This document shows, one piece after another, positions 1-35,833 of a DNA stretch of 35,833 bases. The notes under the pieces were generated by a model that was not told the DNA's origin, did not search any database, and saw only the letters and a program-made list of their open reading frames with translations. How positions within the stretch are numbered: position 1 is the stretch's first letter; each line of letters begins with the position of its first letter. Location: the NCBI GenBank assembly GCA_012842575.1, contig DUSP01000124.1, positions 1-35,833 on the forward strand, read 5' to 3'. The translations under genes were made by a program, and so were the position numbers. The stretch comes from Clostridia bacterium (lineage in GTDB: Bacteria; Bacillota; Sulfobacillia; DUSP01).

Positions 1-122
1 GCATGCCTCGCCAAGAAGTTCACGGCGACTCTTGCGCCTTGTTCGGCTAAGAGCGTGGCTATAGCACGCCCCAAGCCCCTGGATGCCCCGGTTACCAGTG
101 CCACTCTACCGCTTAGCATCAT
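1..122 (-). CDS. fabG: 3-oxoacyl-ACP reductase FabG, N-terminal part (truncated by window edge)
   Basis: Reverse-strand translation from ATG at 122: [38 protein letters not shown]..., the SDR Rossmann TGxxxGxG motif; position follows fabD. Confidence 0.88.
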
Positions 123-1164
123 AGCAGAGGCCCCCCCGACAATCAAGCGCGTCGAGTGTACGTTCAAGCCCTTCCGGATCTTCGACGTTCAAGGCGAGGC
201 ATGATTTATCGATGCGCTTATTGAACCCGGTGAGGGCATCTCCGGGTCCTGCCTCAATAAAAGCCGAAGCGCCGAGTCGACGCAGCGTCTTCACACAGTC
301 CTCCCACCGTACGGGGCTTGAGACTTGGTCCAGAAGGGCCTTCCTGATCTCATCCGGTTCACCGTGAATCCCCCCGTCCACGTTCTTCGTAACGGGAATG
401 GTCGGCGGGTGAATTTCCACACTCTCGAGGACATCGCGAAGACGTTCTTTTGCGGGTTCCATCAAGGTCGAGTGAAATGGTGCGCTCACCGACAGCATTA
501 TCGCTCTTTTTGCACCCGAACTTTTCGCAATGTCCGCGACTTCTTTGACCGCTTGGACCTCTCCCGAAACTACAACCTGCCCGGGACAATTGAAATTTGC
601 CGGACTCACTACACCCTTTGCCTTCGCCCTTTCGCAAATGCCCACCACCTGGTCGGCGGAAAGCCCGATGATCGCCGCCATAGCGCCACGCCCCGGGGGT
701 TGGGCCTCCTGCATGAACCTCCCTCGCAACTTCACGACGCGGAGGGCGTCTTTAAAGCTCATTGAACCGGCAACCACCAGCGCCGTGAATTCTCCGACAC
801 TAAGCCCGCCTACAGCCATAGGGTTTATCCCGTGAAGCATAAGGAGCCTCGCCGCTGCTACACTGAGTGTGAGTATGGCCGGTTGGGCATTCTCCGTTAA
901 AGTCAACGTCTCCTGTGGCCCTTCGAAGCAAAGGCGGGTGACGTCCATGTCCAAGGCGTCGCCCGCCTCTTCAAAAGTCTCTTTGACCACCGGAAATGCA
1001 TCGTAGAGGGAACGACCCATCCCGACGTACTGAGATCCCTGTCCGGGGAAAACAAAGGCTACATCGTAACGCCGGGATCCGTCTCCTCGTTTTGGCACTC
1101 CCTTTGGTGCTTGGGTCTCGGAGATCGAACCCGGATCCCCGACCCCGTACGCGGTGTCGTTCAC
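106..1164 (-). CDS. fabD: Malonyl-CoA:ACP transacylase FabD
   Basis: [28 protein letters not shown] (GxSxGE), SAPFHS motifs; GTG start at 1164 preceded by aaggagaa is more likely than the ORF-track start at 1227. Confidence 0.93.
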
Positions 1165-1274
1165 GTCAACATTCTCCTTTCCTTCGGCTCTCTGACACGT
1201 GAAGCCGGGGTGCTGGAGGCGAAGCACCCCTTACATTCTTCTTTCATTTCACCCGGCTCCCTAACGGGTCGAGG

Positions 1275-2276
1275 TCAAAGCCTCACCGTCGCGGAGGCCC
1301 AGGTCAACCCCGCTCCGAACGCCACGAGGAGCACCGCATCTCCCGGGCCGATACGTCCGCTGTCCCGGGCTTCCGCCAGCGCCACGATAACCGAAGCGGA
1401 CGACATATTCCCGTATCGGTCGAGGTTGACCATGACCTTTTCGGGCGGTATATTGAGCCTCCTCCTCGCAGCTTCGACAATGCGCAGGTTCGCCTGATGG
1501 GGAATGACCATAGAGATGTCGTCCGCAGTAAGACCGCACGCATCCAACGCCGATATCGATGCATCCACCAGTATCTTCACGGCGAATTCGAATACCTTTT
1601 GGCCGTCCATTTGAATGTAATGCAGGTCATTATGCACTGTATACTCGGTTGCGGGAAGCCTTGATCCCCCGGCGGGCAGTTTCAAGTAATCGGCGCCGGA
1701 CCCATCGGATCCCAAAACCGTGGCCAAGACGCCTCTTCCGTCGGAAGAAGGGACCAGCACGCAACTCCCCGCTCCATCACCAAACAGGATGCACGTGCTT
1801 CTGTCCTTGTAATTGGTAATTTTCGAAAGGGTGTCCGCGCCTATGACAAGCACCACTTCTGAGGAGCCGCTCGTCAAGAATCTCGATCCGATGTCGAGGG
1901 CGTAAATGAAACCCGAGCACCCTGCAAGTACGTCGAAGGCTGCGGCCTTTTTTGCGCCGATGTTTTTCTGAACGATGTTGGCAGTGCACGGGAAGAGCAT
2001 ATCGGGTGTGACCGTGGCGACCACTATCACGTCTACGTCTCGACCCTGTAACCCGGCGTCTTCGAGCGCCTTGAGGGCCGCCTCGGTAGCCAGGTCTGAC
2101 GTAGCCTCGTCGTCTCTGACGAGACGGCGCTCTTTGATCCCCGTCCTTTCGGTAATCCACTGATCACTGGTGTCCACCATCTTTTCGAGATCGGCGTTGG
2201 TCAACACCCGGCTCCCCACACTCCACCCGAGACCAGCGATGGCCGCTCTGAGGGGGCTTTTGCGGAATTCAATCAT
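1275..2276 (-). CDS. fabH: Beta-ketoacyl-ACP synthase III FabH
   Basis: DVLAGCSGFIYALD catalytic Cys context, IPHQANLRI, NLDRYGNMSSASV; likely ATG start at 2276 (MIEFRKSPLRAAI). Confidence 0.95.
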   Translation of the reverse strand: MIEFRKSPLRAAIAGLGWSVGSRVLTNADLEKMVDTSDQWITERTGIKERRLVRDDEATSDLATEAALKALEDAGLQGRDVDVIVVATVTPDMLFPCTANIVQKNIGAKKAAAFDVLAGCSGFIYALDIGSRFLTSGSSEVVLVIGADTLSKITNYKDRSTCILFGDGAGSCVLVPSSDGRGVLATVLGSDGSGADYLKLPAGGSRLPATEYTVHNDLHYIQMDGQKVFEFAVKILVDASISALDACGLTADDISMVIPHQANLRIVEAARRRLNIPPEKVMVNLDRYGNMSSASVIVALAEARDSGRIGPGDAVLLVAFGAGLTWASATVRL

Positions 2277-3384
2277 AAGCGTGCTCCTCCGTTCGCTCGG
2301 CTTTCGCACGGGACCGGTCGGGTTCGAAGCCGTCCACCTGCAGCGTCTTTTCTGCCGCCTTGGCGATTTCACCGGCCACGTTCATACAAACCATATCTTT
2401 GGCAACACCGATGCCGTTCTTAAATGCCCGCCAATTGGATATGCCGTGACACTTGATGCAGGTACCTGCTACTCCGAGTATGGGTGCCCCACCGTATTCC
2501 GTATAATCGAGTCTTCGCGCCGCCCTCGCTAAACCCGCGCGCAAGAACAATGCGCAGACTTCTTCTACGGGCGATTTCCTTATCTCATCCTTGATCACCT
2601 TGATGAAGAACGAGCCTATCCCCTCGGCGAACTTAAGGAGCGCATTTCCCACAAAACCGTCACAGACTACCACGTCCGCTACGCCAAAAGGGATGTCTCT
2701 TGGTTCTACGTTACCCACGAAGTGCAGGCCCGAATGCTCGAGGAGATCATAAGCGGATTTCACGGTCTCAGTACCCTTTTGCCGCTCGGTCCCTATGTTG
2801 AGGAGCCCAACCCTCGGGTCTTGGCAATGCATCACATTCTTTGCAAAGACATCCCCCATCCAGGCAAACTGTAATAGGTTCTTCGGCCGGACCTCAGTAT
2901 TGGCTCCCGCGTCGATGAGGAGGACGTTTTGTCCGTCTGCCGTCGGAAAGACTACTCCTATCGCAGGCCTATCTACGTTAGGAGCCCTCCCCAGTATCAT
3001 CAGAGTTGAGGCTATCAGTGCGCCCGTACTACCCGCGGAGACGATGGCGTCTCCATGGGCTTCTTTGGCCAAGCGTACGGCGGTCACCAGGGAAGAGCCG
3101 GGCTTTCGCTTAATCGCCTGAACCGGGGCCTCAGACGGTTCTATTACCTCCTCGGCATGCACCACCTGAATTTGACCGTTGTCGGAAAAAAGCTGTTCCC
3201 CCCCGTTCACCTTCTTCTTCGCCCCGTCGAACTCCCTCTTCAGCGAAGAGAGCTCTTTATCGATTAGGGGTTTGTTCCCCACTATGATGAGATCTAAGCC
3301 CCATTCCCGTCTCGCTTCGATGGCGCCTCTTAACGCTTCGCGCGGGCCCATATCCCCACCCATGACGTCCACTATGATTCTCAT
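2269..3384 (-). CDS. plsX: Phosphate acyltransferase PlsX
   Basis: MRIIVDVMGGDMGPREALRGA N-terminus, GANTEVRPKNLLQFAWMG, VCDGFVGNALLKFAEG. Confidence 0.95.
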   Translation of the reverse strand: MRIIVDVMGGDMGPREALRGAIEARREWGLDLIIVGNKPLIDKELSSLKREFDGAKKKVNGGEQLFSDNGQIQVVHAEEVIEPSEAPVQAIKRKPGSSLVTAVRLAKEAHGDAIVSAGSTGALIASTLMILGRAPNVDRPAIGVVFPTADGQNVLLIDAGANTEVRPKNLLQFAWMGDVFAKNVMHCQDPRVGLLNIGTERQKGTETVKSAYDLLEHSGLHFVGNVEPRDIPFGVADVVVCDGFVGNALLKFAEGIGSFFIKVIKDEIRKSPVEEVCALFLRAGLARAARRLDYTEYGGAPILGVAGTCIKCHGISNWRAFKNGIGVAKDMVCMNVAGEIAKAAEKTLQVDGFEPDRSRAKAERTEEHAYD

Positions 3385-4043
3385 CCCGAAAACCCCTCTT
3401 TGGCGGAACCGACGCCGGCCGAATCCTCGAGCGAAGCGAGGACGAACTTTCCTCTAAAAACTTGCCCCGAGGTCGAGCGCGTCGTGGCCAATACCACGTA
3501 TTTGTTTCCCTTCTTACGTATTACCTCAGCCTTACATATGAGTTTCTCTCCCGCCTTGACGGGCCTCTTGAACTTGATATTGGCAAGACCCGTAAGCACC
3601 ACATCGGAGTCCACCAGCGCCATGGCCAAAGAATCCGCCTGTGCGAATATGTAATGACCCCTCACCACTCCGGTCCGTTCGAGGGTCATATCCTGCGTGG
3701 TCTCCAGAATCGAAACCCCGCTCTTGCCGAGTACCACGTCCACCAGCTCGCCTACCACTTCCTCGGACCTGATGGATCGTACCGTCGAAAACACTTTTTC
3801 GGCGACCATTCTGGTACGCTCTCTGGAGTCTGGTATCCCGAGGGCGAGTCGGTCGAGCCGAACCGTGTGGATACTAACGCCCAGTATGGATGCTATTTCG
3901 CTATCGGTCAAGAAGGGGTTGTCTTGGATCTTCCTTTGGAGAAGAGCATGGCGTAACTCCCGCGACCGCTTTACGCCGGAGGTGCTCCTTTGAGGATTGC
4001 TGGGATTCGTCAATTCCTCTTTTAGTCGAGAAGCGCCTTGCAT
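3381..4043 (-). CDS. fapR: Transcription factor FapR (fatty acid biosynthesis repressor)
   Basis: HTH LTDSEIASILGVSIHTVRLDRLALGIPDSRERTR plus hot-dog domain; ATGA overlap with plsX. Confidence 0.93.
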   Translation of the reverse strand: MQGASRLKEELTNPSNPQRSTSGVKRSRELRHALLQRKIQDNPFLTDSEIASILGVSIHTVRLDRLALGIPDSRERTRMVAEKVFSTVRSIRSEEVVGELVDVVLGKSGVSILETTQDMTLERTGVVRGHYIFAQADSLAMALVDSDVVLTGLANIKFKRPVKAGEKLICKAEVIRKKGNKYVVLATTRSTSGQVFRGKFVLASLEDSAGVGSAKEGFSG

Positions 4044-4073
4044 GTGATTGCTACCTCGTAATATGAGTGCATC

Positions 4074-4093
4074 ATAATACCTAGCACTATCAT
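4074..4093. promoter_or_regulatory. Candidate FapR operator upstream of fapR
   Basis: ATAATACCTAGCACTATCAT in the fapR upstream region resembles the TTAGTACC-type FapR box; weak match by eye only. Confidence 0.3.
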
Positions 4094-4214
4094 ACGCATA
4101 GTATAAGAATGGCTAACTGGTAAAGTCAAGTCATTTTGGCCTATAATAGAAGCGATCTTGAGACGGGCGACTTTGGAGCACTGTGTTTTCGGTCCAAACC
4201 CGGAGGATTAAAGC

Positions 4215-4817
4215 GTGCCAAGGACGAGGGGTCTGAGAATCGGAGGACGGCGTCTCCCTTACACTGCCTCGGAAAAAGTGCGACCAACCATGGGGATGGT
4301 GCGCCTGGCCATCTTCAACATCGTCGGCCCCAAAATCGCCGATGCGAGGTTCCTCGATCTCTTCGCCGGGACCGGGTCCGTGGGCATAGAAGCCTTGAGA
4401 CTCGGCGCCCGCTCTGCCACTTTTGTGGAGGAAAGGACTGAGTGCTGTCGTATTATTAGGAGGAACCTGGAACTTTTGGGACTGGAGTCAAAGGCCGTTG
4501 TCGTACGCGCCTCGGTTCTTCGATACCTCACCTCGGCGCGCGATAGGGAACAGGAGTTTGACGTGATCTTCCTCGACCCTCCGTATGATAGAGGGTTGGT
4601 GGAAAAGACCGTCCGGAAACTCTGCGACTCAAGCGGTTCCTTATTGGCGCCAGGTGGCTTAATACTCGTTCAGCACTCTCGAAGGGAACCCGTAAAAAAG
4701 GACTCCCTTCCTGCGGCGGAGATGCTCTCGGAGGTTAAGGAATACATCTACGGCGACACGAGACTCACCCTGATTCGCCAAGCGGGGAACCTGTGTCGGC
4801 GCCCGACAGATGATTAG
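4215..4817 (+). CDS. rsmD: 16S rRNA (guanine966-N2)-methyltransferase RsmD
   Basis: RPTMGMVRLAIFNIVGPKI, FLDLFAGTGSVGIEALRLGA, DVIFLDPPYDRG. Confidence 0.93.
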   Translation: MPRTRGLRIGGRRLPYTASEKVRPTMGMVRLAIFNIVGPKIADARFLDLFAGTGSVGIEALRLGARSATFVEERTECCRIIRRNLELLGLESKAVVVRASVLRYLTSARDREQEFDVIFLDPPYDRGLVEKTVRKLCDSSGSLLAPGGLILVQHSRREPVKKDSLPAAEMLSEVKEYIYGDTRLTLIRQAGNLCRRPTDD

Positions 4818-4835
4818 GGGGAGGTAAAAGAACCA

Positions 4836-5312
4836 ATGCGGGCTGTTTATCCCGGAAGTTTCGACCCTGTCACCAATGGCCACCTCGACATTATCGAAAG
4901 GGCAGCTAGAATATTCGACGAGGTAATCGTGGTGGTTTTCAAAAACCCCGAAAAAAAACCGAGATTTTCGGTGAAAGAACGTGTGGCCATGCTCAAAGAA
5001 GCGACCGCGCACCAGAAGAATGTCAGGGTCGATTCGTCGGACGGGCTTCTTTCCGATTATGTCCGTAAAGTGGACGCCAGAATAATTCTCCGGGCGCTCA
5101 GGGTGGCTTCGGACTTCGATTACGAGTTCCAGCTGGCGCTCATGAACAGAAAACTTGAGCCGTCCGTCGAAACGATGTTCATGGTCACGACGGCAGAGTG
5201 GTCTTTCTTGAGCTCGAGTATCGTAAAGGAAGTAGCAGACCTGGGGGGATGCATCGAGGGTTTGGTTCCCGAGTGCGTCAATGAACGTCTTCTCAAAAAG
5301 CGAATGGAGTAA
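4836..5312 (+). CDS. coaD: Pantetheine-phosphate adenylyltransferase
   Basis: MRAVYPGSFDPVTNGHLDIIERAARIFDEVIV; SSSIVKEVADLGG. Confidence 0.97.
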   Translation: MRAVYPGSFDPVTNGHLDIIERAARIFDEVIVVVFKNPEKKPRFSVKERVAMLKEATAHQKNVRVDSSDGLLSDYVRKVDARIILRALRVASDFDYEFQLALMNRKLEPSVETMFMVTTAEWSFLSSSIVKEVADLGGCIEGLVPECVNERLLKKRME

Positions 5313-5359
5313 AGCGAATTGAGCTTAACCTCATTCCGGGGGTTCGGGAGGGAAATGTT

Positions 5360-6013
5360 TTGACAGAAGACCAGGACCTGACGGGGTTGCTGGATCATAT
5401 CGAAGATGTGATAGGTGAAAGCCCGCGAATACCTCTCACGGCCAAGGTGATTGTCGACGAAGACGAGCTCTTGGACACCCTCGATCAGGTGCGCGCTTCG
5501 TTGCCTGTGGAAATACAAGAGGCCAAGTGGATTTCCAAGGAAAGAGAAAGGTTGATAACCGAAGCCCGCCAGGAAGCGGAACGCATCATCGAGGAAGCCA
5601 GGATACAGGCGGAACGCATCGTAACCGAGGCGCAACAAACCGCCGAACGGCTCGTCGATCAAAACACCATTACTCAGAAAGCGGAAGAAAAGTCCAATGA
5701 AATCCTCGAGCACGCCAAGACTCTAGCACAGGACATGCACCGGAGCGCCAAAGAGTACGCCATCGACGTATTACTGCGGCTCGAGCGCCACATCGAAAGG
5801 GCTCTGACCACGGTGAGGCAGAGCAGAACCGACCTGGCCGGCATATACGAGCCTGAAATAAAGGCTGAGAGTAAGGCGGAGGGGAAGGAGAGCGTCGCAG
5901 GCCTCGCCCAGACGACACGAAGCCAAACCGTAGAAAGGGTCGATACCCAAAGAGACCGTGACAGGTCCCCCAGGAGAGATACAAGACCTGAGGGCAGATT
6001 GTCGCGGATGTGA
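5360..6013 (+). CDS. Conserved coiled-coil protein (DivIVA/ATPase-like annotation class)
   Basis: TTG start; long EAR-rich helix (RERLITEARQEAERIIEEARIQAERIVTEAQQTAERLVDQN); immediately downstream of coaD. Confidence 0.65.
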   Translation: MTEDQDLTGLLDHIEDVIGESPRIPLTAKVIVDEDELLDTLDQVRASLPVEIQEAKWISKERERLITEARQEAERIIEEARIQAERIVTEAQQTAERLVDQNTITQKAEEKSNEILEHAKTLAQDMHRSAKEYAIDVLLRLERHIERALTTVRQSRTDLAGIYEPEIKAESKAEGKESVAGLAQTTRSQTVERVDTQRDRDRSPRRDTRPEGRLSRM

Positions 6014-6040
6014 AGCGCGACTATGGACCCAACGCAAGAC

Positions 6041-7426
6041 TTAGCGGCGCCTTGAGTCCCCATTCGTAAGCGAAGGAAGGCTCGTGAGAGCGGCGAGAAC
6101 GATAAGGCTCACGAATGCGCATACGAAGGTGGCAGCCGACAGTTTCAGGCGGGTGGCCCATGGCAGTAGATAGTATGTCCATCGCATGGGTTCTGAGGGT
6201 AGAGGTCTGACCTGTACTGCCTGTGCGGGGGTCGCTTGGATCCCGAAGAGCGGCCACAAGATATATGTAATGATGCCGGCCAAAACGGCATGCAACATCC
6301 TGGAAACGACGTACGGTTTCATGTCCATATCGGTACCCTGGATCATGGCGGAGACTTGCGCGTGTACCGAAAGGCCGCTCCAAGCGATGACTGCGCTGGC
6401 GATGATCACCCTGTCCAAAAGGGGTGCATCGGCTTGATCCGCCGATTGGGTGCCCAGGGTGATTTCGAAAAGCCCGCCGACCAGGGAGGTATGAAGGTCT
6501 GGATCGATTCCCACAAGCCTTAACGCAGCGGTAGAGAACCTTGACGCATATGAGAGAGCGCCCGCTTCCTCCGCCATACGGATGATGACGGAAAATAAGA
6601 TTATGAAACCACCGATGGCGAGCAAGGAGTTCACCGACTGCCTGATGGCGTCGCCGATCAGCTGTCCGAACGGACGTCCGTCATCTCGTCTCGCCTCAAC
6701 GAGAGCCCGTAACGCTTTCACCAACACGAATCCGCTCCGTTTGCCGGGGACTTTCGTAATGTCCGCCCCGACTTTGTAGAACCTGAGACACACGCCGACA
6801 AGAAGAGCCGACAGGTAATGGGCGACCATTATCACCGGGCCCACCGCTACGTTCCTGAACATTCCCACGGCAACTGCACCGTTCATGAAGAGGGGGTCCG
6901 CAGTATTGCAAAAGCTCATCAAGCGCTCGCCCTCGTATTTATTACACATGGATTTTTTCCTGAGTTTGGCCGTTAACACCGCCCCGATAGGGTATCCGCT
7001 TGCGAGCCCCATGGCCATCACGAACGACCCGGCACCGGGTACGTTGAAGACCGGGCGCATCAAGGGTTCCATCAAGACTCCCATACAGTGAACGACTCCG
7101 AGACCCATGAGGACCTCCGATCCGCTGAAGAATGGCAATAACGCCGGGAAAACGATATCCCACCAGACCTTGAGTCCCGTAACGGAGGCTTCGAATGCCG
7201 CTTCCGGCTCCAGTATCATGAATAGGGTCAATAAGACCGCAATTGCAGCAAGGGCGTAGGTCCCCGTGGTCCCCGTGTTCGCCGACGTCCGGTTCCGCCT
7301 ACGACTCGTATTGACGTGCATTTTCACTTTCAGCCGCTCCTCGGTGGGAGGTAGATACTCGACCATACTTGATTCTATTGGAGGGCCGGTTGCCTTATGA
7401 GTGGCCCTGTCTTGTGGCACTCCCAT
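6041..7426 (-). CDS. ylbJ: Sporulation integral membrane protein YlbJ (nucleoside-recognition domain family)
   Basis: Multi-TM; VWWDIVFPALLPFFSGSEVLMGLGVVHCMGVLMEPLMRPVFNVPGAGSFVMAMGLASGYPIGA; N-terminal start uncertain. Confidence 0.85.
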   Translation of the reverse strand: MGVPQDRATHKATGPPIESSMVEYLPPTEERLKVKMHVNTSRRRNRTSANTGTTGTYALAAIAVLLTLFMILEPEAAFEASVTGLKVWWDIVFPALLPFFSGSEVLMGLGVVHCMGVLMEPLMRPVFNVPGAGSFVMAMGLASGYPIGAVLTAKLRKKSMCNKYEGERLMSFCNTADPLFMNGAVAVGMFRNVAVGPVIMVAHYLSALLVGVCLRFYKVGADITKVPGKRSGFVLVKALRALVEARRDDGRPFGQLIGDAIRQSVNSLLAIGGFIILFSVIIRMAEEAGALSYASRFSTAALRLVGIDPDLHTSLVGGLFEITLGTQSADQADAPLLDRVIIASAVIAWSGLSVHAQVSAMIQGTDMDMKPYVVSRMLHAVLAGIITYILWPLFGIQATPAQAVQVRPLPSEPMRWTYYLLPWATRLKLSAATFVCAFVSLIVLAALTSLPSLTNGDSRRR

Positions 7427-7678
7427 CCATCATCGGGGCCGAAACCGAGGGCAAAGGAGAGGTCCCTTTACGGTGCGGGTGATGACACAGCTGGGGCGGA
7501 GGAAGCGCGTGATGGGGTACGTGATGGGGTAAGATGAGGTAATCTGCGTTTCAACCCGTCTTTCGTTGACACCCCTTTTTTTCGAACCTATAATGGTGCT
7601 GGATTCGGCCTTTTGCCATGGGCTTCACAGCGCCAAAAAGGGAGGGAACCGTGACCGTCCGGCGAAGGAAAGCCGCCC

Positions 7679-8275
7679 GTGCCACGGACTTTCATGAAGG
7701 CTAACATAGCGTCTCTTTTGGGAAACGTGGGGGCCACCGCGTCCTTTCACTTTTCCGAAAACATGGACTCCATCATCGCCGATAAAGGAGAGGCGCGCCT
7801 TGCGAGGCCCGTTCTCGTGGACGTTTCCCTCCTCAACACCGGGAACCGACTCCTCGCCGACTTCGATGTGCGTGCCGATGTCGTCGCGCGTTGCAGTAGG
7901 TGCCTTTCCGAGTTCACCTTCCCCATCCGACTCAAATTCAAAGAAGAGTACAAAAAGGCCCCGGAAACCGCCCTCAAGACCCAGCGCCTCGATGGGTCAG
8001 AGAAACCGGCAGGAACCGGAGAGGCTGAAGACGAAGCGGGAAATGAGATCTTCGCCTTTTACGGGGACAACATAGACTTCAAGGAGGCCGTCCGGCAAAA
8101 CTTGATTTTGGCCTTACCCATGAAGTTCGTCTGCAGGGAAGCGTGCAGGGGCCTATGCCCAGTTTGCGGGAAAAACTTAAACGAGGGCGAGTGCGGCTGC
8201 TCAAGAGAAGAAGACTCGAGATGGTCGCCCCTCCGCGACGTACTTGATAACTTGTACCGTCAGTCCAAGTCCTAG
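7679..8275 (+). CDS. yceD: DUF177 / YceD family protein
   Basis: CSRCLSEFTFPIRLKFKEEY, and CREACRGLCPVCGKNLNEGECGC; position upstream of rpmF (separated by the IS element). Confidence 0.88.
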   Translation: MPRTFMKANIASLLGNVGATASFHFSENMDSIIADKGEARLARPVLVDVSLLNTGNRLLADFDVRADVVARCSRCLSEFTFPIRLKFKEEYKKAPETALKTQRLDGSEKPAGTGEAEDEAGNEIFAFYGDNIDFKEAVRQNLILALPMKFVCREACRGLCPVCGKNLNEGECGCSREEDSRWSPLRDVLDNLYRQSKS

Positions 8276-8308
8276 ACGCACGATGAGGAGCCGGCGTAGT
8301 CCACCCCA

Positions 8309-8355
8309 CTTGAAACCTCAAGCAGGGGCGGATGTCGAAGTCTTGAGGTTTTAAG
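8309..8355. repeat. 14-bp imperfect inverted repeat (left-end hairpin)
   Basis: CTTGAAACCTCAAG (8309-8322) / CTTGAGGTTTTAAG (8342-8355), one mismatch, 19-nt loop. Confidence 0.8.
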
Positions 8356-8447
8356 CGGTGATCCCAGAGCGATTTTAGCGGTAAGAAGCATCTACTTGCA
8401 GGTCAATAAATATTAACAGAACATAACAAAACAGTTACCATGAAACC

Positions 8448-9104
8448 ATGGAACTATTAACCATCAGCAAAGCGGCAAAAAAGTTGGGCGTTCACCCGAA
8501 CAGTCTGCGCAATTGGGAGAAGCGGGGTTTAATCAAACCCGTCCGTCTACCCGGAGGCCAGCGCCGGTACTCTATGAACGAACTCAACAGGCTCCTGCAG
8601 TCTGGTCAGTTGACTGACGGGCAGGAAGCAGTCGTGCTTTACGCCCGGGTATCTACTAAGAAGCAGGCCGATGCAGGCAACCTGGACCGGCAGATGGACC
8701 GGCTGCGCCAATATGCCCAGGATCACAACTTTACCATCAAAGCGGAATTCATGGATGTGGCCAGCGGCTTGAACCAAAAACGCCGGGGGTTAACAAATGT
8801 CCTCAAGCTGGCCGAACAGGGCGAGTACAAAAAACTGTTCATCGAATATCCCGACCGGTTGGCCCGCTTCGGTTATGCGTACATTGAACGGCACCTGAAA
8901 TACTGCGGCGTGGAAATAATCGCCATCGCGGAAAAAGAACCGGCAGACGCCCAATCGGAACTGGTGCGGGATCTGCTGTCCATCGTCACATCCTTTTCAG
9001 CCCGGCTGTATGGGGCCAGAGGCGCCAAAAAAGTCAGGCAGGGGTTTCGGGAACTGATCGCAGGAGTGGAGCCGGATGAAAAAGCCGAAGAAGAAACCGA
9101 TTAA
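8448..9104 (+). CDS. tnpA: IS607-family serine recombinase/transposase TnpA
   Basis: N-terminal MerR-like HTH (LTISKAAKKLGVHPNSLRNWEKRGLIKPVRLPGGQRRYS) and serine resolvase motif LYARVSTKKQADAGNLDRQMDRLRQYA. Confidence 0.95.
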   Translation: MELLTISKAAKKLGVHPNSLRNWEKRGLIKPVRLPGGQRRYSMNELNRLLQSGQLTDGQEAVVLYARVSTKKQADAGNLDRQMDRLRQYAQDHNFTIKAEFMDVASGLNQKRRGLTNVLKLAEQGEYKKLFIEYPDRLARFGYAYIERHLKYCGVEIIAIAEKEPADAQSELVRDLLSIVTSFSARLYGARGAKKVRQGFRELIAGVEPDEKAEEETD

Positions 9105-10776
9105 CCCGGCGGACAGCATTAAATACACCGTCTGCGGCGAATTTTTCCCAGAGGTCTACCCCGCCTTGCGCTCTCAAAAGTGGAGTCGGAGAACAGAAGA
9201 CCCCCTGGACACCGAGATGCGCCTTTTTTGCTCGTGCACTCGCTGGGCATTCAACCGGCTGCTCGAAGGTCGTTCCCGCGAAGAACTCAAAAAAGAGGGC
9301 CAGGAAGTATTCGGCTTAAACTCCCGGTATTGCGACGACGCCATACTAAAGGCAAGAGAAACCATCGGTTCCCAAAGAGAACTGCTGGTCATGGAAATCG
9401 AGGAAACAGAGATTAAACTGGCCCGGGCCAAAAAGAAGCTCGGTTGGGCCGAAAAAGACCTGGTCAGGGCAATTAAAGCCGGCGACACCGTTAAAATCGA
9501 AAAAGCCAAACACATCGTCCATAGCCGTGAAGCGCGGGTCAAAAAACTGACCAATAAACTGGGGGAATTGCAAACCCACCAGAATGCCGGCACCATACCC
9601 AAAGTAGTCTTCGGCGGTCGTTCCTTATGGATGAGGGTGTGCAAAGGCAAATCCACCCGGGAAGAGTGGCGGAACGCCCGGCGGAACCGGTTATATGCCC
9701 GGGGAGACGAAACCAAGGGCGGCAACCCGAATATGAAAATAAGTTACCGCAACGGCGGATTCACCCTGTTGGTAACCATCTCCCACCTGTCCGAACAAAC
9801 CGGAGTGGACAGCAAGGGTCGGCCAATCATGACCAGAGCGCCCCGGGTGGAAGGCAAACTGTGGCTGCCGGAAAAGCACCGGCTAGAAGCGTGGGAGCTG
9901 CTGCTTTCCGGCGCACCCTACACCGTAGAATTAATCAGAGACAAAGACGGCCGGTATAGGGCGCATATCACCTTTACCGTCGCCGTACCCGGAGTACTGA
10001 CCAGTCCCAATCGTGGCTATCTGGGCATGGACACCAACCCGGACGGAGTGGCGTTAGCCAACGCAAGTTACACCGGACAGCCGGAACCCTGGCCGGAAGG
10101 TTTTACCGTACCGTACCCGAAAGCACTGCATAAATTCGCCGAAGAATTTCAGGTAACGGTGCATTCGAACGGGTTTTTGTACATCAAGATACCGGAGCTA
10201 TGCTACAGCCGGGGATACCGGCGCACTTACCTGATGGGCGTATTAGCCCAAGTGGTGGTAGGTATAGCCGAAACCCTGGGCAAACCCCTGGCGGTGGAAA
10301 AACTGGACTTCGGCAAAGACCGGCTGGACACGAATAAGAAATTCAACCGCATGGCGGCAAATTTCCCGTTTAAGAAGATAATCGAGGCCGTCATGCGCAG
10401 GGCATTCAAGGAAGGCGTGGGCGTAAAGCCGGTCTGGCCGGCGCACACGTCAACCAACGGTTATTGGAAATACATGCGGCGGTACGGGGTAATCATCCAC
10501 CATGCCGCAGCACTGGTTATCGCCCGCCGGGCGATTGGGTTCAAAGAGCGAATTACAGAAGAGTTGAGGCAAAAGGTTCAAGCCGTAAGAGAAAAGCTGA
10601 TCAAAAAGGCGAATTCCTTGCCTGGGGAAGGAAAAGGGATGACCCGAAAGGTAAAGCGGCTCTTCAAGCGGTTGGACAGAAAGATTCCCGTTCACAACGG
10701 GCTGACCCATTTCAAACAGGAATCGTTTTATTCCCTCTGGCACGACTTGAAGCAGCTCGCTTTAGCGAGTAGGTGA
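9076..10776 (+). CDS. tnpB: TnpB-family (OrfB) RNA-guided nuclease-like protein, divergent: no CxxC zinc finger, altered RuvC-III
   Basis: Overlaps tnpA by 29 nt; RuvC-I GMDTNPDGVALA, RuvC-II VEKLDFGKDR, C-terminal VIIHHAAALVIARRAIGF. Confidence 0.88.
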   Translation: MKKPKKKPINPADSIKYTVCGEFFPEVYPALRSQKWSRRTEDPLDTEMRLFCSCTRWAFNRLLEGRSREELKKEGQEVFGLNSRYCDDAILKARETIGSQRELLVMEIEETEIKLARAKKKLGWAEKDLVRAIKAGDTVKIEKAKHIVHSREARVKKLTNKLGELQTHQNAGTIPKVVFGGRSLWMRVCKGKSTREEWRNARRNRLYARGDETKGGNPNMKISYRNGGFTLLVTISHLSEQTGVDSKGRPIMTRAPRVEGKLWLPEKHRLEAWELLLSGAPYTVELIRDKDGRYRAHITFTVAVPGVLTSPNRGYLGMDTNPDGVALANASYTGQPEPWPEGFTVPYPKALHKFAEEFQVTVHSNGFLYIKIPELCYSRGYRRTYLMGVLAQVVVGIAETLGKPLAVEKLDFGKDRLDTNKKFNRMAANFPFKKIIEAVMRRAFKEGVGVKPVWPAHTSTNGYWKYMRRYGVIIHHAAALVIARRAIGFKERITEELRQKVQAVREKLIKKANSLPGEGKGMTRKVKRLFKRLDRKIPVHNGLTHFKQESFYSLWHDLKQLALASR

Positions 10777-11010
10777 CCCCGTTAGCCGGCATCGGACAAA
10801 CCGGTAGGCCGCATCCAACAGATCGCGGGAGGCAAAGCCTGAAAGCGCTTTCGCTTGACGGTCAACGCAGGACGGAAACCCTCGTGGTTTCCCAAATGGC
10901 CGCGCCCTGCGTCCGCCAAGCGCCGTTCTCCCGTCCGGGTGGGACTCCCGGGGCCGAGGTCTCTCTGTCACCCCAGGAAATATTTCCACGGAGGTGCAAA
11001 GCCTGGTCAT
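10777..11010 (+). ncRNA. Candidate omega-RNA/reRNA and right-end region of the IS607-type element
   Basis: GC-rich noncoding segment 3' of tnpB with hairpins GGAAACC-CTCGT-GGTTTCC nested in ACGCAGG...CCTGCGT, palindromes GAAAGCGCTTTC and GGAAATATTTCC, and repeated GCAAAGCCTG; TnpB omega-RNAs are known to overlap and follow the tnpB 3' end. Confidence 0.4.
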
Positions 11011-11079
11011 AGGGAGGCCGGCTACACAAAAACTAACGCTTGTTAGGTATTGTGAGCTTTTTTGAACCAGGTAGTATCA

Positions 11080-11256
11080 GTGGCAGTTCCCAAGAAAAAG
11101 ATGTCGAAATCCAGGCGCGATATGAGGAAGTCTCAGTGGAAGCTGGTGGCGCCTAAGATCGTCACCTGTCCGCGATGTCATCAGCCAAAACTGCCTCATA
11201 GGGTGTGCCCCAACTGCGGCTACTACAGAAACCGCGAGGTGGTCAAGGCGGAGTGA
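11080..11256 (+). CDS. rpmF: 50S ribosomal protein L32
   Basis: (GTG)[51 protein letters not shown] at 11080 is the likely start. Confidence 0.95.
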
Positions 11257-12466
11257 CCTGAGGGAGATACTCCTTAGCCGCCCTGATTCTCTCCAGCGCG
11301 GATGGATGCGAGAACAGGGCGGCTCTTATTACGGGATGCGGCTCTACGTCACCAAGGTTATGCCTGGAGAGCCTTATTTCGAGATCCACCCAACCGGCAG
11401 TGTCCCCGGTAATATCGAATACGACCCGGTCCGCCTCTCGTTCCTGGAGCCTCGATATGGCGTTGGATAAAGGAAGAGTGGTGATGATGAATGCGAGGGC
11501 GAGCAGGATTATGGCAGGTAAGTCTCCGGCGTAGAGGGGCGTAGGGGAGGTCTTGCGAAGAATCGCGAGGAAGACGAGCCCCAATAGGGAGGACAAGAGG
11601 ATACCGTTTCGGATATGTCCTTTGCTCCAATGACCGATCTCGTGGGCGATCACCAAGAGAGAGTATCTTTTCGGATACCGCCGCAAGAGGTTGTCGTAGA
11701 TCACTATCCGCTTGGTGCCAAAAACCCCCGTGAAGTATGCGTTGCCTTTTAGGGTCTTTTTCGAAGCGTTGACCTCGAGTACCTCATCTACCTTTATGTT
11801 CGCCGTACGGGCCATTTGTATCACCTTTTCTTTAAAGGCTACATCCTCCACCGGCCTGAACCGGTAAAAGATCGGGTCTATGATGATCGGTGAAAGCATC
11901 GCCCAGAGGAAGACAAAGGCCGCATAGCCCCCCGCCGCCAGAACCCACCAAGTGTGGGGGAAGCGCCTTGAAATGTAGACCAATGCCGTAAGGCCCAGCA
12001 CTGCGATCACCATTGTGATCGCCGCCGATTTGAGGTAATCGCCAAGCCAGGAAATCCCCGATTGGGTCGCAAACCCAAACTCGCGTTCGATTAAGAAGCC
12101 TGAATAGTAATCGAAGGGAAGCGTCACGCCCGTAAGAATGAGGAACACCCCGAGCGATGTCCCAAAGAGCCCTCCGGTATCACCGAGGTGCATCCGCAAC
12201 CCCTCGTACATCCTACCGCCCGATTGAAGCAGGGTCATGGCCGCCAGTATCATCATAATCGCCGCATTCTTCATCACCCACGACACGTATCGCAAACGCG
12301 CGTATTCGTCCGCACGCTCGAGAAACGCGTGTCCGAATAGTCGGATGGCCTCTTCGGAGTGACCGCGTGGTATCACGGAAGCGACAAAGATTAGAAGGCA
12401 GAGCCCTACCGCCGCTGCCGTAAGGATAATCGGCATCGATCCTCGCCATCCCTTCAGGACTCCCAC
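11243..12466 (-). CDS. M48 family (Ste24-like) zinc metalloprotease
   Basis: [13 protein letters not shown] (HExxH), multiple TM segments, [28 protein letters not shown]. Confidence 0.93.
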
Positions 12467-12550
12467 CCCCCCGCGCCGTCTCTTTTACACATGCCGGTAA
12501 GGGATTATATTTCACCGGCCTCTTCAATATTCCGGACGGAGGCTGGAATT

Positions 12551-13267
12551 CTAGAAATCTCCCGTTCGGGGATAACTCCCCTCCGGCGCCTCACGCACGG
12601 CCGGGGTGGCTAAGGAGAGCCCGTTTGCGTCGGGGGTCTCAGGGGTCAGGTGGCATGTGTCGTTGACGAGCCTCACTACGTATCTTTCGGAAGCATTCCG
12701 GTTTGACGTATGGACGTCAATGATGTTGATACAGGCTGTGTCCTGCATGATCCGCCAAAACGCGCCCGGCCCCGCTCCTAAAGCTTCGGTCAGCATCAAT
12801 TTGGTCAGGACGCGATGAGTGACCACCAGGATACGCTCCTCAGGGTGATCCCTGGCGATACAAAGAAGCGCTGCTACGGCACGTGAAAACACCTCGGTCA
12901 GCGATTCGCCGCACGGAAATGTGACGCTCACGGGATCGGTCTGCCAACGCTTGTACAATTCCGGGTACATCTGGGCCACTTGGTCTTTTGACAGCCCCTC
13001 CCATTCCCCGAAGTCCACGTCGATCAAATCTCCAAATAGGGCGGGTTCCGCCAGACCGATTTCTTTGCAGACTATTTCCGCCGTTTCTTTCGCTCTTACG
13101 AGGGGGCTCGTAAAGCACGCCGTTATCGCGGCACGCTTAAGCCTTCTTCCCGCGGCCTTAGCCTGGATACGGCCATTTTCGTTGAGAGGTATATCGGCCC
13201 TGCCCCTGAAAATCCCTTCCTTATTCCACTGAGTCTCACCGTGCCGCATGAGGTATATGGTGGTCAA
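12551..13267 (-). CDS. Histidine phosphatase / phosphoglycerate-mutase-family protein
   Basis: TTIYLMRHGETQWNKEGIFRGRADIPLNENGR (RHG motif), VVTHRVLTKL. Confidence 0.93.
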   Translation of the reverse strand: MTTIYLMRHGETQWNKEGIFRGRADIPLNENGRIQAKAAGRRLKRAAITACFTSPLVRAKETAEIVCKEIGLAEPALFGDLIDVDFGEWEGLSKDQVAQMYPELYKRWQTDPVSVTFPCGESLTEVFSRAVAALLCIARDHPEERILVVTHRVLTKLMLTEALGAGPGAFWRIMQDTACINIIDVHTSNRNASERYVVRLVNDTCHLTPETPDANGLSLATPAVREAPEGSYPRTGDF

Positions 13268-13287
13268 GTCGTTTTCGACCTCGCTTT

Positions 13288-14289
13288 CTACGTTATCTTC
13301 CCGAATAATGCCCGGTAAAAACGCGTCCGTTCATCCACCTCCGCCAGTTCGACTTTCCCGGTTTTCATGAACCGCAACACTTCATCATACGTGGGAAGCC
13401 CCGCACGACCCCCTATTGCTGTGCACTTCAGAGCTGATACCGCTTGGGCGAAAACGCATGCCTCCTTTGGGTCATAACCCTTCCACATGGCGAATATGAA
13501 GGCGCCATGGAAGACATCCCCCGCACCCGTGGTATCCTTTACATTCACGCTGAACGCTGGCGCTTCGTAAGGCTCATCGTAGATGATACCCGTAATTCCA
13601 TCTTCCCCCAAGGTGGCGATTGCGATTTCGGGGCCTTTGGACTGGATTCTTCGCAAGACTTCGCGCAATGCGCCAGCCCCGCCCGTGTCCGCCTCGAGAC
13701 CTCCGTAAGCTCGTATAAAGTGGCGGGAGGCTATGAAGGCGTCGATAAGTGGTATAAACGCGTCCACTTCCGGAGAAAAGGTATCCGCATCGAAACATAC
13801 CTTACCTCCGCGGCGGCGGAACTCCCTGGCCAATTCGGCCTCGGCCGAGCCCGCCTTTGATAGGTGAAGCCATTTCGCTCCCGAGATGTATTGGAAGAGG
13901 CGGTCCAGCTCGAAATCTTCGAGCCTCGGCGGTGATATGGTCCCCTTGAAGCTCAGTATGCTCCGCGCTTTTCTTCCCACCTCCGTCATCACTATAGAAA
14001 AAGGCGAAGAGGCGCCGCATATCGTCTTCACGAAACGGGTGTCTACACCGTGGCGCTCCAGGTCCGCCTTTATGAAGCTGCCGAATTCGTCGTCGCCCAC
14101 CTTTCCTATGAAACCCACAGGGCCGCCCAATCTACTCGCCGCCGCCATCGCGGTAGCTACCTTTCCTCCCCCTTGCGCGCTGTAGTCCTCGATGGGCAAC
14201 GATTCGTCGGAACCCGGCAACGTGGCGACAACCACGATGAAGTCGACACACGCGGAGCCAAACCCGATGATTTCCGGATTGCCTTCCAA
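13288..14289 (-). CDS. PfkB-family (ribokinase-like) carbohydrate kinase
   Basis: GGKVATAMAAASRLGGPVGFIGKVGDDEFG and VKDTTGAGDVFHGAFIFAM. Confidence 0.93.
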   Translation of the reverse strand: MEGNPEIIGFGSACVDFIVVVATLPGSDESLPIEDYSAQGGGKVATAMAAASRLGGPVGFIGKVGDDEFGSFIKADLERHGVDTRFVKTICGASSPFSIVMTEVGRKARSILSFKGTISPPRLEDFELDRLFQYISGAKWLHLSKAGSAEAELAREFRRRGGKVCFDADTFSPEVDAFIPLIDAFIASRHFIRAYGGLEADTGGAGALREVLRRIQSKGPEIAIATLGEDGITGIIYDEPYEAPAFSVNVKDTTGAGDVFHGAFIFAMWKGYDPKEACVFAQAVSALKCTAIGGRAGLPTYDEVLRFMKTGKVELAEVDERTRFYRALFGKIT

Positions 14290-14409
14290 CTTTCAAGACT
14301 CCTCCCCATTTCCGGTAATCTCCTAGTGTTTCGACACGATCCTTCGGTTCCCTGGTCGGTTCCCTGGTCGATCAGGTAGAAGATTGAATGCCCTTCCCCA
14401 AATCTCTTC

Positions 14410-14438
14410 TTGACTAGAATTCAAACTTGTGATTTGAT
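14410..14438 (+). promoter_or_regulatory. Candidate sigma-A-type promoter upstream of arsR-like gene
   Basis: TTGACT followed by a 17-nt spacer and TTTGAT in an AT-rich divergent intergenic region; by eye only. Confidence 0.3.
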
Positions 14439-14474
14439 TATCAAGGAGCTAATATCTTAATATTTGAATATATA

Positions 14475-14498
14475 GATTATACGGAGGATTATACGGAG
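14475..14498 (+). repeat. Perfect 12-bp tandem duplication containing the Shine-Dalgarno region
   Basis: GATTATACGGAG x2 directly upstream of the GTG start at 14509. Confidence 0.9.
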
Positions 14499-14508
14499 GC
14501 CACATGCC

Positions 14509-14829
14509 GTGAGACTCGAGCGTTACGAGTACGTAGCCGACATCCTGAAAACCCTCGGACACCCCATAAGGCTATGTATCGTCGCGGGGCTTCTGGAAAA
14601 CCCCGGATGCAACGTGAGCGACATGCAACATTGCCTCGACATACCACAGTCAACGATTTCTCAACACCTGGCCATTCTCAGGTCTAAAGGTATCCTTCAA
14701 GGTACCAGATCCGGTGTCAACGTACGGTATAAAGTCGTAAACGAGGATGTCGTTCGCCTCGTCAAAACCCTTTTCCCACACGAGAGACTATCCATCCTCA
14801 AGAAACGTGCAGCGACAGGCAATAATTGA
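14509..14829 (+). CDS. ArsR-family winged-helix transcriptional regulator
   Basis: ILKTLGHPIRLCIVAGLLENPGCNVSDMQHCLDIPQSTISQHLAILRSKGILQGTRSGVNVRYKV. Confidence 0.93.
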   Translation: MRLERYEYVADILKTLGHPIRLCIVAGLLENPGCNVSDMQHCLDIPQSTISQHLAILRSKGILQGTRSGVNVRYKVVNEDVVRLVKTLFPHERLSILKKRAATGNN

Positions 14830-14861
14830 CCAGGAGAACAATTGACTAGGAGGCGGTCCCC

Positions 14862-16673
14862 TTGGACGCAAAACCGGTGTTCGCGCGTCCCGAAGATGGC
14901 GTAAGGCGGCTGGTGGTGATAGGAGGTGTCGCGGCCGGGACAAAGGCGGCGGCGAAGGCGAAACGGGAAAACCCCGACCTTGAAGTGACGGTCCTCGAAA
15001 AAGGGGAGCACATTTCATACGCGGGGTGCGGCCTCCCATATTTCGTCGGCGGCATCATCAAAGAGGGAAAAGATCTCCTCGTACGGTCTCCACAGGACTT
15101 TAACAAGGACTATGGCATTGTAGTTCTGACCCACCACGAGGCGTATAAGATACTCACCGAAGAAAAGGTCGTCCTGGCTAGAGATACGGAAAGCGGCCAA
15201 GAAAAGGCGTTCAGCTACGACCGGTTGATAATAGCGACGGGCGCCAAGCCCGTGGTCCCGCCCATCCCCGGAATCGATCTCAAGAACGTGTTCACCTTAA
15301 GGAAACCCGTTGATGCTTTAAAGATGCGCAGTGCGCTGGAGAAAGCCGAGGCCGAGCAAAGGAAACTCAAGGCGCTTGTCGTCGGAGGTGGGCTCATAGG
15401 CCTTGAGGTCGCCGAAAACATGGCGCTCCGAGGAGCAAGCGTCACGGTGGTGGAGATGCTCGATCAAATCCTCCCCGGCTTTGACCTAGAAATCGCCAAA
15501 ATCGTGGAAAACCACATGCGCGACAAGGGTGTCAACGTTTTGACCGACGAGAAAGTGAACTCCTTCGAAGGCGACCGCGAGGGTTTCGTCATAAAGGCGT
15601 ACACCACCAAGAGAACCCTCGACGTGGATTTGGTTTTATGGGCCACGGGAGTGAAGCCCGACGTCACCCTGGCGAAGGAGGCCGGAATCGCGTTAGGCCC
15701 AACGGGTGCCATCGAAGTAGACGAAAACTTCGAGACGAACGTAAAGGGCATATACGCCGTCGGAGATTGTGCCCAGACGAGGAACCTCCTCACCGGAAAT
15801 CCGGCTTTCTATCCCCTCGGTTCCACCGCTAACAAGATGGGTCGTGTGGCGGGGACTCGCGCCGCACGTCAATCTTTTCTGGGCACGGCGAAAGAGAGAT
15901 CTCCCCTTTATGTCTTGGGTACGGGCGTAGCCAAGATCTTTGACATGGCGGTCGCCAGGACCGGCTTGTCAGAGCAGGATGCCCGCAAGAATAGCTTTGA
16001 TGCCGAGACCGTCCTCGTACCCGCTCATGACCGCGCTCACTACTACCCGGGTCATAAATTCATCATTACCAAATTGGTGGTCGATAAGCCCACTCAAAGG
16101 CTGCTCGGAGCCCAGATCGTCGGTGAAGGCGTGGTCGATAAACCCATTGACGTAATCGCAACCGCTTTGACCTTCGGAGGAACCGTCGGGGATTTGGCCG
16201 CCATAGACCTCGCATACGCTCCGCCCTTCTCCATGGCCCTCTCCTCCACCATCGTGGCGGCTAACGTGATGCTCAACAAGCTCTCCGGCCGGATGACCGG
16301 GATATCGCCGGTTGACCTCAAGAGGCGCCTCGACGAGGAGAAAGGAAAGCCCGGCGGTTCGGCTAGTAGACCTTTCATGGTGGACGTCAGAACCGAGGCG
16401 GAGTTCCTGACCGGCACCGTGCCCGGAGCGGTGAACATACCCCTTTCGGATATCAGACGGCTAAAGGATGTCGTGCGTGGGGCCGCATCCGAACTCGATC
16501 TTCCCGATGAGGCCAGAAAGCTTCTGAGACTTCCTCGCGAAACGGAATTAATACTCATATGCAGGATCGGCCAGCGGGCTTACCTGGCGGCGCTCGAACT
16601 CAAGCGATTGGGCTTTTTAAACTGTAAGGTCCTCGACGGAGGGGTCATGTCATACTCCTTCGGGTTGGAATAA
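14862..16673 (+). CDS. CoA-disulfide reductase / FAD-dependent NAD(P)H oxidoreductase with C-terminal rhodanese domain
   Basis: VIGGVAAGTKAAAKAKRENPDLEVTVLEKGEHISYAGCGLPYFVGG (FAD plus active Cys), VGDCAQ; rhodanese VDVRTEAEFLTGTVPGAVNIPL...LICRIGQRAYLAALELKRLGF. Confidence 0.95.
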   Translation: MDAKPVFARPEDGVRRLVVIGGVAAGTKAAAKAKRENPDLEVTVLEKGEHISYAGCGLPYFVGGIIKEGKDLLVRSPQDFNKDYGIVVLTHHEAYKILTEEKVVLARDTESGQEKAFSYDRLIIATGAKPVVPPIPGIDLKNVFTLRKPVDALKMRSALEKAEAEQRKLKALVVGGGLIGLEVAENMALRGASVTVVEMLDQILPGFDLEIAKIVENHMRDKGVNVLTDEKVNSFEGDREGFVIKAYTTKRTLDVDLVLWATGVKPDVTLAKEAGIALGPTGAIEVDENFETNVKGIYAVGDCAQTRNLLTGNPAFYPLGSTANKMGRVAGTRAARQSFLGTAKERSPLYVLGTGVAKIFDMAVARTGLSEQDARKNSFDAETVLVPAHDRAHYYPGHKFIITKLVVDKPTQRLLGAQIVGEGVVDKPIDVIATALTFGGTVGDLAAIDLAYAPPFSMALSSTIVAANVMLNKLSGRMTGISPVDLKRRLDEEKGKPGGSASRPFMVDVRTEAEFLTGTVPGAVNIPLSDIRRLKDVVRGAASELDLPDEARKLLRLPRETELILICRIGQRAYLAALELKRLGFLNCKVLDGGVMSYSFGLE

Positions 16674-16701
16674 CTGGTTGGAACAACTGGTCGGAATAAC
16701 T
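16663..16701 (+). repeat. Three tandem copies of a 13-bp unit spanning the CoADR stop codon
   Basis: ggttggaataact / ggttggaacaact / ggtcggaataact. Confidence 0.9.
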
Positions 16702-16718
16702 GATGGGAGGGTAAAGCG

Positions 16719-16943
16719 ATGTCCGTGATCAAGGTGGGTGCAAGGTGTCTTCAATGCCCCGGGCCTATCGTGGAACTACATAAGGCGTCGGCGAAAGCTT
16801 CTCCCGGCGACGTCATTGAGATCGAGGCGACAGACCCGGGCTTCAAAAAAGACGTGGTGGCCTGGTGTAAGAAAACGAAAAATGAGCTCCTGAAACTAGA
16901 TGATTTCGGAGATCACATAGTGGCCGTAATAAGGAAGTGCTGA
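16719..16943 (+). CDS. TusA-family sulfurtransferase carrier
   Basis: VGARCLQCPGPIVELHKA (CPxP motif) and typical length of 74 aa. Confidence 0.93.
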   Translation: MSVIKVGARCLQCPGPIVELHKASAKASPGDVIEIEATDPGFKKDVVAWCKKTKNELLKLDDFGDHIVAVIRKC

Positions 16944-16956
16944 AGGGGTGAGGTAT

Positions 16957-17553
16957 GTGTCCGAAAATAAGGCACTTGAGAGCGCGGGGACTCAGAATGA
17001 AAAGGCAAAGGACGAATCCGTTCCAGCCGTCGGAACGGCAGAAGGTACAGAGGCCGTAGAAGCCATAGAAGGCTCCTCGCCGAAAAAGAAGACCCTCATC
17101 GTATTCGCTGACGACCTAGACAAGGCCATTGCCGCCTTCACCATCGCTACGGGAGCAGCGGCCATGGGAGACGACGTCACCATGTTCTTCACGTTTTGGG
17201 GCCTAAATATCCTCCGCCGTCAAAAAGCCGTTCCTTTAAAAAAAGGCGCTATAGAGCGTATGTTCGGCGCACTGATGCCGAGAGGCGCCGGGCGCTTGCG
17301 CCTTTCGAAGATGAACTTTTTCGGGATCGGTGCTAAAATGATGAACGGGCTCATGAAGAAAAAGGGCGTCAAGACGTTGCCAGAGTTGATGGACCTTGCC
17401 CGTGAATTGGGCGTGAAGATGGTCGCCTGTACCATGTCCATGGACGTCATGGGTATCGCAAAGGAAGAGCTCATCGACGGCGTGGAACTTGCCGGAGTCG
17501 CGAGTTACCTGTCGGAAGCCGATGAAGCAAACGTAAACCTGTTCATCGCTTGA
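16957..17553 (+). CDS. DsrE-like (DsrE/DsrF/DrsH superfamily, DsrE2-type) protein
   Basis: KTLIVFADDLDKAIAAFTIATGAAAMGDDVTMFFTFWGLNILR...KMVACTMSMDVMGI; ORF track starts at 16948, GTG at 16957 is plausible. Confidence 0.88.
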   Translation: MSENKALESAGTQNEKAKDESVPAVGTAEGTEAVEAIEGSSPKKKTLIVFADDLDKAIAAFTIATGAAAMGDDVTMFFTFWGLNILRRQKAVPLKKGAIERMFGALMPRGAGRLRLSKMNFFGIGAKMMNGLMKKKGVKTLPELMDLARELGVKMVACTMSMDVMGIAKEELIDGVELAGVASYLSEADEANVNLFIA

Positions 17554-17630
17554 ACGCGAATCGGAGTTAACCGTCGGACGGCATATGAACGGTACCATGA
17601 TATAAAAACTCCCAGTGTTGAGGAAGCGTC

Positions 17631-18779
17631 ATGGGAAGAACGGGATTCGCCACATTGCCGCTTCACGGGGGGAGGTGCCCCCCGTGGCTCTTTGACTTGA
17701 TGAGGACTCTCGCGGGATCCATCGTTGAAGCCATCGTAATCGAGTTCGGACCCGTGGAGTTTCTGCGGCGATTGGCCGATCCCTTCTGGTTCCAATCCCT
17801 CGGCTGCATACTGGGGTTTGATTGGCACTCCTCGGGTCTCACCACGACTACTACCGCCGCCCTCAAAGAAGGTATCGCCGGACGAGAGGGAGACCTCGGC
17901 GTATTCATAGCTGGCGGTAAAGGCCGGACCTCTTTGAAGACGCCCATCGAGATCCAGCAGTTGGGCGACAAGTACGGCCTCCATACGGATCTCGAAGACC
18001 TAAAGAGGGTGAGCCGCCTTGTGGCCAAGGTAGACAATTCGGCCGTCCAAGATGGTTACGACCTATATCATCACGTATTGGCATTCACAAACGACGGATC
18101 CTGGAGCGTAATTCAACAGGGTATGAATGAGGCCACTTCGTGGGCTCGTCGGTATCACTGGTTCTGCACTCCCAGGGAACCCGTCGACTTCGTGTGTGAA
18201 CCCCATTCGGCCGTATGTTGCGATCACACGTCCACGGTCCTCAACATGGTGGCGAAAGAAAGTGCGGGGTGCCGCGAATCCTGTGTGGAAGCGGCACGTC
18301 TGGGTCCCGACTTCGTGGTCAAGGAGTTACGCTTTCTTGAGGAATCCGGAGAAAGAAAGCGTGGAAACCTCAGTTTGTCCGACCTGCCGGACCTTAGGCT
18401 ACCGAGGGCCCATGCCATCCCGGAGACTCAGAGGATCTATAAGGCCCTCGCGCAATTGAAAGACAAAGAACCGCACGACTTTCTTCAGATTCTCGATACA
18501 CCGGGGGTAGGACCCGCTACGCTGCGGGCTTTGGCCCTGGTCTCAGAGATATGTTTCTTGACCCCTGCGAGCCGGAGAGATCCTGCCGTGTACTCCTTTG
18601 CCCACGGCGGGAAGGACGGACACCCCTACCCCGTCAACCGGACGCTTTACGAAACCTCCATTTCGGTACTGGAGCGAGCCATATCCGAGGCCAATATAGG
18701 ACGGCGGGAGAAGCTTCAGGCTTTAAGGAGGCTCGGCACCGTCCTAGACAGAGCGCCCGTCGTTCAAGGAAGGCCTTAA
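17631..18779 (+). CDS. DUF763 family protein with helix-hairpin-helix-like segment
   Basis: MGRTGFATLPLHGGRCPPWLFDLMRTLAG...DPFWFQSLGCILGFDWHSSGLTTTTTAALKEGI; LQILDTPGVGPATLRALALVSEI. Confidence 0.85.
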   Translation: MGRTGFATLPLHGGRCPPWLFDLMRTLAGSIVEAIVIEFGPVEFLRRLADPFWFQSLGCILGFDWHSSGLTTTTTAALKEGIAGREGDLGVFIAGGKGRTSLKTPIEIQQLGDKYGLHTDLEDLKRVSRLVAKVDNSAVQDGYDLYHHVLAFTNDGSWSVIQQGMNEATSWARRYHWFCTPREPVDFVCEPHSAVCCDHTSTVLNMVAKESAGCRESCVEAARLGPDFVVKELRFLEESGERKRGNLSLSDLPDLRLPRAHAIPETQRIYKALAQLKDKEPHDFLQILDTPGVGPATLRALALVSEICFLTPASRRDPAVYSFAHGGKDGHPYPVNRTLYETSISVLERAISEANIGRREKLQALRRLGTVLDRAPVVQGRP

Positions 18780-18782
18780 TCG

Positions 18783-20282
18783 ATGTCGAAAAACACTCAC
18801 ATGTCCCTTATACGAAAACCATCCATTCTCTATAGGTTGATACTCATAGCATTCGCAGCCGGCATATCATTGGCTGCGGCGGTGCAACCCTTATCGGCCG
18901 GGTCAGTGTCACCAGCGAGCCCGTATTCCCGCGTACCGATCCACGAAATCCCTTCGAACCGCGTGAGATTGATGTTACCTCCCCTTAAAATCTCGCCGCC
19001 CATCGCAGCGCAATCGGCTGTCCTCATAGAGGCTAAAACGGGCACCGTCCTATATTCACAAAACGCCGACGAGAGGCGCCCCATGGCCAGTACCACCAAG
19101 ATAATGACGGCACTGGTTGTTCTCGATCGGATTCGAGGCCACCACCTTGAGGATACCGTAGTCGTATCGGATCGGGCATCCAGAATCGACGGCAGCAGGG
19201 TATACTTAGACCCGGGCGAACGGCAGACTGTCAAAGACCTTCTTTACGCCCTTCTCTTGGAGTCCGCTAACGACGCCGCCATAGCTCTGGCGGAACACGT
19301 TTGTGGCTCGGTGGAGAAATTCGCCGACCTCATGAACGAGTACGCCCTACGCCTGGGGGCCAGACATACCAGATTTGAAAACCCTCATGGCCTTCCGTCC
19401 CAAGACCACTATACTACCGCTTTCGACTTGGCCCTGATCTCGGCAAAGGCCATGGAAAACCCGATTTTCAGGGAAATCGTTAAGACCGAATCCCATCGCA
19501 TACCCTGGCCCGCAAAGGCTTCATATAAGGAACTATATAATCATAACAAACTCCTATTCTTGCGCCGTGACATCACCGGCATAAAGACGGGGTTTACCAG
19601 CCAGGCGGGTCACTGCCTGGTGATCTCGGCCCAAAAGGACGGTCGTGAGGTGATTGCCGTCCTCTTAGACGCCGAACAGCCCCGCATGTGGGATGAGGTC
19701 CAAAGGCTCATCGATGCGGGATTGTCCGGTTACCGTGCGGTGGCGGGCCCCGATACGGGTGATATGGTCGGCATGAAGAAGTTCCCGGACGGAACCGTAG
19801 TCATGGCGCGGGTGGCACAAGGAAGTCACATTCTAATACCCGCCGACGCCGATCCCGCATCGGTTACAAAGCATATCGTGTGGAAAAGAAAAGATTCCGC
19901 GGAACACGGCGAGCGCGTCGCAACGCTCGTGTACGCACTCGGCAGCCAGACGGTGGCCGAGTTCGATCTCCTGGCCGACGTCTCAACATATCCCGAACTT
20001 GCCACTGATCGCCTTGCAAGGGATTCCTTGAAGCGCCTTTTCGTATGGGCGTTTCCCATGGCTTTGGTTTTCGCTTTGGTGCGTATGAGATCAAACGGGA
20101 GGGCTCTAAAGGGCGCCATGCGTCCCAGGCGACGGCGTAGCTTGCGGAATCGCCGGACCCGATATATCGAAATCGATAGCGTTCCTCCTATTTCGGGCGC
20201 CACTTCAAAGAGGCGTAGAGCATTTCTTCGTCCGGCTCGCCGGCCGAGAAAACGGCACCCGTCCTCCGATTGTAGATGGTAA
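18783..20282 (+). CDS. dacF: D-alanyl-D-alanine carboxypeptidase (DacF/PBP5-like, S11)
   Basis: RRPMASTTKIMTALV (SxxK), ESANDAAIALAEH (SxN), KTGFTSQAGHC (KTG); TM plus basic C-terminal tail. Confidence 0.93.
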   Translation: MSKNTHMSLIRKPSILYRLILIAFAAGISLAAAVQPLSAGSVSPASPYSRVPIHEIPSNRVRLMLPPLKISPPIAAQSAVLIEAKTGTVLYSQNADERRPMASTTKIMTALVVLDRIRGHHLEDTVVVSDRASRIDGSRVYLDPGERQTVKDLLYALLLESANDAAIALAEHVCGSVEKFADLMNEYALRLGARHTRFENPHGLPSQDHYTTAFDLALISAKAMENPIFREIVKTESHRIPWPAKASYKELYNHNKLLFLRRDITGIKTGFTSQAGHCLVISAQKDGREVIAVLLDAEQPRMWDEVQRLIDAGLSGYRAVAGPDTGDMVGMKKFPDGTVVMARVAQGSHILIPADADPASVTKHIVWKRKDSAEHGERVATLVYALGSQTVAEFDLLADVSTYPELATDRLARDSLKRLFVWAFPMALVFALVRMRSNGRALKGAMRPRRRRSLRNRRTRYIEIDSVPPISGATSKRRRAFLRPARRPRKRHPSSDCRW

Positions 20283-21201
20283 CCCTCGCGACACTGTGCA
20301 CGAAGGTATCCATCTTGAATATGTCACGACCGGCGCGCTCGAAGAGTTCCGCAAAACCGATATGATAGTCCGGACAGGTTTGCGGCGATAATGGCATTAG
20401 AGGTGTAATCCTTCTCAGTTCGTCGTCGTCGCCGTCCACCACGAATCCCGCACAGCCACCGTAATATACGAAGGTATTCACTCTCACCATTGCGGTGAGC
20501 TCGTCGTCGCAGTACGGGGCTACCGGAGCCTCTCCCCAAGCGGCGATGACCCTGTTTAGGTCAAATCCGAGCTCATGCAGTCTCCAAATACTCGTCTCGA
20601 GGGTTCGGGAAGAAACGTTGGCCGAACCCACCACGCTGCCAGTACGCGCAGCAAGGAGGTATACGTGTTCGGGGGAGACCTGGCACCCGTCGGCGACCAC
20701 TGCCGCGATATTTTCATCAGGGATCCTATCCATCTGAAGGAGTAAAACCACATCCTCACAACGGTCAGCGTAATCGAATTCGGTTATGAATTTGTCCCTC
20801 CTCGCTACCGCCCTTGCAGGTCCGGAGCCTAAAGGCGCAATTCCGTCGGGTCCTTCGGCCCCTTTTAGAACCCAACCGGAGATCTGCGAGCAAAGACACG
20901 ATATCAAGGGATGGTCGGTGAATACGTGAAGGACCGGAATGTCCAGGTCTTTGATCTTTCTTATACTGAGGGAAGATCTCCCCAAACCTCCGAGACTGAT
21001 GTCGACAAATCTTAGGGCGGCCTCCCAGCCCCCTGCAGCTTCTATGCCCATGTCGATGACCGTCGCGCCGTTTGAAGTCTTAAGGACACGGACGTTGAGG
21101 TCGTCGGCGCGTCCGATTACCTCTCTCACTATTCTCATGGCATTCCTGTTAACGCTGATCACGAGATAGCACCCCTGCCTTCTCTCGGTTTTTTCGCCCA
21201 A
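20188..21201 (-). CDS. mch: Methenyl-tetrahydromethanopterin cyclohydrolase-like protein (Mch family)
   Basis: VISVNRNAMRIVREVIGRADDLNVRVLKTSNGATVIDMGIEAAGGWEAALRFVDISLGGLG; FTDHPLISCLCSQISGW; LGSGPARAVARR; GSANVSSRTLETSIWRLHELGFDLNRVIAAWGEAPVAP; TIYNRRTGAVFSAG. Probable GTG start at 21162 with upstream aggggtg. Confidence 0.85.
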   Translation of the reverse strand: MGEKTERRQGCYLVISVNRNAMRIVREVIGRADDLNVRVLKTSNGATVIDMGIEAAGGWEAALRFVDISLGGLGRSSLSIRKIKDLDIPVLHVFTDHPLISCLCSQISGWVLKGAEGPDGIAPLGSGPARAVARRDKFITEFDYADRCEDVVLLLQMDRIPDENIAAVVADGCQVSPEHVYLLAARTGSVVGSANVSSRTLETSIWRLHELGFDLNRVIAAWGEAPVAPYCDDELTAMVRVNTFVYYGGCAGFVVDGDDDELRRITPLMPLSPQTCPDYHIGFAELFERAGRDIFKMDTFVHSVARVTIYNRRTGAVFSAGEPDEEMLYASLKWRPK

Positions 21202-21238
21202 CTATTTCCTCCGGCGTTCTCCACTTAATTGTTTCCCC

Positions 21239-21817
21239 TCAAAGTGTTTTTTTCCTTGTCGTATATATCTTGTATATCTTGCTATATAAAAACAATGCTA
21301 AGAGTCCGGGTAGGCCCCGGAAGGAATCTCGCGGAGTCAGGGAAAGGTCTAATACGCCGGGATGAGGCGCTCGGCCAAACGCTGGGACGAGGTTCGACAA
21401 TCTCAGAATGAGACTGAGAGGTGGTATACAGTGAATCGCGGGAGTGACTTGGCGCAAGGCGCAGGCGCGGTTTTCGCGAGAAGGAATATACGAACGGTCT
21501 AACTCCATCTCGGGTGATACCACCACCGTATCCGCTGCCGCGCGGCTGATGGCTATCTTAGCATTTCCGACCGCCAGTAAAATCGGTCCGCCCAAAGGAT
21601 AACGGGCTAGGATCTTTGCCGTGGCTCCCGGGTGGAGCCCGAGGTCTATTAGACGATTGGTCCACGGTGCGCTCCGATGATGAACGACGACTACCGTTTG
21701 TCCCTTCTTTATTCGGGATACCGTGGCAAGTCTTTGCGCTTCCTTTTCCATGGCGGCGACCCTCGAAACTGACTTTCCGAACGGGACTAATTCCCGAAAT
21801 CGATCTGTTTTCCCCAA
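21239..21817 (-). CDS. FeoA-domain protein with unexplained C-terminal extension
   Basis: TVSRIKKGQTVVVVHHRSAPWTNRLIDLGLHPGATAKILARYPLGGPILLAVGNAKIAISRAAADTVVV; remaining ~90 aa atypical. Confidence 0.7.
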   Translation of the reverse strand: MGKTDRFRELVPFGKSVSRVAAMEKEAQRLATVSRIKKGQTVVVVHHRSAPWTNRLIDLGLHPGATAKILARYPLGGPILLAVGNAKIAISRAAADTVVVSPEMELDRSYIPSRENRACALRQVTPAIHCIPPLSLILRLSNLVPAFGRAPHPGVLDLSLTPRDSFRGLPGLLALFLYSKIYKIYTTRKKTL

Positions 21818-21896
21818 AACACGCCTTGGCGAATCGATACCTCCACTGTATATTTATATTTATCAAAGCACCATAATGTTAAAGGGAGGTTTACAT

Positions 21897-22955
21897 ATGT
21901 CCGATGCAGGTGAGAGTAATGGACGCACCCGTGTAGACTGTATGGAAAACAAGCTCTTCGGCGCAGAACCCTCGAGTCGCCCCAAGGTCCTTGTTACGAG
22001 AAAAATTCCGGACGCGGGGCTCTCCCTACTCCTGAAATCGGCCGACGTCACCATCTTGGCCGAAAACCACGTCCCGTCAAAAGAGGCCGTAATCGAAGCC
22101 ATCCGTGGCAAGGATGCCTGCATTTCCCTCCTTACGGAAGTCATAGACCGCGAGGTCCTTGAAGCGGGCCTCCCCTCGCTCAAAGTAGTTGCAAACTACG
22201 CCGTAGGTTTTGATAATATCGACGTAAAATCCGCGACCCTTTTGGGCATCATGGTTACAAATACGCCGGGCGTGCTGACGGACGCCACAGCGGACCTCAC
22301 GTGGACTCTAATACTGTCAACGGCCAGAAGAGTGGTAGAAGGCGATGCGTTCATGCGAGCTGGACGTTACAAGGCATGGGCTCCGGAGCTACTCCTCGGT
22401 CAAGGCGTCGCAGGCAAAACCCTAGGTATCATCGGAATGGGAAGAATCGGAAGAGCCGTCGCCAAACGCTCCACAGGGTTTGACATGCGGGTCCTCTATT
22501 ACGATGAAAGGCGCGACATTGATGCCGAAGCCGAATTCAAAGCCACTTTCGTGGACATCGATACCATCTTCAGGGAAAGCGACGTCATAACGGTTCACGT
22601 CCCGTTAACGGACAAGACATACCACCTGATCGGCGAGCAGGCCTTCGCTAAAATGAAGCCCACGGCGATCCTGGTGAACTCCTCTCGGGGGCCCGTCATC
22701 GACGAAAACGCCCTGGTGAAGGCGTTGCGCGAAGGTCGTATCGCCGGGGCAGGGCTCGACGTTTACGAAAACGAGCCGTATATGGCGCCAGGACTTTCGG
22801 AGTTACCCAATACCGTCCTACTCCCGCACTTGGGAAGCGCGACTTTTGAAACCCGAAACCGCATGGCAGAAATGGCGGCGCAAAACGTGTTGGCAGCGTT
22901 GCGCGGCGAAATTCCTCCGAACCTGGTCAACCCTGAGGTACTGCCTAGCCCATGA
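21897..22955 (+). CDS. D-isomer-specific 2-hydroxyacid dehydrogenase (glyoxylate/hydroxypyruvate reductase-like)
   Basis: GKTLGIIGMGRIGRAVAKRSTGFDMRVLYYD, NSSRGPVIDENALVKALREGRIAGAGLDVYENEP, LPHLGSAT; ATG at 21897 preceded by aaagggaggt. Confidence 0.93.
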   Translation: MSDAGESNGRTRVDCMENKLFGAEPSSRPKVLVTRKIPDAGLSLLLKSADVTILAENHVPSKEAVIEAIRGKDACISLLTEVIDREVLEAGLPSLKVVANYAVGFDNIDVKSATLLGIMVTNTPGVLTDATADLTWTLILSTARRVVEGDAFMRAGRYKAWAPELLLGQGVAGKTLGIIGMGRIGRAVAKRSTGFDMRVLYYDERRDIDAEAEFKATFVDIDTIFRESDVITVHVPLTDKTYHLIGEQAFAKMKPTAILVNSSRGPVIDENALVKALREGRIAGAGLDVYENEPYMAPGLSELPNTVLLPHLGSATFETRNRMAEMAAQNVLAALRGEIPPNLVNPEVLPSP

Positions 22956-24000
22956 GGTATCTCGAGATGTCTTCTGCCGTAATGTTAGGATGTAGAGCGG
23001 CATTGAGGCCTCCCGCAATCACCCGGGAGGTTTCTTGTATCAGCGTATCGATTTCTTTCGGTGTCACCACTAGGCTTCCGACGGACGGCCTGAGGACTTC
23101 ATCGATTAAGGCTTCCTTGTCTTCGCCCCCCATGGCCCGGAGTATTTGAAACAGCTTGTGGAAGCCGCTCAGTCTATTCACCAGAGTGTCGATGGTTTCG
23201 GAAGCGATTGTAATCGCCCGGACTACCGTCGGTACTCCAATGGCCACCACCGGTACGCCCAGCGTGTCTCGGTTCAAACCCGTCCTCCTGTTGCCCACAC
23301 CTGATCCAGGGCTAATCCCCGTATCAGCGATCTGAATCGTTGACAGTATCCTCTGGATGTTCCTGGCACATAGCGCGTCAACGGCCACGACTAAGTCGGG
23401 ACGGATACGATCCACAATCCCCTTCACGATTTCCATAGTCTCGATGCCTGTCAAACCCAGCACTCCAGGCGAGATGGCCGCAACTGCCCTCAAGTTCCCT
23501 TTGAGCTCCGGCGGAACGTAGTCTCTCAAGTGTCTCGTAACCAGGATTTCTCCGACGACTTTAGGGCCCAGCGCATCCGGGGTTGCGTTCCAGTTTCCAA
23601 GCCCAACCACCAGCACCGATTGGTCCGGCTTGAGGGCCGCCACAGCCGAGAACTCCTTCGCCAAAGCCTTGGAGATACCGTCTTCGAGGATCCGGTTTCT
23701 CTCAAGGAGCGGGGGCGCCTCTACCGTCACGTATGTGCCGATCTCTTTGCCCATAGCGTGGGCTCCTTCCTCCGTCTGTATGCTCACCCTGGTGATCTTT
23801 ACCGCGCCCTGTATCTCCTCCTCTACCTTCACACCCGGAATCTCCCTGCTGCCCGTTTCATCCGCCAACCGTTCGGTTTCCTCTATGGCAAGGTCGGTCC
23901 TTACATTGAGGCCCACGGAAAAGGCCCTTTTCCTCACCTCGGCCATACTCACCCTTCCCTTCGTGAAATGGCCCTTCGCGTTTTCGAAAAATGACGACAA
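22945..24000 (-). CDS. gpr: Spore germination endopeptidase GPR
   Basis: VRTDLAIEETE, VVGLGNWNATPDALGPKVVGEILVTRHL, DLVVAVDALCARNIQRILSTIQIADTGISPGSGVGNRR. Confidence 0.95.
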   Translation of the reverse strand: MSSFFENAKGHFTKGRVSMAEVRKRAFSVGLNVRTDLAIEETERLADETGSREIPGVKVEEEIQGAVKITRVSIQTEEGAHAMGKEIGTYVTVEAPPLLERNRILEDGISKALAKEFSAVAALKPDQSVLVVGLGNWNATPDALGPKVVGEILVTRHLRDYVPPELKGNLRAVAAISPGVLGLTGIETMEIVKGIVDRIRPDLVVAVDALCARNIQRILSTIQIADTGISPGSGVGNRRTGLNRDTLGVPVVAIGVPTVVRAITIASETIDTLVNRLSGFHKLFQILRAMGGEDKEALIDEVLRPSVGSLVVTPKEIDTLIQETSRVIAGGLNAALHPNITAEDISRYLMG

Positions 24001-24250
24001 ACACTCTGGCGCTCTCTAGCGCCTCTTTCGTAAATATCCTTCCCCTTAACTTGTTGTTTTTACAAGGCAGTTGTGATATCATTTTGCCAACTTCTGCACC
24101 AATTCTGCTAAAAGTGGGTTCCGATTCCCATTGCCGTGACTTGGATCCCGCCATTCATTTCAGGAAGAAACCGCAATGAAACGAAAGGAGGAATGGGTAT
24201 CGCCCGTGAGTGTTTGGTGCCCGAAACCCGTAGCTATCACTTCGCACTAC

Positions 24251-24274
24251 TCCCGAGGCGCTTCCCGAGGTAAT
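24251..24274 (+). repeat. Imperfect 12-bp tandem duplication covering the aminotransferase SD region
   Basis: TCCCGAGGCGCT / TCCCGAGGTAAT immediately before ATG at 24273. Confidence 0.75.
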
Positions 24275-25451
24275 GAAGCTCGCTGACCGCATGTATGATC
24301 TAGGAACTGAGACCGCTTTCGAAGTACTCGCCAAAGCTAAAGAGCTTGAAAGTCGTGGCGTGGACGTCATTCACCTGGAAATCGGAGAGCCGGATTTCGA
24401 CACGCCTGAGCACATAAAAGAAGCGGCAATTCAGGCGCTAAGAGAGGGTTATACGCACTATTCCCCTTCTTCCGGAATAATCGAACTGAAGGATGAGATC
24501 GCCCGCAACCTATCACTTTCGCGAGGTATACAGTTCAACGCAGATGAAATAGTCGTTACGCCCGGGGCAAAACCCATACTCTTTTTCACGATCCTCGCAT
24601 GTGTAAACCCGGGCGACGAAGTCATATATCCCGATCCTGGGTTTCCAATATATGAGTCGGTCGTAAAGTTCGTGGGAGCCAAGCCGGTACCAGTACACCT
24701 ACTCGAAAGTAACGATTTCTCCTTAGACATGGAGGAACTCGTATCGAAAATCTCCGATCGCACTCGCCTCATAATCCTTAATAGTCCACACAATCCCACG
24801 GGAGGCATTTTGACATCGGAAGATTTGGCTTTCTTGAGTGAGGCCCTCATGAACCGAGACTGCCTCGTCCTTTCCGACGAAGTTTATAGCCGGATCGTTT
24901 ATGACTCGCCCCACGAAAGCATCGTTTCGTTCCCGGGGATGAAAGAGAAAACCATACTACTCGACGGTTTTTCCAAAACTTATGCCATGACCGGATGGCG
25001 GTTGGGTTACGCAGCGGCCCCTAAAGCCATCGCGGATGCTATCTCCAAACTCATGGTGAACTCAAATTCATGTACTGCTACCTTCGTACAGCGCGCCGGC
25101 ATCGAAGCCCTATCGGGAAGCCAAAAGCCCTGCATTGAAATGGTCGAAGAATTCCGTAAGCGACGTGACCTCATAGTGGCTGGGCTCAACTCCATCGATG
25201 GGATATCCTGTCGTACGCCGCGCGGGGCCTTTTACGTTTTCCCAAATATCACCAAAACCGGTTTTACCTCCGAGGAACTCGCAGCCTCACTCCTAAAGGA
25301 GACAGGAGTCGCCGTGCTAGCCGGAACGTGTTTTGGCAGACATGGGGCAGGCTACCTTCGTCTTTCTTTTGCAAATTCACGGGAAAACATTTCGCGTGCT
25401 TTAGAGAGGATTGCGACATTTTTGAAAGTGGCAAGAACTGCCAGTGCATAA
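24273..25451 (+). CDS. Class I/II PLP-dependent aminotransferase
   Basis: HLEIGEPDFDTPEHIKEAAIQALREGYTHYSPSSG, NSPHNPTGG, LDGFSKTYAMTGWRLGY. Confidence 0.95.
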   Translation: MKLADRMYDLGTETAFEVLAKAKELESRGVDVIHLEIGEPDFDTPEHIKEAAIQALREGYTHYSPSSGIIELKDEIARNLSLSRGIQFNADEIVVTPGAKPILFFTILACVNPGDEVIYPDPGFPIYESVVKFVGAKPVPVHLLESNDFSLDMEELVSKISDRTRLIILNSPHNPTGGILTSEDLAFLSEALMNRDCLVLSDEVYSRIVYDSPHESIVSFPGMKEKTILLDGFSKTYAMTGWRLGYAAAPKAIADAISKLMVNSNSCTATFVQRAGIEALSGSQKPCIEMVEEFRKRRDLIVAGLNSIDGISCRTPRGAFYVFPNITKTGFTSEELAASLLKETGVAVLAGTCFGRHGAGYLRLSFANSRENISRALERIATFLKVARTASA

Positions 25452-25549
25452 AGACCGTTCGGTCCTGAGCATAATACTAATGCAAAGGACGGTTCAATAA
25501 ATCTTGAACCCTCCCCCATAGGCTCTTCCTCCGGTTTCTCCTCTCCCAA

Positions 25550-25578
25550 AGCCCAGGCTTTGCCTGGGCTACTTTTTC
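25550..25578 (+). terminator. Rho-independent terminator downstream of the aminotransferase gene
   Basis: AGCCCAGGC-TTT-GCCTGGGCT perfect stem followed by ACTTTTTCC. Confidence 0.85.
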
Positions 25579-25627
25579 CATTTCTATCGCTTTTACTCAA
25601 GAAGGAAAATGCAATGGCTAAAGCTAA

Positions 25628-26302
25628 TTGGTTAACCAAAAAGGGAGTGTCATACCGTTGATTTATAGGTTCAAAGAATTCTTGATCCGCTTGATCTTGT
25701 GGATCGAGGCTTGCGTAGCCGTAGCGGTAATAGCGACGGTGGTCGCCAGCGGCATCGACGTAGCAAGACTTATAAGAGACATGGTACTTACGCCCGCGGC
25801 CCAATCGTATACACTTCTGCAAGGTATCTTGAGTCATATCCTTCTTTTGATAATCGGGTCCGAGCTGGCCATTATGCTTCTCAAACATACCCCGGGAGCC
25901 GTAATCGAAGTTATGGTTTACGCTACTGCCAGGAAACTCCTAATGCCGGCACAGATGACAGACCTCTTAATAGGCGTGACCGCCATAGCCGGTCTCTTCG
26001 CGATAAGACGTTTCCTTTTCATTTACCGTATAGAAGAAAACGAGGCACCTTATATATTGAGCGCGGCGACGACCATCGATGAGGCGAACTTGGTCGCGGG
26101 AACCAATATTCCCTCCGGTATCGCCCACTCCCTCGGAGGGGTCATCTCCAACTTGGCCGGCGATAGGACCCTTGCGCAGGGCGAAAGATTTCGAATAGCC
26201 GACGCGGACATCGAGATCATCAAAATCGTCGACGGTGTCGTGGAGAGTGTCAGAATAACCAAAGCACCCCCTAAGGGAGTGCTTTGGCGTCAGGTTAAGT
26301 AA
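25628..26302 (+). CDS. PsiE-like membrane protein with C-terminal soluble domain
   Basis: Four hydrophobic segments (IEACVAVAVIATVVASG..., ILSHILLLIIGSELAIML..., DLLIGVTAIAGLFAIRRFL) followed by a ~85-aa C-terminal domain; a downstream TTG near 25658 is a likelier start. Confidence 0.6.
   Translation: MVNQKGSVIPLIYRFKEFLIRLILWIEACVAVAVIATVVASGIDVARLIRDMVLTPAAQSYTLLQGILSHILLLIIGSELAIMLLKHTPGAVIEVMVYATARKLLMPAQMTDLLIGVTAIAGLFAIRRFLFIYRIEENEAPYILSAATTIDEANLVAGTNIPSGIAHSLGGVISNLAGDRTLAQGERFRIADADIEIIKIVDGVVESVRITKAPPKGVLWRQVK
26259..26287. repeat. 13-bp inverted repeat (one mismatch) at the end of the PsiE-like CDS, between convergent genes
   Basis: CCAAAGCACCCCC-TAA-GGGAGTGCTTTGG. Confidence 0.8.
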
Positions 26303-26313
26303 GTCTTCGGTAG

Positions 26314-26568
26314 TTACCTGGCCTGGCCACCCGGTCTCGCTCCGCCACCGGCGGCCGTTCCGGCCAATGACCTTTCAGCCATTTCAATCATCCTGCGGAC
26401 CATATGTCCTCCCACCGCACCACAATCGCGGCTGGAAAGGTCGCCCCAATAGTCGCTTGCGGGAACACTCACGTTGAGATCGCGAGCGACCTCATATTTG
26501 AAAGTATTCATTGCCGGGGCAGCCTCGCGGACGATCACCTGATTCCTCTTCTGCCCTTGTGCCATCAC
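26314..26568 (-). CDS. Alpha/beta-type small acid-soluble spore protein
   Basis: TFKYEVARDLNVSVPASDYWGDLSSRDCGAVGGHMVRRMIEMAERSLAG. Confidence 0.94.
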   Translation of the reverse strand: MMAQGQKRNQVIVREAAPAMNTFKYEVARDLNVSVPASDYWGDLSSRDCGAVGGHMVRRMIEMAERSLAGTAAGGGARPGGQAR

Positions 26569-26811
26569 CTCTCACCTCCCTTTGCGACTTCTATTGTTAG
26601 TATTAAACTTAAAATCGTTTTAATGCTGTTAATATATGACGAGCATGGATTCGCAAAACAAAGTTACAAAACATAAACAGGGGTCTAGCAGGCAAAAGTT
26701 AACTGAATACATTTTGTGACCGTCTCCAATTGGAAAGCTACCTTGCCGAAACGATGTAATACTTGAAACGGGTTGCTTTTCCTGTGTACGGGTGTAGCAG
26801 TGTCTACGCGT

Positions 26812-27186
26812 CTAGGATTTAAGAGCGCGAGGGATCCTTATGCCTTGAACGTTGACGAGGACTCTTTGCACCCTAAGTCCCGTCATGGTCTGAATGTGGG
26901 ATTTCACCTTTTGTTGGACTTCTTTCGCTACCTCGGATATACGCGCCCCGTAGGTTACGATGAGATTTACGATCACGAAGACATTATCGCCGTCCGAGGA
27001 TATCTCTACACCTTTGGTCAGGTTCTCCCGCCCGAGGAGATCCGCAATCCCATCCGTCACCCGCTTCGACGACATACCCATAACACCCGAAACCTCGCTC
27101 GCAGCCACCGCGGCAATGGTAGCGATAACTTCATCGGTAAGTTTCACCTTTCCGTACCGGGTCACCGTTTCTTTCACTGTCAGCAT
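26812..27186 (-). CDS. Asp23/Gls24 family envelope stress protein
   Basis: GKVKLTDEVIATIAAVAASEVSGVMGMSSKRVTDGIADLLGRENLTKGVEI...VQQKVKSHIQTMTGLRVQRVLVNVQGI. Confidence 0.94.
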   Translation of the reverse strand: MLTVKETVTRYGKVKLTDEVIATIAAVAASEVSGVMGMSSKRVTDGIADLLGRENLTKGVEISSDGDNVFVIVNLIVTYGARISEVAKEVQQKVKSHIQTMTGLRVQRVLVNVQGIRIPRALKS

Positions 27187-27568
27187 GCCCCGCTTTCGAT
27201 TTGAAATGAATATATTCTTTTTGCTCGTACCGGCTTAGACCCTTCTGCTCCTTCGCTTTCCGATTAGCGTTCAACATTATTTAAGGCGCTGCCGATGATT
27301 TTAACTGAGATGTACCCACCAGATTATTGCCTTTCTCTACCTCATATGCTAGAATGGCCTACGTCGGCCGATTTCACGCCGCCGGTCCTCATTTACAGGC
27401 GTCTTTCCGAAGTCTGAGCGGTACCGCGAAGGACTAAAACGACGTGTCAAGGACCAAAACGAACACGTAGCCCGAAGGCATTTTCGAAGGGGTTTCCTCG
27501 CGCCCAGCGCATCCGATCACAGCGCGATCAAATGAAATCGGAACTTTTCCCCGAAGGAGGCAACTTTA

Positions 27569-27760
27569 ATGGCCAAAGAGTGTTCGATTTGTGGCAAGAA
27601 GAAGACCACGGGATTCAGCATAAGCCACTCTCATATCAGGACAAAAAGGGCATGGTATCCCAACCTTCAAAAGGTCCGCATCGTCGATGGGGACAAGGTG
27701 AGAAGAGCTTATGTCTGTGCACGGTGCCTGAAGAGCGGAAGAGTGAAGAGGGCCATCTGA
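27569..27760 (+). CDS. rpmB: 50S ribosomal protein L28
   Basis: MAKECSICGKKKTTGFSISHSHIRTKRAWYPNLQKVRI...VCARCLKSGRVKRAI; SD aaggagg. Confidence 0.96.
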   Translation: MAKECSICGKKKTTGFSISHSHIRTKRAWYPNLQKVRIVDGDKVRRAYVCARCLKSGRVKRAI

Positions 27761-27835
27761 TCAAACGCAGCCGCCGCCCCGCCCCTTTGGGTGAAGCAAA
27801 GCGGCGGCAGGCAGTAATTGGTCCGCCTTTTCGCG

Positions 27836-27907
27836 GGTCTTACGTTTGCGCTTCTGGCAGGTTTTACGTTAACACTTCTTACCGGTTTTCTGTTTGCACT
27901 TCTCACT
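27836..27907. repeat. Three imperfect tandem copies of a 24-bp unit
   Basis: ggtcttacgtttgcgcttctggca / ggttttacgttaacacttcttacc / ggttttctgtttgcacttctcact. Confidence 0.8.
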
Positions 27908-27926
27908 GCCTTTGTGTTCACAATTG

Positions 27927-27950
27927 AAAAAGACGGGCCGTCGCTGGCCC
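27927..27950 (-). terminator. Candidate Rho-independent terminator for the minus-strand transcript
   Basis: On the minus strand: GGGCC-AGCGAC-GGCCC followed by GTCTTTTTC. Confidence 0.55.
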
Positions 27951-28075
27951 AATTAAGCCTTCTTTGCCTTTTACTTCGCCCGTGCCCGAAAAAGCCACCT
28001 CAGAAACCTGGGTACCTTCACGACGTAAAAACGTACCATCCGACAACCCCCCGGTCCTCCATAATTGAAGAAAAC

Positions 28076-28279
28076 TCATTTTTTCTGTCCGGACATAAGA
28101 AGCCACCCCTGCCAGGCCAAGATCGCCCCAAAAACCATAAGCCACACCCAACCCGGAGTAACGGTGAGTATAATGGCGACACCTGTTGCGATCAGCAGGA
28201 TACCTATCGTTTTGGGTAAGGAGGCGTCTCCTGAAAGGAGAGTGATTCGCTTCAGCCGAAGACGGCGTCCCAGTCTCAC
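28076..28279 (-). CDS. Small membrane protein, hypothetical
   Basis: Two hydrophobic segments: TIGILLIATGVAIILTVTPGWVWLMVFGAILAWQGWLLM; ATG-type overlap with the upstream ORF. Confidence 0.55.
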   Translation of the reverse strand: MRLGRRLRLKRITLLSGDASLPKTIGILLIATGVAIILTVTPGWVWLMVFGAILAWQGWLLMSGQKK

Positions 28280-28707
28280 CCCAGAGCCCTTTGGGAGTCG
28301 TCGGCCGTTTCTGGGTTCTCATGGATTCCCGGCAAGTCTTTTACATCCATCTGCCCGACTTCTGGAGCCTTATGTTCGTCTTCTTCACCTTTGGCTTCCG
28401 ACTCGTCTCCCTTTTCGCACTCTTCGGTCTCCTCTACTTCGGACCCTTCGACAGGTTCTTCTTCGAAATGGGCCTCCTTTTTTCGTTCTTCCTCCTTTTC
28501 CTCCTCTTTTTGTTCTTCTTGCAAAGGCGCGCCCTCTTCACTTTCTTTGGGCTTTATCTCAATCGTTTCATCCCCTCTAGAGGCGGCTTCTCCTTTTTCG
28601 CCTCCTTCGAGCAATTCAATCCGCCTCCGCTCTTTCATGGCCCAATAGAGAACGCCCAAAGCGACCAGAATCAGTATTCCTATCAGCAGTAACGCGGTGG
28701 CTCCCAA
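28276..28707 (-). CDS. Membrane-anchored, highly acidic low-complexity protein, hypothetical
   Basis: N-terminal TM (ALLLIGILILVALGVLYWAM) then Glu-rich tail; 4-nt overlap with the downstream ORF; SD-like aggagg upstream of start. Confidence 0.6.
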   Translation of the reverse strand: MGATALLLIGILILVALGVLYWAMKERRRIELLEGGEKGEAASRGDETIEIKPKESEEGAPLQEEQKEEEKEEERKKEAHFEEEPVEGSEVEETEECEKGDESEAKGEEDEHKAPEVGQMDVKDLPGIHENPETADDSQRALG

Positions 28708-28794
28708 GAGGTACCCCTCCTTTCTCTCAGTAAAGTATATGTTTCGAGAAAGGAGGGTGTGTGACGAGAGGGTACGTGAGGCACTATAAAACGC

Positions 28795-29490
28795 TCATAG
28801 TCTCCTGAGGGTGGAGGCCGCTTTCAAGCTGGCTATGGCAGAGGCCAAGTCGGACGCACCGAATACACTCGACCCGGCGACGAGGATCTGGGCTCCGGCA
28901 CGGACTACTTCGGCTACAACTTTTTCGGTGATACCGCCATCGACCTCAACCATAACGCCTGAATGCTTTTTCGAAAGTATGGTCGATGCGGTTTCTATCT
29001 TGTCAAGCATTCCGTGAATGAAGGCTTGTCCCCCGTATCCCGGATTTACCGTCATGATCAGGAGCACATCCAACACATCGAGGATGTTCTCTACACCCAC
29101 GATGGGGGTAGCGGGGTTATAAGCGACGCCGGCGAGTATTCCTTTTTCCTTGATACGGCTTAGCACTCTATGTAAATGAGAAGCCGCTTCCACATGCACC
29201 GTCAGTATGTCCGCGCCCGCATCCACAAAAGAATCGACCTTCGTTTCCGGGGCCTCAACCATTAAATGAACGTCCAACGGGATCCGGACCACTTGCCTTA
29301 TCGCCCTTACCATCTTGCAGCCAAACGTGATCTCCGGTACGAACCGTCCGTCCATCACGTCCAAATGCAAAAGATCGGCCCCCGCCGCCTGGGCTTTTTG
29401 CGCTTCTTCCCTCAGGCTGCCAAAGTCAGCGGCAAGCAAAGAGGGGGCAACCTTTATCTCGGACACTATTCGTACCTTCTCGTTTCCCAT
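28795..29490 (-). CDS. rpe: Ribulose-phosphate 3-epimerase
   Basis: KVAPSLLAADFGSLREE, LHLDVMDGRFVPEITFG, MTVNPGYGGQAFI, VEVDGGI. Confidence 0.96.
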   Translation of the reverse strand: MGNEKVRIVSEIKVAPSLLAADFGSLREEAQKAQAAGADLLHLDVMDGRFVPEITFGCKMVRAIRQVVRIPLDVHLMVEAPETKVDSFVDAGADILTVHVEAASHLHRVLSRIKEKGILAGVAYNPATPIVGVENILDVLDVLLIMTVNPGYGGQAFIHGMLDKIETASTILSKKHSGVMVEVDGGITEKVVAEVVRAGAQILVAGSSVFGASDLASAIASLKAASTLRRL

Positions 29491-30527
29491 TCATGCAGCT
29501 CCTCCAGGAAGTCAAGATAGCTTCTGTACCTCGTTTCCGATATGATCTTCCTCGAAACCGCATCCTTTACCGCACATTCGGGCTCGTCTTTGTGCAAGCA
29601 TCCCCTGAATTTGCATCGACCAAGCCATGGGAGCATCTCCCGGAAAAACCCGGAGAGCTCCTCCTTCCTTATACCCTCCATATCCAACCTCGAGAACCCA
29701 GGTGTATCCGCCAGGAAGCCCCCTTCGGGAAGTCTCCTCAATTCCACATGTTTGGTGGTATGACGACCCCGGAGGCCCTTTTTGCTGATGTCTCCCACTC
29801 TCGCAGAAGCCCCAGGAATCAGCGCATTAAATAACCGCGACTTCCCGACACCGCTTTGGCCGGCCAAGACCGCAGTGTGATTCGCGATTCCGGACGCCAA
29901 TCGGCGGGTGCCTTCTCCGGTGAGAGCGCTGGTCAAGTATACTTTATACCCCGCGGCTTGGTATATCTCGAGAATCGGTGAAGCCTCACCGCTCTTTAAG
30001 AGGTCGATCTTGTTCAAGCACAAGATGGGTTCAATGCCCGACGATTCCGCCAAGACCAAGATCTTGTCGACCAGTCGGGCGTTGAAATTCGGGTTCTTGA
30101 GGGTAAAGACCAAGACTACCAGGTCGACATTGGCAATGGGCGGTCTCAGCAGCTCGTTCTTTCGCTCGAGGACCTTTTCGATCATCCCCTGGATCGGCAA
30201 GTGCCGAAAACCCTTGGTGCCGTCTCGGCCGGACTCGGCGTTCGGTCCGTCCACGCATAATCGTCCCGGTATACCAGCGCTTATGAGCACCCTGTCACCG
30301 ACAAGGACTTTGATATCCTCACCCTTTAGCCGGCCGCGGACCTTGCAGCGAATCGAACGGCCTTCGCTCCAGACATCGAAGTAATCGCTTATGCAGCCGG
30401 TCACTATCCCCTCTTTAAGAAGCAGACACCCGATCCCTCCTCTTATCCTCAGCAAAGGCCGCCATAGTCGCGACAGCGTACGCCGTCGGTTTGTCGGCCC
30501 TTCCCTTCTTGCCTCGCTATTTCCCAA
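29466..30527 (-). CDS. rsgA: Ribosome small subunit-dependent GTPase A
   Basis: LAGQSGVGKSRLFNALIPG, RGRHTTKHVEL, DTPGFSRL, C-terminal zinc motif CKFRGCLHKDEPECAVK; true start probably near the KEGIVTGCISDYFDV segment. Confidence 0.94.
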   Translation of the reverse strand: MGNSEARREGPTNRRRTLSRLWRPLLRIRGGIGCLLLKEGIVTGCISDYFDVWSEGRSIRCKVRGRLKGEDIKVLVGDRVLISAGIPGRLCVDGPNAESGRDGTKGFRHLPIQGMIEKVLERKNELLRPPIANVDLVVLVFTLKNPNFNARLVDKILVLAESSGIEPILCLNKIDLLKSGEASPILEIYQAAGYKVYLTSALTGEGTRRLASGIANHTAVLAGQSGVGKSRLFNALIPGASARVGDISKKGLRGRHTTKHVELRRLPEGGFLADTPGFSRLDMEGIRKEELSGFFREMLPWLGRCKFRGCLHKDEPECAVKDAVSRKIISETRYRSYLDFLEELHEWETRRYE

Positions 30528-30582
30528 TTATTCAACCCGTTGCACTCACCGACCCCAATTTATCATGTATCCCCTATCCTCA

Positions 30583-32661
30583 CTATTCAGACCGTACCGT
30601 CTGTTCCGCCCTGAACTCGTCGTTAAAATACACCTTAACCCGGGCTTCTTTTCCCGTCCACTGCACGGTCACCCTGAAAACGTCTCCGGGCTGGTGAAGC
30701 GCTTCATGGGCTTTGTGTACTCCAAGGATGTCGAGTACCTCCACCTTTACCGAAACCGGCTCCGATCCCTCAAGTGGTACGGACACGGTGATCTCTTTTT
30801 GGTTTTGGCCCGACTTGCCCTTTGAAACCACGAGGTTTACCTTGGTCCCAGGTTGTACCTCCTCGCCCGGTTTGGGATTCATGTCCATTATCGTGCCTTT
30901 TTCGAACTCAGAACTCTCCTGCTCCGTAACTTCACCCACGACCAACCCCGCCTCTTCCAGCATGGATTTCGCCTTGTCCAACTCAACGCCGATGACACTT
31001 CGGATCAAGATGGGTTTTGGTTCCGGACCCTTGCTGATTTTGAGATCCACCAGCGTACCTTGGGTCGTCCATGTTTCGGGTTTGGGGTTCTGATCGATCA
31101 CCGTATCCACCGGAGCGGTGGGATGGTACTCGTAAATCAAGTTGCCGAAATCGAGGTTGCTGGACTTCAGTATCAAGTCCGCTTCCGAAAAGGTTTTCCC
31201 GATCAAATCGGGAACCTGCTCGAGCTCCGGTCCCTTGCTGACCACCAAGTCCACCACGCGCCCAGCCTTTACGTTCTCCTGCGCTGCCGGATCCTGGGAA
31301 ATCACAGAACCGGATGGAACGTTCCCGTACGTTTCACCGATTACCCTCGCGCCTAGCCCCGCATCGCGGAGTATCTCTTCAGCCTCGGCTAACGGCTTAC
31401 CCACAACATTTGGAACGGGAAGGGTGGGAACATTCAGATACGCCAACCACTGGCTTACGGCGTAACCCACGATGGCGAGCACGAGAAAGGTCAGCGCCAA
31501 TATGCCATAAGTCAGCCATCTCTTTCCTTTGCTCCGCGTTTGGGTCCCCACGGGCATCGCCTTCCTCGTATCCATACCGACCCCCTGCGGCAGGCCCCTT
31601 TCGTCTTCAGTCAACTCACCCTGCCGTTCCTCGTCCAACTCGTCGGAGATCATCTCGAATTCCCCTGAGCGAATGGATCCAATTTCCGATTCGCCATAGT
31701 CGGACATCCCGTGGTCCCGAAAGCGCCCGCCGTCCATTCTCCAGTCTTGCACCCACTCGGCGACCGATGAAATCGTGTCTCTGAGCGCGGGAACCGGAAC
31801 CTTGTCCTGTCCCTTCGTCCTCTCGCGCTCTCTTTCGAGAAACGCGGCTATATCTTGGAGCAGTTCTTGGGCCGTACGATAACGCTCGGTTTCGTCCTTT
31901 TTTAAAGCCTTTAGGATGATCGATTCCACTTCTCGGGGGATCTCCGGGTTTAACGCCCTGGGCCTGGTAGGCTCTTCGCTTATGTGCTTCATGGCGATAC
32001 TAAACGGCGAATCCCCTTCAAAGGGAACTCTGCCCGTCATCATCTCGTATATGACCACACCAATGGAATATATGTCCGATTGCACGGACGCTGTGTCGCC
32101 ACGGGCCTGTTCGGGAGAGAAGTAGTGAACCGACCCCACGATCGTACCTTTACGGGTCAAGGTGGAACCCGTAATGGCCCGGGCGATCCCGAAGTCCGTG
32201 ACCTTCACCTGTCCGGACGGAGAGACGATGATGTTGTGCGGCTTTATGTCCCTATGTATGATGGAACGCTTGTGGGCGTGGGCCACCGCCTGGCATATTT
32301 GGAAGGCTATTTCCATGGCCACCGGCGCAGGAAATGGCGCCTTGTTTCTTATGAGGTCTTTGAGCGTGGGACCGTCCTGAAGCTCCATGACGATGAAGTA
32401 GACGTCTCCATCTCCTCCCACGTCAAAGATACGAATGATGTTTTCATGCTGGAGCCTGGCAGCTGAAAGGGCTTCCCGCTTGAACCTCAAAACGAAGTCT
32501 TCGTCGCAGGCGTATTGTGGTCGGAGTATTTTTAGCGCCACAGGACGGGCAAGGACGGTATCATAGGCCTTGTAAACCAAAGCCATACCGCCCCCGCCTA
32601 TCTGTCGCTGAATTTGATAGCGACCTCCTATTGTGGCGCCGACGAGCGTCTTCAAACTCAA
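30583..32661 (-). CDS. pknB: PASTA-domain Ser/Thr protein kinase (PknB/PrkC type)
   Basis: GGMALVYKAYD, IIHRDIKPHNI, DFGIA, TM segment, three PASTA-like repeats (VPNVVGKPLAEAEEIL..., VPDLIGKTFSEADLIL..., RSVIGVELDKAKSML...). Confidence 0.96.
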   Translation of the reverse strand: MSLKTLVGATIGGRYQIQRQIGGGGMALVYKAYDTVLARPVALKILRPQYACDEDFVLRFKREALSAARLQHENIIRIFDVGGDGDVYFIVMELQDGPTLKDLIRNKAPFPAPVAMEIAFQICQAVAHAHKRSIIHRDIKPHNIIVSPSGQVKVTDFGIARAITGSTLTRKGTIVGSVHYFSPEQARGDTASVQSDIYSIGVVIYEMMTGRVPFEGDSPFSIAMKHISEEPTRPRALNPEIPREVESIILKALKKDETERYRTAQELLQDIAAFLERERERTKGQDKVPVPALRDTISSVAEWVQDWRMDGGRFRDHGMSDYGESEIGSIRSGEFEMISDELDEERQGELTEDERGLPQGVGMDTRKAMPVGTQTRSKGKRWLTYGILALTFLVLAIVGYAVSQWLAYLNVPTLPVPNVVGKPLAEAEEILRDAGLGARVIGETYGNVPSGSVISQDPAAQENVKAGRVVDLVVSKGPELEQVPDLIGKTFSEADLILKSSNLDFGNLIYEYHPTAPVDTVIDQNPKPETWTTQGTLVDLKISKGPEPKPILIRSVIGVELDKAKSMLEEAGLVVGEVTEQESSEFEKGTIMDMNPKPGEEVQPGTKVNLVVSKGKSGQNQKEITVSVPLEGSEPVSVKVEVLDILGVHKAHEALHQPGDVFRVTVQWTGKEARVKVYFNDEFRAEQTVRSE

Positions 32662-32688
32662 GACTTCCTCCCCTTCTTTGCCTCAAAT

Positions 32689-33462
32689 TCAGTCGCCTGT
32701 TCTCACGGCGACGATCGTGATGTTATCGAAACCTCCGCGGTCCTTTGCCAATGTCACGAGGTGGGGCGCTATTTTTTCGAATTCTTTTTCGGCGAGCGCC
32801 GACCGGATTTCATCGTTCGATATCAAACCCGTTAACCCATCAGTACACAAGAGTACTACGTCGCCCGAACTCAGAGTCCTTTCGATTACGTCTATGGCTA
32901 CTTCTGGATCTGTACCGATGGCCCTCGTAAGGATATGTTTATCCGGATGATGCATGGCTTCGCTCTCGGTCAAGTCGCCCCTCCTCATGAGAACCCCTAC
33001 TAAAGAATGGTCCTCGGTGACCTGCTCGAGCTCACCTGTAGCGGCATGGAAGACGTAGGCCCGACTGTCTCCGACGTGCCCCACGCAGAGTGAATCCCCA
33101 TGAAGTATGGCAGCGGTCAAGGTAGTCCCCATGCAAGGGTTGCCGAACTTTGATATCCCCGACTCGTAAACCTCCAGGTTCGCCTTGATCATCGCGTCGA
33201 GGATAATCTGCTTGAAGCTACGGTTCAGCAAGGCTTTCCCGACAGATGTCACCAAGGAGGCAAGGGCCACATTTGACGCCATATCACCACGGGCATATCC
33301 TCCCATGCCATCCGCCACGGCACAAAGCAAGGCGTTATCCAGCGTTTCGATTCGGGTTATTATGTAGCCATCTTCATTACGCTGTCGAACCAACCCCTTA
33401 TCGGTTACGGCCGTTACGCGCACGCCACCGCCTCCAATTGCGTCTGCAAGCCTTTCGCTCAC
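32689..33462 (-). CDS. prpC: PP2C-type Ser/Thr phosphatase (Stp/PrpC)
   Basis: VRQRNEDGY, AVADGMGGYARGD, VGHVGDSRAYV, LLCTDGLTGLI. Confidence 0.95.
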   Translation of the reverse strand: MSERLADAIGGGGVRVTAVTDKGLVRQRNEDGYIITRIETLDNALLCAVADGMGGYARGDMASNVALASLVTSVGKALLNRSFKQIILDAMIKANLEVYESGISKFGNPCMGTTLTAAILHGDSLCVGHVGDSRAYVFHAATGELEQVTEDHSLVGVLMRRGDLTESEAMHHPDKHILTRAIGTDPEVAIDVIERTLSSGDVVLLCTDGLTGLISNDEIRSALAEKEFEKIAPHLVTLAKDRGGFDNITIVAVRTGD

Positions 33463-34836
33463 CTAGTGACGCCTTGTCATCCGCGCCATGAAAAAGCCGT
33501 CAATCCCATGAATATGAGGGTAAGTTACGATAAAACCCTTGTTCTCCCCTAAAGTCAAGTCTTGAGGAAGAAATCCCGCAGGGTCGTCGAGATCGAACTC
33601 GGGGTGTTCATTTAAAAACTTTCGTACTTGGGCTTCATTCTCCTCCTCTTCGGTGGTACAAGTGCTATATACGAGAACTCCCCCCGGCTTAACAGCAGGT
33701 GCTACGCTCCTGAGAATTTCTCCCTGTAATCTGGAAAGCGCTTCGATATCGTCCGGCTTCCTCCTCCATTTCAAGTCGGGATTACGACGAATCGTTCCGA
33801 GACCACTACACGGTGCGTCGACCAGGATTCTGTCCGCTTTGGCGGCCACCATGCGCCCCAATGCGCTTGAGTCCACGCAAAGGGTCTCTATTGAGGTAAG
33901 CCCGAGTCTCTTCGAATTGTCTTTGACGAGTTCGAGACGTCTCGGGTTCACGTCAACTGCTATAACCCGGCCTTTATCGCCCATGAGCTCCGCAATATGA
34001 GTGCTCTTGCCACCTGGCGCACTACAAGCGTCAACAACCGTTTCCCCCGGTTTCGGATCCAAAAGTCGCGCAGGTAGCATAGACGCCTCATCTTGAATGA
34101 AGAAAAGACCCCGTCTGAATGACGCGCTTTGCGAAAGCCTCGCCGTAACACCTTTTATCTCGAGGGACTCATCCAGATACTTGCCCTCGGCAACCTCAAA
34201 CCCTTCCGCCCGAAGAAGGCAACAAAGCCTTTCGGGATCGGTCCTCAGTCTATTCACCCTCACAAAGGTTGGCGCGGGCACGTTGTTAGCTCGAAGCAAC
34301 GATAAGGTGAAATCGTAACCCCACCTCGCAAGCCACCTTTTTACCATCCACCTGGGATGCGATTCGCTAAGTACCAAGAAACCGGTTTCGTCATCCTTGG
34401 GGTCTGGATAGTCGGGCGTACGGGGGACTCGCCGCAATACCGCATTGGTAAGAGCGGCGGTGCCGGGGTGGCCGAATTTCTTTGCCAGTTTCACCGCTTC
34501 ATATACGGCCGCCCGCGCGGGGATCTTGCTGAGGTAAACGAGTTGATATACACCGCACCTCAATATGTTCCGGATCCAAGGGGTAAGACTCTCCAATGGC
34601 CTGTCTACTATGCCGGACAGGATCCAATCGATGGTATTGAGCCTTCGGATGACCCCGTAATAAATCTCCGTGGCAAGGGCTATCTCCACGGGCCGGACCC
34701 CGGATCCGTGTTTCTTTATTTCTTTGTCAATGATACTATCACATGGGGTGTTCCGGCCCTCGAATTCTACCAACGCCCTTAAGGATATCTCGCGGCCACT
34801 CGTCGGCGTACTATTCTCGGCCCTGTACTTTGACAT
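33463..34836 (-). CDS. rsmB: 16S rRNA (cytosine967-C5)-methyltransferase RsmB
   Basis: NusB-like N-terminus, VVDACSAPGGKSTHIAELMGDKGRVIAVD, DAPCSGLGTIRRNPDLKWR, YSTCTTEEEENE. Confidence 0.95.
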   Translation of the reverse strand: MSKYRAENSTPTSGREISLRALVEFEGRNTPCDSIIDKEIKKHGSGVRPVEIALATEIYYGVIRRLNTIDWILSGIVDRPLESLTPWIRNILRCGVYQLVYLSKIPARAAVYEAVKLAKKFGHPGTAALTNAVLRRVPRTPDYPDPKDDETGFLVLSESHPRWMVKRWLARWGYDFTLSLLRANNVPAPTFVRVNRLRTDPERLCCLLRAEGFEVAEGKYLDESLEIKGVTARLSQSASFRRGLFFIQDEASMLPARLLDPKPGETVVDACSAPGGKSTHIAELMGDKGRVIAVDVNPRRLELVKDNSKRLGLTSIETLCVDSSALGRMVAAKADRILVDAPCSGLGTIRRNPDLKWRRKPDDIEALSRLQGEILRSVAPAVKPGGVLVYSTCTTEEEENEAQVRKFLNEHPEFDLDDPAGFLPQDLTLGENKGFIVTYPHIHGIDGFFMARMTRRH

Positions 34837-34860
34837 TTCCTCGATCCTGAGGAGACCTCG

Positions 34861-35544
34861 TCAATCGCGCCTGCCGCGTATCATCATCAACCGCAGTAGG
34901 TTGGCCACCGCGACGGCGGTCGCGGCTACATAGGTGAGGGCCGCAGCGTCGAGCACCCTTCGCACCGCCGTAATCTCTTCGCCGGTCACGTAGCCGCCTC
35001 CCTCAAGCAGCGCCAACGCCCTGCTGGAAGCGTTATACTCCACCGGAAGGGTGATCACCTGGAATATAACCGCCGCCATGAAAAAGAGGATACCTATATC
35101 CATTAGAGACGGCCAGTTGAATACCAGGCCGAGGAAGAACAGTGGAAACGCCGCATTGGACCCAAACTGAGCGACCGGGAGGAAGTTATTTCGGAGAGCC
35201 AACGGCGCGTAACCCACGTTATGTTGAATCGCATGCCCTACTTCGTGGGCTGCAACCCCCAGGGCCGCCAACGACGAGCTCGAGTAAGTCTGCCTCGAGA
35301 GGCGGAGTTCCCTGGTACGTGGATTGTAGTGATCTCCGAGAACGCCCTCGGCGTAACCGACCCTAACGTTGGCGAGGCCGGAGCGCGCCAGGAGTTCCCG
35401 GGCGAGATCTGATCCGGTAATGCCGCTTCTTGACGGGTACCTGGAATACTTCTCAAAAGCTCCGCTCACCTGACTCTGCGCCCAAAAGGCGAATATCAGC
35501 GCCGGTATTACGAATATTATGAACCCGCTGTCGAACCAGAACAT
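34861..35544 (-). CDS. YugP-like membrane zinc metallopeptidase
   Basis: LGVAAHEVGHAIQH (HExxH), NPRTRELRLSRQTYSSSSLAAL, LPVEYNASSRAL. Confidence 0.94.
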   Translation of the reverse strand: MFWFDSGFIIFVIPALIFAFWAQSQVSGAFEKYSRYPSRSGITGSDLARELLARSGLANVRVGYAEGVLGDHYNPRTRELRLSRQTYSSSSLAALGVAAHEVGHAIQHNVGYAPLALRNNFLPVAQFGSNAAFPLFFLGLVFNWPSLMDIGILFFMAAVIFQVITLPVEYNASSRALALLEGGGYVTGEEITAVRRVLDAAALTYVAATAVAVANLLRLMMIRGRRD

Positions 35545-35580
35545 GGCCCATCACTACCCTTTCAAGATACTCAAGGCCCT

Positions 35581-35619
35581 AAGGTACTAAGGTACTAAGG
35601 TAAAAGGTACTAAGGTAAT
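35581..35619. repeat. Five tandem copies of an ~8-bp unit (AAGGTACT) between the metallopeptidase gene and fmt
   Basis: aaggtact aaggtact aaggtaa aaggtact aaggtaat. Confidence 0.9.
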
Positions 35620-35624
35620 GGGTC

Positions 35625-35833
35625 TTAGGGCAAACCGTCGCCGAATAAGAGCCCAGGCTTCAGCGGAAACCCTCGCAAGAATGACGAGGTATTCATCCGC
35701 TTACCGCCTTCCCTCTGAATCTCCTCCACCTTTATTATACCGTCACCCGTGGCTACGAGAAGACCCTCCACCTGATCGGCCGTCAATACCTCGCCTGGCC
35801 TGAACTCGCCCCCGGGATCCGTGGTTTGAGCCA
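35625..35833 (-). CDS. fmt: Methionyl-tRNA formyltransferase, C-terminal part (truncated by window edge)
   Basis: Reverse-strand: AQTTDPGGEFRPGEVLTADQVEGLLVATGDGIIKVEEIQREGGKRMNTSSFLRGFPLKPGLLFGDGLP*. Confidence 0.85.
   Translation of the reverse strand, partial: AQTTDPGGEFRPGEVLTADQVEGLLVATGDGIIKVEEIQREGGKRMNTSSFLRGFPLKPGLLFGDGLP

What the first reader, a model, noticed from the sequence alone, without database searches (positions are those of the whole stretch)
9076..10776. TnpB-family protein lacking the CxxC zinc finger and with HH at the RuvC-III position
Seen: RuvC-I (GMDTNPDG, Asp near 10030) and RuvC-II (VEKLDFG, Glu near 10297) are recognisable. Where TnpB normally has CxxC...CxxC and a RuvC-III D-x-N-A-A motif, this protein reads VKPVWPAHTSTNGYWKYMRRYGVIIHHAAALVIARRAIGF, with no cysteines and no Asp. 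Known: TnpB/Cas12 nucleases use a D-E-D RuvC triad; catalytically inactivated, repurposed TnpB derivatives (TldRs) and variants with rearranged active sites have been described. Inference: a variant active site (His or a displaced acid), or a nuclease-dead RNA-guided DNA-binding protein still paired with TnpA.
Basis: partly seen in the sequence, partly recalled or inferred. Interest (0 to 1): 0.7.

Follow-up and report, generated by a model that had tools for sequence, protein, structure and literature searches.

The report
TnpB family with aspartate-to-histidine active site
The protein belongs to a large, still-mobile branch of TnpB, the ancestor of CRISPR-Cas12, in which the zinc finger is gone and the third catalytic aspartate is replaced by an invariant histidine, as in some RuvC resolvases; it is probably a working but altered RNA-guided DNA cutter rather than a dead one.

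Summary
ORF 9076-10776 overlaps an IS607 serine transposase. It lacks all zinc-ribbon cysteines and has His475 where TnpB has its third catalytic Asp. In 73 non-redundant zinc-less relatives (Bacillota, Actinomycetota, Pseudomonadota, Thermus, Cyanobacteria, viral contigs), RuvC-I Asp319 and RuvC-II Glu408 are invariant. Position 475 is His in 54, Asp in 18 and Ala in 1. No other acidic residue is conserved throughout the His-type proteins, so a displaced acid is unlikely. An AlphaFold model (pLDDT 83) has a RuvC fold; H475 falls on His143 of Thermus RuvC, His139 of Deinococcus RuvC and Asp138 of E. coli RuvC. The first two show that a D-E-H site can cut DNA. The elements are mobile, tnpB is under purifying selection (dN/dS 0.11-0.29), and the right end carries a covarying RNA that fits an omega-RNA scaffold. 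Best explanation: an active, probably attenuated RNA-guided nuclease with a D-E-H site. A binding-only protein is not excluded, because the fourth acid of RuvC and Cas9 is Ala here. I found no prior description, but the main TnpB census could not be read. Activity is untested.

The parts
8377..11071 (+). IS607-type element, about 2.7 kb, inserted between yceD (7679-8275) and rpmF (GTG at 11080)
   Evidence: RE end ...TTTTTTGAACCAGG matches 30+ relatives whose ends are fixed by multi-copy comparison. LE placed by alignment to GGAGGT..., here AGCGGT, so the LE looks mutated or is only approximate
8448..9104 (+). TnpA, IS607 serine recombinase with N-terminal MerR-type HTH
   Evidence: NF033518 E 1.8e-58; Pfam Resolvase 5.2e-23
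9076..10776 (+). TnpB-family protein, 566 aa, zinc-less, D-E-H type
   Evidence: NCBIfam guided_TnpB 4e-16, below cut-off; AF2 model and fold matches to Cas12f, Cas12k, Cas12m and RuvC
9322..9588 (+). coiled-coil hairpin insertion in the REC region (aa 83-171), absent from the Thermus D-type
   Evidence: AF2 helices 83-135 and 138-171, pLDDT above 90; gap in the D-type profile alignment
10030..10038 (+). RuvC-I: D319 (catalytic Asp) and N321, both invariant
   Evidence: 100% in the 54 His-type rows
10297..10299 (+). RuvC-II: E408 at the canonical position
   Evidence: 100% in the 54 His-type rows
10447..10485 (+). conserved helix TSxIGxxKYxxxYG replacing the CxxC...CxxC zinc ribbon (aa 458-470)
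   Evidence: alignment, AF2 helix 458-470; no PF07282 match although canonical TnpBs match it
10498..10500 (+). H475, His at the RuvC-III catalytic position
   Evidence: His in 54, Asp in 18, Ala in 1 of 73 relatives; at the N-terminus of the last RuvC helix; register with RuvC H143, H139 and D138
10958..10966 (+). pseudoknot 5' strand GGTCTCTCT of the putative omega-RNA
   Evidence: own partner beats swapped partners, 0 of 2000 permutations
11002..11007 (+). CCTGGT, can pair with ACCAGG at the RE end; both invariant
   Evidence: invariant, so no covariation evidence, and RNAalifold preferred an alternative partner (CCGGGT)
11011..11019 (+). pseudoknot 3' strand AGGGAGGCC
11020..11059 (+). covarying hairpin GGCTACACAA...TTGTGAGCTT
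   Evidence: 7 of 9 pairs with changes on both sides across 32 copies; own beats swapped, 0 of 2000
11064..11071 (+). right end GAACCAGG with GG crossover core
   Evidence: invariant in 32 copies; GG present in the empty sites of sister genomes
11072..11091 (+). inferred guide segment of the omega-RNA (right flank); covers the rpmF start codon
   Evidence: inference from TnpB biology; right flanks differ in every copy

Best explanation
This is the TnpB of a mobile IS607 element, and it works as an RNA-guided DNA nuclease with a D-E-H instead of a D-E-D RuvC site. The 3' end of the tnpB transcript forms an omega-RNA scaffold whose guide is the DNA just right of the element. The protein loads it and binds sites that carry the GG target motif and match the flank, that is, alleles from which the element is missing. 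It cuts them with metals held by D319, E408 and H475, so that the element is copied back or retained. H475 takes the place of the third Asp as metal ligand or general base, as His143 and His139 do in Thermus and Deinococcus RuvC. The zinc ribbon is replaced by a helix. From RuvC biochemistry I expect slower cleavage, possibly Mn2+ preference or nicking, and a gain of activity in H475D. Shown: family-wide residue pattern, predicted fold, mobility, purifying selection, covarying RNA at the right end. Inferred: RNA loading, guide use and cleavage.
For: D319, N321 and E408 are fully conserved across 54 His-type proteins at about 20-70% identity, whereas no third acid is. The same position is Asp in a sister clade of 17 with the rest of the site unchanged. 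The RuvC domain 312-491 superposes on RuvC resolvases (Z 11.1-12.0, rmsd 2.9-3.4), with end-range offsets that put H475 on Tth H143, Dra H139 and Eco D138. Tth RuvC with His is active and H143D is more active (PMC3834835). Dra RuvC D7, E67, H139 and D142 are all essential, and Cas9 H983 is noted as the equivalent (PMC9228767). IS607 TnpA is adjacent in the window, Peptoclostridium, Streptomyces and Curtobacterium. Several 94-98% identical copies exist in G195, G352 and G329, and an insertion with an empty site was seen in sister genomes. dN/dS of tnpB is 0.11-0.29. The right-end RNA covaries.
Against: Active His-type RuvC and Cas9 also have a fourth acid three residues later (Tth D146 and Cas9 D986 from memory, Dra D142); here that residue is Ala (A478), as in ordinary TnpB. 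The one His-containing Cas12 studied, Cas12m2, binds but does not cut, though its His is at RuvC-I and its Glu is lost as well. Invariant residues can be kept for metal-mediated DNA binding alone, as proposed for Cas12m2. One relative (Calothrix) has Ala at 475 with D and E intact. The model shows no metal geometry. No RNA-seq or cleavage data exist here, and the RNA hairpin is followed by a T-run and could partly serve as a terminator or TnpA site.
Confidence: 0.6

Rival explanations
1. Nuclease-dead RNA-guided DNA-binding protein: D, E and H hold one metal and the non-target strand, as in Cas12m2, and the protein blocks transcription or replication of empty alleles without cutting.
For: Cas12m2 precedent for a His-containing site that binds without cutting. 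The protein carries a coiled-coil REC insertion, a feature Cas12m2 also has. Guides fall on translation starts, where a roadblock could matter. The fourth acid is missing (A478).
Against: In Cas12m2 both Asp-I and Glu-II are replaced; here both are invariant. The gene stays with TnpA in moving elements, unlike exapted TldR. The same position is Asp in sisters, and His at this very position is catalytic in RuvC.
Confidence: 0.22
2. Displaced third acid: another Asp or Glu (for example E491) completes a D-E-E triad and H475 is incidental.
For: E491 is 91% conserved in His-type rows and present in D-type rows too.
Against: E491 is L, V, A or I in the five Actinomycetota members, which keep H475. 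It lies 16 residues further on, beyond the last helix, not at its N-terminus. It is equally present in D-type proteins that already have three acids. No other acidic column is conserved.
Confidence: 0.06
3. The conserved right end is only a TnpA-binding or terminator region and the protein is not RNA-guided; it acts on DNA structures like a RuvC resolvase.
For: The RuvC domain resembles true resolvases structurally. The covarying hairpin is followed by a T-run. No Rfam family matched.
Against: The N-terminal half matches Cas12f WED/REC lobes (8dzj_B, Z 13.6 over 176 residues). There is a covarying pseudoknot near the 3' end, like the guide-PK-stem order of TnpB omega-RNA (PMC10097598).
Confidence: 0.07
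4. Decayed pseudogene-like copy: the changes are drift in one element.
For: The window's left end deviates from the family (AGCGGT against GGAGGT).
Against: The His state is conserved family-wide and dN/dS is well below 1.
Confidence: 0.02

Closest known systems
Canonical TnpB (ISDra2 TnpB, D191/E278/D361, CCCC zinc finger; PMC10097598)
   Same: WED/REC plus RuvC architecture, RuvC-I Asp and RuvC-II Glu at the canonical positions, TS motif before the TNB region, transposon right-end RNA with pseudoknot
   Different: no zinc ribbon (helix instead), His at the RuvC-III position, DxN instead of DxG in RuvC-I, coiled-coil REC insertion, 566 instead of about 400 aa
NCBI 'IS200/IS605 family accessory protein TnpB-related protein' (TIGR01766)
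   Same: many zinc-less relatives in RefSeq carry this name; best NCBIfam neighbours
   Different: the window protein scores 29.7 bits against a cut-off of 32; the name says nothing about the D-to-H change
Deinococcus and Thermus RuvC resolvase (D-E-H-D)
   Same: His at the third position of an RNase-H-fold site, same place by structure comparison
   Different: a stand-alone dimeric Holliday junction resolvase; has a fourth acid, which is Ala here
Cas9 RuvC-III (H983; from memory)
   Same: His at the equivalent position
   Different: fourth acid D986 present; HNH domain; different lineage
Cas12m2 (HDD; PMC10442227)
   Same: non-canonical RuvC site with His, compact, coiled-coil REC insertion
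   Different: His at RuvC-I, Asp at RuvC-II, canonical Asp at RuvC-III; binds without cutting; CRISPR-associated
TldR and other exapted inactive TnpB
   Same: TnpB descendants with altered active sites
   Different: here D and E are invariant, the RNA-bearing right end and TnpA are kept, and the element is mobile

Membership tests
TnpB (motif D-X(125,275)-[TS][TS]-X-X-[C4 zinc finger]-X(5,50)-RD, PMC3627910) | RuvC-I Asp followed 125-275 residues later by [TS][TS] | tested here: met
   D319 to T458-S459, 138 residues between
TnpB (motif D-X(125,275)-[TS][TS]-X-X-[C4 zinc finger]-X(5,50)-RD, PMC3627910) | C4 zinc finger (OrfB_Zn_ribbon / PF07282) | tested here: not met
   no Cys in the region; no PF07282 match, while canonical TnpBs from relatives match at 3e-17 and 7e-22
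TnpB (motif D-X(125,275)-[TS][TS]-X-X-[C4 zinc finger]-X(5,50)-RD, PMC3627910) | RuvC-III Asp (the final RD) | tested here: not met
   His475
TnpB (NCBIfam NF040570 guided_TnpB) | score above the curated cut-off (100 bits) | tested here: not met
   59.3 bits, E 4e-16: a relative, not a curated member
TnpB (functional) | omega-RNA from the element's right end | tested here: inconclusive
   conserved, covarying right-end RNA in 32 copies; binding and guide use not testable here
TnpB (functional) | RNA-guided DNA cleavage | not testable with these tools
   needs an assay
RuvC-type D-E-H(-D) site | Asp (beta1), Glu (beta4) and His at the N-terminus of the last helix in an RNase H fold | tested here: met
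   AF2 model and RuvC matches with consistent offsets; residue-by-residue superposition not available
RuvC-type D-E-H(-D) site | fourth acid three residues after the His | tested here: not met
   A478, Ala in 96% of His-type rows
TldR / nuclease-dead TnpB | loss of RuvC-I and RuvC-II catalytic acids | tested here: not met
   D319 and E408 100% conserved
TldR / nuclease-dead TnpB | loss of transposase partner and mobility | tested here: not met
   IS607 TnpA overlaps; multi-copy relatives and an empty site
Fanzor / pro-Fanzor rearranged site | RuvC-II Glu six residues before the zinc finger | tested here: not met
   E408 is about 50 residues before the TS motif (canonical spacing) and there is no zinc finger
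Cas12m2 HDD type | His at RuvC-I | tested here: not met
   RuvC-I is Asp319

The most novel reading that the evidence does not exclude
A widespread clade of transposon-encoded RNA-guided nucleases evolved a D-E-H RuvC centre without a fourth acid, together with loss of the zinc ribbon, and cuts or nicks by a chemistry not seen in other TnpB/Cas12 enzymes (His as metal ligand or base, possibly Mn2+-favoured). Its IS607 elements insert in Shine-Dalgarno sequences, so that the guides match translation starts of host genes, including essential ones.
Probability: 0.35. Interest if true: 0.75.

Novelty: new variant of a known kind. Interest (0 to 1): 0.6.

Why it matters
Cas12, TnpB and Fanzor cleavage is explained by a D-E-D two-metal RuvC site. 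A large, mobile, conserved family with D-E-H, and D-E-D sisters that otherwise match, is a natural swap experiment: it makes the role of the third residue, the order in which the zinc ribbon and the Asp were lost, and the line between cutting and binding-only RNA-guided proteins directly testable. If active, it could supply compact thermophilic effectors with altered, perhaps nicking, activity. It also shows that annotation by the zinc-ribbon model misses a whole branch of TnpB.

Tried and rejected
phmmer of the single protein against PDB sequences gave nothing. Rfam gave no omega-RNA family near the element. A first AlphaFold model from 9 close homologs was poor in RuvC-III (pLDDT 64 overall, under 50 at 454-497), so it was redone with 34 diverse sequences. 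hhalign against canonical TnpB stopped at the TS motif before the zinc ribbon, so the H-to-D register rests on the RuvC fold match, the D-type sisters and motif spacing, not on that alignment. MAFFT placed the outgroup L162 one motif off (the H of HADANAALNIL); its true third residue is Asp, and I set it so by hand. A viral-contig scan with the Ammonifex subfamily found no relative; the phage collection had none for the window protein. The PNAS 2023 TnpB/Cas12 census (10.1073/pnas.2308224120) is not held, so whether D-to-H was noted there could not be checked. The displaced-acid and decay readings were rejected. Structure hits were Cas12f, Cas12k, Cas12m and RuvC first; ISDra2 TnpB ranks lower (8exa_A Z 11.5), which may reflect the missing zinc ribbon and the REC insertion.

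Full report
WHAT IS THERE. The window holds an IS607-type element between yceD (7679-8275) and rpmF (GTG at 11080). A serine recombinase TnpA (8448-9104; NF033518 E 1.8e-58) overlaps the frame in question, 9076-10776, 566 aa. Pfam finds nothing in the latter. NCBIfam finds guided_TnpB at 4e-16 but at 59 of the required 100 bits, and TIGR01766 'TnpB-related' at 29.7 of 32 bits. The genome holds a second, 61% identical copy.

A FAMILY, NOT AN ODDITY. Relatives were gathered from genome contigs, 101 kin genomes, 398 genomes of the phylum, plasmids and phages and viral contigs. All lack the CxxC pairs and instead share TSxIGxxKYxxxYG (Actinomycetota: TSxWGxxHW) followed by a helix xHxAAAxxIxRR. 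Among 73 non-redundant zinc-less rows, position 475 is His in 54, Asp in 18 and Ala in 1. Because rows were sorted by that residue, the 100% His within His-type rows is by construction. What is not by construction: D319, N321 and E408 are 100% conserved in those 54 rows; the only acidic columns at 85% or more are D319, E408 and E491; and E491 is lost in the Actinomycetota members. Seventeen Asp-type rows (Thermus plasmids and phages, several Bacillota, viral contigs) form one clade with support 100. Profile comparison puts H475 opposite their Asp without a gap in a 416-column alignment, E 3.4e-80. The root is not firm (long outgroup branches), so I do not claim whether Asp or His came first within the zinc-less family.

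STRUCTURE. RuvC elements are clear: beta1 315-321 with D319, a strand 405-408 ending at E408, helix 458-470 where ISDra2 TnpB has its zinc-finger TNB domain (between beta5 and alpha4, PMC10097598), and the last RuvC helix 474-487 with H475 at its start. Foldseek and VIA-align find Cas12f, Cas12k and Cas12m for the whole chain and RuvC resolvases for residues 312-491. The aligned end points imply 475 = 143 in Thermus RuvC (491 to 159), 139 in Deinococcus RuvC (490 to 154) and 138 in E. coli RuvC (491 to 154), if the last helix is aligned without gaps; the tool gives ranges, not residue pairs. Those are His, His and Asp, the third active-site residue in each (PMC3834835, PMC9228767). The N-terminal half matches Cas12f WED/REC (8dzj_B, Z 13.6, 176 residues, rmsd 3.6), with an added coiled-coil hairpin at 83-171.

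MOBILE AND SELECTED. Genomes G195, G352, G329 and G216 carry two or three copies 88-98% identical over about 2.7 kb. One G195 insertion is empty in G457 and G438, with the GG core kept. dN/dS of tnpB between copies and species is 0.11-0.29 (simple Nei-Gojobori counts). The gene is therefore maintained as protein while the elements move.

RNA. The last 160 nt of 32 diverse copies align end to end to an invariant TTGAACCAGG. RNAalifold finds a hairpin just before it in which 7 of 9 pairs show changes on both sides. A pseudoknot GGYCYCCC/GGGRGGCC and the hairpin both pair better with their own partner than with swapped ones (0 of 2000 permutations each); this control does not remove relatedness. 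CCTGGT and the terminal ACCAGG could also pair, but both are invariant and give no covariation evidence. The order pseudoknot-stem-guide resembles TnpB omega-RNA. Right flanks, the presumed guides, differ in every copy. A terminator or TnpA-site role for part of this DNA is not excluded.

MECHANISM. Shown: conserved D-E-H pattern, predicted RuvC fold, mobility, selection, structured right end, TnpA partnership. Inferred: RNA loading, target recognition next to GG, cleavage by metals held by D319, E408 and H475. His at this position is a proven active configuration in RuvC: Thermus RuvC cuts, H143D cuts better, and Deinococcus H139 is essential. The weak points are the missing fourth acid (A478) and the binding-only Cas12m2, which however lacks the first Asp and second Glu (HDD). 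I put 0.6 on an active, probably attenuated nuclease and 0.22 on binding only.

AGAINST THE KNOWN. By the published TnpB motif (PMC3627910) two defining features, the C4 zinc finger and the final Asp, are tested and not met, so I call it a TnpB-family relative, not a canonical TnpB. It is not TldR-like by the tests available, nor a Fanzor-type rearrangement, nor Cas12m-type. No paper found describes a D-E-H TnpB, but the main census of TnpB diversity could not be read. From memory, its abstract says catalytic sites are rearranged in multiple branches, so a variant of a known kind is the safe label.

Noticed in passing
window 11071-11082 and RE ends of 35 related elements: 28 of 36 distinct right ends lie 4-12 nt before a start codon of an open host frame (control stretch 100 nt downstream: 7 of 36), including rpmF in the window, and frames that read like pgk (L108), a valyl-tRNA synthetase (L112) and rubredoxin (L104). 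The GG target thus appears to be the Shine-Dalgarno sequence, and the RE end ACCAGG puts an AGG back at that distance.
   Followed up: partly
L070:874-3201: TnpA and TnpB are fused in one 775-aa open frame in genome G134.
   Followed up: no
L045:1104-3979 (Ammonifex degensii plasmid pADEG01): A His-type TnpB-related gene sits directly after an iscB gene, with no TnpA between them.
   Followed up: no
L159:1824-3623 (Thermus phage Lalka27a): An Asp-type zinc-less TnpB gene is followed at once by a 90-bp stretch annotated as CRISPR repeat region; possibly its guide RNA locus.
   Followed up: no
L046 (NZ_CP061967.1, labelled Klebsiella pneumoniae plasmid): The TnpB on this 21.8-kb record is 91% identical to a Bacillota copy (L072) and follows an IS607 TnpA, so the record may be misassigned or contaminated.
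   Followed up: no
window 8377-8382: The left end reads AGCGGT instead of the family's GGAGGT, so this copy may no longer be able to move.
   Followed up: no
L049:2357-4093 (Calothrix plasmid): One zinc-less relative has Ala at the third active-site position while Asp and Glu are intact, a possible inactive or binding-only member.
   Followed up: no
L151-L158 (Rhizobium, Pseudomonas, Priestia, Streptomyces, Mycolicibacterium, Mycobacterium avium, Curtobacterium plasmids): His-type relatives reach Pseudomonadota and Actinomycetota; several are annotated only as hypothetical protein.
   Followed up: partly

Follow-up and report, generated by a model that had tools for sequence, protein, structure and literature searches.

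The mch-like gene at positions 20188 to 21201 of the window (the whole stretch of 35,833 nucleotides that was analyzed) encodes a member of a separate bacterial subfamily of homologs of methenyl-tetrahydromethanopterin (H4MPT) cyclohydrolase (Mch). We lean toward the view that this subfamily left H4MPT/folate one-carbon metabolism and works in the catabolism of imported pteridines. In our best reading, a Mch-like hydrolase was recruited to break down pteridines that would probably be deaminated (lumazine-type). The features of the gene and its locus are as follows.

18783–20282, plus strand: dacF-type D-Ala-D-Ala carboxypeptidase ORF (PF00768, Peptidase_S11, 6.2e-66)
20188–21201, minus strand: mch-like gene from clade W in the Q-type Mch-like subfamily; TTG start, 337 aa
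20296–20298, minus strand: codon of the second signature residue, His302, aligned with Phe280 of the A. fulgidus enzyme
20596–20607, minus strand: codons Arg199 to Glu202, kept catalytic pair (A. fulgidus Arg183/Glu186)
20734–20736, minus strand: codon of the first signature residue, Gln156, aligned with Glu140 of the A. fulgidus and M. kandleri enzymes
21208–21212, minus strand: GGAGG, read from the sequence as a probable ribosome-binding site for the mch-like gene
21239–21817, minus strand: FeoA-domain ORF directly upstream of the mch-like gene, 38 bases away (PF04023, 6.7e-14)

The GGAGG motif lies 6 bases from the TTG start, and the GC3 of the gene (0.627) is like that of the neighboring genes. 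The dacF ORF is convergent with the mch-like gene, and its 3′ end overlaps the latter by 95 bases. In the upstream ORF, the FeoA domain spans residues 32–101; the remainder, with its lower GC3, may be an untranslated or miscalled tail. As an earlier interpretation of the letters alone (the sequence-only reading) had stated, the neighbors are a FeoA-domain gene and dacF, and no fae, ftr, fwd or cofactor-biosynthesis genes were found among the ORFs of the window. Importer, aminohydrolase and other seed neighbors were not found within 10 kb of the gene, and the window gave no hits in Rfam and tRNA scans.

The HMM search proposed in that reading placed the protein above the cut-offs of both profiles. 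Pfam MCH (PF02289) covered profile positions 1–310 of 311 (6.3e-95; 318 bits vs. a cut-off of 25), and TIGR03120 gave 272 bits against an equivalog cut-off of 228.8. The sequence match to Methanopyrus 1qlm (8.9e-70, ∼41% identity) and an AlphaFold2 model (mean pLDDT 91; TM 0.94 to 1qlm by target length) agree with the profiles on the Mch family assignment, and all the Mch peptides that had been quoted are present in the translation. Judged by its alignments and its model, the window protein is full-length and has the Mch fold. Arg199 and Glu202 (A. fulgidus Arg183/Glu186) are invariant in all 55 aligned sequences; we take this Arg/Glu pair to be the catalytic pair of A. fulgidus Mch and to activate water. 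Fold, length and the catalytic pair are common to the window protein and Mch 1qlm, 4gvq and 4fio.

A phylogeny with archaeal and bacterial Mch, likewise proposed, placed the window protein in a separate clade: 35 paralogs formed one side of a branch (100/100), with 11 canonical and 9 haloarchaeal Mch on the other, in a tree that omits one very divergent row (L052_p1732). The window protein belongs to clade W together with G025_C5 and L039 (100/99), adjoining clade A. At the first signature column (window Gln156; numbered 140 in the A. fulgidus and in the M. kandleri protein, the two with solved structures), Gln was present in 35/35 subfamily members vs. Glu in 20/20 canonical and haloarchaeal sequences. 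The second column (window His302) held 32 His and 3 Asp in the subfamily vs. Phe in 20/20 of the other sequences. One Lachnospiraceae MAG carries a very divergent second Mch-like protein (L052, 1736–2734) with signature EN, the catalytic pair kept and a very long branch. A shorter, degenerate MCH-family protein (250–270 aa) adjoins the QD-type Mch-like gene in G170, G292, G420 and G106, at the following positions.

L168, 10465–11223: degenerate MCH-family protein
L166, 10397–11203: degenerate MCH-family protein
L169, 8558–9337: degenerate MCH-family protein
L183, 8722–9537: degenerate MCH-family protein

The catalytic pair reads RP or LA in the two degenerate copies aligned, and their sequences suggest that these proteins may be non-catalytic partner subunits.

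The gene had been described as an orphan, a description that fails here, since the genome has four paralogs and the subfamily is present in Bacillota, Chloroflexota and Actinomycetota. MCH matches were detected in 26 of the 399 Bacillota genomes of an even sample; some of these genomes gave more than one match, among them G170 and G191, each a single contig. A scan of named genomes revealed relatives in Clostridia and Bacillota MAGs, Pseudoflavonifractor isolates, Oscillibacter, Lachnospiraceae, Anaerolineae and Acidimicrobiia, and a plasmid search yielded only Mch of about 30–34% identity (Azospirillum, Paraburkholderia, rhizobia and a haloarchaeon). Four genomes (G025, G044, G045 and G056) have mch paralogs, and ftr, beta-RFAP synthase and fae were not found in them. 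The subfamily is apparently undescribed: in the portions of the open literature covered by our search, there was no account of it or of anaerobic pterin catabolism.

Every claim of absence is limited by genome incompleteness; the window genome is a MAG (2.47 Mb, 220 contigs, 93% complete). It has four mch copies, namely the window copy and those on contigs C8, C15 and C93, which are 41–45% identical to it; all four belong to the separate subfamily and none is canonical. On C15, mch is the last gene of a run that starts with aminohydrolase-E2-E3-lipB-lipA, and a Bmp lipoprotein gene follows on the opposite strand. The C93 locus contains a cupin-type regulator, an aminohydrolase, an ECF transporter and an aldehyde:ferredoxin-oxidoreductase-like gene, and the C8 copy lies after an aldehyde:ferredoxin-oxidoreductase-like gene and before CoA-transferase and thiolase-like genes (neighbor names at the three loci are partly read from sequence). 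The C15 and C93 paralogs sit in importer/aminohydrolase-type loci; the C8 and window copies count as exceptions. A glycine-cleavage operon, guessed for the L-type neighbors from gene sizes, was discarded when the sequences were read as E2, E3, lipB and lipA of a 2-oxoacid dehydrogenase.

The scan of the genome for one-carbon genes, also suggested earlier, detected fwdDB and fwdA-ftr, and neither fae nor beta-RFAP synthase was found. Profile matches identified FwdB on contig C126 and Ftr on C128, with FwdD and FwdA recognized beside them by sequence. The Fwd set is split over two contig ends (L134, L035), with fwdD-fwdB on C126 and fwdA-ftr on C128; after ftr on C128 neither fwdC nor mch was found. 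Fae was not found in the seven genomes tested, the window genome included, and beta-RFAP synthase was found in G001 and G030 but not in the window genome (a 93% complete MAG). A simple H4MPT pathway in the window genome was rejected for lack of a detectable fae and beta-RFAP synthase. FolD is present in 7/7 genomes tested, including the window genome, so the folate cyclohydrolase is not missing, and replacement of FolD by the mch-like gene was rejected.

Canonical fwd-ftr-mch-mptN clusters are present in several Bacillota genomes (L021, L022, L167 and L176–L182; some of these stretches also carry beta-RFAP synthase), and thus an H4MPT route exists in this phylum. G001 and G030, from the same order or class, have a fwdB-fwdA-ftr-fwdC-mch-mptN cluster on a contig that also carries beta-RFAP synthase; neither of these two canonical-cluster genomes gave a fae match. 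The canonical Bacillota Mch (G001, G030 and others) come from the same phylum, class and order as the window gene, but they fall in the other clade, carry the EF signature and are 32–34% identical to the window protein.

We scored all Mch rows for their signature and for seed neighbors within 10 kb. Two or more importer/catabolic neighbors accompanied 44 of the 49 Q-type rows (40/45 without duplicate contigs, four rows being repeats of contigs fetched twice: L028/L055 and three genes of L044/L175), and fwd, ftr, mptN or beta-RFAP synthase were found near none (0/49 rows, 10 kb). The window copy and C8 are among the five exceptions. For EF-type rows outside haloarchaea, canonical neighbors were observed in 13, one or none in five, and an opposite-strand Bmp transporter in G213; the 51 haloarchaeal rows had none or one seed neighbor. 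The Fisher value for neighborhood vs. signature (5e-11) is descriptive only, because rows share ancestry and include repeats. Neighbor families named by profile were the Bmp binding protein, ABC ATPase, permease, FMN_red, luciferase-like, polysaccharide-deacetylase-like, aminohydrolase, PDH-like E1 alpha, SDR and sarcosine-oxidase-like flavoproteins, and the pterin-related FolB, Pterin_bind and RibD_C; E2, E3, lipA and xanthine-dehydrogenase-like neighbors were named from sequence. Many neighbor names come from blastp to seeds or from inspection of the translations, and gene calls are simple ORF choices. In G118 (L173, 6744–9922), the Mch-like gene and the aminohydrolase are apparently in pieces, as if the operon were decaying.

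FolB is encoded inside the Q-type Mch operons of G170, G292, G420 and G106, as a second copy beside a folate-type FolB. Passages of two papers describe Glu74 of FolB as a substrate-binding residue (PMC11328599, PMC2713229). FolBs of 17 genomes were compared: those linked to Q-type Mch had Gln at Glu74 and kept Glu22 and Lys100, and Tyr54 was kept save in a two-domain type; the other, folate-type FolBs of the same genomes had Glu at 74. Compared with FolB 1dhn and 5f3m, the single-domain operon form retains Glu22, Tyr54 and Lys100 but has Gln in place of Glu74. Among the best 30 FolB-matching genomes of the 399 sampled, 10 had Q74, all 10 with MCH matches; the remaining 20 had E74 and include G428 as well as G196, a genome with a canonical Mch. 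Q74 sequences had served to build the query profile, which favors Q74 among the top matches. Every Q74-FolB seen was in a genome with a Q-type Mch. This includes the window genome, whose sole FolB found (C63: 1836–2204) has Q74 and lies away from any Mch gene. G244 has a Q-type Mch but only an E74 FolB, and FolB was not found in G056. The FolB of G428, a genome in which no Mch was found, has Glu but groups with the single-domain Q74 rows (93/98) in the FolB tree, in which the two-domain rows stand apart. Two-domain FolB-like proteins of ∼240 aa adjoin the aminohydrolase in G269 and G191; they have Gln in place of Glu74 and another residue in place of Tyr54.

L250, 6951–7670: two-domain FolB-like protein
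L253, 7143–7883: two-domain FolB-like protein

A single G269 contig holds an xdh-like set, FMN_red, RibD_C, the aminohydrolase, a two-domain FolB and a Q74 FolB.

Since the subfamily genes usually lie beside uptake and dismantling genes, they probably have a role in breaking down environmental pterin-type compounds. We infer the pteridine substrate, the order of the steps, the side-chain step and the ring hydrolysis of the following pathway. An ABC (Bmp-type) or ECF importer would take up the pterin, and a COG0402 aminohydrolase would convert its 2-amino ring to a 2-oxo (lumazine-type) ring. Removal of the side chain would fall to the Q74-type FolB aldolase in some operons, and in others to an SDR and a TPP/lipoate 2-oxoacid-dehydrogenase-like complex. 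The Mch-like protein, with its kept Arg/Glu pair, would hydrolyze the pteridine at a cyclic C=N or N-CH=N. The presence of a deaminase-like enzyme and the Glu-to-Gln change in both FolB and the Mch-like protein suggest that the two proteins may bind a 2-oxo ring such as lumazine. Urate oxidase, which has the FolB fold, holds its 2-oxo substrate with Gln and provides a precedent. The E1/E2/E3 and aldehyde-oxidoreductase genes fit other substrates too. The role of the window copy is taken over from its clade W relatives, because its own locus lacks the operon: the L039 locus has FMN_red, ABC, E1 and E2, and that of G025_C5/L027 has an aminohydrolase end and ABC. The fuller proposal, for and against which we see the case as evenly balanced, is that Bacillota, Chloroflexota and Actinomycetota, cultured Pseudoflavonifractor included, have an undescribed anaerobic route of pteridine catabolism that recruited Mch, FolB and other pterin-binding proteins, with the Glu-to-Gln change accepting the deaminated (2-oxo) ring and the Mch-like protein acting as the ring-hydrolyzing step.

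The operons might instead degrade another N-heterocycle (a purine, a xanthine- or urate-like compound, a deazapurine or a flavin) whose ring is opened by the Mch-like protein, which we consider unlikely. Atrazine chlorohydrolase was the nearest match of one operon aminohydrolase, whose best PDB matches also included 8-oxoguanine deaminase; an atrazine-binding protein was among the matches of the importer binding protein, and xanthine-dehydrogenase-like and permease genes (names from sequence) are present in some Q-type loci. The available passages of a paper on the reductive urate pathway (XdhD, YgfK/UacX, SsnA and HyuA) describe a similar aminohydrolase-centered catabolic cluster in the same phyla (Bacillota, Chloroflexota and Actinomycetota) and a luciferase-family protein in Chloroflexota, and name neither Mch nor FolB (PMC12507026). 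The FolB, Pterin_bind and RibD_C neighbors, however, point to pteridines. Four subfamily-linked aminohydrolases reached no NCBIfam cut-off, that of 8-oxoguanine deaminase included, and with SsnA (TIGR03314) they scored 167–222 bits vs. 455.5, so that an SsnA/urate cluster was rejected. It is extremely improbable that the gene is an archaeal contaminant or an assembly artifact of a MAG in 220 contigs: it is located mid-contig, flanked by spore-former genes with matching GC3, several copies are present in single-contig genomes, and named isolates, e.g., Pseudoflavonifractor, carry the subfamily.

An ordinary H4MPT-type Mch serving the Fwd/Ftr of the genome would account for the FwdB and Ftr profile matches on other contigs and for the kept catalytic pair, and none of the four mch copies being canonical, the cyclohydrolase for Fwd/Ftr would otherwise be missing. 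This is nevertheless improbable. The window protein differs from all 20 canonical and haloarchaeal sequences in having Gln for Glu140 and His for Phe280, and forms part of the separate clade (100/100). Although Fwd/Ftr are present, beta-RFAP synthase and fae were not found in the genome; Q-type rows never adjoin fwd/ftr/mptN, their neighbors being of catabolic type, and the same subfamily is present in genomes in which ftr was not found. The H4MPT-linked formaldehyde oxidation of methylotrophs also differs, as its Fae was not matched in the seven genomes. Activity on methenyl-tetrahydrofolate is quite improbable as well. The haloarchaeal Mch (HVO_2573) is assumed to be of folate type in organisms without a methanopterin pathway, a situation like that of the window gene (PMC8305020). 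Haloarchaeal Mch, however, retain Glu140 and Phe280 and make up a clade of their own, neither of which fits the window protein, and FolD was present in every genome tested. The sequence-only reading had offered two alternatives: acquisition of an H4MPT route, which fails to explain this gene, and repurposing for another pterin or substrate, which is supported by the distinct clade, its own signature, the catabolic-type neighborhoods and the genomes in which ftr, beta-RFAP synthase and fae were not found.

Annotation by the equivalog name of TIGR03120 (methenyl-H4MPT cyclohydrolase) would mistakenly credit spore-formers and gut bacteria with H4MPT metabolism. Should the pteridine reading be true, these operons would offer a genetic handle on the anaerobic dismantling of biopterin, neopterin and related pterins (no gene set for anaerobic biopterin/neopterin breakdown is described in the parts of the open literature searched), and the same Glu-to-Gln change would be found in two unrelated folds linked in one operon.

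Elsewhere in the window, a MerR-like serine-recombinase ORF (8448–9104) is followed by a 566-aa ORF, and the segment 8448–10776 looks, from its translations, like an IS607-type element. Positions 14509–17553 contain a row of ArsR-type regulator, CoA-disulfide-reductase-like, TusA-like and DsrE-like genes, with DsrE named by profile and the others by eye.
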